Below, one piece after another: positions 1 through 64,000 of a stretch of 64,000 nt of DNA (its first letter is position 1; every line of letters starts with the position of its first letter). The stretch spans positions 310,001 through 374,000 of the forward strand of contig NZ_WVHS01000004.1 in assembly GCF_009834915.1 (NCBI RefSeq). Direction: 5' to 3'. Source of the stretch: Hufsiella ginkgonis. GTDB lineage: Bacteria; Bacteroidota; Bacteroidia; Sphingobacteriales; Sphingobacteriaceae. The notes beneath the pieces were generated by a model, which was not told the DNA's origin, did no database searches, and saw nothing but the letters and a program-made list of their open reading frames with translations. Position numbers and translations under genes: made by a program.

Positions 1-423
1 CAGATCGCCGCCGTCGTCGAGGATCATGTTCAGCGGTTTGCGGTCTTCGCCGAAATGAAGGGTTTGCTCGATGCACCAGTCGAACGACTCGGCATCCATG
101 CCTTTCCATGCGTAAACCTGGATCCCGGCGGCAGCGATGGCGGCGGCGGCATGGTCCTGGGTTGAAAAGATGTTACAGGACGACCAGGTAACTTCGGCGC
201 CAAGCTCGATCAAAGTTTCGATAAGTACCGCCGTTTGGATGGTCATATGCAGGCATCCTGCAATGCGGGCGCCGGCAAGGGGTTTACTCGCACCGAATTC
301 TTCGCGAAGCGCCATTAAGCCCGGCATTTCTGCTTCTGCTAACCCGATCTCTTTGCGGCCCCATTCCGCCAGTGAAATGTCCTTAACTTTGTAAGGTACG
401 TAAGTTGTCTCTACTGATGACAT
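1..423 (-). CDS. ahcY: Adenosylhomocysteinase, N-terminal part (cut by window edge)
   Basis: S-adenosyl-L-homocysteine hydrolase, which splits SAH into adenosine and homocysteine in the methyl cycle; cytosolic. The 141 codons present begin [20 protein letters not shown] and include the family motifs [12 protein letters not shown] and [17 protein letters not shown], followed by ILDDGGDL at the window edge. The NAD-binding domain and the C-terminus lie outside the window. The ATG at 423 has a good promoter 20-55 nt upstream, which supports this start. The gene is divergent from the bacilliredoxin gene. Identification is secure from the motifs. Confidence 0.96.
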
Positions 424-444
424 AATTTTGATTTTAAATGAAGC

Positions 445-477
445 GCAAAGGTAACGGATCGGATCGTGAATAACAAA
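445..477 (-). promoter_or_regulatory. Bacteroidota-type promoter of ahcY
   Basis: Read on the minus strand: TTTG (477-474), 20 nt, then TACCTTTGC (453-445). This matches the phylum consensus TTTG-N19-21-TAnnTTTG. The predicted transcript starts near 441, giving a leader of about 18 nt before the ahcY ATG at 423. Confidence 0.7.
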
Positions 478-548
478 GCGGGAAGTTTACCCTTCGTAAT
501 CCCAAAGTAAAACTCTCCTCCTGCAATCGCTGCTAATCAAACATTTCC

Positions 549-556
549 TATTTTTG
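549..556 (+). promoter_or_regulatory. Putative -7 box of the bacilliredoxin gene
   Basis: TATTTTTG matches TAnnTTTG and lies 19 nt before the ATG at 576. No clear TTG element is visible at the expected upstream distance, so this is only a half-supported promoter. Confidence 0.4.
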
Positions 557-575
557 TAATCCAAAAACAAAAGAG

Positions 576-986
576 ATGTATCCAGAATATTTAGTAGCCC
601 CTATGCGCCAGGACCTTACGGGCGCCGGCTTTGAGGAGTTAAAAACGCCTGAAGAGGTTGACGCCGCCGTGAAATCGGAAGGCACCGTACTGGTGGTGGT
701 TAATTCAGTTTGTGGTTGTGCCGCTGCGAATGCACGTCCTGCCGCCAAAATTGCCTCGAAAAATGAAAAACATCCCGACAAACTCGTAACCGTTTTCGCC
801 GGAATGGAGAAGGATGCGGTAGACCAGGCACGCGGATACATGCTGCCTTACCCACCTTCATCGCCTTCGATGGCATTGTTTAAAGACGGAAAGCTTGTGC
901 ATATCATCGAGCGTCACCAGATCGAGGGAAGACCTGCGCAGATGATCGCTGATAATTTGATCGGTGCGTTCGAGGCGTACTGCTAA
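576..986 (+). CDS. BrxA/BrxB-family bacilliredoxin-like protein
   Basis: A 136-aa thioredoxin-fold protein of the YphP/YqiW (DUF1094) family. The family signature is complete: MYPEYLVAPMRQDL at the N-terminus, the CGC active site (Cys46, Cys48) in VNSVCGCAAANARPA, and FKDGKLVHIIERHQIEGR near the end; the last residue is also Cys. In Firmicutes these proteins remove bacillithiol from mixed disulfides. No bacillithiol synthesis gene is in this window, so the partner thiol here is an open question. The gene stands alone and converges on cdaA across a hairpin repeat. Confidence 0.9.
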   Translation: MYPEYLVAPMRQDLTGAGFEELKTPEEVDAAVKSEGTVLVVVNSVCGCAAANARPAAKIASKNEKHPDKLVTVFAGMEKDAVDQARGYMLPYPPSSPSMALFKDGKLVHIIERHQIEGRPAQMIADNLIGAFEAYC

Positions 987-1077
987 GGTTTTTTTCAGTT
1001 GTCGGTGATCAGTTATATCAGCGCCGGCATGCGCCACACGCCCTGAAACTGATCACTGATCACTGAAACCTGATCAA
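987..1077. repeat. Intergenic hairpin repeat, CAGTTGTCGGTGATCAG family
   Basis: The spacer between the convergent bacilliredoxin and cdaA genes has a left arm cagttgtcggtgatcagtt and a right arm aactgatcactgatcactg that can pair imperfectly. Each arm is itself built of short direct repeats (gatcact, gatcagt). Related sequence occurs at 6975-7000, 47732-47805 and 58193-58360, always between genes. It may also act as a terminator for the two converging genes, but there is no T-run. Confidence 0.6.
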
Positions 1078-1866
1078 TTACGCATCCTTATTCAGTAACC
1101 TTTCCAATTCCGCGTACCCCACGTTCATTTTAACGCGGCCCTGTTTGGCATAGGCTATCTCACCTGTTTCTTCAGACACGATCACGGCTACGGCATCGCT
1201 TACTTCCGAAATACCAATACCGGCACGATGCCGGAGGCCGAAATGAAGCGGGAGATTTTCATTATCCGTTAAGGGAAGGATGCAGCTGGCGCATTTTAAC
1301 TTCCCGTCGGTGATTACCACGGCGCCGTCATGCAGCGGGCTGTATTTCTGGAAAATACTCTCCAGCAGCCGTTTAGAGATGTGCGCATCCATGGATTCGC
1401 CGCTGTTCTGGTAATACTGCTCGTCGAAGTATTTCGCAAAAATGATCAGTGCGCCGGTCCGGCTGGCCTTCATGCTTTTGCAGGCATCAAGCGTAGCTTT
1501 GATATAAGCGAGGTTGGTTTTTTTCAGCGTTTTATCTCCGAAGAAATAAGTCCACCAGGTATTTTTCTTGAGGTTCGCATTTTTGCCAATGAGCAACAGG
1601 AACCTGCGTATCTCCTGCTGGAAAACGATGATGAGCGCCAGGAACCCTACCTGCACAAATCCACCCAGGATCCGGCTCAATAGGCGCATGCTCAGCTGAT
1701 CTACCAGGATATAGGCCAGGTAAATGATCACCAGTCCAAAGAGTATGTTTACCGCAATAGTGCCCCGGATGAGGTTATACACATAGTACATGATCACCGC
1801 CACCAGGATAATGTCGACCACGTCGAGCAGCCGGATATGGAGGAAACTTAGATCGAGGCCTTGCAT
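1078..1866 (-). CDS. cdaA: Diadenylate cyclase, CdaA type
   Basis: Membrane-bound enzyme making cyclic di-AMP from two ATP. 262 aa, close to the usual length. Three N-terminal membrane segments (roughly residues 12-32, 38-56, 70-88) precede the DAC domain, which carries the catalytic DGA motif in SPLHDGAVV (Asp180-Ala182), the RHRAG motif (212-216) and SEETGEI (231-237). It follows folP on the same strand with a 104-bp gap, and a -7 box in that gap suggests its own promoter. The cdaR-glmM partners known from Firmicutes are not adjacent; folP linkage is usual in Bacteroidota as far as I know. Confidence 0.96.
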   Translation of the reverse strand: MQGLDLSFLHIRLLDVVDIILVAVIMYYVYNLIRGTIAVNILFGLVIIYLAYILVDQLSMRLLSRILGGFVQVGFLALIIVFQQEIRRFLLLIGKNANLKKNTWWTYFFGDKTLKKTNLAYIKATLDACKSMKASRTGALIIFAKYFDEQYYQNSGESMDAHISKRLLESIFQKYSPLHDGAVVITDGKLKCASCILPLTDNENLPLHFGLRHRAGIGISEVSDAVAVIVSEETGEIAYAKQGRVKMNVGYAELERLLNKDA

Positions 1867-1932
1867 ATACGTTGGACGTTAGGAAAGTAGTAAGCTGAAG
1901 GTCGGGGTTGTATCATGATTACTTTACTGCTT

Positions 1933-1941
1933 GCAAATATA
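1933..1941 (-). promoter_or_regulatory. -7 box upstream of cdaA
   Basis: On the minus strand the sequence reads TATATTTGC, a full match to TAnnTTTGC, 66 nt upstream of the cdaA ATG. No good TTG element is seen at the usual distance. Confidence 0.5.
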
Positions 1942-1966
1942 TGGGTTATCGCGGGCGTTTTGCAGG

Positions 1967-1987
1967 AGCGTTAAACGTTAAACGTCA
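1967..1987. repeat. ACGTTTAACG-type repeat forming the end of folP
   Basis: The plus strand reads gcgttaaacgttaaacgtcag. On the minus strand this supplies the last codons and stop of folP (residues TFNV). The same motif appears at 30911-30935 and, as GACGTTAACGTC, twice at 62301-62408. It looks like a dispersed intergenic repeat that has run into a gene end. Confidence 0.5.
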
Positions 1988-2831
1988 GACTTACCAGTTT
2001 AATCGCTTCGGCAGCCTCCTTTACATCGTGCACGCGAAGAATGTTGGCGCCCTTCTGCAGGGCGATGGTGTTTAACACGGTGGTTCCGTTGAGGGCTTCG
2101 GCGGCGGTGACGCCGAGTTTTTTATAGATCATTGATTTACGGGAAAGGCCTGCGAGCACCGGGTGACCGAACGCTTTAAACTGTTCGAGCATGGACAGCA
2201 GGCGGTAGCTTTGTTCGGGAGTTTTGGCAAAGCCGAAGCCGGGGTCGATCAAGATATCCGTTACGCCCAGCTCCCCCAGTTGGAAGAGCCGTTCGGTAAA
2301 GCAGGTAAATATTTCGTCGAACAGGTCGTGGTAATGTGCGTGCTGAACCATGTTCTGCGGTGTTCCTTTCATGTGCATTAAAACGTAAGGTACTTTTAAC
2401 CGGGCTACGGTTTCAAAGAGTTGCGGGTCGAGCGAACCGCCTGAGATATCGTTAATAATATGCGCTCCTTCGCCGATGGCGGCCTGTGCCACTTCCGACC
2501 GAAAGGTATCGACGGAAATTATGGCACGCGGGTAAGCCTTTACAAGGGCGCGGAGTACCGGGAGCAGCCTTAAAATTTCCTCCCCGGTGCTGATATCCGC
2601 TGCACCCGGCCTGGAGGAATAAGCCCCAAGATCCAGGATAGCGGCGCCGTCGGCCAGCATCTGCCCTGCCCTTTCTATAGCCAGCGCGGCGGTATTATTC
2701 CGGCCGCCATCGTAAAATGAATCGGGCGTTAGGTTAAGGATCCCCATTACTACCGGCGTAGAAAGATCGAGGATGGTTCCGCCGGCATTCAGCGTCATCT
2801 TTTGATGAAATTCTGTACTTTTATCCGTCAT
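1971..2831 (-). CDS. folP: Dihydropteroate synthase
   Basis: Condenses p-aminobenzoate with hydroxymethyl-dihydropterin diphosphate in folate synthesis; target of sulfonamides. The TIM-barrel signatures are clear: VMGILNLTPDSFYDGG near the N-terminus, ILDLGAYSSRPGA, INDISGG, LIDPGFGFAKT and the late GLSRKSMI. The 286-aa form starts at ATG 2831; the internal ATG at 2798 (MTLNAGGTILDLS) lines up with the start of E. coli FolP and is a good alternative, since a promoter box lies only about 6 nt from the first ATG. The C-terminal TFNV and stop are encoded by a repeat motif found elsewhere between genes. Divergent from the DUF1599 gene. Confidence 0.96.
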   Translation of the reverse strand: MTDKSTEFHQKMTLNAGGTILDLSTPVVMGILNLTPDSFYDGGRNNTAALAIERAGQMLADGAAILDLGAYSSRPGAADISTGEEILRLLPVLRALVKAYPRAIISVDTFRSEVAQAAIGEGAHIINDISGGSLDPQLFETVARLKVPYVLMHMKGTPQNMVQHAHYHDLFDEIFTCFTERLFQLGELGVTDILIDPGFGFAKTPEQSYRLLSMLEQFKAFGHPVLAGLSRKSMIYKKLGVTAAEALNGTTVLNTIALQKGANILRVHDVKEAAEAIKLVSLTFNV

Positions 2832-2836
2832 AAAAC

Positions 2837-2870
2837 GACAAAATACCGATTAATTCATCGCTAAAACAAA
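2837..2870 (-). promoter_or_regulatory. Promoter of folP
   Basis: Minus strand: TTTG (2870-2867), 21 nt, TATTTTGTC (2845-2837), one position short of the ideal TAnnTTTG. The predicted start of transcription is almost at ATG 2831, which favours the downstream ATG at 2798 as folP start or a leaderless message. Confidence 0.5.
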
Positions 2871-2872
2871 CT

Positions 2873-3463
2873 GTGGCCATTTTGAAGAACAATACGGGGG
2901 AAGAGTACAGCGCGGTTGTGCAGTTATGCAGGGACCTGTTCCTGAAAAAGACAAAAGACTACGGAACTGCGTGGCGTGTGCTCAGGCTATCGTCTATTAC
3001 CGACCAGATCTTTATCAAAGCACAGCGGATACGTACACTGGAAGAAAAAAAAGTATCGATGGTGGGAGAAGGGATCCGGCCTGAATACATCGGGATCGTT
3101 AACTATTGCCTCATCGCCATGATGCAGTACGAGTTGAGCGCCACCGAGCCCTTAGACCTGCCTTACGAAAAAGTGGCTGCGCTTTTTGATATCAAAGCCG
3201 AAGAAACCCGCCAACTGATGTTTGCCAAGAACCACGATTACGGTGAGGCCTGGCGCGAGATGCGTGTAAGCTCCCTGACAGATCTTATCCTGATGAAGCT
3301 CCTTCGCGTAAAGCAAATTGAGGATAATATGGGCCAAACCCTCGCATCAGAAGGCGTAATTGCTAATTACCAGGACATGATGAATTACTCCATCTTTGCG
3401 TTGATCAGGCTCGATGAGGACAGAAAAACAGGGAATGGAAACGGTTTGCTAAAAAACATATGA
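2873..3463 (+). CDS. DUF1599-family protein with duplicated domain
   Basis: A 196-aa soluble protein of unknown function, conserved in Bacteroidota. It contains two copies of the same unit, residues 20-82 and 113-175. Each has a (K/H)DYG motif (28-31, 121-124), an AWR(V/E)xRxSSxTD motif and a basic helix ending KAQRIRTLEE or KLLRVKQIED. The start is GTG at 2873; no in-frame ATG is better placed. It overlaps the next gene by 4 nt (ATGA), so the two are probably translated together. Residues DYG and the repeated SS-TD might form a binding site, but no activity can be assigned. Confidence 0.85.
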   Translation: MAILKNNTGEEYSAVVQLCRDLFLKKTKDYGTAWRVLRLSSITDQIFIKAQRIRTLEEKKVSMVGEGIRPEYIGIVNYCLIAMMQYELSATEPLDLPYEKVAALFDIKAEETRQLMFAKNHDYGEAWREMRVSSLTDLILMKLLRVKQIEDNMGQTLASEGVIANYQDMMNYSIFALIRLDEDRKTGNGNGLLKNI

Positions 3464-4617
3464 AACGAATTATACTGTTCATCTGCCGCCTGCTGGTCGG
3501 CGTGCTCTTTATTTTCTCCGGGCTTATCAAGGCGAATGATCCGCTGGGATTTGGGTACAAACTGGTGGAGTATTTCGAGGTTTTCCACATGCTGTTCCTG
3601 GCAGATTATGCTACCGCAATGGCCATCCTGCTGTGTGCGCTGGAAATGATACTGGGTGCGGCGCTTTTACTGGGCATCCGGCCCGTACAGGTGGCCTGGG
3701 GGTTACTGCTGCTGATCATTTTCTTTACGTTCCTTACGTTTTATTCGGCGTTTTTCGACGTGGTGAAAACCTGCGGTTGTTTCGGCGACGCCATCCCGCT
3801 TACGCCCTGGCAATCGTTTACCAAGGACCTGGTCCTGCTGTTACTGATCGTGGTCATTTTCGTTAACCGTAAATCGATCAGGCCGGCTATAACCAATCCC
3901 AAAGCGGAACGTGCCAGTCTCTGGATCATCTCGATCCTTTCGGCGGGCTTTGGGCTGTATACTCTTAACTTCCTCCCGGTGATGGACTTTCTCCCGTATA
4001 AGACCGGGCTGAACATTCCCGATCAAATGAAAGTACCCGCCGGCGCTCCGCTGGATGTGTTCGAGATCACTTATACGCTGAAGCACAAAAAGACCGGCGA
4101 AAATAAAGTAATGACGGATAAAGAGTACCTTAAAACCGGGATCTGGAAAGACGACAACTGGGAAATTATCGGGGAGCCCGTAAACAAGCTCATCAAAAAA
4201 GGATTTGAGCCAAAGATCCGCGACCTCAAGATCACCGATGTGCAGGGCACCGATTACACGACTGAAATTATCGGCAATCCGTACTATAATCTTGTGATCG
4301 TGGCTAACAGCCTCGAGAAAGCAGACGTTCGTGCCATCGGCGACCTGAATGCCCTCGCCATTAATGCCGCCGAGAACTACAATATCCGTACGGTGGTGCT
4401 TACATCGACCTCGCCAACCGGCGCCGATGCCTTTAAAAAGCGGCATAAGCTGGTAATGGAGATCTTTAATGCCGACGATGTGCCGCTAAAGAGCATGGTA
4501 CGTGCCAATCCGGGGTTAATACTTCTTAAAAACGGTACGGTGATTAACAAGTGGCATTACCACCGCCTGCCTTCTTACGATGAGCTGGAGAAAAACTACT
4601 TTTCAAAAACGCCCTAG
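3460..4617 (+). CDS. BT_3928-type DoxX/MauE-like membrane protein
   Basis: 385 aa. The N-terminal 170 residues hold four DoxX-like membrane helices plus a fifth (about 5-22, 50-72, 78-98, 122-136, 152-170). The motif KTCGCFGD (Cys105, Cys107) at the end of helix 3 is typical of MauE/DoxX relatives that pass electrons to periplasmic thiols. The remainder (about 190-385) is extracytoplasmic and resembles a thioredoxin-like fold without a CxxC pair. The gene overlaps the DUF1599 gene by 4 nt and abuts the permease gene (0 nt), so the three form one operon. A redox or envelope role is an inference from the family. Confidence 0.8.
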   Translation: MKRIILFICRLLVGVLFIFSGLIKANDPLGFGYKLVEYFEVFHMLFLADYATAMAILLCALEMILGAALLLGIRPVQVAWGLLLLIIFFTFLTFYSAFFDVVKTCGCFGDAIPLTPWQSFTKDLVLLLLIVVIFVNRKSIRPAITNPKAERASLWIISILSAGFGLYTLNFLPVMDFLPYKTGLNIPDQMKVPAGAPLDVFEITYTLKHKKTGENKVMTDKEYLKTGIWKDDNWEIIGEPVNKLIKKGFEPKIRDLKITDVQGTDYTTEIIGNPYYNLVIVANSLEKADVRAIGDLNALAINAAENYNIRTVVLTSTSPTGADAFKKRHKLVMEIFNADDVPLKSMVRANPGLILLKNGTVINKWHYHRLPSYDELEKNYFSKTP

Positions 4618-5676
4618 ATGTTCCGCTTCATTGTCCGCAAAACAAGTTATGGACTCGCGGTGCTGGCCGGGATTATCGGGGTGATCTTCTTCCTGTTCAA
4701 TATCCTGCCCGGGGACCCGGCGCGAATGACGATGGGACAACGGCCCGATGTGCAATCGCTGGAGGCTATCCGCAAGGAATTCGGGCTCGATAAGCCGGTT
4801 TACATACAATTCATTTATTACCTTAATGATCTGCTGCCGCTTTCCATCCACGGGAACGACGCAGCTTCGCGCGAAAAATATCACTACTTCCGCCTTATCC
4901 CGTTAGGAAAAGCACAATCGCTGGTGCTTAAAAAACCTTACCTGCGGCGCTCATACCAAACGCGCCGCGAGGTAAGCAGCATCCTGGGCGAGACCATTCC
5001 CAACACCATCGTGCTCGCGTTAAGCGCGATGATCTTCGCTACGATCATCGGCATCTTCCTGGGGATCGTTTCTGCGGTGAATAAGGATACCTGGATTGAT
5101 AAGTCGGCAAACGCGTTCGCCGTACTGGGCATTTCCGCACCTTCGTTTTTTGCCGGGATCGTGATCGCCTGGATCTTCGGCTTCGTGCTAAGCAAATACA
5201 CGGGCCTCAACATGTCGGGCAGCTTGTACAATTATGACCCGTTTCGCGGAGAGGTGCTTACTCCCGGCAACCTGGTGTTGCCCATGCTTACCCTGGGGCT
5301 GCGCCCGCTGGCCATCATTGTGCAGCTTACCCGCAGTGCGATGCTCGACGTGCTGAGCCAGGACTATATACGCACGGCGAAAGCCAAGGGGCTCGATAAA
5401 CATACGATCATTTACCGGCACGCTTTAAAGAACGCGCTTAACCCGGTGATCACCGCGATTTCGGGCTGGTTTGCTTCGTTGCTGGCAGGATCTTTTTTTG
5501 TCGAGTATATTTTCGGCTATAACGGCCTGGGAAAGGCAACGGTAGATGCGCTGGAATACGCTGACTTCCCCGTGGTGATGGGCGCTATCCTTTTTGTGGC
5601 CTTCATTTTTGTGATCATTAATATCCTGGCCGACATCGCGTATGCGCTGGTAGACCCGAGGGTAAAACTCCAATAA
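4618..5676 (+). CDS. DppB/OppB-family ABC transporter permease
   Basis: 352 aa. Inner-membrane permease subunit of a peptide/nickel-type ABC importer. The start FRFIVRKTSYGLAVLAGIIG and NILPGDPARM are family hallmarks. The cytoplasmic coupling loop is DYIRTAKAKGLDKHTIIYRH, followed by ALNPVITA. A loop of about 55 residues after helix 1 (near residues 75-120) is longer than in E. coli DppB. The ATG immediately follows the stop of the DoxX gene. No DppC, ATPase or binding-protein gene is in the window, so partners must be encoded elsewhere. Confidence 0.9.
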   Translation: MFRFIVRKTSYGLAVLAGIIGVIFFLFNILPGDPARMTMGQRPDVQSLEAIRKEFGLDKPVYIQFIYYLNDLLPLSIHGNDAASREKYHYFRLIPLGKAQSLVLKKPYLRRSYQTRREVSSILGETIPNTIVLALSAMIFATIIGIFLGIVSAVNKDTWIDKSANAFAVLGISAPSFFAGIVIAWIFGFVLSKYTGLNMSGSLYNYDPFRGEVLTPGNLVLPMLTLGLRPLAIIVQLTRSAMLDVLSQDYIRTAKAKGLDKHTIIYRHALKNALNPVITAISGWFASLLAGSFFVEYIFGYNGLGKATVDALEYADFPVVMGAILFVAFIFVIINILADIAYALVDPRVKLQ

Positions 5677-5688
5677 ACACTTAACCTG

Positions 5689-5856
5689 ATGAACGCTGAT
5701 CTTACCGTCGCGACCAATTCGGTGGTCGATATCATTTACCACGTTACCAATCATTCTACTTATCACCGGGGGCAGGTAGCTACCCAATTCAGGCTGCATG
5801 AAATAGCCTGCCCGGCAACAGATTACATTTGGTTAAAAAGGAACGGTTTACTATGA
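5689..5856 (+). pseudogene. C-terminal remnant of a DinB-family protein
   Basis: A 55-codon open frame whose product contains the DinB/YfiT C-terminal signature: IIYHVTNHSTYHRGQVATQF followed by PATDYIWLKRN. The motif HxxNHSTYHRGQ normally carries the last metal-ligand histidine of a 150-170 aa four-helix protein; the first ~110 residues are missing. Only 12 nt separate it from the permease stop, so the 5' part seems to have been deleted. Its TGA overlaps the aroK ATG (ATGA), so the remnant may survive as a translational leader. It could be expressed as a short peptide; loss of DinB function is near certain. Confidence 0.7.
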
Positions 5857-6359
5857 AAATATTTCTGACCGGTTTTATGGGCTGCGGAAAAAGTACGCTC
5901 GGCCGAAAGCTTGCCAATAAATTGAGTTATAGTTTCGTAGACCTCGACAAGGTGATCGAACAGAACGCCGGCATGCCCATTCCCCGCTACTTTGAAGCCT
6001 TCGGCGAAACCGCCTTCCGCGAGCTGGAAAAAAATACGCTGCAAACTACCGCGTTTCCCGAAGACACGGTGATCGCTACCGGCGGCGGGCTTCCCTGCTT
6101 TCACGATAATATGCAATGGATGAACGAGCATGGCATCTCCGCCTTTATCAGTTTACCCCCCAAAGTGCTGGCAGACCGGCTAAACACCGCGCAGGAAGAA
6201 CGGCCTGTACTGCAAAACCTGAAGGGGGAAGCCTTACTTGAATTCATCACCAAAAAACTTGCTGAACGCGAGCCGTTTTACCGGAAAGCCAACTACATCC
6301 TGAACGGAATCGACCTTACCGCAGAGAAGATCATCGATTACCTGCGGATAAACGGTTAG
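5853..6359 (+). CDS. aroK: Shikimate kinase
   Basis: Phosphorylates shikimate with ATP in the chorismate pathway; cytosolic. 168 aa from ATG 5853. The P-loop GFMGCGKSTLG begins the protein, followed by FVDLDKVIE, FRELE (substrate Arg/Glu region) and ATGGGLP. A frame extension to a TTG at 5829 would add eight residues not expected in the family; the ATG at 5853 overlaps the DinB-remnant stop and has aaaaagga upstream, so it is preferred. Last gene of the run starting at 2873. Confidence 0.95.
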   Translation: MKIFLTGFMGCGKSTLGRKLANKLSYSFVDLDKVIEQNAGMPIPRYFEAFGETAFRELEKNTLQTTAFPEDTVIATGGGLPCFHDNMQWMNEHGISAFISLPPKVLADRLNTAQEERPVLQNLKGEALLEFITKKLAEREPFYRKANYILNGIDLTAEKIIDYLRING

Positions 6360-6393
6360 AATTAAGCTGAAGGCACGAACGGGAAGCACAAGG

Positions 6394-6903
6394 CTATCTT
6401 AAATAAACCGCATCATTTTCGCCTTCATCGTCGAGTACCACGTCGACATGTTCACGGAGGACGGTAGAGATCTCGAGCCCGGTATAATCGGTAGAAACGG
6501 GGAAGATCCGGTGACTGCGGTCGACCAATACCATGGTGCGTAGTTTTGTTAACGGGATGTTGAGAAAAACACCCATGCCGTAGGCCAGCGTGCGGCCGCT
6601 GTTGAGCACGTCATCTGCAAGCACCACAGCCTTACCCGAGCAATCTTCTACCGGGATATCCGTACTTGCCTTCAGGTGACTGCTGTTTTTGTCGAGCGAG
6701 ATCCGCATCAGCAGCACTTTCAACCCCGAGATACGCTCCAGCACCTCCTTAATTCGCTTTGCAAGAGTAAAACCACAATCGGCTATCCCCGCTATTACGA
6801 TCTCCTCCTCATGCATATTATCTTCCCATACCTGGTAAGCCATGCGGTCGATCTTCTGGCTGATCTGTTTCTTGTTTAGAATGAGTAGCTTTTTTTCGGA
6901 CAT
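6394..6903 (-). CDS. PyrR-like phosphoribosyltransferase
   Basis: 169 aa, type I phosphoribosyltransferase fold. The PRPP-binding loop is VVLADDVLNSGRTL (93-106), with an upstream hood-like region MHEEEIVIAGIADCGFTLAK typical of PyrR/uracil phosphoribosyltransferase relatives. Closest by eye to the Bacteroidota phosphoribosyltransferases annotated as PyrR-like; RNA-binding regulation of pyr genes is not supported by anything nearby. Convergent with aroK (34-nt gap). A CATATTTAC box ends 4 nt before the start codon. Confidence 0.8.
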   Translation of the reverse strand: MSEKKLLILNKKQISQKIDRMAYQVWEDNMHEEEIVIAGIADCGFTLAKRIKEVLERISGLKVLLMRISLDKNSSHLKASTDIPVEDCSGKAVVLADDVLNSGRTLAYGMGVFLNIPLTKLRTMVLVDRSHRIFPVSTDYTGLEISTVLREHVDVVLDDEGENDAVYLR

Positions 6904-6974
6904 TGCTGTAAATATGGGGAAAATTTGAGATAGTTAGCAGTTGCCAATGCATGTAAGGCGCGCCGTAGGGGAAC

Positions 6975-7000
6975 CGATCACTGATCACTGACAACCGACT
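6975..7000. repeat. Copy of the GATCACTGATCACTGACAAC intergenic repeat
   Basis: Short tandem gatcactgatcactgacaac between the phosphoribosyltransferase start and the small gene at 7003-7398. It equals one arm of the repeats at 987-1077 and 47732-47805; a matching second arm is not evident here. Confidence 0.5.
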
Positions 7001-7002
7001 CT

Positions 7003-7398
7003 CTATTTATACGGGTAAAATACAAAATTCGCGCCTTCCGGCACGATTACGAACAGGCACATAAACTCGTGGGCGTTTTTATAGCTCTTTTCGAAACGGT
7101 CCTTTTTATTCTGGTGAATAATGCCTTTTTCCACGAACTCCTCCAGCGTGGACGCGTTTACGCTCCAGGAGGTGTTCAGCTCATTTTTATCAAGGATAGG
7201 CTCGCCCAGCTTAACCTCATGCTGGTGCGCCACAAAGATCGGGCAGGCGGAGATCCCTTCCAGCATGATCTCTACGGCGACTTCGCGGATAGAATCGCTG
7301 TAGAAACGCAGGTCGGCTTCGAGGCTTTTTAACGGGCTTTCTTTCTGCCCGGGAACGGTGCTTTCGTTATCCTGGTTCAGGAGATCTTGAAGGTCCAT
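7003..7398 (-). CDS. Hypothetical protein downstream of rlmD
   Basis: 131 aa, soluble, acidic. I do not recognise a named domain. Features are an N-terminal polar region, SIREVAVEIMLEGISACPIF in the middle, and a C-terminal MCLFVIVPEGANFVFYPYK that looks like a buried beta pair. The start lies 25 nt after the rlmD stop on the same strand, so it is probably co-transcribed with rlmD. Codon use matches its neighbours and the frame is free of shadow-ORF signs, so I take it as a real lineage-conserved gene without function. Confidence 0.75.
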   Translation of the reverse strand: MDLQDLLNQDNESTVPGQKESPLKSLEADLRFYSDSIREVAVEIMLEGISACPIFVAHQHEVKLGEPILDKNELNTSWSVNASTLEEFVEKGIIHQNKKDRFEKSYKNAHEFMCLFVIVPEGANFVFYPYK

Positions 7399-7423
7399 AT
7401 TGTATAGCGTTAAAGTCGCCGGG

Positions 7424-8863
7424 TTATGATTGTCCGGCGACGGTTAGCTCCAGCAGCGCCACGTTCTCCACATGCTGCGTATGCGGGAACATGTCTACGG
7501 GGCGAATCCTGGTCACGGTATATTTTTCTTTTAACAGTGCAATATCACGCGCTTGTGTCGCCGCGTTGCAGCTCACGTACACGATTTTCGCCGCGGCGAT
7601 CCCGAGCAGGCGCGCTACCACCTCCGGGTGCATGCCCGCCCTTGGCGGATCGGTGATCACCACATCAGGGCGACCTTGTTCCTGCACAAATTGAGGGGTT
7701 AGGATGTCTTTCATGTCGCCGGCGAAGAACCGCGTATTCTTTATGCCGTTGATCGCCGAATTTACATAAGCATCTTCGATAGCCGAGGGTACGTATTCAA
7801 CGCCGATCACCTCCTTCACCCCGCGCGCAACAAAATTGGCAATCGTGCCCGCGCCGGTATAGAGATCGTACACGCGTTCGTGGCCTTTAAGCCCGGCAAA
7901 TTCTTTCGTGATACGATACAATTCATTGGCCTGCACGGAATTCGTCTGGTAAAAGGATTTTGCGCCGATCTTAAAACGCAGCGGGGTTTCACCGGGAATC
8001 CCTGAATGCATTTCCTCGAAGATATGATCGCGACCCCGGAAGGTGCGGATCTCCTGGTCGAAGATGGTATCGTTCTTTTTCTGGTTAATGATGTACAGCA
8101 GGGAGGTGATCCCCGGGAAACGTCCGGCGACGAAACCCATCAGGCTTTCAACCTGCTCTTCCGCCGGGTAGGCGAATACGACAATGACCATGAGCTCGCC
8201 AGTAGAAGAGCTGCGTACGATGAGGTTACGCAAAGCGCCTTCGTGATTGCGGAGATCGTAAAACGATATGTTCTCCCGCAGCGCAAAGCCGCGGATCTCG
8301 TTCCGTATGGCGTTGGAAGGATCAGCTTGCAGGTGGCATTCGCGGATATCGAGGATCTTATCGAACCGGAGCGGTACGTGAAACCCCAGTGCAGGGCCGC
8401 CCGGTGCATTGTTGGTCACATCTTCCTGCGTGAGCCAGCGTTTATCTGAAAAGGTAAATTCAAGCTTGTTCCGGTAAAACCGGGTATTGACCGACGGCAG
8501 GATGGATTCGCATTGAGAAACGTCTACTCTGGCAAGACGCTGCAACGCATCGGTGACACTTTTTTGCTTAAACCTCAACTGTGCCTCATAGGTCATGTGC
8601 TGCCATTTACAACCGCCGCAAACCCCGAAATGGATACAAAACGCCTGCGTCCGGTGCGAAGAGAACTTTACCACGCTGTGAATGCGCGCCTCGAGAAATT
8701 TCTTCTTCTTGCGCATCACCTCCACGTTGACCACATCACCGGGAACACCTTTGTCGATGAAGATCACCAGATCGCCGTCTTTACCTACTCCTTTTCCTTC
8801 TTCGGCAATATCAATTACCTCAACTTGCTCTACGATCTTCCTCCCGGACTGGTTTGCTCTCAT
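7424..8863 (-). CDS. rlmD: 23S rRNA (uracil-C5)-methyltransferase, RlmD/TrmA family
   Basis: 479 aa from ATG 8863. An N-terminal TRAM-like domain (about 8-65) is followed by an iron-sulfur cluster segment with Cys76, Cys82 and Cys85 (FCIHFGVCGGCKWQ) and a SAM-dependent methyltransferase domain with VYDLYTGAGTIANFVA, DPPRAGMHP and the catalytic cysteine in VYVSCNAATQARD. It methylates U1939 or U747-type positions in 23S rRNA; which one cannot be fixed by eye. A TTG at 8872 would add three residues. Its 5' end overlaps a small ORF (8820-8954) in another frame. Confidence 0.93.
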   Translation of the reverse strand: MRANQSGRKIVEQVEVIDIAEEGKGVGKDGDLVIFIDKGVPGDVVNVEVMRKKKKFLEARIHSVVKFSSHRTQAFCIHFGVCGGCKWQHMTYEAQLRFKQKSVTDALQRLARVDVSQCESILPSVNTRFYRNKLEFTFSDKRWLTQEDVTNNAPGGPALGFHVPLRFDKILDIRECHLQADPSNAIRNEIRGFALRENISFYDLRNHEGALRNLIVRSSSTGELMVIVVFAYPAEEQVESLMGFVAGRFPGITSLLYIINQKKNDTIFDQEIRTFRGRDHIFEEMHSGIPGETPLRFKIGAKSFYQTNSVQANELYRITKEFAGLKGHERVYDLYTGAGTIANFVARGVKEVIGVEYVPSAIEDAYVNSAINGIKNTRFFAGDMKDILTPQFVQEQGRPDVVITDPPRAGMHPEVVARLLGIAAAKIVYVSCNAATQARDIALLKEKYTVTRIRPVDMFPHTQHVENVALLELTVAGQS

Positions 8864-8954
8864 GGGAGGCAAAAATAAGAAAATCTAGTTCTTCTATCTC
8901 AAAAGAAAACTCCTCGTCGATAAGCGCTGAAAATTCCATTATCTCCCGACTCAT
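8820..8954 (-). CDS. Possible 44-aa leader ORF overlapping the rlmD start
   Basis: ATG at 8954, TGA at 8822-8820. The peptide starts MSREIMEFSALIDEEFSF and is strongly acidic with a hydrophobic patch, ending REEDRRAS. It is the first ORF after a near-consensus promoter (8983-9013) and runs 44 nt into rlmD in a different frame, so ribosomes finishing it pass over the rlmD start. No known family. It may be a regulatory upstream ORF, a small protein, or chance. Confidence 0.35.
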   Translation of the reverse strand: MSREIMEFSALIDEEFSFEIEELDFLIFASHESKPVREEDRRAS

Positions 8955-8982
8955 AATAGTAAAATTAAGGGACTATTTATTC

Positions 8983-9013
8983 CAAAAATACACTTTTTGT
9001 ACTAGAAACCAAA
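8983..9013 (-). promoter_or_regulatory. Strong promoter upstream of rlmD
   Basis: Minus strand: TTTG (9013-9010), exactly 19 nt, TATTTTTG (8990-8983). This is among the best matches to the Bacteroidota consensus in the window. The predicted leader to rlmD is about 115 nt and contains the small ORF at 8820-8954. Confidence 0.7.
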
Positions 9014-9046
9014 TCGGTATAGTGAAATAAAAAATCACTTTTACGC

Positions 9047-10420
9047 TTACCAGCCGAGCTCTGTTTTCCTGGCAAAGTACATCAGCAGGGCAACGATGAC
9101 AAACAGGCCGATGCTTCCCACCATTAACGCGAAGTCTTCCAACTGGATGATCACGTAAATAAACCCATAAAAGGTGCTGAGGATCCCGGTATAGAGGAAC
9201 GAAATATCGCGCTTACGAATGAGCGATGCCACGAAACTGCTTACCAGGATAATGGTTGCGGACGAGGCGATGAGATAAGCCCAGTTAAAGCCGGTCTTCT
9301 CGGCAAACGAAAGCAACAGTACGTAATAAATCGTCATGGCCGCTCCCACCAGGATATAATGAAGCAGGTGAATGCGATGTTTGCGGATGAGCTCGGTAAA
9401 AAACAGGGAAAGGAAGGTAAGCAGGATGATCAGGATCGCGTACTTAGAGGTGCGCATGGTTTTCTGATATTGGTCTACAGGCAGCAGCAGCGACACCCCG
9501 AAGACCGCATCGTCTGATTCTGTTTTCATATCGGTATCAGGCAATGCAGGCGCCGGCAGTGCAAACCTGTACCGGTTGCCCTTCCATTGTTGCGGGCATA
9601 TGCGGTTGTACCCGATCAGCTTCCATTCTCCCTGGAAAGAGTTGGCCGTTGTATGCTGCTTATCAGGCAAATATCTTCCTTCAAACTTGGGCGTGCCCCA
9701 GTCGCCTTCCAACTTCACGGTAGTGGTTTTGCCAAGATGCAAGAAAGACAGGTTCTGACTCCCGTTCAGCTGCAGGTCGAATTCAAAATCTACCTTCCCG
9801 GTAGGGCTATCTGTCAGTCCCGGCAAAACGGAGAGCGATTTCTGGAAAAGCTGTGTCTCATAATCCGGTTCCGCGACATGTTTGCCCGCGCCAAACCTGA
9901 TCACCGGGTAGTTCTTTAATCCCTTAATATCGGCAAGCCCGATAATTACCCTTGCCTTATCCCATTTAAGATCGGCCGGGTTAATGTCGGGATGCCGTAC
10001 ATCGCCAGGATCGAAATTCCCAGATACGTTGATGCCCGACCGGTAAACAACGGACTCGAAAATGCCGCGTTCCCGCTTCTCCGCCGATAATTTACCGGTG
10101 ACGTTCAGCTTTTCAGGCATTACATAAAGCATCCCCTCCTTTTGGGTCATCTTTAGCGAATCGGCGGTCTTTGTTTCCTCTTTCTCAACATAGCGGTAAG
10201 GCACGGCCAGCACCGGGCCTCCTACCAGCTGCGCGCCAGCCCAACTCCCGGAAATTTCATTGATCACCGTTGCCTGCCGCTCCTGCCGTTCCCGGATCAG
10301 GCTTTGGATAGCGTTGGAAGGGATAAGCAGCAATAGGGCCAGTACTACCACGAGAAAAAGCTTTAGAAGAACCGATTCATGGAGCCGGCTAACGGGTGAT
10401 TGTGTGGGGGTTTCGTTCAT
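9047..10420 (-). CDS. creD: CreD-family inner-membrane protein
   Basis: 457 aa from ATG 10420 (a TTG two codons upstream is less likely). One N-terminal membrane helix (about 18-40) precedes a large periplasmic domain with the family signature RQERQATVINEISGSWAG and GGPVLAVPY; five or six helices fill the C-terminal third (about 325-455). CreD proteins affect envelope integrity and colicin/beta-lactam response in Enterobacteria; the biochemical role is unknown. Here it is the third gene of a unit with a membrane protein and a winged-helix regulator, the usual Bacteroidota arrangement, rather than with creBC. Confidence 0.9.
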   Translation of the reverse strand: MNETPTQSPVSRLHESVLLKLFLVVVLALLLLIPSNAIQSLIRERQERQATVINEISGSWAGAQLVGGPVLAVPYRYVEKEETKTADSLKMTQKEGMLYVMPEKLNVTGKLSAEKRERGIFESVVYRSGINVSGNFDPGDVRHPDINPADLKWDKARVIIGLADIKGLKNYPVIRFGAGKHVAEPDYETQLFQKSLSVLPGLTDSPTGKVDFEFDLQLNGSQNLSFLHLGKTTTVKLEGDWGTPKFEGRYLPDKQHTTANSFQGEWKLIGYNRICPQQWKGNRYRFALPAPALPDTDMKTESDDAVFGVSLLLPVDQYQKTMRTSKYAILIILLTFLSLFFTELIRKHRIHLLHYILVGAAMTIYYVLLLSFAEKTGFNWAYLIASSATIILVSSFVASLIRKRDISFLYTGILSTFYGFIYVIIQLEDFALMVGSIGLFVIVALLMYFARKTELGW

Positions 10421-10479
10421 GATCAAGATATATTAAATTATAAAAGTTCTTTGAATTTCAAAGTGAAAATATAAAAAAA

Positions 10480-10785
10480 TTATCCTTTTTGCTGGCTTCG
10501 AATTAAATTTTCAAGTGCTTGCAAATGGTTTGTAAAGGCCGTGAGACCTTTTTTTGTGGCGACGTAACGGGTATTGGGTTTTCTTCCCAGGAAGGATTTG
10601 TTGACCTGTATGTATTCCTCTTTTTCGAGCCCCTTAAGGTGGGAGGCCAGGTTGCCGTCTGTCACTTCCAGCAATTCCTTAAGCGAATTAAAATCATAGC
10701 TTTCGTTGGCGGCAAGCACGCTCATGATCTGGAGCCTGATCCGATTCTCGAAGGCCTTATCAAAATGTTCGAATGCTGATCTCAC
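10480..10785 (-). CDS. Winged-helix transcriptional regulator
   Basis: 101 aa, a single winged-helix DNA-binding domain of the ArsR/MarR-like HTH_27 type: RIRLQIMSVLAANESYDFNS (first helices), LKELLEVTDGNLASHLKGLE (recognition helix) and a wing with GRKPNTRYVATKKG. It has no ligand domain. The start is GTG at 10785, which overlaps the stop of the membrane protein gene (GTGA), so synthesis of the two is coupled. It likely regulates its own operon including creD; that is inferred from position. Confidence 0.88.
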   Translation of the reverse strand: MRSAFEHFDKAFENRIRLQIMSVLAANESYDFNSLKELLEVTDGNLASHLKGLEKEEYIQVNKSFLGRKPNTRYVATKKGLTAFTNHLQALENLIRSQQKG

Positions 10786-11408
10786 CGGTCGTATTTATAG
10801 TACATCATGATGCCGTACACAATATGCAGTACGCCAAAACCCGCTGCCCAGAAGAAAAGCCCGTAACCCGGGAAGAGGGCAGCGAATAATCCGAGCACAA
10901 GTTCACAAATTCCCAGCCATTTTACATCGCCAACCGTAAAATGACTGCCATTTATCAGTGCCAATCCATAAAAGATGAGGCAGGCAGGCGCAATCAGGCC
11001 AAAATAGGACCTGAAGATCATGATCAGGATAAAGAGACCTCCCGTGATCAGCGGGATAAGCATGTTAATCATCAGGCTCCGGCTGGAGGGATTCCAGAAG
11101 CGCTGTCCTTTCTTTTTGGCATTCCGTACAGTAAGCCAGATACCATTCACCAAGGCGAATAAAACGACGCCCAGGGCCACCAACAGCAGTCTTGTGATCA
11201 CCTTTTCGGTACTCTCCGTATCGCCTGGGTTATAAGAATACCTTCCGGGAAAGGCGGCGTAAACCACCTGGTACGAGATACCGGCGCCGATCAGCGCGTA
11301 AATCCCCGCCATCACACCCGATAACCCGCTCAGGGATATGAATTTCGTTGACCGCTCCATCAGCTGGCGGATGGAAGTGATCTCCTTGTCCAGGTTGTTT
11401 TCTTTCAT
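10782..11408 (-). CDS. Multispanning membrane protein of the CreD operon
   Basis: 208 aa from ATG 11408; a TTG at 11429 could add seven residues but has no support. After a polar N-terminus (MKENNLDKEITSIRQLMERS) there are six hydrophobic helices (about 26-47, 70-92, 110-128, 130-150, 160-180, 182-200). Function unknown. It leads the three-gene unit with the winged-helix regulator and CreD and might be the sensor part of that unit, but no sensory motif is visible. Confidence 0.8.
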   Translation of the reverse strand: MKENNLDKEITSIRQLMERSTKFISLSGLSGVMAGIYALIGAGISYQVVYAAFPGRYSYNPGDTESTEKVITRLLLVALGVVLFALVNGIWLTVRNAKKKGQRFWNPSSRSLMINMLIPLITGGLFILIMIFRSYFGLIAPACLIFYGLALINGSHFTVGDVKWLGICELVLGLFAALFPGYGLFFWAAGFGVLHIVYGIMMYYKYDR

Positions 11409-11493
11409 GTAAAGTACTTTGATCAGCAAAGCAACGGGATTGTCGTCAGAATAACAAGTTTTTTATAAAAAAAGCGTGTGCTCATCATCAACG

Positions 11494-12075
11494 TCAGGGT
11501 TTTAATGCCGCTTTCACCAGGTAAGGTAAGAGTTCTTTCTGGAAGGAAACGAAGTTCTTGCGCACATCCGAGTCGCTTACCGAAATAAACGCGAACGAAA
11601 AGATGATGCTTTTACTGGCCTTGATCAGGAAACCCAGTCTTGCCGGGAAAGTTTGATCTGACTGCGACAGGTGAATATCGGTGAATGAACGGATCAGGAG
11701 CTTCTCCAGGTCGTCTGAAAGGATCTTGAGAAATTCCTGCGCATTAGCGGATTCGCGGATGAACTCCCAGCCGATAAATTCGTTGCAAATGGTATACGAA
11801 ATGCGGCTGGTCTTAAGGATCAGGCTGCTTAAATATTGTTCTTCGCCTGATTCTTCGGGCACGCTGTGAATAAGTTCGTCGACGCTTACCCGGATATAAT
11901 CCATCAGGATCGTATGCAGCAGCACTTCTTTACTATCAAAATACTTGTAAATAGTGGCTTTAGCGATCTTGGCTTTTTTTGCGATCTGGTTAACACTGGT
12001 TTTGTGATAACCGTATTTGCGGAACAGGTCCTGCGATGCACGTTTAATGGCTTCCTTTATTTTTTCAACTTCCAT
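11494..12075 (-). CDS. TetR/AcrR-family transcriptional regulator
   Basis: 193 aa. The N-terminal helix-turn-helix is typical: LFRKYGYHKTSVNQIAKKAK followed by IAKATIYKYFDSKEVLLHTI. The C-terminal ligand-binding domain is all-helical and not recognisable. It starts 1 nt after the stop of the Rieske-like lipoprotein gene and so is probably the last gene of kbl-pheS-lipoprotein-tetR. Target and inducer unknown. Confidence 0.92.
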   Translation of the reverse strand: MEVEKIKEAIKRASQDLFRKYGYHKTSVNQIAKKAKIAKATIYKYFDSKEVLLHTILMDYIRVSVDELIHSVPEESGEEQYLSSLILKTSRISYTICNEFIGWEFIRESANAQEFLKILSDDLEKLLIRSFTDIHLSQSDQTFPARLGFLIKASKSIIFSFAFISVSDSDVRKNFVSFQKELLPYLVKAALKP

Positions 12076-12076
12076 G

Positions 12077-12514
12077 CTAATTTGAAACCACTAGTTCTGC
12101 ATTGTTAATAAACACCGTATACGCTCTTAACGACCGTTTCCCTGGAGCCTTGGTGGGCGTACCGTCATATAACGAAAACTTCGCTCCGCTGCATGGATCG
12201 GTGGCCTCGAGGCCGGAATCGTCGACCGTAAGCGCACACTTCTTCAATGGGTTCACGGTGCTGCAACGATCGTATACGGCATAGGAATCGCCCACTTTAT
12301 GAATAATGATCAACCCCGCGACGCCATGACCGTTTACCAGCAGCACCCCGTTCTTGTTCTGGACCTGGAATTGCTGCAGCGGGATCCGGTAGTTAACCGG
12401 CACATTGGGTACCTGGCCTTCTTTATCGCCGGTACATGCGGCAACCGACAGGCTGCTTAGCACCATCAACATCATTACCCGTTTCACGTTGATCGCCAGA
12501 TACTTTACGCCCAT
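12077..12514 (-). CDS. Lipoprotein with a degenerate Rieske-like domain
   Basis: 145 aa from ATG 12514 (a TTG at 12529 is the only longer option). A type II signal peptide ends in the lipobox SVAAC (Cys27). The rest follows the layout of a small Rieske protein: a strand-rich start, then YDRCSTVNPLKKC, a spacer, DPCSGAKFSLYDGTPTKAPG and RAYTVFINNAELVV. In true Rieske domains the first and second motifs are CxH and CPCHGS; here both ligand histidines are absent, leaving Cys84, Cys93 and Cys108. A 2Fe-2S cluster of Rieske type is therefore unlikely. Similar Bacteroidota proteins are sometimes annotated as Rieske. Lies between pheS (19-nt gap) and tetR. Confidence 0.75.
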   Translation of the reverse strand: MGVKYLAINVKRVMMLMVLSSLSVAACTGDKEGQVPNVPVNYRIPLQQFQVQNKNGVLLVNGHGVAGLIIIHKVGDSYAVYDRCSTVNPLKKCALTVDDSGLEATDPCSGAKFSLYDGTPTKAPGKRSLRAYTVFINNAELVVSN

Positions 12515-12533
12515 GCCCTTATCATTCAATTAT

Positions 12534-13565
12534 TTACACGATCTCCGTTCCGAACTGTTTCAGGAACCTGACGTCGTTCTCAGAAAAAAGCCTGAGGTCA
12601 CGGATCTCGTATTTCAGGTTGGTGATCCTCTCGATGCCCATTCCAAATGCGAAACCGGTATATACGTTGCTGTCTATGCCGCAATTTTCGAGCACGTTGG
12701 GATCTACCATGCCACAGCCAAGTATCTCCACCCAACCGCTGTATTTACACATCTGGCACCCGGCGCCTTTGCAGATACTGCAGGAAACATCCATTTCGGC
12801 AGAAGGTTCGGTAAAAGGAAAATATGACGGCCTGAAGCGCACTTTTGTTCCCTCGCCATACAACTCCTGCACAAAATAATATAATGTTTGCTTAAGGTCG
12901 GCAAACGAAACGTTTTCGTCGACATATAATCCCTCCACCTGGTGGAAAAAACAATGCGCACGGGCCGAGATCGCTTCATTACGGTATACCCTGCCCGGCA
13001 TAATGGCACGGAACGGCGGTTTACCGCTTTCCATCATGCGTACCTGTACAGAAGATGTATGCGTGCGCAGCGCGATGTCGTTCCCGCCTTTACGGATAAA
13101 GAACGTATCCTGCATATCCCTGGCCGGGTGTTCCAGCGGGAAATTCAACGCGGTAAAGTTATGCCAGTCGTCCTCTATCTCCGGCCCTTCCGCAACGGTA
13201 AAGCCGAGTTTCTTAAAAATTTCGACGATCTCCTTACGCACAAGCTGCAGCGGGTGGCGGGCCCCTTCCACCAGGCTTTCGCCGGGGAGGGTAAGGTCAG
13301 GCAGATCCGTTTGTGCAGGGCCACCGGTCTCCGACCGTTCTTTTACCGCCTGGTACTTCTCCTCGGCCAATTTTTTAAACTCGTTGAGTACCTTTCCCAG
13401 GCTGCGTTTCTCTTCCGGCGTAGCCGATTTAAACTCATCAAAAAGATCCTTGATCAGGCCTCTGGTGCCTAAATATTTGATGCGGAAGGCCTCCACGGCG
13501 GCGGCATCCCCGCCCGGGAAAACGTTGATCTCTTCGGTATATTGATTGATCTTTTCTTGTATCAT
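12534..13565 (-). CDS. pheS: Phenylalanyl-tRNA synthetase alpha subunit
   Basis: 343 aa from ATG 13565. Class II synthetase motifs are all present: RHPLQLVRKEIVEIFKKLGF, ARDMQDTFFI, LRTHTSSVQVRMM (motif 2 region), FRPSYFPFTEPSAEMDV and the motif 3 segment FAFGMGIERI. The N-terminal coiled coil is at about 1-85. A GTG at 13568 directly before the ATG would add one residue and touches the kbl stop. pheT is not adjacent, as is common in this phylum. Confidence 0.97.
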   Translation of the reverse strand: MIQEKINQYTEEINVFPGGDAAAVEAFRIKYLGTRGLIKDLFDEFKSATPEEKRSLGKVLNEFKKLAEEKYQAVKERSETGGPAQTDLPDLTLPGESLVEGARHPLQLVRKEIVEIFKKLGFTVAEGPEIEDDWHNFTALNFPLEHPARDMQDTFFIRKGGNDIALRTHTSSVQVRMMESGKPPFRAIMPGRVYRNEAISARAHCFFHQVEGLYVDENVSFADLKQTLYYFVQELYGEGTKVRFRPSYFPFTEPSAEMDVSCSICKGAGCQMCKYSGWVEILGCGMVDPNVLENCGIDSNVYTGFAFGMGIERITNLKYEIRDLRLFSENDVRFLKQFGTEIV

Positions 13566-13567
13566 CA

Positions 13568-14758
13568 CTATTTTATAACTCCCAGCTCTTTTCCGACTTT
13601 AATAAATGCGGTCACCGCTTTCTCCAGGTGCTCCTGCTCATGGGCCGCGGAAAGCTGTACCCTGATCCTTGCTTTCCCCCTGGGCACCACGGGGTAGTAA
13701 AACCCGATCACGTAAATACCTTCTTCCAGCATTTTGGCGGCAAAATCCTGCGCCAGGCGCGCGTCATATAACATCACCGGTACGATGGGATGCACACCGG
13801 GTTTAATATCGAATCCGGCTTCGGTCATTTTTGTTCTGAAGAACGTGGTATTTTGTTCCAGCTTATCCCGCAGCTGCGTGGTTTCGCTCAGCATTTTTAA
13901 CACGGCGATGGATGCGCCGGTGATCGACGGCGCAAGCGTATTGGAAAACAGGTAAGGGCGCGACCGCTGGCGGAGCATATCGATGATCTCCTTCTTACCC
14001 GAGGTGAATCCGCCCGATGCGCCGCCCAGCGCCTTTCCAAGCGTCCCGGTAATGATGTCGATCCGGTCCGTCACGCCGCAATGCTCGTGGGTACCCCTGC
14101 CCGTACGTCCCATAAAACCGGAGCAATGCGATTCGTCGATCATCACCAGGGCTTGGTACTTATCGGCCAGGTCGCAGATCTTATCCAGCTGTGCGATGGT
14201 GCCATCCATAGAAAACGCCCCGTCGGTAACGATGACCCGGTGACGCAAATGCTTGCTGGCGGTCAGCTGCTCTTCGAGCGATGCCATGTCATTGTGCAGG
14301 TACCTGAACCGCTGCGCTTTACACAGGCGCACGCCATCAATGATCGAGGCATGGTTCAGCTCATCGGAAATGATGGCGTCCTGGTCGTTAAACAGCGGCT
14401 CGAAAACGCCGCCGTTTGCATCGAACGCAGCGGCATACAATATCGTGTCTTCCGTTCCCAGAAACAGCGACAGTTGCTTTTCGAGCTCCTTGTGGATATC
14501 CTGCGTCCCGCAGATAAAACGCACGGACGACATGCCATAACCGTGACTGTCTATCGCTTCCTTCGCGGCGGCGATCACCGCCGGGTGAGAAGAAAGCCCG
14601 AGGTAGTTATTCGCGCAGAAATTGATCACTTCAGCTCCGCCCTGAACGGTAATGGTCGCACCTTGCGGCGAGGTGATCACCCTTTCCCGCTTATATAATC
14701 CTGCTTTTTCAATTTCAGCAAGTTCTTCTTCCAAAACCGGCTTTAGTGTATCGTACAT
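13568..14758 (-). CDS. kbl: Glycine C-acetyltransferase (2-amino-3-ketobutyrate CoA ligase)
   Basis: 396 aa from ATG 14758, the usual length; an upstream extension of 17 residues is not family-like. A PLP-dependent alpha-oxoamine synthase: [13 protein letters not shown] near the N-terminus, [15 protein letters not shown] with the PLP-binding Asp, and the Schiff-base lysine in [14 protein letters not shown]. It converts 2-amino-3-oxobutyrate plus CoA to glycine and acetyl-CoA in threonine breakdown. Threonine dehydrogenase is not in the window. The stop touches the pheS start, so the two are one transcript. Confidence 0.93.
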
Positions 14759-14877
14759 ATCTTTAGGCGTTGTGCTTTTTCGTGAAACGCGTAAAATTAT
14801 AAAATACATTGTTAAATTGACCGTTTAACGCCTGATTAATAAAACCTTTTCCTTCAATAAGCGATTATCCTACCCTG

Positions 14878-17334
14878 ATGAGGCAATACCTGTTCATTTT
14901 CGTTTTACTGTTGTACGGCGGAACCTGCATGGCGCAAAAAGTGACTGTTTCCGGCCGGGTGATGGACGAAAACGGCAAACCGCTGCCTTTCGGATCTATC
15001 GCGATACATAACACCACGAAAGGAACGGCCGCCAACGACGAGGGATTTTACCAGTATACGCTCGACAAAGGCACTTACGAGCTCGCCTTCCGCTTCATCG
15101 GTTATAAAACCCAGTTGATACGCGTGGAGCTGCAGCATGATACCGAACTGAACGTAAACATGGTGCAGGAATTTTTCAAACTGGATACGATCGTACTCGG
15201 GTCGGCGCAAGACCCTGCCGTAGGGATCATGCGAAGAGCCATCAACCTTCGCAAAACCCGCCTGAACGAGGTTAAGTCCTACTCCACCGACGTTTATATA
15301 AAAGGCGTACAAAAGCTGGTGCATGCTCCGAAGAAATTTCTCGGGGAGGATGTCGCCGCCGTGCTCAACCTCGATTCGTCGCGCCGCGGCTTGCTGTACC
15401 TTTCGGAATCGGAATCGAAACTCTATTATAAACATCCCGACCGTTTCCGGGAGGTGATGACCGCGAGCAAGATCTCCGGCAAGAACGAATCGCTGAGCTT
15501 TAATAAAGCGACGGACCTGTACGTGAACTTCTACCAGAACCTGGTGCAGATGGATGAACTTGCCATTCGCGGCTTCGTATCGCCCCTGGCGGATTTTGCG
15601 TTCTCCTACTACAAATACAAACTTTTGGGTACCAGCGTGGAAGACGGCGAAACCATTTACAAGATCCAGGTGATCCCGCGACGCGCACACGACCCGGTAT
15701 TCCAGGGCACGCTGTATATCGCCAACGGCACGTGGCGGCTGCAAAGCGTCGACCTGCGCCTCACCCGTACCGCCAACATTAATTTCGTAGATACGCTTAC
15801 CCTTAACCAGCAATTTATACCGGTTACCGGCGATGTGTGGATGCCTTCGTCGCTGCAGCTGAGCTTTAAGGGAAAGGTTTTGGGATTTTCGTTTGAAGGT
15901 TACTTCCTGGGAATTTACAGCAACTACCTGATCAATGCCAATTTATCAGATAAATTGTTTAATGGCGAGATCCTCAAGATCGTAACGGACGTACGGCAAA
16001 AAGATGAGGGGTACTGGGCTGATAAACGTCCCGTTCCGCTTACGCGGGAAGAGACGCTGGATTATGTGGTGAAAGACAGCGTAGAGAAGATCATGTCGTC
16101 GCGACGGTACAAAGATTCGGTAGATGCCGAAAGCAACAAGCTTACCTTCCTGAAGCTTGCCGCATTCGGTTACACCAAAACCAGCACGGTACATCATACG
16201 GAGTATAATTTCTCGCCGGTGCTCCCCGGGATCTTTTACAATACCGTAGAAGGTTTTGGCTATTACTACCAGGCATCCTTTAAAAAAGAATACAACCTTA
16301 AGAATTCGCTCAACGTTACTACCCGGCTTCGTTACGGCCTTTCGAACAGGCATTTTAACCCGAGCGTAGAAGCACGATATTATTATGACCCCGTGAACCT
16401 CGGCTTCCTGAGCATGAAGCTGGGGGCAGAAGTATTGGATATCAGCAACCTGCGATCGTCTGTGAGCGTTACCAACTCCATTAATACGCTGATCTACGAA
16501 ACCAATTTCCGGAAGTTCTATGAAAAGAGAATGGTTACCTTCAACGGCAGTTATGAAGCCGCACCCGGGCTGTTCGGCACCTCCACGCTCGAGTACAGCC
16601 AGCGCTTCCCGATGTTAAACACCTCGACGTACCGCATTATCGACCGCAAGAACAAGCACTTCAGCTCTAACAACCCGTTTACCCCGGATGAGAATACGGA
16701 ACTCTTTCCACGGCACGATGCCGTTACATTTATGGCCGAGCTGGATTATGCACCCGCCGCCCGGTATGTGACACGCCCGGAGGGGAAATTTTACGAGCCG
16801 TTTAAATACCCCCGTTTCGTGGTCACTTACCGCAAAGGGTTCAACAACATCCTGGGTTCTGATGTCGACTTCGATTTTGCCTCTTTCGAGATCTACCAGA
16901 ACGAGCTGAAACTGGGCTTGTTAGGAAAATCCTCGTACACCGTAAAAGTAGGCAGGTTCCTCAATAACCGGCAGCTGTATTACCCGGACCTGCATCATTT
17001 TCGCGGTAACAATTCACTGATCTTCGAGAGCAGCTTACGAAACTTCCACTTCCTCGACCTGTACCAGTTCAGCGCCAGCCGGCAGTTCTTTGAGGCGCAT
17101 TATGAGCATAACCTCGGCGGTTTTATCGTAAACAAGATCCCGCTGATCCGCAAGCTGCGACTCGACGAGATCATCGGGGGCGGCTACCTCGACCAGCCGG
17201 CCAACCAGACTTACTCAGAACTGTTCTTTGGATTACAACGGCTGATATTCAGGATCGATTACTCGCTGGCTTTCAACCACGACAGGAAGGTGTACAATGG
17301 GTTTAAACTGAGCTACCGGCTCAGGAGGAAGTAG
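14878..17334 (+). CDS. Outer-membrane protein, CarboxypepD_reg-like plus DUF5686 (copy 1)
   Basis: 818 aa with a signal peptide ending near residue 19 (FVLLLYGGTCMAQKV). Residues 22-105 form a carboxypeptidase-regulatory-like beta-sandwich (VSGRVMDENGKPLPFGSIAI, GTAANDEGFYQY), as on the N-terminus of SusC proteins. The rest is a DUF5686 region, rich in amphipathic strands and probably a beta-barrel, with PRRAHDPVFQGTLYI, FYNTVEGFGYYYQ and a C-terminal FKLSYRLRRK. There is no TonB plug. Function unknown. It is directly followed by a paralogue. Confidence 0.88.
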   Translation: MRQYLFIFVLLLYGGTCMAQKVTVSGRVMDENGKPLPFGSIAIHNTTKGTAANDEGFYQYTLDKGTYELAFRFIGYKTQLIRVELQHDTELNVNMVQEFFKLDTIVLGSAQDPAVGIMRRAINLRKTRLNEVKSYSTDVYIKGVQKLVHAPKKFLGEDVAAVLNLDSSRRGLLYLSESESKLYYKHPDRFREVMTASKISGKNESLSFNKATDLYVNFYQNLVQMDELAIRGFVSPLADFAFSYYKYKLLGTSVEDGETIYKIQVIPRRAHDPVFQGTLYIANGTWRLQSVDLRLTRTANINFVDTLTLNQQFIPVTGDVWMPSSLQLSFKGKVLGFSFEGYFLGIYSNYLINANLSDKLFNGEILKIVTDVRQKDEGYWADKRPVPLTREETLDYVVKDSVEKIMSSRRYKDSVDAESNKLTFLKLAAFGYTKTSTVHHTEYNFSPVLPGIFYNTVEGFGYYYQASFKKEYNLKNSLNVTTRLRYGLSNRHFNPSVEARYYYDPVNLGFLSMKLGAEVLDISNLRSSVSVTNSINTLIYETNFRKFYEKRMVTFNGSYEAAPGLFGTSTLEYSQRFPMLNTSTYRIIDRKNKHFSSNNPFTPDENTELFPRHDAVTFMAELDYAPAARYVTRPEGKFYEPFKYPRFVVTYRKGFNNILGSDVDFDFASFEIYQNELKLGLLGKSSYTVKVGRFLNNRQLYYPDLHHFRGNNSLIFESSLRNFHFLDLYQFSASRQFFEAHYEHNLGGFIVNKIPLIRKLRLDEIIGGGYLDQPANQTYSELFFGLQRLIFRIDYSLAFNHDRKVYNGFKLSYRLRRK

Positions 17335-17446
17335 AAAACGTACAACCTATTACGCTAATTATACTGAACGTGAACGAATTACGTAATACGTAGCCCGGCA
17401 TACAACCCTTTAACTATTTTTAACGTCTACCCTTTAGTCAAAAGAA

Positions 17447-17455
17447 TATCTTTGT
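17447..17455 (+). promoter_or_regulatory. -7 box before the second DUF5686 gene
   Basis: TATCTTTGT, 22 nt before the ATG at 17477, in a 142-bp gap. It suggests that the second paralogue has its own promoter. No clear TTG element upstream. Confidence 0.45.
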
Positions 17456-17476
17456 TCAAATAGCCAACCTCTTATC

Positions 17477-19939
17477 ATGATACGTTCCTTTATCATTGCT
17501 TTTTTATCGCTGTTTATCTTTTCCGGCGACGTTTTCCCGCAGGGATTTGTGATTAAGGGCACCATCACCGACCAGGACGGCGCACCCGTGCCCTTCGCCA
17601 GCGTATACCAGCAGGGAACCACCAAAGGAACTTCCGCTAACAGCGACGGACAGTATTTCCTGAAGTTTCCGGCAGGAAAGATCACCCTGGTGTTTAAATC
17701 GGTGGGATACACACAGGAAACACGAACCATCGAGCTCAAGGCAGATCAGCAGCTGAACGTAGTGCTTAAAGCACAGGTTTACCAATTGGGGGATATCGCC
17801 ATTAAAGCCGGCGGACCGGACCCCGCCTACGAGATCATCCGAAACGCCATCAGTAAACGGAAATCTTACCTGCACGAGGTAGAAAGCTATAGCTGCGAAG
17901 TATACATTAAAGGCCTGCAAAAAATGCTTGCCGCGCCCAGGCGCTTCCTGGGCAAAGACATCGATAAACTTGGGCAGCAGATCGGTCTCGACTCCAACAG
18001 GCGCGGGATCCTGTACCTGTCGGAATCTGAGTCCAGGTACACGGTAAAGCCGCCTAACCAGCGCCACGAGGAAATGATCTCTTCGAAAGTTTCCGGCAGC
18101 AACCGGTCATTCAGCTTCAACAGGGCATCGGACCTGGATGTAAACTTCTACGAAAATCTCCAGGACTGGCAGGGGCTTACCAATCGTCCGCTCATATCGC
18201 CCATCGCCGACAATGCGTTAAGCTATTATAACTACAAGTTTCTCGGCACCACCATGGAAAACGGGGAACTGGTAAATAAGATCCAGGTGATCCCCAGGCA
18301 CAAGGCCGATCCTGCTTTTGCGGGTAATATTTACATCATGGAAGATACCTGGCGTATTTACAGCGCGGAGCTCTATCTCACGAAAGATGCCAACATCAAT
18401 TTTGTGGATACCGTTAAAGTGAACCAGCAATTCTTCCCCGCCCGGGGAAAGACCTGGATGCCGTCTACCGTTAGGTTCGACTTTGTTGGCGGGATGTTCG
18501 GGTTTCGCTTCGGCGGATATTACACCGCCGTATTCCGCGATTACGAGATCGAACCCACACTCGATAAAAACATGTTCCGGGAAGTAATGAAGGTGACCAA
18601 GGACGTGAACAAGAAGGATTCCGCCTACTGGAAGGAAGCACGCCCTATCCCGCTTACCGCGGAAGAGATCGAAGATTACAGCAAAAAAGGCGCCCTGGCC
18701 GAGAAACGGGCTTCGAAACCTTACCTGGATTCGCTTGACAAGGTTAACAATAAATTTAAGCTGGTGCCATTCATCTTTACCTCCGGGTATACGCACCGCA
18801 ACCGCGCGAAAAGGGAATACATTACCTACAGTTCCCTCCTGGGATCGGCATTTTACAACACGGTTGAGGGGTTTGGCGGTAACTACACGGTCAGTTACCG
18901 CAAACAGATCGATTCTGCCACCAACCGCTACGTGTTCCTGAACGCAACTGCGCGCTATGGCTTTGCGAGCGAACAGTTTATGGGCTCTTTATCGGGCACC
19001 CTGCCGTTCCGGAAAATGCCTGTTAGTTTCGCCGCAGGCAGCACCATGGCCGATCTGAACCCGAGGGGCACCATTTCCACCCTCGGGAACACGGTAAACT
19101 CTTTGTTCTACGAGCGGAACTTCTTAAAACTGTACCGGAAAGATTTTGCCACCGTAACCACGTCGCGTCGCGTTGCGGGGGGCCTGCTCCTGAGCCTGCA
19201 GGCCGAATGGGCGAACCGGGAAGCACAGGTAAACCATGCTGATTACCTCATCCGCGATCTCAAAAACAGGTCGTTTACCTCCAATAACCCTTTCTCGCCA
19301 CAGGCGGATGTGCCGCTGTTCCCCGACAACCAGTCGTTTACGCTAAACATGCGGGTGACTTACGAATTCAGTAAGAAATATGTCACCTACCCTTCCGGCA
19401 GGTACTATATTCCGTCAAAATATCCGCGCCTTGGGTTGAGTTATGTGAAAGGTATAGAAGGGGTCTTCGGATCGGATGTAGACTACGACCTGCTGTTTGC
19501 CGACATTACCAAATCTGACGTAGGGCTCGGCCTTTACGGCAAATTCTCATTTTACGCCGGCGCCGGTAAATTCCTGAACAATAACAAGCTTTTTTATACC
19601 GATTACCGCCATTTTGCAGGGAACCAGGCGCTGCGTTACCAGCCTGCCGTAAACCGTTTCCTGTACCTGAACTATTATTTGCCCAGTACCTCCAAGCAAT
19701 ACCTGGAGGGGCATCTCGAGCATAATTTCGGCGGACTGTTTGTAAATAAGCTTCCGCTGATCCGTAAACTGCACCTGCAGGAGATCGTAGGCGGCAACTA
19801 CCTGACCACCCCGGGCTACAAGAATTACCGGGAGTTTTATGCCGGGCTAGAGTACCTCGGTATGCGTGTGCTTTATGGCGGCGCCTGGCAGGGGAATAGG
19901 CAAACCGACAAAGGATTCAGAATTGTTTACGCGTTTTAG
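17477..19939 (+). CDS. Outer-membrane protein, CarboxypepD_reg-like plus DUF5686 (copy 2)
   Basis: 820 aa, paralogue of the preceding gene over the whole length: signal peptide to about residue 22, CarboxypepD_reg-like domain (IKGTITDQDGAPVPFASVYQ, GTSANSDGQYFLK), then the DUF5686 region with the same landmarks (RRGILYLSESES, VIPRHKADPAFAGNIYI, FYNTVEGFGGNYT, HNFGGLFVNKLPLIRKLHL). Shared blocks separated by diverged stretches indicate an old tandem duplication rather than a recent one. Probably an outer-membrane barrel; role unknown. Confidence 0.88.
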   Translation: MIRSFIIAFLSLFIFSGDVFPQGFVIKGTITDQDGAPVPFASVYQQGTTKGTSANSDGQYFLKFPAGKITLVFKSVGYTQETRTIELKADQQLNVVLKAQVYQLGDIAIKAGGPDPAYEIIRNAISKRKSYLHEVESYSCEVYIKGLQKMLAAPRRFLGKDIDKLGQQIGLDSNRRGILYLSESESRYTVKPPNQRHEEMISSKVSGSNRSFSFNRASDLDVNFYENLQDWQGLTNRPLISPIADNALSYYNYKFLGTTMENGELVNKIQVIPRHKADPAFAGNIYIMEDTWRIYSAELYLTKDANINFVDTVKVNQQFFPARGKTWMPSTVRFDFVGGMFGFRFGGYYTAVFRDYEIEPTLDKNMFREVMKVTKDVNKKDSAYWKEARPIPLTAEEIEDYSKKGALAEKRASKPYLDSLDKVNNKFKLVPFIFTSGYTHRNRAKREYITYSSLLGSAFYNTVEGFGGNYTVSYRKQIDSATNRYVFLNATARYGFASEQFMGSLSGTLPFRKMPVSFAAGSTMADLNPRGTISTLGNTVNSLFYERNFLKLYRKDFATVTTSRRVAGGLLLSLQAEWANREAQVNHADYLIRDLKNRSFTSNNPFSPQADVPLFPDNQSFTLNMRVTYEFSKKYVTYPSGRYYIPSKYPRLGLSYVKGIEGVFGSDVDYDLLFADITKSDVGLGLYGKFSFYAGAGKFLNNNKLFYTDYRHFAGNQALRYQPAVNRFLYLNYYLPSTSKQYLEGHLEHNFGGLFVNKLPLIRKLHLQEIVGGNYLTTPGYKNYREFYAGLEYLGMRVLYGGAWQGNRQTDKGFRIVYAF

Positions 19940-19959
19940 CATGCCGGCATACTGATCGC

Positions 19960-19968
19960 TATTTTTGC
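19960..19968 (+). promoter_or_regulatory. -7 box 3 nt from a start codon
   Basis: TATTTTTGC, followed by GGG and the ATG at 19972. If used, transcription would begin at or next to the ATG. No TTTG at the expected distance (only TTTTAG). Confidence 0.45.
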
Positions 19969-19971
19969 GGG

Positions 19972-20361
19972 ATGAAATCAATGAACTTACTGCTGATCCC
20001 CGCGCTATCGCTTTGCGTGGCATGCGGGACCTCCGTTACCCCTGCAAAACTTTACGGAAAGTGGAACTATACACGGATCCAGAGCCTAAACTGGAACCCC
20101 GACAGCACCACCACCCGGGAGATTGAAATGCAAAAGCCGTATGTACAGTTTAACGAAAATAACTCGCTGGTGATGGTCTGGGGCGGCGATACCATATTAA
20201 AAGGCACGTTTAAGCCCTCCGGTGATAAGATCCTCGTTACACAGCGATTGACCGGCGGGAAAACCCGCGACTTTTATTTTAAGATCTTTAAACTTGCCGG
20301 CAACGAGCTGATCTTCGATTCCACCGACCGCGACCCAAGCCGTGTGTATACCAGGAAATAG
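19972..20361 (+). CDS. Small lipocalin-like lipoprotein
   Basis: 129 aa. Signal peptide with lipobox CVACG (Cys at 18 counted from ATG 19972; a second ATG at 19981 gives the same mature protein). The mature part has the lipocalin-like opening KLYGKWNYTRI followed by alternating strands and ends FDSTDRDPSRVYTRK. Likely a small periplasm-facing or surface lipoprotein binding an unknown ligand. Distinct from, and 32 nt after, the DUF5686 gene. Confidence 0.75.
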   Translation: MKSMNLLLIPALSLCVACGTSVTPAKLYGKWNYTRIQSLNWNPDSTTTREIEMQKPYVQFNENNSLVMVWGGDTILKGTFKPSGDKILVTQRLTGGKTRDFYFKIFKLAGNELIFDSTDRDPSRVYTRK

Positions 20362-20453
20362 TCATTTATTTCAGTGGGCCGCTGCCGGTAAACCCGTTCG
20401 GATTTGTACAATACAGCGACCGCTATGCTGGTTATTTTCGCAATAAAAACAAC

Positions 20454-20927
20454 ATGAAAAAACTAATCGCCGGAGCTTTCATACTCCTTTGCACACTGGC
20501 CTCCTCCTCCCACGCACAAGCCCCCAAACAACTGGCGGCCGATTTTAAAAAACTCGAATGGATTACCGGCACCTGGAACCGCACCAATGCAAAACCCGGA
20601 CGCTCGGGACACGAAAGATGGTTTAAAGTATCCGACACCGAGATCCGGGGCTTCGGTATCACTATGCGCGGCGCCGATACCGTATATGTAGAAAAACTGA
20701 AGCTGGTGGTGAGGGACGGCGGCATCTACTATTCGGCCGATGTTCCCGAAAACAAAGCACCGGTATTGTTTAAGCTCACCGAGATCAAAGAAGATAGTTT
20801 CACTTGCGAGAATGACGCAAACGAATTCCCCAAAAAGATCTGGTATGGCCGCACCGGCAATACCGTAAAAGCGGTGATCTCCGGCGGCGGGAAGTCTGTT
20901 GACTATCTGTTCGAGAAGAAATCCTGA
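20454..20927 (+). CDS. Secreted DUF6265-like protein
   Basis: 157 aa. Signal peptide cleaved after about residue 22 (LASSSHAQA). The mature domain has the pattern LEWITGTWNR...ERWFKVSDTEIRGFG...VYVEKLKLVVRDGGIYYSADV, a lipocalin-like beta-barrel known as DUF6265 and common in Bacteroidota. Function unknown. Its last 25 nt overlap the end of ribF on the opposite strand. A weak TATTTTCG box lies at 20433-20440. Confidence 0.78.
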   Translation: MKKLIAGAFILLCTLASSSHAQAPKQLAADFKKLEWITGTWNRTNAKPGRSGHERWFKVSDTEIRGFGITMRGADTVYVEKLKLVVRDGGIYYSADVPENKAPVLFKLTEIKEDSFTCENDANEFPKKIWYGRTGNTVKAVISGGGKSVDYLFEKKS

Positions 20928-21853
20928 GCGGCGGTCTTATCCTCGTCCAGTTGAAGGATCAGGCCTTCCAGTCCTTCAAATTTCCGGTCCTCCCGGATGA
21001 ATTTATGGAAATATACCCGGATGGTTTGCCCGTAAATGTCACTGTTAAAATCAAAAAGGTTGACCTCGATGTTCCGCGTCATCCCGTTAATGGTAGGCCG
21101 GTTGCCGATGTAGCCCATGCCCCGGTAAGTGACAGCCGGGTGTTCGCCGCTGGCAGGAATGGCTGCTTCTACCGCATAAATGCCGTCGCCGGGAATCAGC
21201 TTATATGATTCGGCCACAAAAAGATTGGCCGTAGGGTAGCCCAGGGTTCTTCCAAGCCGGTCGCCTTTTATCACCTTACCGGTGAGGTGGAAGGGATACC
21301 CGAGAAAATCGCGTGCAGCGTCTACCTTCCCGGAGAACAGCGCGTTGCGGATCCGCGTCGACGAAACCGCCACGTCATTAATGTCCTGCTCGGGGATCTC
21401 CTCCACTTCAAAACCGTATTCCGGGCCAAAACAGAGCAGGTCGGTAAATCCGCCGCTGCGGTCCTTGCCGAAGCGATGGTCATAGCCGATCACGATCCGG
21501 CGCGTGCCGATCTGCTGCACCAGCACCTGCTTTACATATTCGCGGGGCGATAAGTTGGAGAAATCCCTGGTAAAGGGCGTGATGACCAGGTGATCGATGC
21601 CAAATTGCGCGAGCAGCTCCGACTTTTCGGAGATGGTGGTCAGCATCTTCAGGCTTTGATCTTCGGGATGCAGGATCATTCGCGGATGCGGGAAAAAAGT
21701 AAGGATCACGGTCTCGCCATCAATCTGTCTCGCCACTTCCTTTAGCCGGTCGATGATCTTCTGGTGGCCGATATGTACCCCGTCAAAAGTCCCGATGGTT
21801 ACCACCGCATTCTTTACGGGGCTGAACTCTTTAATATCGTGATAGATCTTCAT
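20903..21853 (-). CDS. ribF: Bifunctional riboflavin kinase / FMN adenylyltransferase
   Basis: 316 aa, the standard length. N-terminal nucleotidyltransferase domain with VTIGTFDGVHIGHQKIIDRL and YDHRFGKDRSGG; C-terminal flavokinase with DRLGRTLGYPTANL and IYAVE. Makes FMN and FAD from riboflavin. It starts 16 nt after truB and is co-transcribed with it, a common arrangement. The 3' end overlaps a convergent gene by 25 nt. Confidence 0.96.
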   Translation of the reverse strand: MKIYHDIKEFSPVKNAVVTIGTFDGVHIGHQKIIDRLKEVARQIDGETVILTFFPHPRMILHPEDQSLKMLTTISEKSELLAQFGIDHLVITPFTRDFSNLSPREYVKQVLVQQIGTRRIVIGYDHRFGKDRSGGFTDLLCFGPEYGFEVEEIPEQDINDVAVSSTRIRNALFSGKVDAARDFLGYPFHLTGKVIKGDRLGRTLGYPTANLFVAESYKLIPGDGIYAVEAAIPASGEHPAVTYRGMGYIGNRPTINGMTRNIEVNLFDFNSDIYGQTIRVYFHKFIREDRKFEGLEGLILQLDEDKTAAQDFFSNR

Positions 21854-21869
21854 GGTGCTGTTAACGAGG

Positions 21870-22586
21870 CTAAATTAATTCACCAGCTTCTTTCAGTTCC
21901 CGGATGTGCGTTACCAGCTCCATTACTTCGAAGGCGCCGGCAACATCCAGCCCCCCGCTTTTGGTGCGGCGCAAAGCCGAAAGATAGGCGCCGTTGTCCA
22001 GGGCTTTACCGAAATCGTGCACGAGCGACCGGATATAGGTCCCCTTGCTGCATGTCACCTCGAAGTCGACCTCGGGCAACGCAACACGCGTGATCGAAAA
22101 CGTTGAAATATGCACTTTGCGCAGCCTCAGCTCCACTTCCTCACCCCTGCGGGCTTTTTCATACAGGCGCTCCCCGTTAATTTTAACGGCCGAATGTGCG
22201 GGGGGATATTGCTCGGTATCGCCGATAAACCGGGCACAATTTTCGCGAACCTGCGCTTCGGTAAGCGCAGAGATGTCAAACTGCCCTTCCGGCGCGGTCT
22301 CCAGGTCGTATGAAGGCGTGGTAGCGCCAAGGACCATGGTACCGGTATACGTCTTATCCTGTGCCTGGAACGTGTCTATCTTTTTAGTGAGCTTGCCCGT
22401 GCAGATCACCAGCAGCCCTGTAGCAAGCGGATCGAGCGTACCTGCGTGACCCACTTTCAGCTTCAGCGGTTTAAATGCGTTGCGGATCTTTCCCACTACA
22501 TCGAAGCTTGTCCAGCGGTACGGCTTATTGATCAGCAGCACCTCTCCTTCCGCAAAGTGGAAAGTTTTAAATTTAGTAGTTGTCAA
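21870..22586 (-). CDS. truB: tRNA pseudouridine-55 synthase
   Basis: 238 aa. Contains GEVLLINKPYRWTSFDVVGK, the catalytic aspartate in HAGTLDPLATGLLVI, and GTYIRSLVHDFG. Modifies U55 in the tRNA T-loop. There is no ATG in a plausible place: the start is TTG at 22586, 3 nt after a TATCTTTGC box, so the message may be leaderless. Heads the truB-ribF operon. Confidence 0.94.
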   Translation of the reverse strand: MTTTKFKTFHFAEGEVLLINKPYRWTSFDVVGKIRNAFKPLKLKVGHAGTLDPLATGLLVICTGKLTKKIDTFQAQDKTYTGTMVLGATTPSYDLETAPEGQFDISALTEAQVRENCARFIGDTEQYPPAHSAVKINGERLYEKARRGEEVELRLRKVHISTFSITRVALPEVDFEVTCSKGTYIRSLVHDFGKALDNGAYLSALRRTKSGGLDVAGAFEVMELVTHIRELKEAGELI

Positions 22587-22589
22587 GGT

Positions 22590-22598
22590 GCAAAGATA
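22590..22598 (-). promoter_or_regulatory. -7 box of truB, 3 nt from its TTG start
   Basis: Minus strand TATCTTTGC, then ACC, then TTG. The upstream element at the expected distance is TTTTAG rather than TTTG. It is divergent from the box of the next gene, 34 bp away. Confidence 0.5.
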
Positions 22599-22606
22599 AC
22601 CGGGAT

Positions 22607-22640
22607 TTTGATAGCCTAAAATCCGAATTGGTATATTTAC
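22607..22640 (+). promoter_or_regulatory. Promoter of the MG2-like gene, 3 nt from its ATG
   Basis: TTTG (22607-22610), 21 nt, TATATTTAC (22632-22640), then TGC and the ATG at 22644. Both elements are in place, and the predicted transcript starts at or beside the start codon. Confidence 0.55.
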
Positions 22641-22643
22641 TGC

Positions 22644-25064
22644 ATGAGGACATTGCCCTGCCTGCTGGTTTGCGTATTACTTTACCTGTGCTTCTCCGTT
22701 ACCGTGCACGCCCAGGACCTTTTTACAGATTCCGTGGTGCGCAAACTGAGTGATTACCATGCGGGTAACTCCTCGCCCGCCTTGTTTTTACATTTCGACA
22801 AGAACGTGTACACCGCCAATGAAACGGCCTGGTTTACCGCGTACCTGCTTAACCGTCCTGCTACGGACACCACCCATACGTTATCTGTTTCGCTGGTGAG
22901 CGATGCCGATCGTACCGTAGTGCTTAAGCGCGAGTTCCTGGTGTTTAATGGTCTCGCCTTTGGCGACCTTTCGGTCCCCGATTCGCTGCCTGCGGGCAGG
23001 TACCACTTTAACGCATTTACCAACCACGTGGTCAACGGAATTCCCCAAAGCGCGTTTACCCAGCCCATCACGCTGAAAACTACCACCGAGCCGCCGTTCC
23101 AGGCCTCCCTAAAGCTGTTAGATACCGTAGCCGCCGACGGATTTTACAAGGTGCTGTTCGAGGGCTTTACCAAAGACAAGATGTTATTAAAAAATGCGGC
23201 GTTATCTTACAACGTTACACCAGGAGAAACGGTCAAAGCCCGCACCAACGAAAGAGGCGAATACCTTGTTCATATTCCCATAAAAGATGTTACCGCACTA
23301 AACAACACCTTGCGATTAACGGTATCGTGGCAAAAGGACAAACAGGGCCTGAGTGTCAGGCTGCCCGTCGCCCCGGCAGAAACAACGCTCAGGTTTTATC
23401 CCGAAGGCGGATATCTCATTGATGCAACGCCTTGTATAGTGGGCTGGGAAGCCAAAAGGCCCGGCGGGATACCCGTTCAGCTAACGGGGGTATTATTTTG
23501 CGACGGCGCACCGGCCGACACGATCTTTACCAGCAGCCTCGGAATTGGCAAGTTCCTGCTTACTCCCGTAAAAGGAAGCACTTATTTTATCCGTCCATTT
23601 GAACACAACCTGGCCGGGAAGGATTGGCCGCTGCCCCTTGCCATAGACAGGAGCCCGGCGATATCCGCCAACCGCAGCGTGGTCGACGACACGCTGAAAG
23701 TCACCGTCAGGAATATTGAAAAAGGCGGCCGGTTAGTGCTTCATAATTTCAATGAAGTATTTATTTCGAAACCGATCCCGGCAGGAGGATATCGCGCCAG
23801 TTTCAAGATCGCGCTTGATGGGCTGCCCCGCGGTCTTGCCGCGCTCACCATTTTCGACGAGGAGGATCGCCCTCGCGGCGAACGGCTCATTTTTGCGCAC
23901 TATAACCAACGGGAAGCGCTGACTGCTACCACCGATAAGCCTGAGTACAAACCGCGCGAAAAGGTAACGCTATCCCTCTTGCTAAAAGACGCCGCGGGAA
24001 AACCGCTGCGGGGGATAGTTTCTATAGCTTGTGTGCAGGAAAACCGGCTGGAAACGGGAAACGTGACTGATATCGAAACTTATGCTTACCTGGTCCGCCT
24101 GCTTGGAAATCTGCCGGCCGACCCGATGGGCGAATGGGCCCGGAACAAAGGATACATCGAGAATATCCTACTGGTAAAGGGCTGGCGCAAATATAGCTGG
24201 CAGGAAGCGATGGCCGGCAAGCCGGCGCAGCCGGTTAACTATCAGTCACTGCAATTTACCGGGTCGGTTACTTATTTCAAAAAGCCGCTGAAGAAACCTG
24301 TCGCCGTAAGCCTTTTACGCGACTCTGCATTTTCCCTGCTTCAAACCGACAAAACAGGGACTTTTTTGCCCGCCATCCGCGACCTAATTCTTGCCCCTGA
24401 TAAAAAGCTGCTCATCTCGGTAAATGAAAAGCAATATGCAGGTTACGACGTCAGGTTGAACGATCCATACTTGCCCGTGAGCGCCCGGCTTGCCCGGGAA
24501 CAGGATGCCCCGGATGTGGCGGCCGCGGCGATCAACACCACCGGATCCCTGCTCATTAACCGGAACGAACGCACCATTATGATGAAGGAGATCAGCCTGA
24601 CCTCGAAAAAAGACGATAACCTCTTCGGGACCCGCGGGTTCGGGGTAAATGCCTGCGGAGATTATGTATGCATGTACAATATTCTAAACTGCCCCAATCA
24701 TAACGGGGCGTATGGAAACAAGGAACCTGTGGAAGGAAGGATCTACCTGTCAAACGGCGCCAGGGTCGTTTATTCCGGCTGTGTAAATAGCGCGAAAAAA
24801 GACGACCACGTGATCAGGGCCACCGGGATTTACCTGAACAAAGAGTTTTATGGCTCTGACTATTCGGAACTCAGCCCTTCGCAACCAGAATATTTTTCTA
24901 CGATCTTCTGGAAACACGGCCTGCTGCTCAACGAAGACGGAACCGCATCAGCACAGTTCTATACCAGCGATATCACGGGGAGGTTTAAAGTTGTCGTCCA
25001 GGGCCTTACCAGTAACGATGTGGTATTTGGTGAACAGGCTTTCACCGTCACGAAACCGAAATAA
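22644..25064 (+). CDS. Large secreted MG2-like protein
   Basis: 806 aa with a signal peptide to about residue 23 (VTVHAQDLF). The N-terminal domain resembles the MG2 macroglobulin-type domains of Bacteroidota envelope proteins (SPALFLHFDKNVYTANETAW, FTAYLLNR). Several beta-sandwich modules follow, one starting near 420 (ATTDKPEYKPREKVTLSLLL). Relatives carry a TonB-plug-like segment near the C-terminus; here the corresponding part (about 650-720) is a Cys-rich stretch (NACGDYVCMYNILNCPNH, YSGCVNSAKK). The end, GRFKVVVQGLTSNDVVFGEQ, resembles the usual terminal module. Probably exported to the periplasm or surface; role unknown. Confidence 0.75.
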   Translation: MRTLPCLLVCVLLYLCFSVTVHAQDLFTDSVVRKLSDYHAGNSSPALFLHFDKNVYTANETAWFTAYLLNRPATDTTHTLSVSLVSDADRTVVLKREFLVFNGLAFGDLSVPDSLPAGRYHFNAFTNHVVNGIPQSAFTQPITLKTTTEPPFQASLKLLDTVAADGFYKVLFEGFTKDKMLLKNAALSYNVTPGETVKARTNERGEYLVHIPIKDVTALNNTLRLTVSWQKDKQGLSVRLPVAPAETTLRFYPEGGYLIDATPCIVGWEAKRPGGIPVQLTGVLFCDGAPADTIFTSSLGIGKFLLTPVKGSTYFIRPFEHNLAGKDWPLPLAIDRSPAISANRSVVDDTLKVTVRNIEKGGRLVLHNFNEVFISKPIPAGGYRASFKIALDGLPRGLAALTIFDEEDRPRGERLIFAHYNQREALTATTDKPEYKPREKVTLSLLLKDAAGKPLRGIVSIACVQENRLETGNVTDIETYAYLVRLLGNLPADPMGEWARNKGYIENILLVKGWRKYSWQEAMAGKPAQPVNYQSLQFTGSVTYFKKPLKKPVAVSLLRDSAFSLLQTDKTGTFLPAIRDLILAPDKKLLISVNEKQYAGYDVRLNDPYLPVSARLAREQDAPDVAAAAINTTGSLLINRNERTIMMKEISLTSKKDDNLFGTRGFGVNACGDYVCMYNILNCPNHNGAYGNKEPVEGRIYLSNGARVVYSGCVNSAKKDDHVIRATGIYLNKEFYGSDYSELSPSQPEYFSTIFWKHGLLLNEDGTASAQFYTSDITGRFKVVVQGLTSNDVVFGEQAFTVTKPK

Positions 25065-25085
25065 AGAGTTAACCGGCACTACCGC

Positions 25086-25880
25086 TCAAATCACCTGCAA
25101 AGACCGTCCTGATAACAGGATCGCCAGGATGATCACCCCTACTACGATCCGGTACCATCCGAAAGCTACAAAGCCTTTCTTTTGCAGGAAGGTGATAAAC
25201 GACCTGATCGCAAGGATCGCTACTAAAAAAGCCACGACGTTGCCGATAGCCAGGAGCTTGATCTCCTCGCCGGTGAGCGGGTAACCGTCTTTGTAAAAAT
25301 CGTACAGCTTTTTAGCTGTTGCACCGAACATGGTGGGTACAGCAAGAAAGAACGAGAACTCGGCTGCCGCTTTCCGGGTAAGGCCCTGGGTCATACCGCC
25401 TACAATACTCGCCGCGGAGCGGGAAGTGCCGGGGATCATCGCGAGGCATTGGAACAATCCTATCTTAAGAGCCTGGAGGTAAGTCACTTCGTCGGTCGAT
25501 CCGGTTCCCGAATTTTTAAACCATTTGTCGGTAAATAGCAGGATCACCCCGCCTACCAGCAGCGCGATGGCGACACCCATGGCATTTTCGAGCAGCTGAT
25601 CGATCTTATCGCTTAACAGCACCCCCAACACCACCGCCGGAACAAATGCCACCAGCAGCTTAAAATAAAACTGGAACGATTGGAAAAAACGCTGGAAGTA
25701 AAGCACCACCACCGAAAGAATCGCACCTAACTGGATGGCCACGATGTACAATTTTACGAATTCTTCGGAGCCAATCCCCATTAGGGCAGAACCGAGGATC
25801 ATGTGCCCGGTAGACGATACCGGCAAAAACTCCGTCAGGCCCTCGATGACGGCCAGGACGATTGCTTGTGCTGTAGTCAT
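25086..25880 (-). CDS. uppP: Undecaprenyl-diphosphatase
   Basis: 264 aa BacA/UppP-type integral membrane phosphatase recycling undecaprenyl diphosphate to the carrier used for peptidoglycan and other wall polymers. Signature motifs: [17 protein letters not shown] near the N-terminus and [15 protein letters not shown]. About eight membrane helices. It starts 2 nt after the DUF3098 gene stop, third in the ftsX-DUF3098-uppP unit. Confidence 0.97.
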
Positions 25881-25882
25881 GC

Positions 25883-26107
25883 CTACTTGCGGAGAATAGC
25901 TACAAAACCGATGGCGAAGCCGGCAAGCACTACGATCGGGGCCAGCACGATTTTACGGAAACTATAAATATCGGTGGTGCCCGTCATCAGGATAAAGCCC
26001 AACAAAACAACACCAATGCAGAGCAGCATGAGCCGGTAATTTGTTTTACCAAAAACGAACTCAACCTGTTTGGTTTCTGTTGCAGGTGCATTTTTTTTCT
26101 GTGCCAT
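25883..26107 (-). CDS. DUF3098 small membrane protein
   Basis: 74 aa with two membrane helices (about 28-45 and 53-70), a short polar N-terminus and the family signature [20 protein letters not shown] with [14 protein letters not shown]. Conserved in Bacteroidota between ftsX and uppP, as here (1 and 2 nt spacings). Function unknown; position suggests a part in envelope or division work. Confidence 0.92.
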
Positions 26108-26108
26108 A

Positions 26109-26987
26109 TTATCTGTAAAGATTATGAATTTTTAGACTTAAATATTTGCTGACCGCGAAATAGGTGCTTAATCCAGAGATCAGGATCCCGGCTACGATCA
26201 CACCAAGGAACACCACACCAAACTCGAACCAATTGCGGAGTATCACCAATTCAGGCACCTGCTGCTGCGCGAGGTAAAGGATCCCCATCAGCAGGATGAT
26301 GGAAATAAGACCGGCAAGCAACCCGTGCAGAATGCCATACCCGAGGAACGGGTTACGGATAAAGTTCCGCGTAGCGCCTACCAACTGCATACTTTTGATT
26401 AAAAAACGCTGTGAATAAATAGCGAGCCGGATGGTATTATTAATTAACGCGATGGCGATAACAGTAAGAATAATGGCAAATGCCAGGATCACCAGGCCGA
26501 TGAGCCTTACATTCTGGTTCACCGTGTCGATCAGCGATTTCTGGTAGATCACCTCTTTCACCAGCTGATTCTTCTCCAGCTGGCTGCTAAAAGTTTCGAT
26601 GCTGGCGTTGTTGGCATAATCAGCCTTCATGTACACATCGATAGAGGAAAGCAACGGGTTATATCCAAGGAACTCCACGAAGTCCTCTCCCAGGTCGCGG
26701 GTAAGGTTATGAGCGGCAAGTTCTTTACTAACATATTGTGTTTTAAGCACATACGGATTTGCATCGATCTGCCGTTTCAGCGCCTGGATATCCACTTCAC
26801 GGGCACCGTCGTTCACGATGATGTTCAGCACAATATTTTCTTTCACATAATTGGAAAGACCGCGGGCATGTACCAGGATCAAACCGAGCAATCCAAGCAT
26901 CAGCAATACCAGCGAGATACTGATCACCGTAGAAATATAGATCGTTTTCGTCTTTTTTGCCGAGGTGCTGTCCTCAAATTCTTCCAT
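26109..26987 (-). CDS. ftsX: Cell-division protein FtsX
   Basis: 292 aa. FtsX topology: helix 1 (about 18-42), an extracytoplasmic domain (about 45-165) and three C-terminal helices (about 170-192, 222-245, 262-285). Motifs NTIRLAIYSQRFLIKSMQLVGA and FIRNPFLGYGILHGL are typical of Bacteroidota FtsX. With FtsE it activates wall hydrolases at division; ftsE is not in this window. First gene of a unit with DUF3098 and uppP, with a promoter at 27006-27034. Confidence 0.93.
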   Translation of the reverse strand: MEEFEDSTSAKKTKTIYISTVISISLVLLMLGLLGLILVHARGLSNYVKENIVLNIIVNDGAREVDIQALKRQIDANPYVLKTQYVSKELAAHNLTRDLGEDFVEFLGYNPLLSSIDVYMKADYANNASIETFSSQLEKNQLVKEVIYQKSLIDTVNQNVRLIGLVILAFAIILTVIAIALINNTIRLAIYSQRFLIKSMQLVGATRNFIRNPFLGYGILHGLLAGLISIILLMGILYLAQQQVPELVILRNWFEFGVVFLGVIVAGILISGLSTYFAVSKYLSLKIHNLYR

Positions 26988-27005
26988 AGTTAGCGGGCTT
27001 GACAG

Positions 27006-27034
27006 GCGAAATTAAGGAATAAATCCTAAATCAA
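27006..27034 (-). promoter_or_regulatory. Promoter of the ftsX unit
   Basis: Minus strand: TTG (27034-27032), 17 nt, TAATTTCGC (27014-27006), 19 nt before the ftsX ATG. It overlaps the 3' end of the DUF58 gene by a few bases. Confidence 0.5.
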
Positions 27035-27954
27035 TTCATTTTTTCCCGTTTGATCAGGTATGCTTTCAGCACCTGGTAAAATCCGGCGTTCATGTCGGCA
27101 TCCACAAAATCGATCCGGTATTGGGCGCACTTTAGCTGCAGCTCTTTGTGAAAGCCACGGATCGCTTCGAGATAGGAAGCTTTTACCTGGCTGGGATTCA
27201 CTTTCAGCTCATCACCGCTTTCCAGGTCAATGAAATGGTAGGGGCGGTTATCGAACGCGAAGTCCAGCTCGCTTCGGTGCTCCAGCACGTTAAAGATCAC
27301 CACCTCATGTTTATTATACTTAAGGTGCTGCAGGGCTTCAAAAATCTCCGCGAGCTCGGATTTCGAGCCTGCTGTTTCCAGCATATCGCTAAAAATAATG
27401 ATCAGCGACCGTTTGTGCACCTGCTCGGCAATCTCGTGCAGCGCCGAGGCGACGGAGGTTTTTGTTCCGCGGCTTTCCCGTGCCAGGAGACGCTCCAGCT
27501 CGGCGAACAAATATTTCTGGTGCACAGCCGTAGACTTGGCCGGGGTAGAAAGCTCCACATGGTCAGAAAAACAGCTAAGCCCGAAGGCGTCCCGCTGTTT
27601 TTTGAAAAGATACATCAGCGAAGCGGCGGAATATACCGAGAACAACAGCTTGTTCATTTCCTTCCCGGGGTAGTACATAGACGATGATACATCGAGTACC
27701 AGCTGACAGCGAAGATTGGTCTCCTCTTCAAACCGTTTTACAAACAGCCTGTCGGTACGCGCAAATAATTTCCAGTCGATATTGCGGATCGAGTCGCCGT
27801 TGTTATATAACCGGTGTTCAGCAAACTCTACCGAGAATCCGTGGAAAGGACTTTTATGCAGGCCCGTGATAAACCCCTCTACCACCTGCTGTGCCAGCAA
27901 CTCGAGGTTACCAAAATCCTGGAGTTCCTTGTACGTACTTAACTCTTGCGTCAT
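27031..27954 (-). CDS. DUF58 domain protein
   Basis: 307 aa, cytosolic, with a vWA-like fold. Diagnostic segments: GFSVEFAEHRLYNNGDSIRN, IDWKLFARTDRLFVKRFEEE and the MIDAS-like LVLDVSSSMYY. DUF58 proteins are usually encoded with MoxR ATPases and vWA/BatA proteins; none is adjacent here. It lies upstream of ftsX with a 43-nt gap and may be partly co-transcribed. Confidence 0.93.
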   Translation of the reverse strand: MTQELSTYKELQDFGNLELLAQQVVEGFITGLHKSPFHGFSVEFAEHRLYNNGDSIRNIDWKLFARTDRLFVKRFEEETNLRCQLVLDVSSSMYYPGKEMNKLLFSVYSAASLMYLFKKQRDAFGLSCFSDHVELSTPAKSTAVHQKYLFAELERLLARESRGTKTSVASALHEIAEQVHKRSLIIIFSDMLETAGSKSELAEIFEALQHLKYNKHEVVIFNVLEHRSELDFAFDNRPYHFIDLESGDELKVNPSQVKASYLEAIRGFHKELQLKCAQYRIDFVDADMNAGFYQVLKAYLIKREKMN

Positions 27955-28103
27955 CGTACTAAGTTAGTAATAACTTGTAAAATTGCCCGGAGTTTAAGGT
28001 TGTAAGTTGAAGGCAGCTTCAAACGCATCCCTACGTAATAAACTAATTACAATACTCCAATCCGTAATTCCATAGCTTCGATCTTTCAAATGTCATTCAG
28101 CGT

Positions 28104-30242
28104 ATGAACTTTTATAAACTTACGACAGCCGCGCTTCTCAGCGGACTTTCGGTTACAGCCTTTGGACAGCAGAAAAAGGACCCGGTGTTCGCCGATGTTT
28201 TCGGCCGGCCGGTACAAGGCATCGTGAACCCGCTGCCCGCCGTTCGTTCCTGGGCAGACGATACCCACTATATTGAGAATCGCGGCGGTTTCCAGGGAAC
28301 GCCTTATACCGTGGACGTAAAAACCGGCGAAGCAGTTCCCTCCACACCGGTACAGGTAAACCAGGCAAGCGTTTCGGTGCGCAATAAAGACATCTTTTAC
28401 CGCGACCTCAACGGCAAAGAAACACAGGTGACAAAAGACACCGCCGAGGAAAAAAATCCCACGCTTTCACCGGACGGCACACAGGTGGCATTTACCCGCA
28501 ACAACGATTTTTACTCGGCAGATATCGCCAGCGGCAAAGAAACACGCTATACCAGCGACGGAACTGACGTGATTTATAGCGGATGGGCGTCCTGGGTATA
28601 CTACGAAGAGATCCTCGGCCGTGCCACGCGCTACAAGGCTTTCTGGTGGAGCCCTGACAGTAAACACCTCGCTTTCATGCACTTCGACGATTCGAAAGTG
28701 CCCATGTTCCCCATCTACGGCGCTACCGGGCAGCACGGATACCTGGAAAGGACCCGCTACCCGAAACCCGGCGACCGCAACCCGGAAGTGAAAGTAGGAA
28801 TCGTAGCTACCGGGAACGCGCAAGTAGTGTGGACCGATTTCGACCCGAAAACAGACCAGTACTTTGGCACCCCGTTCTGGATGGCCGACAACAAATCCCT
28901 TTGGGTGCAATGGATGAACCGCGACCAGAACAACCTGGTGATCTATTCCGTGAGCCCGGAAACCGGACAGAAAAGTGTGATCTATGAAGAAAAACAGAAA
29001 ACCTGGATAGACTGGTTCGACAATATGTATTTTCTCAAAAACGGGCAGGGCTTTATCCTGCAAAGCGACAAAAGCGGCTGGGGACATTACTATTATTATG
29101 ACCTGACCGGGAAATTAAAGAAACAGCTTACCTCCGGGAACTGGCGCGTTTCAAACCTGCTGCGCGTTGACGAAAAAAACCAGGAGATCTTTTTCACCGC
29201 ACGCAAAGAAGCGTCGACCCGTATAGACCTCTATAAAGTGAGCCTTAAAGGCGGCGAGCCAAAGCGTCTTACGTTCGGCAACTTCGATCACCAGGTAAGC
29301 CTTTCCCCCGGCGGAAGCTATTTCGTTACCACTTACTCCAACCTGCAAACTCCTAACCGTTCGGCTCTATACGATACCAACGGAAAGCTGGTGCGCGAAC
29401 TCGGTGACTCGAAAGGCCCCCAGTTCGAAAACTATAACCTGCCTAAAACCGAGCTCGTGTACTATACCACACGTGACGGCCTCCAGCTGCCTATGAAAGT
29501 TACCTACCCGCTTAACTTCGATCCTTCAAAAAAATACCCTGTATGGACCTCCATTTACGGCGGTCCGGATGCCGGGCAGGTATATGATCGCTGGTCGAGC
29601 CCTACCGGGCAGACCTGGTGGTGGGCCAAAGAAGGCATTATCCAGGTAAACATCGACAACCGGAGCGCGGGTCACCTCGGCAAAACCGGTATGAATTACA
29701 TTTACCGGATCCTTGGCAAATATGAGATCGAAGATTACATGGACGCTATCAGGTTCCTGGAGAGCAAAGGCTATGTAAATGAGCAGAAAGTGGGCATCAC
29801 CGGCGGTAGCTTCGGGGGTTATATGACAGCCATGGCACTTACTTATGGCGCAGACGTGTTTACGCACGGAATTGCGGTGTCGTCGCCAACCAACTGGAAC
29901 CTGTACGACACCCATTATACCGAACGTTACATGGATACGCCACAGGACAACGCCGAGGGTTACAACGTCACCTCCCCGGTTACTTATGCAGAAAAACTAA
30001 AAGGAGTGCTCCGCATCGTTCATGGAAATATGGACGACAACGTACATATGCAGAACAGCATTCAGCTGATCGACCGCCTCCAGGATCTCAATAAGGATTT
30101 CGAGATGATGATCTACCCGGGCCAGCGTCATGGCATCGGTGGCTCAAAAGCAAGACAATCTGCACAGGAAACCACTCGCTTTATTTACAAATATCTCCTG
30201 GAAAAACCGGTTCCCCAGGATTATATCGCTTACTGGAAATAA
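28104..30242 (+). CDS. Dipeptidyl-peptidase IV-like S9 serine peptidase
   Basis: 712 aa, exported (signal peptide to about residue 22, SVTAFGQQ). An eight-bladed beta-propeller (about 30-470) is followed by an alpha/beta-hydrolase domain. The triad is visible: Ser569 in GGSFGGYM, Asp644/645 in GNMDDNVH and His676 in GQRHGIGG. The propeller carries GWASWVYYEEILGRA, the segment holding the Glu pair (YEE) that binds the peptide N-terminus in DPP IV. It releases X-Pro or X-Ala dipeptides in the periplasm. Single gene with a stem-loop at its end. Confidence 0.95.
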   Translation: MNFYKLTTAALLSGLSVTAFGQQKKDPVFADVFGRPVQGIVNPLPAVRSWADDTHYIENRGGFQGTPYTVDVKTGEAVPSTPVQVNQASVSVRNKDIFYRDLNGKETQVTKDTAEEKNPTLSPDGTQVAFTRNNDFYSADIASGKETRYTSDGTDVIYSGWASWVYYEEILGRATRYKAFWWSPDSKHLAFMHFDDSKVPMFPIYGATGQHGYLERTRYPKPGDRNPEVKVGIVATGNAQVVWTDFDPKTDQYFGTPFWMADNKSLWVQWMNRDQNNLVIYSVSPETGQKSVIYEEKQKTWIDWFDNMYFLKNGQGFILQSDKSGWGHYYYYDLTGKLKKQLTSGNWRVSNLLRVDEKNQEIFFTARKEASTRIDLYKVSLKGGEPKRLTFGNFDHQVSLSPGGSYFVTTYSNLQTPNRSALYDTNGKLVRELGDSKGPQFENYNLPKTELVYYTTRDGLQLPMKVTYPLNFDPSKKYPVWTSIYGGPDAGQVYDRWSSPTGQTWWWAKEGIIQVNIDNRSAGHLGKTGMNYIYRILGKYEIEDYMDAIRFLESKGYVNEQKVGITGGSFGGYMTAMALTYGADVFTHGIAVSSPTNWNLYDTHYTERYMDTPQDNAEGYNVTSPVTYAEKLKGVLRIVHGNMDDNVHMQNSIQLIDRLQDLNKDFEMMIYPGQRHGIGGSKARQSAQETTRFIYKYLLEKPVPQDYIAYWK

Positions 30243-30254
30243 CGGTACTGATTA

Positions 30255-30298
30255 CATAACAAACGCCTGTCGGGTTAACCGCGCAGGCGTTTGTTATG
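30255..30298. terminator. Stem-loop between convergent genes
   Basis: A 15-bp perfect inverted repeat, CATAACAAACGCCTG and CAGGCGTTTGTTATG, around a 14-nt loop. It follows the DPP IV stop and faces the end of the lipoprotein gene. There is no long T-run, so termination is probable but not certain. Confidence 0.65.
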
Positions 30299-30305
30299 AC
30301 GCCCG

Positions 30306-30812
30306 TTATTTTAACCGGCCCTGCTGCTTTAACAGACCAGTTATGCGGATATCGTTTCGTTTGTCGAGCTGGGCGATTACAGCGCTGCCCGCCACCGACA
30401 CGTACTGGATCCCGAGCTTTTCCGTTCCTTCGCTAAACGCCGGGTTGATTGAGGCGATACCCGTCACTATCGAGGAAAGATAGCCCGGGCGGAACTGCCC
30501 GCAGTACACGATCTCCTTATTCACAGTTACCGCAAAAGCCCTGTTCGACCCGAAGTTCTTTAGCGAATTAAGCGCGCCTTTTTTTGTCGTAAAAACATGC
30601 GTCGTGGAATCATAGGAAACGATCTGCTCGCTTTTCACCAGGATGGTATCAGAAAGCACCGCGTTTGTGATGGCCGTAATGTAGGGATAAGCAGTGCCGG
30701 TAGTGAATTGTGAATGCGACTTGAGCAGGTAAATATCCACCTTCCCTGGATATGCACCCTTTCCGCAACCAAATAAAAGGAATATGACAAACAAGTAAAT
30801 GAGCTTTTTCAT
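30306..30812 (-). CDS. Hypothetical lipoprotein
   Basis: 168 aa. Signal peptide with lipobox LFGCG (Cys16). The mature part is strand-rich (VDIYLLKSHSQF, SDTILVKSEQIVSYD, IVYCGQFRPGYLSSI) and not recognised. Codon use is ordinary. It faces DPP IV and lies 134 nt downstream of trxA beyond a terminator, so it must have its own promoter. Confidence 0.7.
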   Translation of the reverse strand: MKKLIYLFVIFLLFGCGKGAYPGKVDIYLLKSHSQFTTGTAYPYITAITNAVLSDTILVKSEQIVSYDSTTHVFTTKKGALNSLKNFGSNRAFAVTVNKEIVYCGQFRPGYLSSIVTGIASINPAFSEGTEKLGIQYVSVAGSAVIAQLDKRNDIRITGLLKQQGRLK

Positions 30813-30871
30813 GATAAGATCCGTCTGGAGATTTATTCCCGATACGACCGCTTATCCTGTTCGTTACAGGT

Positions 30872-30909
30872 AAAAAAAAATCCTGCTTCATATGAAGCAG
30901 GATTTTTTT
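30872..30909 (-). terminator. Intrinsic terminator of trxA
   Basis: Perfect hairpin TCCTGCTTCATATGAAGCAGGA flanked by an A-run on one side and seven T on the other, so it can work in both directions. It lies 37 nt after the trxA stop. Confidence 0.85.
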
Positions 30910-30910
30910 C

Positions 30911-30935
30911 GTTAAACGCATCACGTTTAACGTTT
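30911..30935. repeat. ACGTTTAACG-type intergenic repeat
   Basis: gttaaacgcatcacgtttaacg, a 9-bp inverted repeat next to the trxA terminator. Same motif as in the end of folP (1967-1987) and in 62301-62408. Confidence 0.45.
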
Positions 30936-30946
30936 ATCAATCCCAA

Positions 30947-31267
30947 CTAAGCAAGCTGTTTGCTCAGCTTATCAGCAAGCACCGATTTAGGAACTGCGCC
31001 GATTTGTTTATCGACAATCTCACCGTTCTTAAAGAACAACAGCGCGGGTATATTACGGATCCCGAATTTCATCGAAATGTTCGGGTTGTGGTCCACGTTT
31101 ACTTTTCCAACTACAGCTTTCCCGCTATACTCTTTCGACAATTCTTCTACTACCGGGCCAACCATACGGCAGGGGCCGCACCATTCTGCCCAAAAATCAA
31201 TCAGTACCGGTTTGTCTGATTTTAACACCAACTCCTCAAAGTTTGCGTCGGTTATCTCTAATGCCAT
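30947..31267 (-). CDS. trxA: Thioredoxin
   Basis: 106 aa, cytosolic. Active site WCGPC (Cys30, Cys33) within DFWAEWCGPCRMVGPVVEEL, the cis-proline segment FGIRNIPALLFF and a complete thioredoxin fold. It reduces protein disulfides. Monocistronic, with a two-element promoter and an intrinsic terminator. Confidence 0.97.
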   Translation of the reverse strand: MALEITDANFEELVLKSDKPVLIDFWAEWCGPCRMVGPVVEELSKEYSGKAVVGKVNVDHNPNISMKFGIRNIPALLFFKNGEIVDKQIGAVPKSVLADKLSKQLA

Positions 31268-31286
31268 GATCTAGTTTTTTATTAAT

Positions 31287-31317
31287 CAAAAGTATGTATT
31301 CAATAACCCTGCCACAA
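31287..31317 (-). promoter_or_regulatory. Promoter of trxA
   Basis: Minus strand: TTG (31317-31315), 20 nt, TACTTTTG (31294-31287). The leader to the trxA ATG is about 15 nt. Confidence 0.65.
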
Positions 31318-31494
31318 TAGCGGGTTAACAATATGACAATTGGTTGTCAGTAGCATAAGGTCGTCCAGCCGGGGGGCTAAAAAGGAGGCGGATACTAACC
31401 AGGTAAACGCGCTAGTTAACATATGCCGTTAAAAGGACGGCAAAGAGCGTTTTCCTCATGTTAAAAGTGTTGGTTCTTGGCTGGTTTTAGAAAA

Positions 31495-34400
31495 TCAGTT
31501 CAACTTGTAGGTAACGTTGCTAAGCTCCTTCAATTGTTCCAGGAACTCGTTGCTTGGAAATATCTTATGATTCTTTGATGGCATTTCAAGGGCCACGGTG
31601 TCTTCATAATCCAGTAAGCTGAATTTCAACAGGCAGTTCCGGCTGGGGTTCTGTTCGGCATTCAGCCGGAGGATCTCATCCATGCGCAGGATAAAGCTTT
31701 CCGATACCTCGGTGAGCGGAAGCTGGATGGTTAAACATTTTGCCATCTTATCACGCAATTCTGACAAGGAGGTGATGTGACTCACCTTAAACTCCCAGTT
31801 ATCCTTCTGCCCGAAACGCTCTGTGATGGTTCCGCGCACCTGGAGAAAATAACCATCTGTGAAGAACGCCTTTTGTTTAACATATTCATCTCCAAACAAA
31901 ACGATCTCGTAAGTATCCTTATAGTCTTCGATGATAAAGGAGCCGAACGGCTTGCCTGTTTTCGTGGTACGGTGCTGCGCTCCCGAAACCAGGCCGCCAA
32001 TGGTAATTTCGCGGCCTTTTACTTTATTAAACTCCTCCCGTTCCTGGTCGTCCTGCAGTTCGCCCCCTTTGGCTTTGGTGGCCAGGGCCAGGTATTTCAC
32101 GCGGTGCGAGCAAAAATGTTCCAGCTCAAAAAGGTAATTATCAAGCGGGTGACCGGTGAGATAGATACCGATCACGTCCTTTTCATATTTAAGTTTCTCG
32201 ATCAACCCCCACTCCGGTGCATCAGCCAGCTGCGGGTTCTGGATCTGTGCATCGCTGGTCCCGCCAAAAAGCGATGCCTGTGAACTGTTAAGGCTGTTTT
32301 GGTAGTCGTTTGTGTATTTTATGAGCCGCTCGATGCCATTATACGGGCTATTATCGGGTTTTAAGAAAAATTGGGCCCTGTTAAACCCGAAGCAGTCGAA
32401 TGCGCCGCCGTATACCAGGTTCTCATATACCTTTTTATTTACGGTACGCGGGTTTGAGCGCCTGGCAAAGTCTACGATGGTGGTATAAGGCCCGTTGGTT
32501 TCCCGTTCTTCCACGATGCTTTCTACCGCTTTCTCACCCACCCCTTTAATCCCTGACATTCCAAACCTGATCTCTCCCTTTTTATTTACGCCGAAACTGA
32601 GGTTTGATTCATTGATATCCGGTCCCAGTACCGCCAGTCCCATTCTTTTACATTCGTCCATAAAGAACGAGATCTTCTCGATATTGCCCTGGTTATTTAG
32701 TACCGCCGCCATGTATTCAGACGGATAATGCGCTTTCAGGTACGCCGTTTGGTAAGCCACGAAAGCGTAACAGGTGGAGTGCGATTTGTTAAACGCATAG
32801 GAGGCGAATGCTTCCCAGTCTGTCCAGATCTTTTCGAGCTTCTTCTCGTCGTGCCCATTTTGCTTGGCGCCGTCAATGAATTGAGGCTTCAGTTTGTCCA
32901 GCATTTTCCGGTCCTTCTTACCCATCGCCTTGCGGAGCACGTCGGCATCACCTTTGGTAAACCCTGCCAATTTCTGCGAAAGTAACATCACCTGTTCCTG
33001 GTATACCGTGATCCCGTAAGTATCACCGAGGTATTCTTCCATAACCGGCAAGTCGAAGCTCACCTGCTGCCGGCCGTGTTTACGGGCGATAAAGTCGGGG
33101 ATATACTCGATCGGGCCTGGACGGTACAATGCGTTCATAGCGATCAGGTCTTCGAACTGGTCGGGCTTAAGCTCACGCAGGTACATTTGCATGCCGTCGC
33201 TTTCAAACTGGAAAGTGCCGTTGGTGTCGCCGCGTTGGTAGAGCTCAAAGGTTTTGGTATCATCCAGCGGGATGGTGTCGATATCTATTTCAAGGCCATA
33301 ATTCTGCCTGATCAGCCGAAGGGCATCCTTTATAATTGTGAGCGTTTTCAGCCCAAGAAAGTCCATTTTGATTACACCGGCATCTTCGATCACTTTCCCG
33401 TCGAACTGCGTAACCAGCAGGTCCGACTCCTTGGAAGTAGCCACGGGAATAATATCCGTCAGGTCGTATGGTGCGATAATGATCCCCGCAGCGTGTATGC
33501 CCGTGTTCCTGATAGATCCTTCGAGTTTAGCTGCTTCCTGCAATACTTTTGCGCGGATATCAGTTCCCTTCAGAATCTCGTTCAGTTCCGGCACTTGTGC
33601 ATAGGCCTCCTTTAAGGTGATGCCAAGGGTGTCGGGCACCAACTTTTTTAGCGCGCTCACGTCAGAAAGCGGCACATCCAGTACACGCGCCACGTCCTGG
33701 ATACTGGTACGGGCGGCCATCGAGCCATAAGTAATGATCTGCGCCACCTGGTTCTTTCCGTATTTATCCACCACGTAATCGATCACTTTCTGCCGGCCGG
33801 CATCGTCAAAATCTGTATCGATATCGGGCATCGACTTACGGTCCGGATTCAGGAAACGTTCGAACAGCAGGTTATATTTCATCGGGTCGATATTGGTGAT
33901 ACCAATACAATAGGCCACCACTGATCCGGCAGCAGACCCCCTGCCGGGCCCGACAAAAACACCCAGGTCGCGGCCAGCCTTAATGAAATCTGAAACGATG
34001 AGAAAATACCCTGCGAAACCCATGATCCGGATAGTGTTAAGCTCAAATTGCAAACGCTCTTCGATTACCGGCGTAAGATCGCTATATCGGGTTCGGGCGC
34101 CGGTCATGGTCAGGTCGCGCAGGTATTCCCATTGATTCAGGGTATCGTCCGTATGAATCTTAAATTCCGGCGGTATAGGGAAGTTGGGCAGCAGGATGTC
34201 GCGTTTAAGCTGCAAGTGCTCAACTTTATCAACAATTTCGTTGGTATTGTCCAATGATTCGGGAAGATCATGGAACAACTGCGCCATTTCTGCCTGCGAT
34301 TTAAAATAAAACTGGTCGTTTGGAAACCCGAAACGGTAGCCCTTGCCACCTTCTTCATCCGTGGCAATGGGGGTGCTTTGCATGTCGCCGGTATTTACGC

Positions 34401-35070
34401 AAAGCAAAATATCATGTGCATTGAAATCCTGCTGGTCCACATAATGTGAATCATTGGAACAGATCATTTTCACATTAAATTTTTTCGCATAAGTAAGCAG
34501 GGTGGTATTGATCTTTTTCTGATCGTCGATATCATGACGTTGGAGCTCTATGTAATAATCTTCGCCAAAAAGGTCGAGCCACCATTTAAATTCCGCTTCT
34601 GCTTCCTCCTCGCTTTTTTTCAGGATCGCCTGCGGAACGGAAGCACCGATGCAGCAGCTTGTAGCGATCAGCCCTTCATGATGTTTCAGGATCAGTTCTT
34701 TGTCTATCCTGGGCCATTTGCTGTACAACCCTTCCATGTAACCGAGCGAGCAAAGCTTGATCAGGTTCTTATATCCCTGCGCGTTCTTCGCCAGGAAAAG
34801 CTGGTGGTGACGCGCATCGCGGTTCTCTTTAGTGAATTGCTTTTTATGCCGGTCTTCCACCACGTAGAATTCGCATCCCACGATCGGTTTTACACCATGC
34901 TTGCCGGCCTCCGCAACGAATTTAAATGCACCAAACATGTTGCCATGGTCGGTGATCGCCATCGCTTTCATGCCGTCGCCCGCTGCTTTTTTAAAGAGAC
35001 GCGAAATATCTGCGGCCCCGTCAAGTAAAGAAAATTGTGTATGTACGTGTAGATGTGAGAATTCCGGCAT
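31495..35070 (-). CDS. dnaE: DNA polymerase III alpha subunit
   Basis: 1191 aa replicative polymerase. N-terminal PHP domain (FSHLHVHTQFSLLDG, ITDHGNMFGAFKF), then the C-family polymerase core with GPGRGSAAGSVVAYC, the catalytic MPDIDTDFDD, NALYRPGPIEYIPDF and GDADVLRKAMGKKDR, and a C-terminal OB-fold region (GREITIGGLVSGAQHRTTKT). Length and order are normal for DnaE1 of Bacteroidota. Start ATG at 35070. It is alone on its strand here. Confidence 0.98.
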   Translation of the reverse strand: MPEFSHLHVHTQFSLLDGAADISRLFKKAAGDGMKAMAITDHGNMFGAFKFVAEAGKHGVKPIVGCEFYVVEDRHKKQFTKENRDARHHQLFLAKNAQGYKNLIKLCSLGYMEGLYSKWPRIDKELILKHHEGLIATSCCIGASVPQAILKKSEEEAEAEFKWWLDLFGEDYYIELQRHDIDDQKKINTTLLTYAKKFNVKMICSNDSHYVDQQDFNAHDILLCVNTGDMQSTPIATDEEGGKGYRFGFPNDQFYFKSQAEMAQLFHDLPESLDNTNEIVDKVEHLQLKRDILLPNFPIPPEFKIHTDDTLNQWEYLRDLTMTGARTRYSDLTPVIEERLQFELNTIRIMGFAGYFLIVSDFIKAGRDLGVFVGPGRGSAAGSVVAYCIGITNIDPMKYNLLFERFLNPDRKSMPDIDTDFDDAGRQKVIDYVVDKYGKNQVAQIITYGSMAARTSIQDVARVLDVPLSDVSALKKLVPDTLGITLKEAYAQVPELNEILKGTDIRAKVLQEAAKLEGSIRNTGIHAAGIIIAPYDLTDIIPVATSKESDLLVTQFDGKVIEDAGVIKMDFLGLKTLTIIKDALRLIRQNYGLEIDIDTIPLDDTKTFELYQRGDTNGTFQFESDGMQMYLRELKPDQFEDLIAMNALYRPGPIEYIPDFIARKHGRQQVSFDLPVMEEYLGDTYGITVYQEQVMLLSQKLAGFTKGDADVLRKAMGKKDRKMLDKLKPQFIDGAKQNGHDEKKLEKIWTDWEAFASYAFNKSHSTCYAFVAYQTAYLKAHYPSEYMAAVLNNQGNIEKISFFMDECKRMGLAVLGPDINESNLSFGVNKKGEIRFGMSGIKGVGEKAVESIVEERETNGPYTTIVDFARRSNPRTVNKKVYENLVYGGAFDCFGFNRAQFFLKPDNSPYNGIERLIKYTNDYQNSLNSSQASLFGGTSDAQIQNPQLADAPEWGLIEKLKYEKDVIGIYLTGHPLDNYLFELEHFCSHRVKYLALATKAKGGELQDDQEREEFNKVKGREITIGGLVSGAQHRTTKTGKPFGSFIIEDYKDTYEIVLFGDEYVKQKAFFTDGYFLQVRGTITERFGQKDNWEFKVSHITSLSELRDKMAKCLTIQLPLTEVSESFILRMDEILRLNAEQNPSRNCLLKFSLLDYEDTVALEMPSKNHKIFPSNEFLEQLKELSNVTYKLN

Positions 35071-35255
35071 CGCTGATCGTTCTGAAAAATGTGTATCTAA
35101 ATTATCAAAAAAATCAGGGTCAAAAAGGAGTGTGGAAAAGTATCAAAATCGGGGTGTGGAAAATTTGATGCCAACTGCTGCCTGGCAACTTGCATCGGCG
35201 ATGCGGTAGGTAACTATTCTTAACCTCACTTTTGCAGGCGGAAGAAAGTAGTGTG

Positions 35256-36071
35256 ATGGCAAATGATTTCGACAAGATACTCCGGGAGAATTTCAGGGAA
35301 CCCAAGATGCGGTTGTTGCGGGAACTGCTCCAGTCAGGCACAACTACGATTAAGCCGCTGGTACCAAGAGTACAGCAGACAGTGATTGAAAGGGAAGCGG
35401 ACACTATCGCCGAAGTAACCTCACCCGGAAGAAAAAACTACATCATTCACATAGAATGGCAGAGTAGTAACGACCCAAAGATGAGCCTGAGGATGGCAAT
35501 TTATGATCTGCTGCTATACCAGGCCTACGAGAAAGATGTGCTGGGAATCGTTTTGTATGTAGGAAGAGAAAAACTCTCGATGCAAGACACCCTCGCATTT
35601 TTTGGACAGCGTTACAACTGCAGGATGCTCGATATCCGCTCATTTGATACTGAGCTTTTCCTGGGCTCCGATGACCCGGGAGAAGTAATGATGGCAATTT
35701 TAATGGGAAATGACGACCAGAAGTTGTACACCATTCGCCGGATATTGACTAAATTGCGGATACTTTCAAAAGGCGATAAAGCTGAGTTGCAAAAACGGGT
35801 AAAGCAGCTCGAAATACTATCGAATTTGCGAGGGAAAGAAACACAACAACTAATTATACAGGAGGAAAAAAACATGCCGGTCACATTTCAACTTACAGAA
35901 GATTTGCGGTACCTGGAAGGATTTGAACAAGGGGTACTCGACACAGTGAACAAGTTATTAAAAAACGGTGTTTCCGTAACCTTAGTGCAGGAGATCACCG
36001 GTATCTCCTCTGAAAAAATCGATCTGATCTTAAAACAGCACCGAATCGATAACGGCGAAAAAGAAAAATAA
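35256..36071 (+). CDS. Rpn/PD-(D/E)XK-family putative nuclease
   Basis: 271 aa from ATG 35256 (a TTG start at 35232 is less likely). The N-terminal half resembles Rpn and DUF4351-type proteins: a conserved Asp (READTIAEV), then IIHIEWQSSND, where the E-x-Q replaces the E-x-K of the classical nuclease motif as in this family, and RMAIYDLLLYQAYE. The C-terminal part has a helical region (about 165-215) and ends with ISSEKIDLILKQHRI, similar to small helical tails of such proteins. Rpn proteins are mobile-element-associated recombination-promoting nucleases; no transposon ends are visible here. Confidence 0.75.
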   Translation: MANDFDKILRENFREPKMRLLRELLQSGTTTIKPLVPRVQQTVIEREADTIAEVTSPGRKNYIIHIEWQSSNDPKMSLRMAIYDLLLYQAYEKDVLGIVLYVGREKLSMQDTLAFFGQRYNCRMLDIRSFDTELFLGSDDPGEVMMAILMGNDDQKLYTIRRILTKLRILSKGDKAELQKRVKQLEILSNLRGKETQQLIIQEEKNMPVTFQLTEDLRYLEGFEQGVLDTVNKLLKNGVSVTLVQEITGISSEKIDLILKQHRIDNGEKEK

Positions 36072-36138
36072 CTGCAGCCTCCTTCTGCAACAATCCTATA
36101 ACAGGCAAAAACCAATCCCGTTTTATCACGTTATCCTC

Positions 36139-36169
36139 TTGACTTTACCTTAAAACTTGCATATCTTAG
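36139..36169 (+). promoter_or_regulatory. Promoter of the glycine-zipper lipoprotein gene
   Basis: TTG (36139-36141), 20 nt, TATCTTAG (36162-36169), one mismatch from TAnnTTTG. The leader to the ATG at 36210 is about 36 nt. Confidence 0.5.
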
Positions 36170-36209
36170 ATTCTACTAACCGTACCGATAAATAACCTGG
36201 ATAGCCCTT

Positions 36210-36656
36210 ATGCACATAAAACGCTGTTTGTCCTTTTCATTCTGTCTGCTGACGGCGGCCTTAATGGTCTTCGCATCGTGCAGATCGATGGACAAAACCC
36301 GTAAAGGGGCAGCGCTTGGCGCGGCGGCGGGGGGAGCGATCGGTGCCATGATCGGTAAAAAAGCCGGGAATAGCGCGATCGGCGCTACCATCGGGGCCGC
36401 ATTGGGAGGCAGTACAGGTGCGTTTATCGCCGGTAAGCTGAAGAAAACACCAGACAGTCTGCGGAATTCTATCAATACGCTTTACGTGATCAATGGCATC
36501 CCCATGGATCAAAAATATGTGCACGACCGGCTTTCAAAAGTCGCCACCGAAAGCATTACCAGCGTAAAAGTCCTCACCAATTCAGAGGCCGTAGCCCTTT
36601 ACGGCACCAAAGGTGAAAACGGCGCTATCCTCATCAGTTTTAAGGAGGGCAAATAA
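36210..36656 (+). CDS. Lipoprotein with glycine zipper and TonB-plug-like tail
   Basis: 148 aa. Lipobox FASC (Cys24). Residues 33-75 are a YMGG/OmpA-type glycine zipper (GAALGAAAGGAIGAMIG, then IGATIGAALGGSTGAFIAG). Residues 88-146 look like the core of a SusC/RagA plug domain: LYVINGIPMD corresponds to the usual 'VIDGVPM', and SVKVLTNSEAVALYG with TKGENGAILIS corresponds to the 'VLKDASAxAIYGSRGANGVILI' segment. The rest of a plug and any barrel are missing. Located just before tamB. Function unknown; association with an outer-membrane TonB receptor is an inference. Confidence 0.75.
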   Translation: MHIKRCLSFSFCLLTAALMVFASCRSMDKTRKGAALGAAAGGAIGAMIGKKAGNSAIGATIGAALGGSTGAFIAGKLKKTPDSLRNSINTLYVINGIPMDQKYVHDRLSKVATESITSVKVLTNSEAVALYGTKGENGAILISFKEGK

Positions 36657-36704
36657 CCCTTTCCTAAGGTGCCAAATACAACTTTTTACAAACATTTAAG
36701 CTGA

Positions 36705-36733
36705 TTTTGACTTATAAGTGCAAATACCTTTGC
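36705..36733 (+). promoter_or_regulatory. Possible promoter of tamB, 3 nt from a TTG start
   Basis: TTTTG (36705-36709), 15 nt, TACCTTTGC (36725-36733), AGC, then TTG at 36737. The spacing between elements is shorter than the 17-21 nt seen elsewhere in the window. Confidence 0.45.
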
Positions 36734-36736
36734 AGC

Positions 36737-39700
36737 TTGAAAAAAATCGGACTTATTTCTCTAAAGGTGATACTATGGCTCATCGGAATCGTCATCTTCC
36801 TGGTGATACTCCTTTTCGTCCTGATCCGCGTCCCAGCCGTGCAGAATTTCGCAAGAAAAAAAGCCGTTAATTATCTGGAAGGCAAGATCGGCACCAAGGT
36901 GGAGATCAACAAGATCAGCCTCAATCTTCCCAAACTACTGGTACTCGAAGATGTGTATTTCGAAGACCAGCGGAAAGATACCCTGATTGCAGGCGATACC
37001 CTGAAGGTAGACATCAGCCTGCTTAAATTGCTCGACAACAAACTCGAGATCAACGAGATCGATCTGCGTGGCGTTACCGCGAACATCAGCCGGACGGCCG
37101 ATAGTGTTTTCAACTATGATTACATCGTGAAAGCATTCGCAGGTGAGCAAAAAAAAACGCCTAAGCCCGAAGACACCACTTCTACTATGAAGTTTTCGAT
37201 CGATAAGATCAACCTCGACCGAATCCGCGCCAGGTTTAAAGATGCCATCACCGCAAATGACGCCGATGTGTATCTGGGCCATTTTGACACCCGCGTGAAG
37301 GACTTCGATCTTGACAAGATGAAGTTTTCGATTCCCGCGATCCGTTTATCGGGGCTAAACGCAAAGATCCTTCAAACCAAGCCGCTTGCCGCCGCCGAGC
37401 CTGCCGCGGTTGATTCCGCTGAGGCGACACAGCCTTTTAATATGGACCTGCAGCTGGGGACTATTGACCTCAACCGCATCAGCGTAGATTACCGGAATGA
37501 TGTCTCGGCTATTAAGGCGACCATCGATATCCCAAAGATGGAAGCTGAAACCGATAAAATTGACCTACGCAACCAACGGGTCGACCTTCGGAACATTACG
37601 CTCGAAAACGCCGGCATCCTATTCGTGCTCGGTAAAAAAGAACAAGCTAAAGTAGTGGCCAATGAGGCTGCAAAAGAAGCTTCCTCCGCGGCAGCCAACT
37701 GGCGGGTGTTTGCAGATGAGATCGCGCTGACCAATAACAATATCCGCTTCGATAATTATAACCTCCCCGTGCAAAAACGCGGGATGGATTTTGCACACCT
37801 CGATATTAAGCAGTTAAGTATCGGCCTGGAAAAGCTGGTGTACGGGATCGATACCATCTCGGGCACTATTAATTCCGGCAGTTTCAGCGAGAAAAGCGGG
37901 TTTAGCTTAAAAGAGTTGAAAACGAAATTCTTTTACGGAGCAAAAGCGGCGTACCTCGACGACCTTTACGCCCGCACCTCCAGGTCGATCCTGCTGAACA
38001 ATATCCGGCTGGAATATCCCTCTATCGAATCGCTGACGAAAAATCCCGGCGAGCTGCGGGTCGACGCCAACCTGGATGGCAGCCGGCTGGGATTACGCGA
38101 TGTACTCACCTTTATGCCAACCATGGCGACAATGAACCCATTTAAGAGCTCGCCGGATGCTATACTTAACATTGATGGAAAAGTAAACGGGCTTGTAAAG
38201 GACCTTAACATTCCCAGTTTACGCATATCAGGCTTCCGAAACACGCGTGTGGTCGCCTCTGCGCGGATAAAGGGGCTGCCGGATATGAATAAGGCCTATT
38301 TTGATGTAAAGATCAACGATTTTACCACCCATAGCGCTGACATTTTCGCGTTAGCCCCTCCGGGAACCATCCCCGCAAATATCCGGCTCCCCGAGTCTAT
38401 AAAGCTGAAAGGTACATTTAAAGGCGGCGTAACGTCTTTCACGACTGATCTGGATCTCAACTCAAGCTTCGGCAGTGCCAAAACAGTGGCATTTTACAAT
38501 GCAAAAGTAAAGGGCAGCGAAAAGTACAAAGCCAATATCAAGCTCTTCAACTTTAATGCAGGCAGGCTGATCAAACAGGATACCACGATCGGAAAGATAA
38601 CGATGGTAGCCAACGTGGCAGGAACGGGGCTGGACCCTAAAAAGCTGACTGCCAATTTTGACGGCAAAGTGATCCGTGCCGAATACAATCACTATGGCTA
38701 CCGTAATCTCGTGGTTAAAGGGTCGGCGCGCAATGGCGACATCGCCGCTACCGCGAACATGACCGATGCGAACCTGGACTTCGACCTGGATATGACAGCC
38801 AATCTTTCGCAAAAATACCCCCGGGTGAAACTGGTGCTGGATCTGGATAGCGCAAACCTTCAACAACTGCACTTCATGAAGGATGATCTTCGCTTTCACG
38901 GTAAACTGGTAGCTGATCTCGCAACCGCCGATCCCGATTATCTTAACGGCACGATCGATCTCACCAATGCAGTGATTGCCCGTGGCCGTGAACGATACCA
39001 GCTGGATTCTGTAAGCGTGGTTTCTACCGCCACTGCCGACAGCAATACCCTGAAGCTGCGCTCTGAGATCCTTTCGGCAAACGTTGCCGGAAAGTATAAG
39101 CTTACCCAGGTCGGTTTCGCTTTGCAGGACCTTGTGAACAGGTATTTCGCGATCGGAGCTCCGCCGGCAAAACCTTACGTGTACGACCCGCAGGTAATGA
39201 CATTTAACGCAAAATTGGCAAATGGACCACTGCTCGCTAAATTTGTTCCCGACCTGAAAGAGCTCGCAACCGTAAATATTTCGGGCAGGTTTAACAGCGC
39301 AGCAGGAGAATTGATCGTGAACGCATCGGCTCCGCGTGTACTCTACGGCACCAACGACCTGAATAACCTGCAGTTCTCGCTGAACACCGGTAACAACGCG
39401 CTCAATTATTCAGCCAGCGTAGCAAGAGTAGCCACGCCGCAGCTCCAGCTGTTAAATACCACCATCAGCGGAAAAGCACAGAATAATATATTAACAACCG
39501 ATGTACAGGTAAAGGATAAAGACAAAAAACTTCATTACCGGATCGCGGGTGCGCTGACATCGTCGAACCCCGACTTTCGTTTTACGTTACAACCCGACGG
39601 GCTGATGCTCAACTACCAGCCCTGGACGGTCGGATCGGGTAACGAGATCCGCTTTGGCGGCAACGGCATCGAAGCTACCAACTTTGTGCTTTCCAACGCC

Positions 39701-41812
39701 AATCAGCGGTTAAGCGTTAATACGACCCCGCCTGGCTTAAACAACCCGTTAAAGATCGACTTCAGTAATTTCAAGATAGAAACGCTTACGTCGATCATTA
39801 AAAAAGATTCATTGCTGGTGGGCGGTACCATTAACGGGACCGCGCTGGCCAGTAACCTGCAGGCCTCGCCTACCTTCACCGCAGATATGAACGTCCGCGA
39901 TTTTAACTTCCGCGGCGATACCCTGGGAAACGTGGCCATGAAAGTAAACAACGAAAGGCCAAATGTTTTTGCGGCGAACGTAAGCATCACCGGCAATGGG
40001 AACCAGCTTTTGCTCAACGGCAATTATAACACGGGTTCCAGCAGTTTCGATATGGACCTGGATATCGCGAATCTTAACATCAAAAGTATCGAAGGGTTTA
40101 CGTTTGGCGCCATTAACAATTCGCGCGGAAGCATTAATGGCAAACTAAAGATCACCGGTACCGCTGATGCCCCAAAAATCCGCGGCGGCGTAAACTTTAA
40201 CCAGGCCGGGTTCAGGGTGGTGATGCTTAACTCCGACTTCCGCATACGCGACAACCAGGTGGCGTTCAACGAAGAGGGTATCGGGTTCAAAGACTTCACG
40301 GTGATCGACTCGGCCGGAAATACCGCTTCACTCCAGGGTACTATTTACACCAAAACCTACACAGACTACCGGTTCGACCTTGACCTGAACGCCGATAATT
40401 TCAGGGCCATCAACTCTACGGCAAAAGACAATGAACTCTATTACGGCCAGGTATACCTGAACAGCCGGCTGCATATCGGCGGTACCATAACCTCCCCTAC
40501 CGTAGACGGCAGCCTGAAAGTGAATGAAAAAACCAAGTTCACCATCGTACTGCCGCAAACCGACCCCGCTATTGAAGAGCGCGAAGGCATCGTGGAGTTC
40601 GTAGACATGGATAATCCCGACCTCGCGGCGATCCTCAGCTCGAAACTCGACTCGCTCAATCAATCGACGATCACCGGCATGGACGTGTCCATGAACCTCG
40701 AGGTGGATAAAAATGCGGAATTCAACATCATCATCGATGAGGGTAACGGCGATTTCCTGAAAGTAAGGGGCGAGGCACAGCTCAACGCAGGTATCGACCC
40801 CAGCGGGAAAATTACGCTCACCGGAACTTATAACCTCGAAGAAGGCGCTTACGAGCTTTCCTTCAACTTCCTGAAACGTCGCTTCGAGATTAAAAGAGGA
40901 AGCACCATGACCTGGACGGGCGAGCCCACCACGGCCGACGTAAACCTGACCGCCACCTACGTGGCCAACACATCTCCGCTCGACCTGGTGGACAATACGC
41001 TTGGCGATGCGCCTGCTTCGCAGCGAAATACCTACAAGCAGAAACTACCGTTCGAAGTAAATCTTACCATGAAAGGAGAACTGCTAAAGCCCGAGATCTC
41101 CTTTGATATCGTGCTTCCCGAACGGAACTATAACGTATCTTCCGAAGTGACCGGCACAGTAAACGACCGTCTTACCCAGCTGCGCCAGGAGCCTTCGGAA
41201 TTGAACAAACAAGTATTTGCGCTGCTCCTCCTTAACCGGTTCGTAGGCGAGAACCCGTTCGCCAGCAGTGCCAGCGGTGGTGGCGGTGCAGCCACGCTCG
41301 CCAGGCAAAGTGTAAGCAAGCTGCTTTCCGAGCAATTAAACAATCTTGCCGGCGACCTGATCGGCGGTGTGGAGCTTAATTTTGACCTCGAGTCGACCGA
41401 AGATTATACTACCGGCCAACTGGCAAACCGGACAGATCTGAATGTCGGTCTCTCCAAACGTTTGCTGAATGACCGCCTTAAGGTGAATATCGGCAGCAAC
41501 TTCGAGCTCGAAGGGCCAAAACAACCCGGGGCGCGCACCAGTAACCTTGCGGGCGACGTATCCGTGGAATACCAGCTTTCCAAGAATGGCCGTTACCTGC
41601 TCCGCGCCTACCAGAAAAACGAATACCAGGTGGCGCTCCAGGGCCAGGTGATAGAAACGGGGGTCGGCTTCGTGCTTACCATGGATTATAACCGGTTTAA
41701 AGAGATCTTCCAGCAACGTACGCAAGAAGACAAGCGACGCAGGCGTGCCGAACGCGACGCAAAAAAAGAAGCCAAGAAAGAGGAAAAAAAAGAAGACAAA
41801 ACAGATGAATAA
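36737..41812 (+). CDS. tamB: TamB-family translocation and assembly module protein
   Basis: About 1,691 aa. One N-terminal membrane anchor (VILWLIGIVIFLVILLFVLI), an AsmA-like start (VEINKISLNLPKLLVLEDVY), a very long repetitive beta-strand region forming the hydrophobic groove typical of bridge-like lipid-transfer proteins, and the C-terminal TamB domain (LTGTYNLEEGAYELSF, LPFEVNLTMKGELLKPEISF, FALLLLNRFVG). No ATG exists near the 5' end; TTG at 36737 fits the anchor, TTG 36707 and GTG 36767 are alternatives. It spans the envelope and works with TamL in outer-membrane protein or phospholipid transport. It overlaps tamL by 8 nt. Confidence 0.94.
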   Translation: MKKIGLISLKVILWLIGIVIFLVILLFVLIRVPAVQNFARKKAVNYLEGKIGTKVEINKISLNLPKLLVLEDVYFEDQRKDTLIAGDTLKVDISLLKLLDNKLEINEIDLRGVTANISRTADSVFNYDYIVKAFAGEQKKTPKPEDTTSTMKFSIDKINLDRIRARFKDAITANDADVYLGHFDTRVKDFDLDKMKFSIPAIRLSGLNAKILQTKPLAAAEPAAVDSAEATQPFNMDLQLGTIDLNRISVDYRNDVSAIKATIDIPKMEAETDKIDLRNQRVDLRNITLENAGILFVLGKKEQAKVVANEAAKEASSAAANWRVFADEIALTNNNIRFDNYNLPVQKRGMDFAHLDIKQLSIGLEKLVYGIDTISGTINSGSFSEKSGFSLKELKTKFFYGAKAAYLDDLYARTSRSILLNNIRLEYPSIESLTKNPGELRVDANLDGSRLGLRDVLTFMPTMATMNPFKSSPDAILNIDGKVNGLVKDLNIPSLRISGFRNTRVVASARIKGLPDMNKAYFDVKINDFTTHSADIFALAPPGTIPANIRLPESIKLKGTFKGGVTSFTTDLDLNSSFGSAKTVAFYNAKVKGSEKYKANIKLFNFNAGRLIKQDTTIGKITMVANVAGTGLDPKKLTANFDGKVIRAEYNHYGYRNLVVKGSARNGDIAATANMTDANLDFDLDMTANLSQKYPRVKLVLDLDSANLQQLHFMKDDLRFHGKLVADLATADPDYLNGTIDLTNAVIARGRERYQLDSVSVVSTATADSNTLKLRSEILSANVAGKYKLTQVGFALQDLVNRYFAIGAPPAKPYVYDPQVMTFNAKLANGPLLAKFVPDLKELATVNISGRFNSAAGELIVNASAPRVLYGTNDLNNLQFSLNTGNNALNYSASVARVATPQLQLLNTTISGKAQNNILTTDVQVKDKDKKLHYRIAGALTSSNPDFRFTLQPDGLMLNYQPWTVGSGNEIRFGGNGIEATNFVLSNANQRLSVNTTPPGLNNPLKIDFSNFKIETLTSIIKKDSLLVGGTINGTALASNLQASPTFTADMNVRDFNFRGDTLGNVAMKVNNERPNVFAANVSITGNGNQLLLNGNYNTGSSSFDMDLDIANLNIKSIEGFTFGAINNSRGSINGKLKITGTADAPKIRGGVNFNQAGFRVVMLNSDFRIRDNQVAFNEEGIGFKDFTVIDSAGNTASLQGTIYTKTYTDYRFDLDLNADNFRAINSTAKDNELYYGQVYLNSRLHIGGTITSPTVDGSLKVNEKTKFTIVLPQTDPAIEEREGIVEFVDMDNPDLAAILSSKLDSLNQSTITGMDVSMNLEVDKNAEFNIIIDEGNGDFLKVRGEAQLNAGIDPSGKITLTGTYNLEEGAYELSFNFLKRRFEIKRGSTMTWTGEPTTADVNLTATYVANTSPLDLVDNTLGDAPASQRNTYKQKLPFEVNLTMKGELLKPEISFDIVLPERNYNVSSEVTGTVNDRLTQLRQEPSELNKQVFALLLLNRFVGENPFASSASGGGGAATLARQSVSKLLSEQLNNLAGDLIGGVELNFDLESTEDYTTGQLANRTDLNVGLSKRLLNDRLKVNIGSNFELEGPKQPGARTSNLAGDVSVEYQLSKNGRYLLRAYQKNEYQVALQGQVIETGVGFVLTMDYNRFKEIFQQRTQEDKRRRRAERDAKKEAKKEEKKEDKTDE

Positions 41813-44078
41813 GATCTCGGCATACTGGCTTTTATTGGTAGCGGGACTCATACTTTCCGCTTGCAGCACCACGAAGTATGTACCTGAAAACGACCGGCTT
41901 TATTTAGGCGGAACCGTGAAAGTGAAGGATAAAGACGTTAAAAAACAGGAACGGAAACTACTGGAAGCCGACCTTAATACGCTGTTACGTCCCCGCCCTA
42001 ATAGCTCCATACTTGGGATCCGGTTCAAACTGATGATCTACGGTTTACGCAGCAAATCAGGGAAGGGGCTGGGAAGCTGGCTTGCACGCAAATTCGGAGA
42101 GCCGCCGGTGCTCTTTAGTACCGTAAAAGTGGATTATAACCAAAAGCTCGTTTCAAACAGGCTGGAAAACCGCGGGTACTTCCGCGCCACTGATACCACC
42201 GATACCATTTTTAAAGGCGCAAAAAAGGTAAAGCTCGAGTACCATGCCTTCCCTGGCCCGCAGTATATGATCAACTCCGTGAAGTTCACCACAGACAGTT
42301 CCGACCTGGGTAAAGCGGTGAGTGCGACCGCGGCAGCCAGCTTCCTCAAAGTTGGCGACGCTTACAACCTCGATGTCGTTAAATCTGAACGTGAGCGCAT
42401 CGACGGCCACTTAAAAGAACAAGGTTTCTATTTCTTTAGTCCCGAAGACCTCATCGTACAGGTAGACAGCACCAACAACGAGCATAAAGTAGATATGTAT
42501 GTGAATATTAAACGCACCACATCCGAGAAAGCGCGCGATATTTACTCCATAAATAACATCTACATTTACCCCAACTACCGGCTGCGCGATACCACCGCCA
42601 CCTCCCGGAAAACCATGACCTTTTACGACGATTTCTACGTGATCGACCCGCGGAAAACCTTTAAACCACAGATCTTTAGCCGCACCATGTTTTTCCGCAA
42701 AGGCGATGTGTATAACCGCATAGACCATAACCTGTCGCTGAACCGCCTGGTAAACCTCGGGACTTTTAAATTCGTAAAGAACCGCTTCGAGGAAGCCGAC
42801 AGCGCAGGGAAACCGATGCTCGATGTTTACTACCAGCTCACCCCTTACCAGCGAAAATCGATCAGGGCGGAAGTTACCGGGCGTACCAATTCGGCGAACT
42901 TTACGGGCTCCGAGTTTACCCTCAGCTGGCGGAACCGCAACGCCTTTAAAGGCGCGGAACTGCTTACCTTTTCAACGTATATTTCTACCGACGTACAGGT
43001 TTCGTCTGCCAGCAAAAGCTTTAATAATATTTACCGCTACGGTGCGGAAGCCACGCTTTCTATCCCGAAATTTATCGTGCCATTTAAAGTGAGATCTAAC
43101 AGCGCTTATATCCCGAGAACGAAGATCTCCCTGGGTTACGATTTCCTGAACAGGCCCGACAGCTACACGCTTACCTCCTTACGCTCCTCCTTCGGTTATA
43201 CCTGGAAAGAAAATGTGCGTAAAGAACACCAATTAAGCGTGCTGGCATTGAATTATCTACAACCGTCGAAGGTTACCCCTTATTACGATTCCGTGTCGAA
43301 CGTAAACCCCACGCTCAAGCATACCATCGAGAAGCAATTCACCATCGGCCCGATCTATAATTACAACTACACCAACACCAACGAAACCTTTAAAAAGAAC
43401 ACTTTTTACTTTAACGGTAACATAGATATCTCGGGAAATATCCCGGGACTGACCTCTGTCATTTCGACCCCGTTCTCCAAATACATCCGGGTAGAGGGCG
43501 ATTTCAGGCATTACCGCAAGCTCGGGTTAAATTCCACGCTGGCCAGCAGGATCATTGCCGGGTACGGGTACTCGTACGCCAGCTCCACATCTATGCCGTA
43601 CGTAAAACAGTTTTTTATCGGCGGGACCAACAGCTTACGCGGGTTCAGGGCACGCACTCTCGGTCCGGGTACCTATCGCGATCCCAGCATAGGTACCAAC
43701 ACCGTCACCGCCGATCAGTCCGGCGATATCAAGCTGGAAATGAACACGGAATTTCGTCCCACGCTGGCCGGTATCGTAAAGGGAGCGCTCTTTATTGATG
43801 CTGGAAATATCTGGCTCCAGAATGCCGAGACCGGTGCACTGGCGCGTCCGGGAGTGAAATTCAGCAAGGACTTCCTGAACGAACTGGCTATGGATGCTGG
43901 TTTCGGTCTTCGGTTCGATCTCTCTTTCCTCATCCTGCGTACGGATCTTGCCTTCCCTATCCGCAAGCCATGGCTGCCGAAGGGCGACCGCTGGGTACTT
44001 AGCGATGTCAATTTCGGAGATAAAGCCTGGCGGAAAGATAATTTGATCTTTAACCTGGCGATCGGGTATCCGTTCTAG
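41805..44078 (+). CDS. tamL: TamL: BamA/TamA-family outer-membrane lipoprotein
   Basis: 757 aa from ATG 41805; the open frame extends upstream as a Lys/Arg-rich stretch that is tamB read in another frame. The signal peptide ends in the lipobox LSACS, so this is the lipidated, Bacteroidota form of TamA (TamL). POTRA-like domains follow (about 30-340), then a 16-strand barrel with FFIGGTNSLRGFRARTLGPG, the conserved VRGF/Y-like motif of the Omp85 superfamily, and a C-terminal phenylalanine (IGYPF) as in the beta-signal. Partner of tamB, with which it overlaps. Confidence 0.93.
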   Translation: MNKISAYWLLLVAGLILSACSTTKYVPENDRLYLGGTVKVKDKDVKKQERKLLEADLNTLLRPRPNSSILGIRFKLMIYGLRSKSGKGLGSWLARKFGEPPVLFSTVKVDYNQKLVSNRLENRGYFRATDTTDTIFKGAKKVKLEYHAFPGPQYMINSVKFTTDSSDLGKAVSATAAASFLKVGDAYNLDVVKSERERIDGHLKEQGFYFFSPEDLIVQVDSTNNEHKVDMYVNIKRTTSEKARDIYSINNIYIYPNYRLRDTTATSRKTMTFYDDFYVIDPRKTFKPQIFSRTMFFRKGDVYNRIDHNLSLNRLVNLGTFKFVKNRFEEADSAGKPMLDVYYQLTPYQRKSIRAEVTGRTNSANFTGSEFTLSWRNRNAFKGAELLTFSTYISTDVQVSSASKSFNNIYRYGAEATLSIPKFIVPFKVRSNSAYIPRTKISLGYDFLNRPDSYTLTSLRSSFGYTWKENVRKEHQLSVLALNYLQPSKVTPYYDSVSNVNPTLKHTIEKQFTIGPIYNYNYTNTNETFKKNTFYFNGNIDISGNIPGLTSVISTPFSKYIRVEGDFRHYRKLGLNSTLASRIIAGYGYSYASSTSMPYVKQFFIGGTNSLRGFRARTLGPGTYRDPSIGTNTVTADQSGDIKLEMNTEFRPTLAGIVKGALFIDAGNIWLQNAETGALARPGVKFSKDFLNELAMDAGFGLRFDLSFLILRTDLAFPIRKPWLPKGDRWVLSDVNFGDKAWRKDNLIFNLAIGYPF

Positions 44079-44187
44079 TCGTCGGCCTTGCACCGGCAGA
44101 CAAACCGAACATAACCGGATACCAGGACAGGATCGTTCCGGTACCGGCAACCGTAGAAATTAACACCACGCTCCCGTTTGGCCCAGG

Positions 44188-44658
44188 CTATTCGGTACGA
44201 TCGCCATAAGCAGGCTGATTGGCCTTACTAAAAAACTCGTAAGCGAGCACGAAGCTAATCCCAAAGAAAACATAGGTCAATACGGACTTCAGCTTGCTGT
44301 ACTCGCCATTGTAAAGGCTCCAGTCGTCTTTAAAAAAATAGTTCCTCATAAGCATGCAAACGGCCAGGCTGTAAAGCAGTTTAAGCGCAAGTAAAGATAA
44401 AGCCGGCTTTTTCCTGAAAAGAAAAAAATACCCTGCAATAAAAGGAAGAAAAATCCAGATCCTGAATACGAGAAAATCCATGGTATAAATCAGGATGTAT
44501 AATGGCTGGGTAATGGCATAGGTGAAATTAAAAATGCAATCCAGCAGGTAATTAAAAATGCCGGAAGCCAAGCATACCATTAAGGTAATGCCTGGAAAAG
44601 TAAAAGCTAAGTTATACCAGTGTCTATTGGCAGGTGTTCCCATAGTTATATTTTTCAT
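44188..44658 (-). CDS. Membrane protein, candidate immunity protein
   Basis: 156 aa with four or five hydrophobic helices (about 16-38, 45-62, 64-81, 86-103, 122-142) and few charged residues; tail KANQPAYGDRTE. No recognised domain. The ATG overlaps the stop of the Gly-linker lipoprotein gene (ATGA), so the two are made together. A hand count over 44281-44580 gives 39% GC against 52-55% in lines of pheS and mdh. Size, position and composition fit an immunity protein protecting the membrane or periplasm, but this is inferred from context only. Confidence 0.65.
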   Translation of the reverse strand: MKNITMGTPANRHWYNLAFTFPGITLMVCLASGIFNYLLDCIFNFTYAITQPLYILIYTMDFLVFRIWIFLPFIAGYFFLFRKKPALSLLALKLLYSLAVCMLMRNYFFKDDWSLYNGEYSKLKSVLTYVFFGISFVLAYEFFSKANQPAYGDRTE

Positions 44659-46538
44659 ATACAGCCTCCTGCAGCTTTTAGTTGCTGTAACGTCATTTTG
44701 CCGTCAAGATAGTTCTTTACCAGGTTATAATTCGGTCGTTCTTTTACTGCATTGCCAACCGTTGCGGTTCCTCCGTGGCTATTCACGAATTGGGCCACCT
44801 TATTCTGGTAACTTGTCCAGAGCGCGTCTGCTCCTGCAAACGGGATGCCCCCAAGATACTGCGCAAATTCATGCCGGCCGGTGGTAAGACGATCGACACC
44901 TGTAACATAGAACGTATACCCGCCATTCGGATTGGCGGTAAAACCCCAGCTGCGGTTACCGCTTACCGGGTGTGCACCGTCTACCGGCGTTTTAATGGTA
45001 GCTACTGTCCAGTGACTCGCATCGCTTTCCACCGTAATTACGGATCCGTCATCAGCCATATCCAAGTGCAGGATACTGCCAAGCGGGTTGTTCGAATTCC
45101 ACCGCTGACTGTCATTTACCTGGTCACCAGGGTCGTTATATGGATAGAACTGCGCGATGGACGGGTCGATAAAGCTATTTAGATTATGCCGGATATAATC
45201 AAGGAACTGTGCAGCACTCGCATTATTGCCGTTAATTTGCGGTAGTTGTGGTATATTGATCTCAAATCTATCCATATTGATGCGATAACCGGCGGCATTC
45301 TGGATCTTATGCGTAAAATAGGGATCAGAAAACAGGGTAAAATCATTTGAATTACTATTCAGGCTTCCGATCCGGTCCAGGACCGACTGGGGAGGCTTAA
45401 GCGATGCCAGGTCCTGGAAAGCCGCCAGCACCGCACATTTGATCAGGTAATCGGGGTTAGCGTCCAGTTCGTCCATCAGGTCGTTAAGCCGTTGCTCGTA
45501 GGCGGCGCCATTGTCACCATCCCCGTTCTCACAAGGTGGCGCCTGAGAAAACCTGTCGGCAGAAACACCCTGGGCACCATAACAAGGGTCCGAGGGCCCA
45601 TCGTTACCACCGCCATATCCGCCGCCGCCACCACCGCCATCACCACCCGATCCGCCCCCGTAACCGCCGCCTCCATAACCGCCGTCTCCGCCACCGCCAC
45701 CGCTGTCTCCGCCGCCGCCGCCGCCACCACCACCGCAATCATAAATATCAAATTGCCAGATCTCGTCAATTACAATCGGGCAGTCGCTTTTCACATTCGC
45801 TATCTGGTTACCGCCGCCTCCGCCACAGTCTTCATGCCAGAATATTACATAGATCGTTTCGCATGGTTCTGCCAGGCTCACGCGGTTCTCAACGCCACTA
45901 ATCTTAAACCTGGTCTTTCCGTCGCTCGTAACCCGGATCCGCCCTACGGGCTTTCCCTTTACATATTTAAACCCGTTTAAAAACGTTCCCTCCATCGTGT
46001 GATAAAGGACCATACCGTTGAAATTGTCTTTTTTCCTTAACAGGCTCACATCGCTAAACGAATTTTTGGTCTTGATACCGTCGTCCGCGATGACGGTCAT
46101 CAACACACTACGGGTCCTGTTACCTTTTTTAATAATTAGAAGCTTGGTAAAACCGTTTTGATAAATGCTTGCAGGAGCCCCTTTTTGCTTTGCGTCAAAT
46201 CTTTGAGGCTGTGGCTCGTCCAATGGAATTTCCACAACCGTACTATCGCCTTGGAAATACGTTTTACCACCGTCCCACCTAAGCTTATAGGCCTTCTTTT
46301 TGTATTGTTTCGCGCTTACCTGCCCGGATGGATCATAAACGTTCAACCGGTTAGTGACCAGTGAATCGGCCGGGTAATTGCTTTGATACCAGGATTTAAT
46401 GCCCGGTGGCACAAAATCGACCGATTGCACCGTCAGTTCCGGTCGCAACCTGAGCTCCTTTTTACAGGCGCTTACTACCAACAACATCATTAAAAAAAGC
46501 GAAAAGGCGCTCCACCGCAGAAATAGGCGTTGTTTCAT
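44655..46538 (-). CDS. Gly-linker lipoprotein with effector-like C-terminal domain
   Basis: 627 aa. Lipobox VVSAC (Cys25) followed by KKE, somewhat like the Bacteroidota surface-export signal. Residues 30-268 form an N-terminal domain with Cys pairs (WHEDC, SDCPIVIDEIWQFDIYDC). Residues 269-312 are nearly pure Gly with Asp/Tyr/Ser. The C-terminal part has a helical segment (345-395) and a conserved-looking domain (about 480-615) with ASHWTVATIKTPVDGAHPVS, YTFYVTGVDRLT, ADALWTSYQNKVAQFVNSHG and a final Cys. This layout is that of polymorphic exported toxins with a spacer. Tightly coupled to a membrane protein gene. The enzymatic activity is not evident. Confidence 0.75.
   Translation of the reverse strand: MKQRLFLRWSAFSLFLMMLLVVSACKKELRLRPELTVQSVDFVPPGIKSWYQSNYPADSLVTNRLNVYDPSGQVSAKQYKKKAYKLRWDGGKTYFQGDSTVVEIPLDEPQPQRFDAKQKGAPASIYQNGFTKLLIIKKGNRTRSVLMTVIADDGIKTKNSFSDVSLLRKKDNFNGMVLYHTMEGTFLNGFKYVKGKPVGRIRVTSDGKTRFKISGVENRVSLAEPCETIYVIFWHEDCGGGGGNQIANVKSDCPIVIDEIWQFDIYDCGGGGGGGGGDSGGGGGDGGYGGGGYGGGSGGDGGGGGGGYGGGNDGPSDPCYGAQGVSADRFSQAPPCENGDGDNGAAYEQRLNDLMDELDANPDYLIKCAVLAAFQDLASLKPPQSVLDRIGSLNSNSNDFTLFSDPYFTHKIQNAAGYRINMDRFEINIPQLPQINGNNASAAQFLDYIRHNLNSFIDPSIAQFYPYNDPGDQVNDSQRWNSNNPLGSILHLDMADDGSVITVESDASHWTVATIKTPVDGAHPVSGNRSWGFTANPNGGYTFYVTGVDRLTTGRHEFAQYLGGIPFAGADALWTSYQNKVAQFVNSHGGTATVGNAVKERPNYNLVKNYLDGKMTLQQLKAAGGCI
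45592..45736. repeat. Low-complexity Gly-codon tract
   Basis: Runs of ccg/cca triplets on the plus strand (Gly codons on the minus strand) inside the 627-aa lipoprotein gene, corresponding to residues 269-312. Such tracts can vary in length by slippage in multiples of three. Confidence 0.85.
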
Positions 46539-46608
46539 AAATAATAGATAATAGATTTATTAGTCTGTAACAGTGAGAGCGATTTAGAATACGCAAGACA
46601 AACTTCCT

Positions 46609-46639
46609 TAAAGATAAACTTCCGCAAACAAAAATCAAA
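46609..46639 (-). promoter_or_regulatory. Promoter of the Gly-linker lipoprotein gene
   Basis: Minus strand: TTTG (46639-46636), 19 nt, TATCTTTA (46616-46609). The leader to the ATG at 46538 is about 65 nt. The flanking DNA (46539-46680) is clearly AT-rich. Together with the mdh promoter this accounts for the 249-bp gap. Confidence 0.55.
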
Positions 46640-46732
46640 AAAGATCAATTTTTATTTGAATGTCATTATAACAGGCCTTACACGCCTCGCGGCCACCGGC
46701 TAACTATGCATATACATATTACATATCACGCC

Positions 46733-46762
46733 TTGTTCGTTACCAATTTTTCTTAATTTCGG
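46733..46762 (+). promoter_or_regulatory. Promoter of mdh
   Basis: TTG (46733-46735), 18 nt, TAATTTCGG (46754-46762); leader of about 22 nt to the ATG at 46788. Confidence 0.6.
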
Positions 46763-46787
46763 CCAACGCAATTAAAACTTAAATACC

Positions 46788-47726
46788 ATGAAGATAACCG
46801 TAGTTGGCGCAGGCGCAGTAGGCGCTACCTGTGTGGACAACATCGCCCGCAAAGAGCTTGCAGAAGAATTGATCATGCTCGACATCAGGGAAGGTTTTGC
46901 AGAAGGCAAGGCCATTGACATGATGCAGACCTCGGCCCTGCTGGGTTTCGACACCAAGATTAAAGGGGTTACCAATGATTACGCAGCCACCGCTGATTCT
47001 GAAGTGGTGATCATTACCTCCGGTTTGCCGCGTAAACCGGGTATGACCCGCGAAGAGCTGATCGGCACCAACGCCGGCATTGTAAAACAGGTGACCGAAA
47101 ACCTCCTGAAGTATTCTCCCAATACCATTATCATCGTGGTATCGAACCCCATGGACACCATGAACTACCTCACGCTGAAAACTTCCGGCCTGCCAAAGAA
47201 CAGGATCCTTGGCATGGGAGGCGCACTGGATTCGGCACGTTTCAAATATTACCTGAGCCAGGAGCTAGGTTGTTCACCTGCCGACCTCAACGCGGTAGTG
47301 ATCGGCGGACATGGCGATACCACCATGATCCCGCTCATTAACCACGCTACCTGGAACAGCATCCCGGTTACCCAGCTACTGAGCAAAGAGCAGCAGGATA
47401 AGATCGTTGCCGCAACCATGGTGGGTGGCGCAACGTTAACCAAGCTCATCGGTACCTCTGCCTGGTACGCACCGGGTGCCGGAACCGCCGCAATGGTTGA
47501 AAGCATCGTGCGCGACGAGAAAAAGCTTATTTCCTGCGGTGTGGCGCTCGACGGCGAATACGGGCAGTCAGACATTTCCCTGGTAGTGCCTGTGATCCTC
47601 GGCAAAAATGGCTGGGAACAGATCCTTAATTTCAAGCTTACTGAAGAAGAACAAGCATCATTTAACAAAAGTGCAGACGCGGTACGTTCTATGAACCAGG
47701 TACTTGCCGATTCAAATTTCTTGTAG
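46788..47726 (+). CDS. mdh: Malate dehydrogenase
   Basis: 312 aa, NAD-dependent, LDH-like type. NAD site VGAGAVGATCVDNI, substrate loop SGLPRKPGMTR with the malate-specific arginines, VSNPMDTMNYL, and the catalytic His175 in GGHGDTTMIPL. Interconverts malate and oxaloacetate in the TCA cycle. Monocistronic, with a promoter and a downstream hairpin repeat. Confidence 0.97.
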   Translation: MKITVVGAGAVGATCVDNIARKELAEELIMLDIREGFAEGKAIDMMQTSALLGFDTKIKGVTNDYAATADSEVVIITSGLPRKPGMTREELIGTNAGIVKQVTENLLKYSPNTIIIVVSNPMDTMNYLTLKTSGLPKNRILGMGGALDSARFKYYLSQELGCSPADLNAVVIGGHGDTTMIPLINHATWNSIPVTQLLSKEQQDKIVAATMVGGATLTKLIGTSAWYAPGAGTAAMVESIVRDEKKLISCGVALDGEYGQSDISLVVPVILGKNGWEQILNFKLTEEEQASFNKSADAVRSMNQVLADSNFL

Positions 47727-47731
47727 TTGTA

Positions 47732-47805
47732 GTAATCAGTTGTCAGGGATCAGTTGTCAGTTCCGGTAAACGCTTTATAGAAACTGATTACTGACAACTG
47801 ATCAC
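47732..47805. repeat. Intergenic hairpin repeat, CAGTTGTCAG family
   Basis: Left arm aatcagttgtcag, ggatcagttgtcagtt; right arm aactgattactgacaactgatc. The arms pair over at least 14 nt (gatcagttgtcagt), and each contains a tandem copy. Same family as 987-1077. It sits between mdh and the protease gene. Confidence 0.65.
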
Positions 47806-47813
47806 CACCCACC

Positions 47814-48239
47814 ATGCGCGTTCCCCTGGAAATTCTTAACCTCAACAACGATGGCTTTCACCTGCTGGTAGACGTGGTTGTTTTCGGGGCATCTTTCAAA
47901 GCCGTGGTCGATACGGGGGCCTCCCGTACGGTGTTCGATAAAACCCTCATTACCGGCTTACTGGGCGGGAACGATATCCTGGTAACCACCGACAAGCTCT
48001 CGGCCGGCCTTGGCACTACCTCTATGGAAAGCTTCCAGCTTATCGTACCCGAGGTCAGGATCGGTAAGTTTCGTATCCACGAACTGGAAGCGGCGGTGCT
48101 GGATCTTTCTTCCATTAACCAGGCCTACGCAAATCTCCGCATCGGCCCGGTGATCGGGGTAATTGGCGGAGATATCCTCATGACCTACCGCGCGGTGATC
48201 GACTATGGCAAATCGCAACTGAAATTTTCCCGCGATTGA
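47814..48239 (+). CDS. Retropepsin-like aspartic protease
   Basis: 141 aa, clan AA fold. The catalytic motif is AVVDTGASRTVFDKTLI (Asp33-Thr-Gly), the flap region follows, and the second hydrophobic-Gly element is PVIGVIGGDILMTYRAVIDY. One active-site motif per chain implies a homodimer, as in retroviral proteases. No signal peptide, so cytosolic. Substrate unknown. Single gene after mdh. Confidence 0.88.
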   Translation: MRVPLEILNLNNDGFHLLVDVVVFGASFKAVVDTGASRTVFDKTLITGLLGGNDILVTTDKLSAGLGTTSMESFQLIVPEVRIGKFRIHELEAAVLDLSSINQAYANLRIGPVIGVIGGDILMTYRAVIDYGKSQLKFSRD

Positions 48240-48285
48240 TTGTTTATTGGTTCTGAATCACTATTTTGAGTAAAATTTCGATCTT

Positions 48286-49152
48286 ATGAAAACACTTTTA
48301 CGCCTGGTGGTTTTCGCGTGTCTATTCTCTTCTGCTTCGGCTCAGGATATTAAAGGAAAATGGTACGGGATGGTCACACAGATCCCCGGGGGGTACAGCA
48401 CGTTCTTCGACCTCGAATTCGACATCAAACAGGACCCCGGCATCACGGGCGTTTCGTACTCCTATAAACACCCCAATCTCTACGAAAAACTGCAGTTTAC
48501 CGGGAAGGTACGGGGAGACAGCATTTACCTGCGGGAAGACTCGGCAAAGATCATGCAGGAGATCCTTCCGGAAGACTGGGTACTGTGTGTAAAGAACTTT
48601 ACCGTCGCCTACCGGAAAGTCGGCGCACGCGAATTTCTCCAGGGTACCTGGGATGGTAAAATGAAAGGAGACCGTACCCGCGACTGCCTCCCGGGATCCG
48701 TGATCTTATCGCGCAGTAAGGAAGACATCAAGTACTTCGTAGACAGCATTCACTCCCCGATCCCTGCTTCAGGGTTCGAACCCGTGCCCTCATTTACGAA
48801 AACATTTGCCAATACCAATATCAGCAAAGTGACCGAGATAGAAGTTAAACACCTCGATCTCGAACTGCGTCTCCGCGATTACCTGGAAGTAGACAATGAT
48901 ACTATCACGGTGTACCTTAACCGGAAGATCCTGGCGCCCAATATCTGGATCTCCAAAAAAGCCGTAAGCATAAAGTTTAAGATGAACCCAACAGTGCCGC
49001 TAAATGAGTTGCTGCTGTATGCCGTAAACCTTGGCCGGATCCCGCCTAATACTTCTGAAATGTACCTGATAGACGGTACCCGGTCATACCGGATCATGAT
49101 CGAATCGGATAAGCAAAAAACGGCCGCCGTATACCTCAGGTATAAGCCTTAA
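48286..49152 (+). CDS. Secreted paralogue 1 of a three-gene family
   Basis: 288 aa. Signal peptide to residue 19 (LFSSASAQDI). The N-terminal half is lipocalin-like with two G-x-W motifs (IKGKWYGMVT and LQGTWDGKMK). The C-terminal domain (about 175-288) contains RLRDYLEVDNDTITVYLNRK, YAVNLGRIPPNTSEMYLIDG and ends KTAAVYLRYKP. I know this C-terminal module from other Bacteroidota proteins but not by function. First of three tandem genes. Confidence 0.8.
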   Translation: MKTLLRLVVFACLFSSASAQDIKGKWYGMVTQIPGGYSTFFDLEFDIKQDPGITGVSYSYKHPNLYEKLQFTGKVRGDSIYLREDSAKIMQEILPEDWVLCVKNFTVAYRKVGAREFLQGTWDGKMKGDRTRDCLPGSVILSRSKEDIKYFVDSIHSPIPASGFEPVPSFTKTFANTNISKVTEIEVKHLDLELRLRDYLEVDNDTITVYLNRKILAPNIWISKKAVSIKFKMNPTVPLNELLLYAVNLGRIPPNTSEMYLIDGTRSYRIMIESDKQKTAAVYLRYKP

Positions 49153-49165
49153 CACCATCTGACCA

Positions 49166-50053
49166 ATGGAAAGCGATCTTTGCAGAAGCAACCTGCTCTT
49201 TCTTTTCCTGCTGATTGGCAGCTGTAGTTTTGCACAATCGTCCTATACCGGGAGCTGGCACGGCCTGATCACAGGCCGCGGCCTGCTGAACAATACACAA
49301 TATACGGTGAACATTAAAACGCACGAGGGCGACGTGATCACCGGGAAGGCATATCTTTACAACAACTACCTGTATAACTTTTACGGCATTTTCGACTTCA
49401 TCGGAACCGTTCAGCAAAATACCTGCAAGATCACCGAATTGAGGATCCTGTCGAAAGAAATGCCCGATGAACTTCATGGCTTATGCACTAAATTCTGCGA
49501 CATGACGTACTCGGCGAACGACACCATGCAATACCTGGCCGGCAGCTGGGACAATACCAGCGGGAGTTGCCCCGAAGGCAAGGTCTTCCTTAAAAAGGCA
49601 AGGACCGGCGCCAAAGCGCCCGACATTCCGCCCCCGGTACTGGCAAAAATAAACGAAGATAGATCAACAGGCATTTCCTTTCTTCAAACTACACTTTCCC
49701 GGCCGGTGATCATCGACGTAAGCAGCACGCAACTTAAATTAACCATCAGGGACTATCTCAAGGAGGATAACGATACTATTTCAGTATACGTGAACCGCGA
49801 ACCCGTAATTGTGAGCAGGAAGATCACCAAAAAAGGATACTCGCAAAACGTTCGGCTGGATAAGCTTTCAGGGCTGAACGAGATCATTATGTACGCAGAA
49901 AACCTCGGAACAATTCCGCCAAATACCTGTATCCTGGTCATTGATGACGGAAAACGAAAACAGGCGGTGAACATTGAGTCGACCAAACAAACCAGCGCAG
50001 CTATTTACCTCAGGTTCGGACCTGTTTCTAAAGATATTAACTCTAAGTCATAG
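49166..50053 (+). CDS. Secreted paralogue 2 of a three-gene family
   Basis: 295 aa. Signal peptide to about residue 21 (IGSCSFAQSS). Same plan as paralogue 1: YTGSWHGLITG and LAGSWDNTSG in the N-terminal half, then a C-terminal module with IRDYLKEDNDTISVYVNREP, YAENLGTIPPNTCILVIDDG and TSAAIYLRFGP. It starts 13 nt after paralogue 1. Confidence 0.8.
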   Translation: MESDLCRSNLLFLFLLIGSCSFAQSSYTGSWHGLITGRGLLNNTQYTVNIKTHEGDVITGKAYLYNNYLYNFYGIFDFIGTVQQNTCKITELRILSKEMPDELHGLCTKFCDMTYSANDTMQYLAGSWDNTSGSCPEGKVFLKKARTGAKAPDIPPPVLAKINEDRSTGISFLQTTLSRPVIIDVSSTQLKLTIRDYLKEDNDTISVYVNREPVIVSRKITKKGYSQNVRLDKLSGLNEIIMYAENLGTIPPNTCILVIDDGKRKQAVNIESTKQTSAAIYLRFGPVSKDINSKS

Positions 50054-50057
50054 CGCC

Positions 50058-50927
50058 ATGATGAAACACCTTACGCTAATAATTCTTATCCTGGTTTTCC
50101 TGGCTTCGGCAGGCACGGCGATCGCTCAAAACCTGAAAGGACTATGGATCGGTGGACTTGTTTCAGACACTACCGGTGTTCCTGTGCTAAATACCAATTA
50201 TGTGCTCCATGTAAAACAACAGATGGGCAGCATAGTAAGCGGGCGCGCATACGTACTCGAACGCCGGTTCCAGTTCGAAGGGATCCTCGACTTTATTGGC
50301 ATGATCAAAGACGACCGCCTGGATGTGGTCGAGCTAAAGATCAATTCCTCGAAAACGCCTGTCGCTACCAAGTTCCTCTGCATCAAAAATATGGATCTTA
50401 AAATCACCCTCGGTAAAGGCAAAGATATCCTGCAGGGACACTGGACAGGCAAAATGGAAGACCGCAGCCCCTGTACCGCCGGCGGAGCCTACTTAAGCCG
50501 CTACAACACAGAAAACGAAGGCCTTGTCCCACCGGCTACCATGCGCACCATCCTGGCAGATACCGGCCCTATCCGCTTTCTCAACACCAATCTCTCCGAA
50601 CCGGTGGTTATTAATGTAAGCAGCCGCACCGTTCACCTGATGCTCAACGATTACCAGAAAGAAGACAATGATACGGTTTCCGTATACCAGAACCGGCGGC
50701 CTTTCATTAAGAAACTGGCGATCTTTACCATTCCCTACCTGAAAACATTAAAATTCGACGTAAACTCCGACATGCAGGAGCTCGTGCTGGTAGCCGAAAA
50801 TCTTGGAAGGGTACCACCGAACACCTCCACACTAACCATCGACGATGGCGTAACCACCCAAAAAGTCTCGATCGTGGCAACCAAACAGATCAGCGCCGTG
50901 ATCTACCTCAAATACACGGGTAAATAA
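50058..50927 (+). CDS. Secreted paralogue 3 of a three-gene family
   Basis: 289 aa from ATG 50058 (or the next ATG at 50061); a longer open frame upstream is an overlap with paralogue 2. Signal peptide LILVFLASAGTAIAQNL. N-terminal half with LKGLWIGGLV and LQGHWTGKME; C-terminal module with LNDYQKEDNDTVSVYQNRRP, VAENLGRVPPNTSTLTIDDG and ISAVIYLKYTGK. It starts 4 nt after paralogue 2 and ends at a terminator hairpin, closing the operon. Confidence 0.8.
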   Translation: MMKHLTLIILILVFLASAGTAIAQNLKGLWIGGLVSDTTGVPVLNTNYVLHVKQQMGSIVSGRAYVLERRFQFEGILDFIGMIKDDRLDVVELKINSSKTPVATKFLCIKNMDLKITLGKGKDILQGHWTGKMEDRSPCTAGGAYLSRYNTENEGLVPPATMRTILADTGPIRFLNTNLSEPVVINVSSRTVHLMLNDYQKEDNDTVSVYQNRRPFIKKLAIFTIPYLKTLKFDVNSDMQELVLVAENLGRVPPNTSTLTIDDGVTTQKVSIVATKQISAVIYLKYTGK

Positions 50928-50960
50928 ATAAGGCCGTGTACATTTGTACACAGCCTTATT
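50927..50960. terminator. Bidirectional terminator between paralogue 3 and gyrB
   Basis: Hairpin with arms AATAAGGC-c-GTGTACA and TGTACAC-a-GCCTTATT around a 2-nt loop, with one internal mismatch. T-rich flanks on both strands. It separates convergent genes. Confidence 0.7.
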
Positions 50961-50985
50961 AAAACCGGCCCGAAGATAATCGGTA

Positions 50986-53665
<2,680 letters not shown>

Positions 53666-53675
53666 CGCCCTTTTA

Positions 53676-54173
53676 ATGACCACGACGCCCGAAGCTGAAG
53701 CTGCACTTCACGAAAAATTTATGCGGATGGCCATTCGTCTGTCCTCACAAAATGTGAAAAAAGCCTTAGGAGGCCCTTTCGGCGCCGTGATCGTAAAAGA
53801 TGGCAGGCTGGTGGCCAAAAGCGCCAATAAGGTAACCACCACCTGCGATCCCACGGCGCATGCCGAAGTGTCGGCCATCCGCCTGGCGGCAAAAAAACTC
53901 AATACTTTCGATCTCTCCGGCTGCGTGATCTATACCAGCTGCGAGCCCTGCCCTATGTGCCTCGGCGCTATCTACTGGGCAAAAATCAACCGGGTTTTCT
54001 ACGGGAATAACCAGGGCGACGCTGCCTCGATTGGCTTTAACGACCAGTTTATTTACGAGGAACTGGCACTCCCCATGCATGGCAGGCGGTTAACCGCTAC
54101 ACGCATTCTCCAGCACGAAGCTCTTGAGGCATTCGAGCTGTGGAAAAAATCAGACTTTAAGATAGCATATTAG
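53676..54173 (+). CDS. Cytidine-deaminase-fold nucleoside/guanine deaminase
   Basis: 165 aa. Zinc site: His62 and catalytic Glu64 in TAHAEVSAIR, Cys92 and Cys95 in SCEPCPMCLGAIYW. The downstream segment GFNDQFIYEELALPMHGRR and the C-terminus EAFELWKKSDFKIAY resemble B. subtilis guanine deaminase (GuaD) more than TadA. Likely converts guanine to xanthine. Shares a transcript with the OmpH gene by spacing, with no obvious functional link. Confidence 0.85.
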   Translation: MTTTPEAEAALHEKFMRMAIRLSSQNVKKALGGPFGAVIVKDGRLVAKSANKVTTTCDPTAHAEVSAIRLAAKKLNTFDLSGCVIYTSCEPCPMCLGAIYWAKINRVFYGNNQGDAASIGFNDQFIYEELALPMHGRRLTATRILQHEALEAFELWKKSDFKIAY

Positions 54174-54219
54174 CTGCTTCATTATTATATTTAACCTTAA
54201 ATTAAATATAATTATAATT

Positions 54220-54783
54220 ATGAAAGCAGGCATATCCTTACCTACCCTTTCCGGGGTAACAAAGTTCCTATTAGTTTTCCTGACGGGATTCCTGGCGCTT
54301 TATTTAACCAACCTCCTGGTGATCGGCCTGAGCGCACCCGGCGGAAAATACATCGATTTCGTCGCCCGCCATTTAAATTATATCGCCTGGTGGCGGGAAA
54401 CGCTGATCAGGTGTACCGCAAGTTGTATAGAATGGCTGGGGTGGAAGCCCGGGTTCAACCACGTGCATCTCTGGATTCCCCGGGTTGGAGGCATCGCCGT
54501 ATCTTACAGCTGCCTGGGATATGGCGTTACGAGCTTTTTGTGGAGTTTCGTGCTGGCCTGGCCGGGAAAATCATGGTATGCAAGAGTCTTCATGATACTA
54601 GCGGGCACAATCCTGGTGCAACTACTTAACATCATCCGGCTGACTCTAATCACGGTGTATTGGCAAAACTCCCGGATCAGCTTGCCCGTCAGCCATCACG
54701 TGCTATTCGACGCGGTGATTTACGGGGTTCTCCTGGTCATTTTATGGCGATGGACGCGAAAGGCGCGGAACCAAATCGGTTAA
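54220..54783 (+). CDS. Exosortase/archaeosortase-family membrane protease
   Basis: 187 aa with about six membrane helices. The family's catalytic residues can be placed: Cys98 in [13 protein letters not shown], Arg140 in [10 protein letters not shown] and His159/160 in [14 protein letters not shown]. Exosortases cut and transfer PEP-CTERM-like proteins carrying a C-terminal helix and basic tail. The SCLGxG form is the one seen in Bacteroidota exosortases (XrtX/XrtY-like). No target with such a tail and no polysaccharide gene is in the window. An AT-rich leader precedes the ATG. The last 4 nt overlap the end of obg on the other strand. Confidence 0.82.
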
Positions 54784-55784
54784 TCAGAAACCTGGTAAAT
54801 GAGCTCCCAGAGCTTGTCCTTCAGTTCCTGGATCCCTTTTTGAGCCACCGACGAGATAAAAATGCAGGGTATGCCTTCCGGCAGATGAGCCCTCATTTCC
54901 TGTGTCAGTTCGTCATCCAGCATATCAGACTTGGTGACCGCCAGCAACCGCGGCTTATATTTTAACCCGGGATTATGAATTTCAAGCTCGTTAAGCAGGA
55001 TTGCGTATTCTTCCCTGATGGTACGGGAGGTGTCTGCCGGCACCATGAACAGCAGCACCGCATTTCTTTCAATATGGCGAAGAAACCGCAACCCGAGTCC
55101 TTTGCCGCCTGACGCGCCTTCGATGATTCCCGGGATATCGGCCATAACGAACGACCTGGCGCCCCGGTAGGCTACGATCCCCAGGTTGGGAACGATAGTG
55201 GTAAAAGGATAGTCGGCGATCTCCGGCTTTGCCGCAGAAACTACGGACAACAAGGTAGATTTACCTGCATTGGGAAAACCTACAAGGCCCACATCAGCCA
55301 GCACTTTAAGCTCCAGCACGATCCACTCTTCCCTGCCCGGCTCTCCGCTTTGCGCGAAACGGGGCGTTTGCACGGTCGGGCTTTTAAAATGCCAGTTACC
55401 TTGCCCGCCTCTTCCGCCAGGTGTGAGCACCTTTTCCTCGCCATCTTTGGTGATCTCGAACAGTACCTCTCCTGTTTCGGCATCCTTGGCAATGGTCCCA
55501 AGCGGAACCTCTAATATTTCGTCTTTTCCCGTCTTTCCTGTTCGCAGGGAGCTTCCTCCCGGGAGACCGTCCTCCGCAATCACATGTTTACGATATTTAA
55601 GATGCAGCAGCGTCCATATCTGGGTGGTACCTTTCAGGATAATATGCCCGCCACGACCACCGTCGCCGCCATCGGGCCCACCTGTCGCGGTAAATTTATC
55701 ACGGTGCAAATGCGCCGATCCTGCCCCCCCGTGCCCGGAACGGCAGCAGATCTTTACATAATCGACGAAGTTTGAACCGGGCAT
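54780..55784 (-). CDS. obg: Obg-family GTPase
   Basis: 334 aa. N-terminal glycine-rich Obg fold ([33 protein letters not shown]), then the G domain with [12 protein letters not shown] (G1), [16 protein letters not shown] (G3) and TKSD (G4, in place of NKxD as in relatives). No C-terminal OCT domain, usual for the phylum. It binds the 50S ribosome and acts in assembly and stress. Located after adk, from which it is separated by a terminator. Confidence 0.96.
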
Positions 55785-55803
55785 ACTATTGTTTCCTTAT
55801 TAA

Positions 55804-55833
55804 CAAAAAAAGCGGAAAAAGTATTCTTCCGCT
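55804..55833 (-). terminator. Intrinsic terminator of adk
   Basis: Minus strand: AGCGGAA, 9-nt loop, TTCCGCT followed by a T-run. It lies 20 nt after the adk stop and just before obg. Confidence 0.75.
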
Positions 55834-55853
55834 GCCTTGTTGGTTAAATAAAT

Positions 55854-56423
55854 TTAATACTTATCGATAACGGCGCAAAGATTTTTAAAGATCTCTTCAA
55901 TTTCACCTTTGCCGTTTATGCGGGTCAGTTTGCGCTGCTCGTCATAGTAAGGCAGCACGTGGATAGTTTTGCTAAAATATTCATCCACCCGTTTTTGAAG
56001 CTTGTCGGCCGCATCATCTACCCGGCCGCTGATCTTGTGACGTTCCGCAATACGCTGGTTCAGCTCAGCCTGGTCGACGTCCAACGCGATCACAACGGTT
56101 ATTTTGCTTCCTTTGTCGATCAGAAAGTTATCCAATGCCTGCGCTTGCGGTACCGTACGCGGAAAACCATCAAATATAAATCCGTTGGCGCCCGGGCTTT
56201 TAACCACCTCCTCCTCCAGCATCGCGATCGTAACGCTATCGGGAACCAGCTGGCCATCTGCCAGGATCTGGCTTACCCGGCGGCCAAGCTCCGTTTGTCC
56301 TTTAACATGGGCGCGGAAAAGATCGCCGGTAGAGATATGAACAAGATTATACTTGCTAATCAATTTCTCCGATTGAGTTCCTTTACCGGCACCCGGGGGA
56401 CCAAACAAAACCAAGTTCAGCAT
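55854..56423 (-). CDS. adk: Adenylate kinase
   Basis: 189 aa, short-LID type. P-loop GPPGAGKGTQSEKL (8-21), STGDLFRAHVKG, DGFPRTVPQAQALD and a short lid RVDDAADKL instead of the zinc or long lid. Interconverts 2 ADP with ATP and AMP. Own terminator downstream; it starts next to the tRNA-Arg terminator. Confidence 0.97.
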   Translation of the reverse strand: MLNLVLFGPPGAGKGTQSEKLISKYNLVHISTGDLFRAHVKGQTELGRRVSQILADGQLVPDSVTIAMLEEEVVKSPGANGFIFDGFPRTVPQAQALDNFLIDKGSKITVVIALDVDQAELNQRIAERHKISGRVDDAADKLQKRVDEYFSKTIHVLPYYDEQRKLTRINGKGEIEEIFKNLCAVIDKY

Positions 56424-56430
56424 TTAGTTT

Positions 56431-56474
56431 AAAATTAAAAAAGCCTTCTCCGGATGTAAACGAAAAAAGGCTTT
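56431..56474 (-). terminator. Terminator of tRNA-Arg
   Basis: Minus strand: AAAGCCTT (74-67) pairs with AAGGCTTT (47-40) around a 19-nt loop, followed by a T-rich stretch, 9 nt after the tRNA 3' end. Confidence 0.6.
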
Positions 56475-56482
56475 ATAAATAG

Positions 56483-56559
56483 TGGTGCACCTGAAGGGAG
56501 TCGAACCCCTAACCTCCTGATCCGTAGTCAGGTGCTCTATCCAATTAAGCTACAGGTGC
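56483..56559 (-). tRNA. tRNA-Arg (anticodon ACG)
   Basis: A 77-nt cloverleaf including an encoded CCA. Acceptor stem GCACCTG/CAGGTGC with discriminator A, D-arm AGCTTAATTGGATAGAGC, anticodon arm CCTGA-CTACGGA-TCAGG giving anticodon ACG (read as ICG for CGU/CGC/CGA), and T-arm with GGTTCGACTC. All stems pair. Confidence 0.96.
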
Positions 56560-56574
56560 GTTTTATAACGGACT

Positions 56575-56583
56575 GCAAAGATA
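56575..56583 (-). promoter_or_regulatory. -7 box of tRNA-Arg
   Basis: Minus strand TATCTTTGC, ending 16 nt before the mature tRNA 5' end. No TTG element is visible upstream. Confidence 0.5.
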
Positions 56584-56629
56584 GAGTTCATTTTGGGAAA
56601 TGGAAAGTTTTTTTTAAAAAACATCCCCT

Positions 56630-57088
56630 CTATCCTTTCACTACTTCCTGGATCTTTGCGAAATCCGGGAGGTCTTTTGCCGACTCGAGCACTTCCGCGT
56701 AAATAATGTCCTGGTTCTCGTCAACCACGAAGGCCGCGCGTCTCGACACTCCCTTCAGGTTAAACACAAATTCATCATAAAAAGCGCCATACGCCTGGCT
56801 TACTTCTTTGTTAAAATCAGACAACAGCGGGAACTGGTAATTATTCTCCGCTTTAAACTTCGCCAGCGTGAATGGCGAATCCACCGAGATGCCTATCACA
56901 TCGGCGCCCAATCCCTCGTAGTAGCCAAAACTGTCGCGCATGGTGCATAACTGTGCGGTACAAACGCCCGTGAACGCCATGGGGAAAAAATGTATTACGA
57001 GTTTCCTACCTGTATAATCGTCCAACGATACAGGTTTAAGATCGCTGCTGAATAAGGTAAAATCTGGCGCTTTTTGTCCGGTTTCCAT
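56630..57088 (-). CDS. Peroxiredoxin (AhpC/TSA family)
   Basis: 152 aa, thioredoxin fold. The peroxidatic cysteine is Cys43 in PMAFTGVCTAQLCTMRD, with Cys48 five residues later; GADVIGISVDSPFTLAKF and RAAFVVDENQDIIYAE are typical. Placement of the second Cys and the short C-terminus fit an AhpE/Bcp-like monomeric type, but the subclass is uncertain. Reduces peroxides. Single gene. Confidence 0.9.
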   Translation of the reverse strand: METGQKAPDFTLFSSDLKPVSLDDYTGRKLVIHFFPMAFTGVCTAQLCTMRDSFGYYEGLGADVIGISVDSPFTLAKFKAENNYQFPLLSDFNKEVSQAYGAFYDEFVFNLKGVSRRAAFVVDENQDIIYAEVLESAKDLPDFAKIQEVVKG

Positions 57089-57278
57089 AATATCGATTTT
57101 AAAAACGGGTGATTAATAAAATTTATTAAATAGTAGTCTATATAGCCATCTTCCCGGGATTATTCCACACGAAGTCCATAGCAAATCCATACTTTTTCCA
57201 CATCAACTCACGGGTCGGGAACAAGGTCAGTATAATGTAAGCATGCTGCAGCTGTCATCCCCGCGATGGCAACCTTCT

Positions 57279-58181
57279 TTAGCAATTCAGCTTCCCATCC
57301 ACTATCGCCAGTCCGTCAACAAACGAGCGTGGCCGATACGACAAAATTTTCACCGCCTTATCCAGCACAAACCCGGTACGTGCAGGCCTTTTTGCGGGCT
57401 GTTCCAGCGATGCGGAGGCCACCGGCGAGATCAGTGAAGTGTCCAATTTCCAGAAATTCGCCACCATCCTGGCAAGCTCCAATACGCTCATCATTTCGTT
57501 TCCCGATACATGGTACAGTCCGAACGCACGTTTCATCGCCGCCAGGATACAGGCTTCCGCCAGGTCTTCCGCAAGTGTAGGCATTCTCCACTGATCATCC
57601 ACCACCCGGATGGGAATTTGTTTTTCCAGCGAAGACTTTACCCAAAGCACCACATTGCTGCGGCTAAGATTACCCGTCACCCCATACACCAGTATCGTAC
57701 GGATGATCGTCCATTTGCACCCCGATTTCTCCAGCGCCTGCTCCCCGGCCAGCTTGCTTTTACCGTAGTAGCTCAATGGACCCGGTGCCGCATTTTCGTC
57801 GTACGGACCATTTTCGCCATCAAATACGAAATCGGTGGAAAGGTGTACCAGGTGAATATCCAGTTCCTTACAGCTATCGGCCAGGTACTGCACCGCGTGT
57901 ATGTTCACCAGGTCGCACCCTAGGCGATCAGACTCGCACGCATCCGGGTTAGCCATCGCAGCGGTATTGATCACCACATCAGGTTTGATGGAACCGATCA
58001 CCTGCCGCACCTCGGCCTCGTCGGTAATATCCATCGGCAGGTAAATGTACCCATCCTTTACCGGGAAACGATTGCCGCCACGCGAGGTGGCCACCAGCAC
58101 AAAATCACGCTTCGCCAGGAAACGTTCCGTGATCTTTTGTCCGAGAAGGCCGTTGCTGCCGGTGACGAGGATTTTAAGCAT
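57279..58181 (-). CDS. RmlD-like NAD(P)-dependent sugar-nucleotide reductase
   Basis: 300 aa, extended SDR/RmlD family. Rossmann motif LVTGSNGLLGQKIT, INTAAMANPDACESD, LSTDFVFDGENGPYDE and the catalytic YYGKSKLAGEQAL (YxxxK). Resembles dTDP-4-dehydrorhamnose reductase, but no other rml gene is near, so the substrate is unknown. A TATCTTCGC box (58184-58192) ends 2 nt before the ATG. Expressed alone; upstream lies a repeat cluster. Confidence 0.87.
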   Translation of the reverse strand: MLKILVTGSNGLLGQKITERFLAKRDFVLVATSRGGNRFPVKDGYIYLPMDITDEAEVRQVIGSIKPDVVINTAAMANPDACESDRLGCDLVNIHAVQYLADSCKELDIHLVHLSTDFVFDGENGPYDENAAPGPLSYYGKSKLAGEQALEKSGCKWTIIRTILVYGVTGNLSRSNVVLWVKSSLEKQIPIRVVDDQWRMPTLAEDLAEACILAAMKRAFGLYHVSGNEMMSVLELARMVANFWKLDTSLISPVASASLEQPAKRPARTGFVLDKAVKILSYRPRSFVDGLAIVDGKLNC

Positions 58182-58183
58182 AG

Positions 58184-58192
58184 GCGAAGATA
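58184..58192 (-). promoter_or_regulatory. -7 box 2 nt from the RmlD-like start
   Basis: Minus strand TATCTTCGC, then CT, then ATG at 58181. A close match to the box used elsewhere; the upstream DNA is the repeat cluster. Confidence 0.4.
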
Positions 58193-58360
58193 GTTATCAG
58201 CAGTCAGTTATCAGCAGTCAGTTATCAGTCGTCAGTCATCAGCAGTCAGCTGTCAGCCGTCAGCAGTCAGCTTTTAAAACGCCGGGGTGCTGATCTATTT
58301 AATGTTGTCTGTGGCCTGATAATGATTACATCCGGGCTGATTGCTGACAGCTGACTGCTC
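58193..58360. repeat. CAGCAGTCAG/CAGTTATCAG repeat cluster with opposed copy
   Basis: 58193-58275 holds eight or so imperfect 10-11-nt units of the type cagcagtcag, cagttatcag, cagctgtcag. At 58335-58360 an inverted copy (gctgattgctgacagctgactgctc) can pair with the last units. Not CRISPR: units are contiguous with no spacers. Together with the atpD promoter this fills the 306-bp gap 58182-58487. Confidence 0.65.
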
Positions 58361-58409
58361 CTACGAAAACTATCTTCACTTCCTTATTTACTTTTTCCAT
58401 ATTAATACC

Positions 58410-58418
58410 TATTTTTGC
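58410..58418 (+). promoter_or_regulatory. -7 box of the atpD-atpC unit
   Basis: TATTTTTGC, giving a leader of about 65 nt before the atpD ATG at 58488. No clear TTG upstream. Confidence 0.5.
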
Positions 58419-58460
58419 AGACCCAAAAATCAATGCCGGAATAACGGATTGCGGATTTGA

Positions 58461-59990
<1,530 letters not shown>

Positions 59991-60051
59991 TCTCCAGGGT
60001 GGAGGCCGGAGGCGCACGCTTTAACTCCAACCTGGTAAACATAAAAGATAT

Positions 60052-60297
60052 ATGATACTCGAGATATTAACCCCAGATAAAACCGTGTTCGAAGGAGAGG
60101 TTACTTCGGTAACAGTGCCCGGAACCCTCGGCTCTTTCGAAGTGCTGAATCACCACGCACCGATCATTTCCACCCTGGAAGATGGCAAAGTGATCATCCG
60201 CGCTGGCAAAGAATCGCAGTCTCTCTTTATCAAAGGAGGAGTGGTGGAAGTGATCAATAATAAGATCATCGTACTGGCCGAGGGTATCGGTCAATAA
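60052..60297 (+). CDS. atpC: F1F0 ATP synthase epsilon subunit, N-terminal domain only
   Basis: 81 aa. MILEILTPDKTVFEGEVTSV, TVPGTLGSFEVLNHHAPIIS and the beta-sandwich to VVEVINNKIIVLAEGI. The C-terminal two-helix domain (about 50 residues) that inhibits ATP hydrolysis in E. coli is missing, as in several Bacteroidota. The intrinsic terminator directly after shows that the gene ends here rather than being cut. Confidence 0.94.
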   Translation: MILEILTPDKTVFEGEVTSVTVPGTLGSFEVLNHHAPIISTLEDGKVIIRAGKESQSLFIKGGVVEVINNKIIVLAEGIGQ

Positions 60298-60315
60298 CCC
60301 CGGTCTTATCTGCCC

Positions 60316-60354
60316 AAAGCGTCCCGTTTAACCAAAAGCGGGACGCTTTTTTTT
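60316..60354 (+). terminator. Intrinsic terminator of atpC
   Basis: AAAGCGTCCCG, 12-nt loop, CGGGACGCTTT followed by further T (eight in a row). It lies 18 nt after the atpC stop. Beyond it, to 60560, is AT-rich DNA without a recognisable gene. Confidence 0.88.
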
Positions 60355-60561
60355 ACCTGCTTTTCCCAGCTCCCGCCGCTTTTCAGGCAGAATATAGCCC
60401 CCTCTCCCGGCCATATCATTTTTTATACCGTATACCAATATTAACTTCGGTACAAATCAATCAGCTAATAGTATTGCTTACAAGTAATTTATCGATACTA
60501 TATTCCGATAAAAGTCATATTTCGGAATTATATTCTAATTGAAATTTTCCATGATAGTCTA

Positions 60562-60591
60562 TTGACAAAAATGGCGTAAGTGCCTACCTTG
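60562..60591 (+). promoter_or_regulatory. Promoter of the ilv genes
   Basis: TTG (60562-60564), 20 nt, TACCTTG (60585-60591); leader of about 25 nt to the ilvD ATG. No leader peptide with branched-chain codons and no attenuator was seen. Confidence 0.5.
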
Positions 60592-60620
60592 AATTTATCA
60601 ATTTAAGCCTGAAAATAAAC

Positions 60621-62300
60621 ATGGTAGAACTCAACCGCTACAGCAAAACTTTTACGCAAGACCCCACCCAGCCTGCAGCGCAAGCTATGCTGTATGGAAT
60701 AGGTCTTACGGACGAAGATATGCAAAAAGCACAGGTGGGAATTGCAAGCATGGGTTACGATGGAAACACCTGTAACATGCACCTTAACGACCTGGCAAAA
60801 ATCGTAAAAGAAGGTACCTGGAGAGAAGACCTCGTGGGCCTGATATTTAATACCATTGGAGTGAGCGACGGGATGGGCAACGGTACCGACGGCATGCGCT
60901 ATTCACTGGTAAGCCGCGATGTGATCGCAGATTCCATCGAAGCGGTTTGCGGCGGGCAATATTACGACGGCCTGATCACCCTCCCCGGGTGCGATAAGAA
61001 CATGCCCGGATCGGTGATCGCAATGGGGCGCCTGAACCGCCCTTCGATCATGGTCTACGGCGGAACCATCGAGCCCGGTCACTACAAGGGAGAAGACCTG
61101 AATATCGTTTCCGCCTTCGAAGCGCTGGGCAAGAAAATGGCCGGCACCATCAGTCCTGAAGATTTTTTAGGCGTAATTAAGAATGCCTGTCCTTCCGCAG
61201 GCGCCTGCGGAGGCGTTTACACGGCCAATACCATGGCCGCCGCGATCGAAGCATTGGGCATGAGCCTGCCTTTTTCTTCTTCAAACCCGGCTTTAAGTGA
61301 AGAAAAGAAGGCTGAATGTCTCGCCGCCGGCAAAGCGATCCGCTTGTTACTTGAGCGCGACATCAAACCAAAAGATATCATGACCCGCGAAGCGTTCGAA
61401 AATGCGATCGTGACCATTATGGTGCTCGGCGGATCGACCAACGCGGTATTGCACCTCATCGCCATGGCGAAAAGTGTGGATGTGCCCCTAACACAGGATG
61501 ATTTCCAGGCGATCAGCAACCGCATCCCGGTTCTCGCCGATATGAAGCCGAGCGGCAAATACATGATGACCGATCTCCATAATATCGGTGGCGTACCCGC
61601 CGTGATGAAATACCTTGCCAAACAGGGCTGGCTTCACCTGGATTGCCTCACCGTTACCGGGAAAACCATCGGCGAAAACCTGGAAGAAATTCCGGATCTC
61701 GATTTCGATACACAAAATGTGATCTGGCCGGTAGAAAAACCGGTGAAAGCTACGGGACATCTCCAGATCCTATACGGAAATCTCGCCGAAGGCGGAAGTG
61801 TTGCCAAGATCAGCGGCAAGGAAGGAGAACGTTTCGCCGGTCCTGCACGGGTGTTCGAAGGAGAATTCGACCTCATCAACGGCATTACCAGCGGCCGTGT
61901 ACGTGCCGGCGATGTGGTAGTGATCCGCCAGGTTGGCCCTAAAGGCGCTCCCGGTATGCCGGAAATGCTAAAGCCGACATCGGCGATATACGGAGCCGGG
62001 CTCGGCGCCAGCGTGGCGCTCATCACCGACGGACGTTTCAGCGGCGGCACCCACGGTTTCGTGGTAGGCCACATTACGCCCGAGGCATTCGACGGCGGCC
62101 TCATAGGCCTGGTGCACGACGAAGACCGCATCGAGATCGACGCCACTACCCGCACTATTATCCTCGATGTGCCCGAAGACGTTATCGCCGCACGCCGCGC
62201 CGCCTGGGTACAACCGGAACTGAAAGTAAAAAAAGGACTCTTATATAAATACGCGAAACAGGTTACCACAGCTGCTGAAGGCTGCGTAACCGACCAGTAA
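60621..62300 (+). CDS. ilvD: Dihydroxy-acid dehydratase
   Basis: 559 aa. Dehydrates dihydroxy-isovalerate and -methylvalerate in valine/isoleucine synthesis. Iron-sulfur cysteines in [17 protein letters not shown] and [17 protein letters not shown], the metal/substrate segment [20 protein letters not shown], and the early [15 protein letters not shown]. First ilv gene, followed by ilvB after 128 bp. Confidence 0.97.
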
Positions 62301-62408
62301 CTGACGGTTGGACGTTAAACGCTCGACGTTAACGCTCCTGTCCCGTGCTTATTGAAAGCTTAAATTAACACGAAGCAAACGTCCGACGTTAACGTCAAAC
62401 GTTGAACC
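62301..62408. repeat. GACGTTAACGTC repeats between ilvD and ilvB
   Basis: The left block ggacgttaaacgctcgacg/ttaacg and the right block cgtccgacgttaacgtc/aaacgtt are imperfect inverted copies around about 45 nt. Each contains GACGTTAACG. Same motif as at 1967-1987 and 30911-30935. It may fold in the ilv mRNA. Confidence 0.5.
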
Positions 62409-62428
62409 CGGATAAACCAAACAAGAAT

Positions 62429-64000
62429 ATGGAGACGCTACAACAAGAATTACCAGCTGCCGAGAAAAAGGAAACCAGGAAAGTTTCGGGATCAGTGGCA
62501 TTGCTGGATGCCTTGATCGCAGAGGGAGTGGACACGATCTTCGGATACCCGGGAGGTGCGATCATGCCTATCTATGACGCGCTGTATGATTATTCGGAAC
62601 AGCTGACCCATATCCTGGTACGCCACGAGCAGGGAGGCATCCACGCAGGACAGGGTTACGCACGCTCGTCGGGCAAAGTGGGCGTCGTTTTCGCTACCAG
62701 CGGACCGGGCGCCACCAACCTGGTAACAGGCCTGGCCGATGCACAGATCGATAGCACGCCCCTGGTATGTATCACCGGGCAGGTGTTCGCCCACCTGTTG
62801 GGAACAGATGCGTTCCAGGAAACGGACGTGATTAACATCACTACCCCGGTAACCAAATGGAACTACCAGGTAACCGACGCGACCGAGATCCCGGAGGTAT
62901 TGGCAAAGGCATTTTATATCGCCAAAAGCGGCAGGCCGGGCCCGGTGCTGATCGATATCACCAAGAATGCACAGCTACAGCAGTTCGACTATGAAGGTTA
63001 CATCCCTTGCAGCCATATCCGCAGCTATCGCCCTAAACCGATCGTACGTAAAGAATATATCGAACAGGCAGCGGCACTGATCAACAATGCGAAAAAGCCG
63101 TTCATCATCTGGGGGCAGGGTGTATTGCTCGGCCGTGCAGAAAGCGAATTTAAAGCCCTGGTAGAAAAAAGCGGGATCCCTGCAGCATGGACGATCATGG
63201 GCGCCGGCGCAATACCCACGGACCACCCTCAAAATGTTGGGATGCTGGGTATGCACGGCAATTACGGCCCTAACGTGATGACCAATGAATGCGACGTACT
63301 CATCGCCATTGGCATGCGTTTCGACGACCGTGTAACCGGGAGGCTCGATAAATATGCCAAACAGGCACAGGTGGTACACCTCGATATCGACCCTGCGGAG
63401 ATCGACAAAAACGTGAAAACAACCGTTCCTGTATGGGGCGATTGCAAAGAGACTTTGCCGCTTCTCACCCGGTTACTTGAGCCTAAGCAACATACCGGGT
63501 GGCTGGCCAGGTTCCGTGAGTTCGATGAGCAGGAACAGGAAATCGTGATCAACCAGGAACTGCACCCGCAATCCGGGGAACTGACCATGGGCGAAGTGAT
63601 CTACCAGCTGAACGAGTTAACCAAAGGGGAAGCTATCATTGTAACCGATGTGGGCCAGCACCAGATGGTGGCCTGCCGCTATGCGAAGTTTAACAACACA
63701 CGCAGCAACATCACCAGCGGGGGCCTTGGCACCATGGGCTTCGCGCTTCCTGCTGCCATCGGCGCAAAATTTGGCGCCCGGGATAAAACGGTAGTCGCCA
63801 TTATTGGCGACGGTGGCTTCCAGATGACGTTACAGGAACTCGGTACCATCATGCAGAGCGGCATTGATGTAAAGATCATGATCCTGAACAACCGGTTCCT
63901 CGGCATGGTCCGTCAATGGCAGCAGCTGTTTCATGAAAAACGTTATTCATTTGTAAACATCACCAGCCCAGATTTCGTACAGGTGGCGAAAGGCTATTAT
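62429..64000 (+). CDS. ilvB: Acetolactate synthase large subunit (cut by window edge)
   Basis: First 524 codons of a thiamine-diphosphate enzyme that makes acetolactate for branched-chain amino acids. ATG at 62429 (METLQQELPAAEKKE). IFGYPGGAIMPIYDAL, the catalytic Glu in LVRHEQGGIHAGQGYA, FATSGPGATNLVTGLADAQI, GMRFDDRVTGR and the ThDP-binding IGDGGFQMTLQEL. The C-terminal ~50 residues and any ilvN/ilvC lie beyond the window. Confidence 0.97.
   Translation, partial: METLQQELPAAEKKETRKVSGSVALLDALIAEGVDTIFGYPGGAIMPIYDALYDYSEQLTHILVRHEQGGIHAGQGYARSSGKVGVVFATSGPGATNLVTGLADAQIDSTPLVCITGQVFAHLLGTDAFQETDVINITTPVTKWNYQVTDATEIPEVLAKAFYIAKSGRPGPVLIDITKNAQLQQFDYEGYIPCSHIRSYRPKPIVRKEYIEQAAALINNAKKPFIIWGQGVLLGRAESEFKALVEKSGIPAAWTIMGAGAIPTDHPQNVGMLGMHGNYGPNVMTNECDVLIAIGMRFDDRVTGRLDKYAKQAQVVHLDIDPAEIDKNVKTTVPVWGDCKETLPLLTRLLEPKQHTGWLARFREFDEQEQEIVINQELHPQSGELTMGEVIYQLNELTKGEAIIVTDVGQHQMVACRYAKFNNTRSNITSGGLGTMGFALPAAIGAKFGARDKTVVAIIGDGGFQMTLQELGTIMQSGIDVKIMILNNRFLGMVRQWQQLFHEKRYSFVNITSPDFVQVAKGYY

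Follow-up and report, generated by a model that had tools for sequence, protein, structure and literature searches.

Promoter boxes 3–8 nt before start codons in Hufsiella ginkgonis and a predicted minority of leaderless or near-leaderless mRNAs

The truB gene of Hufsiella ginkgonis and a neighbouring gene for an MG2-domain protein are read in opposite directions, with a candidate promoter element close to each start codon. Does such a layout mark leaderless mRNAs and, if so, in which genes? The initial annotation of the 64,000-nt stretch of DNA analysed here (the window) had proposed a class of leaderless mRNAs, two of them beginning with TTG. The available text of PMC6847099 gives the consensus of the primary sigma factor, sigma-ABfr, as TAnnTTTG/TAHHTTTG (T-12, A-11, T-8, T-7, T-6 and G-5, with no G at -10/-9), describes the -33 TTTG element as weak in Flavobacterium johnsoniae, and has transcription in that organism start (+1) 4 or 5 nt downstream from the G that closes the -7 element. 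From this published spacing we infer that a box 3–8 nt before a start codon would put +1 on or beside that codon, so that transcription would begin at the start codon or within ~4 nt of it and the mRNA would be leaderless or nearly so.

Boxes and genes in the window

The truB gene (21870..22586, minus strand; tRNA pseudouridine 55 synthase; TIGR00431, 200.7 bits, cut-off 151.45) has its -7 box, read from the sequence and by consensus scoring as TATCTTTGC, at 22590..22598 on the same strand. The box TATCTTTG is exact and precedes TTG 22586 by 4 nt (cacc). The MG2-domain protein (806 aa; 22644..25064, plus strand; PF01835, 41.2 bits) is encoded between uppP and truB, and its candidate box, TATATTTA (22632..22639, plus strand), lies 4 nt before ATG 22644. 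The positions described for this divergent pair were correct; the consensus holds for truB and fails for the MG2 gene, where the last base, almost invariably G in a -7 element, is A, so that the site lacks one of the six fixed bases. In this genome, the variant shows no clear proximal excess (1.67 per nt at 3–8 nt, 1.29 at 9–15 nt and 1.36 at 16–40 nt).

Equal or similar spacing had also been noted at four other genes, and three of the six cited sites match TAnnTTTG exactly, those of truB, the gene at 19972 and tamB. The box TATTTTTG (19960..19967, plus strand) stands 4 nt before ATG 19972 of a 129-aa protein (19972..20361, plus strand) with a signal-peptide-like N-terminus, as judged by eye, and no family match. 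The tamB box TACCTTTG (36725..36732, plus strand) stands 4 nt before TTG 36737. The RmlD-like sugar reductase gene (57279..58181, minus strand; PF04321, 236.7 bits) has the variant TATCTTCG (T to C; 58185..58192, minus strand), one mismatch away and 3 nt before ATG 58181, and this TAnnTTCG type shows some proximal excess. At the phosphoribosyltransferase gene (ATG 6903, minus strand) the likeness did not hold: CATATTTA has two mismatches by eye, and consensus scoring lists nothing within one mismatch of TAnnTTTG close to this start codon. An exact site that had been overlooked precedes rlmD (7424..8863, minus strand; 23S rRNA uracil-1939 C5-methyltransferase; TIGR00479, 340.6 bits, cut-off 183.55), where TATTTTTG (8870..8877, minus strand) lies 6 nt before ATG 8863. 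The sigma-ABfr consensus is thus found in truB (TATCTTTG), the 19972 gene (TATTTTTG), tamB (TACCTTTG) and rlmD (TATTTTTG), the last being a conserved proximal box within the window. Of all examples of the layout, those noted at the outset rank among the weakest.

Distances between boxes and gene starts

The distance from TAnnTTTG to called gene starts was measured in 1.264 of the 5.208 Mb of the genome (874 called genes); the counts are approximate, since our home-made gene caller chose internal start codons for truB, tamB, the MG2 gene and the 19972 gene. The box lies 3–8 nt before the start in 34 of the 874 genes, against ~1.7 expected (mean of 16 permuted motifs), at 9–15 nt in six and at 16–40 nt in 65. 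The distribution is bimodal, with a proximal peak, a gap at 9–15 nt and then a broad leadered hump. When the start of the longer open reading frame was taken instead, the corresponding numbers were 40, 7 and 78 (3–8 versus 9–15 nt, P = 6e-8; 9–15 versus 16–22 nt, P = 2e-6). Eight relatives of the same family (474 genes) give the same shape, with 16 genes at 3–8 nt and five at 9–15 nt. The promoter thus stands at a fixed short distance more often than the background predicts, followed by a gap, and the histogram bears out the proposed leaderless class as a real sequence pattern: it has a proximal peak and a gap, and the spacing is kept across genera. The predicted leaderless or near-leaderless share is 34–43 of the 874 called genes (4–5%), judged from sequence alone. 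The 43 proximal genes, guaA and a nuoA-like gene among them, look functionally mixed by eye and do not show RNA-modification genes to be over-represented.

Counts made without gene calls are less uniform. The pattern TANNTTTGCNNNATG occurs at 46 sites genome-wide versus nine for the reversed pattern; the GTG version gives nine versus ten in the control, and the looser TANNTTTGN{3,6}ATG gives 268 versus 250. The raw spacing spectrum has no clear peak (20 at spacing 4; mean of the controls 12.8, largest 25). Within the 64-kb window, TANNTTTGC was seen 18 times with 11.6 expected, a number reached by five of 100 shuffles. The layout is more frequent than chance at called gene starts, and the evidence in raw DNA is mixed. 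Raw spacing spectra and the loose pattern TANNTTTGN{3,6}ATG across the phylum (296 genomes) were too noisy, and no conclusions were drawn from them.

Together with the conservation described below, these distances make it highly probable, in our view, that TAnnTTTG, the primary sigma factor's -7 element in Bacteroidota, stands 3–8 nt ahead of the start codon in a minority of genes and specifies a predicted leaderless or near-leaderless mRNA there, with truB probably a recent addition. The stable members, starting with ATG or GTG, would include rlmN, rlmD and the rlmI-like and csaA-like genes.

TTG starts at tamB and truB

In tamB (36737..41812, plus strand; PF04357, 235.6 bits), the TTG start stands at the aligned position in all 30 family loci, and the proximal box is found in one, that of H. 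ginkgonis itself. Another element, TGATTTTG, lies 27 nt before the TTG inside AAACATTT-N7-TTTTG; it is one mismatch from the consensus, and an AACATTT element recurs upstream of tamB in ~15 of the 30 loci, this genome included, as judged by eye. Transcription may start from this upstream element, which would be the older one, giving a normal leadered TTG mRNA with a leader of ~22 nt and leaving the proximal box incidental. We hold this reading to be evenly balanced with its opposite, as the proximal box is exact and at the favoured spacing and the upstream element is inexact.

At truB, the gene order differs from that of relatives. Of the truB loci of 29 relatives, 28 have the uppP/BacA gene (here at 25086..25880, minus strand; PF02673, 257.2 bits) adjoining truB; in H. 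ginkgonis the MG2 gene sits between them, and ribF (FAD synthetase/flavokinase; 20903..21853, minus strand; assigned by locus comparison and profile match) lies downstream of truB. The comparison indicates that the MG2 gene has split the uppP–truB operon in this genome. The proximal box of truB is present in one of 30 family loci (its own) and absent from the 29 relatives and from 14 further ones (14 of 20 loci; six unparsed loci left out); a contig scan with TruB gave five distant loci only, which were left unused. The divergent truB/MG2 arrangement was looked for among the relatives' loci and showed no conservation. For the MG2 gene, a proximal box occurs in none of 30 loci, its own included, of which only three relatives (~34% identity) count as likely orthologues.

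Could the boxes 4 nt before the TTG of truB and tamB be ordinary promoters placed there by chance, their mRNAs being poorly translated or starting elsewhere? We consider this possible, though somewhat improbable. Genome-wide, the TTG pattern TANNTTTGCNNNTTG shows no excess, with 15 sites versus 23 in the control; 12 of the 15 open frames have at most 32 codons, one has 109, and the other two, truB and tamB, are the only identified genes. Two TTG candidates at spacing 4 were found in the sample versus 0.25 expected (P = 0.026), and random promoters would yield an estimated ~0.45 such TTG genes per genome. None of 105 conserved proximal cases (rlmN, rlmI-like and rlmD) starts with TTG (74 ATG, 31 GTG). 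Against chance placement at truB stand the loss of its operon position, the lack of any other box with at most one mismatch within 120 nt upstream, and the lack, in comparison with the 29 relatives, of any other ATG, GTG or TTG ahead of the conserved N-terminal residues; no in-frame ATG, GTG or TTG lies upstream of the TTG start.

The loss of its operon position argues that the truB box is probably a working promoter. The MG2 gene would have parted truB from uppP and left its only recognisable promoter 4 nt before the TTG, so that truB would be a probably recent, single-lineage addition to the proximal-box genes. A gene cut from its operon may, as in this case, gain a promoter at its very start. 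As a class, leaderless mRNAs with TTG starts are unsupported and were dropped, with no genome-wide excess and with the boxes of truB and tamB each confined to one of 30 loci. In place of the AUG that is canonical at a leaderless 5' end, truB and tamB have TTG as their start codon; rlmN has GTG or ATG, and rlmI-like and rlmD nearly always have ATG.

Conserved boxes and known leaderless mRNAs

Among the 30 family loci that scored best in each search, and that are thus not a random sample, the proximal box is found in 25 for rlmN, 27 for the rlmI-like gene and 22 for rlmD, with control motifs in at most two of 30 each; rlmI and rlmD were picked because their own copies had a proximal box. For rlmN, the box is present in 17 of 20 further family genomes (20 of the 30 remaining matches) and in 14 of 20 from other families of the class (20 of 25 same-class matches), the spacing being exactly 4 nt in 11 of 20 in each set. 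Both starts of the divergent csaA-like/rlmI pair lie 3–6 nt from boxes in eight of 13 loci. Short spacing is thus kept in orthologues of rlmN, rlmI-like, rlmD and csaA-like, and not in those of truB (1/30), tamB (1/30) or MG2 (0/30). Where orthologues of the genome's own genes were at hand, the proximal box was kept in at least one orthologue for four of five proximal genes versus none of 12 leadered genes (P = 0.002), or three of five versus none of 12 without the TTG-candidate gene (P = 0.015).

That the proximal boxes are second promoters within longer transcripts, the main mRNAs having leaders, is improbable: rlmD does have another exact match to the consensus 119 nt upstream, and a second box occurs at 13–42 nt in eight of 43 proximal genes, but such promoters would need neither a spacing of 3–8 nt fixed over many genera nor a gap at 9–15 nt.

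The same genes keep the predicted leaderless layout over many genera, which argues against promoter noise. It is conceivable, though doubtful, that selection stably maintains leaderless initiation in certain genes of these bacteria, and that it might couple the synthesis of enzymes that modify the ribosome to ribosomes with a preference for leaderless mRNAs. Such a reading takes in three 23S rRNA methyltransferases (rlmN, rlmI-like and rlmD) and the csaA-like/rlmI divergent pair. Were it true, such ribosomes could for instance be immature, unmodified or bS21-poor, and the coupling could feed back on their maturation; the loci compared show the conservation, and the feedback part is a guess. 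If the layout is kept over genera, rlmN, rlmI-like, rlmD and csaA-like form a short list for leaderless initiation, GTG starts included, and the spacing rule could serve to correct annotated start codons. No report of these four genes as leaderless was found in the available main texts of the literature on leaderless mRNA (including PMC5397173 and PMC10783764), nor is rlmN so described in the available parts of PMC12186496 and PMC12641178.

Shine-Dalgarno pairing is hardly used in Bacteroidota. Leaderless mRNAs with non-AUG starts are known, with GTG in mycobacteria. Similarly, GTG stands at the predicted 5' end of rlmN and a dprA-like gene here, whereas TTG at the 5' end is unsupported as a class. 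The layout also resembles the predicted TA-led leaderless genes of Actinobacteria and Deinococcus-Thermus, in which a promoter element ~10–12 nt before the start implies a leaderless gene; those genes use another element, the -10 box, and exceed 20% in their phyla, and Bacteroidetes signals were classed as atypical in the available text (PMC3160421). There is also a close likeness to F. johnsoniae, F. psychrophilum and Bacteroides thetaiotaomicron, which have TAnnTTTG promoters and a small leaderless or short-leader minority: 13% of mRNAs with a leader of at most 10 nt, 5.5% leaderless mRNAs and ~3.7% of 5' UTRs below 10 nt, respectively (PMC6847099, PMC9723704, PMC7366714). The available parts of these reports do not name rlmN, rlmI or rlmD or discuss conservation across genera. 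Their 5' ends are mapped transcripts, unlike those of the Hufsiella set, which are predicted from DNA. Leaderless mRNAs are a minor class in Bacteroidota according to published reports.

Spacing of −7 elements at gene starts

The initial annotation had proposed a class of leaderless mRNAs from six −7 boxes close to start codons, foremost those of a divergent gene pair, truB (TTG 22586, minus strand) and an MG2-domain gene (ATG 22644, plus strand). Compared with the Bacteroidota primary sigma factor consensus TAnnTTTG, the boxes of truB, of a gene for a 129-aa protein (ATG 19972, plus strand) and of tamB (TTG 36737, plus strand) are exact; those of the MG2 gene and an RmlD-like gene (ATG 58181, minus strand) each differ from it at one position, and that of the phosphoribosyltransferase gene differs at two. 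An exact box that had been overlooked lies 6 nt before ATG 8863 of rlmD on the minus strand.

The suggested histogram of distances from box to start codon was compiled over 1.264 Mb (GC 50.8%), consisting of the window and 60 stretches of 20 kb from the same genome (5,208,024 bases in 25 contigs), where 874 genes were called by their codon usage, with no promoter input. The consensus is found 3, 4, 5, 6, 7 and 8 nt before the start codon of 7, 8, 5, 7, 3 and 4 genes, respectively. These 34 proximal cases compare with ∼1.7 expected from 16 permuted motifs, and are followed by a gap, with only 6 genes in total at 9–15 nt and 65 at 16–40 nt. A start rule preferring longer ORFs gives 40, 7 and 78 genes in the three ranges (proximal peak versus gap, P = 6e-8; gap versus 16–22 nt, P = 2e-6). 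The proximal share of 4–5% (34, 40 or 43 of 874 genes, depending on the start rule) is only approximate, since the caller misplaced starts, assigning internal ones to truB, the MG2 gene, the 19972 gene and tamB. In 100 kb from each of eight Sphingobacteriaceae relatives (474 genes), 16 genes have the box at 3–8 nt, including 5 at 3 nt and 8 at 4 nt, and 5 have it at 9–15 nt.

The variant TAnnTTCG shows some excess in the H. ginkgonis sample, with 10 genes at 3–8 nt (1.67 per nt, versus 0.86 at 9–15 nt and 0.44 at 16–40 nt), and is possibly another promoter form. Two genes of 72 aa each, ∼7 kb apart (L016:2590–2829 and L016:9604–9843) and identical in the first 70 residues shown, each have one box 6 nt and another 30 nt ahead of the start codon.

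Conservation of proximal boxes and start codon usage

Six genes were compared across the family, using the 30 best-scoring loci per gene (the H. ginkgonis locus included) and scoring a box 3–8 nt ahead of an in-frame start as proximal. Such a box is present in 25/30 loci of rlmN, 27/30 of an rlmI-like gene and 22/30 of rlmD, compared to 1/30 for truB, 1/30 for tamB and 0/30 for the MG2 gene; permuted motifs reach at most 2/30 in the same loci. The RlmN and RlmD proteins score above their NCBIfam cut-offs, while the RlmI-like protein has RlmI as its best match at a score below the cut-off. Proximal rlmN boxes also occur in additional genomes, 17 of 20 from the family and 14 of 20 from other families of Bacteroidia, at exactly 4 nt in 11 of each 20. 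A check less dependent on our choice of genes considered H. ginkgonis genes with orthologue-like matches in the DNA of relatives. A proximal box recurs in at least one orthologue for 6 of 7 proximal genes, compared to none of 12 leadered genes (box farther upstream) and 4 of 53 genes lacking a box. Setting aside the rlmI-like gene and rlmD, whose loci had been collected for the conservation test, leaves 4 of 5 (Fisher P = 0.002 against the leadered genes), or 3 of 5 when one case dependent on a TTG candidate is dropped (P = 0.015). The proximal peak, the gap behind it and this gene-by-gene conservation thus bear out a leaderless class in this genome as a sequence pattern. Resting that class on the truB/MG2 pair was a mistake, given the inexact MG2 box and the absence of proximal boxes at both genes in the relatives' loci compared.

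Among the 105 proximal cases of rlmN, the rlmI-like gene and rlmD, 74 start with ATG, 31 with GTG and none with TTG. Genome-wide, TANNTTTGCNNNATG occurs at 46 sites, versus 9 for the reversed pattern; the GTG version (9 versus 10 in the control) and the TTG version (15 versus 23) show no excess. Three of the 9 GTG sites lead frames longer than 300 codons (rlmN, a dprA gene and a 327-codon gene), while only 2 of the 15 TTG sites lead identified genes, truB and tamB. From these site counts and identified genes, the predicted class takes in ATG and, for some genes, GTG; leaderless mRNAs starting with TTG find no support as a class.

truB, tamB and divergent layouts

In relatives, uppP lies upstream of truB on the same strand in 28 of 29 truB loci, with start-to-start distances of 794–833 nt in 19 loci, so that the two genes nearly abut, and ribF follows truB in all 29. 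None of these 29 loci has an MG2 match. At 20903–26987 of the window, the gene order ftsX-uppP-truB-ribF, a common one elsewhere in the family, is interrupted by insertion of the MG2-domain gene. This opposite-strand gene parts uppP (25086–25880) from truB, so the operon position of truB is lost here. The box 4 nt before the TTG is the only recognizable promoter within 120 nt upstream, and this TTG is the sole ATG, GTG or TTG start ahead of the conserved TruB N-terminal residues. In some relatives truB likewise has a TTG or GTG candidate start, but there the box is 14 nt or more away. We read the truB box as a young promoter that would have arisen after the operon was split; the truB mRNA may begin with UUG.

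All 30 family loci of tamB (L136–L165; 36737 in the window) have a TTG start codon in the same alignment position, an unusual conservation of a rare start codon. The proximal box is confined to H. ginkgonis among these loci. An AACATTT element is visible by eye ∼45 nt upstream of the start in ∼15 of the 30, and H. ginkgonis tamB has TGATTTTG, one mismatch from the consensus, 27 nt before the TTG. For tamB, a transcript with a leader is no less likely than one without.

A conserved form of the divergent proximal-box layout is found outside the truB/MG2 site, between the rlmI-like gene and a csaA-like gene with a tRNA-binding domain (PF01588). In H. ginkgonis these neighbors (C1:379036–379138; loci L019 and L310) are 101 bp apart, start to start, with boxes 5 nt (csaA-like) and 4 nt (rlmI-like) from ATG. 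The csaA-like gene is present in 13 of the 30 rlmI loci and divergent in all 13; both starts are 3–6 nt from their boxes in 8.

Predicted leaders and comparison with mapped transcriptomes

In Flavobacterium johnsoniae, the −7 element is described as spanning −12 to −5, with +1 located 4 or 5 nt past its G (PMC6847099). Given this promoter spacing, a box 4 nt before ATG would place +1 on the A. Spacings of 3–8 nt would correspond to leaders of about 0–4 nt, and a spacing of 3 nt would need a slightly shorter promoter spacing than in F. johnsoniae. Leaders of ∼4–11 nt, corresponding to the gap at 9–15 nt, seem to be avoided. The leaderless phenomenon is already known in the phylum; the literature searched, supplementary tables excepted, yielded no report of gene-by-gene conservation over many genera, rRNA methyltransferases included. 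As described in these sources (PMC6847099, PMC9723704 and PMC7366714), 5.5% of transcripts are leaderless in F. psychrophilum, ∼3.7% of leaders are under 10 nt in B. thetaiotaomicron, and 13% have a leader of at most 10 nt in F. johnsoniae; these values derive from mapped transcripts, whereas our 4–5% derives from sequence alone.
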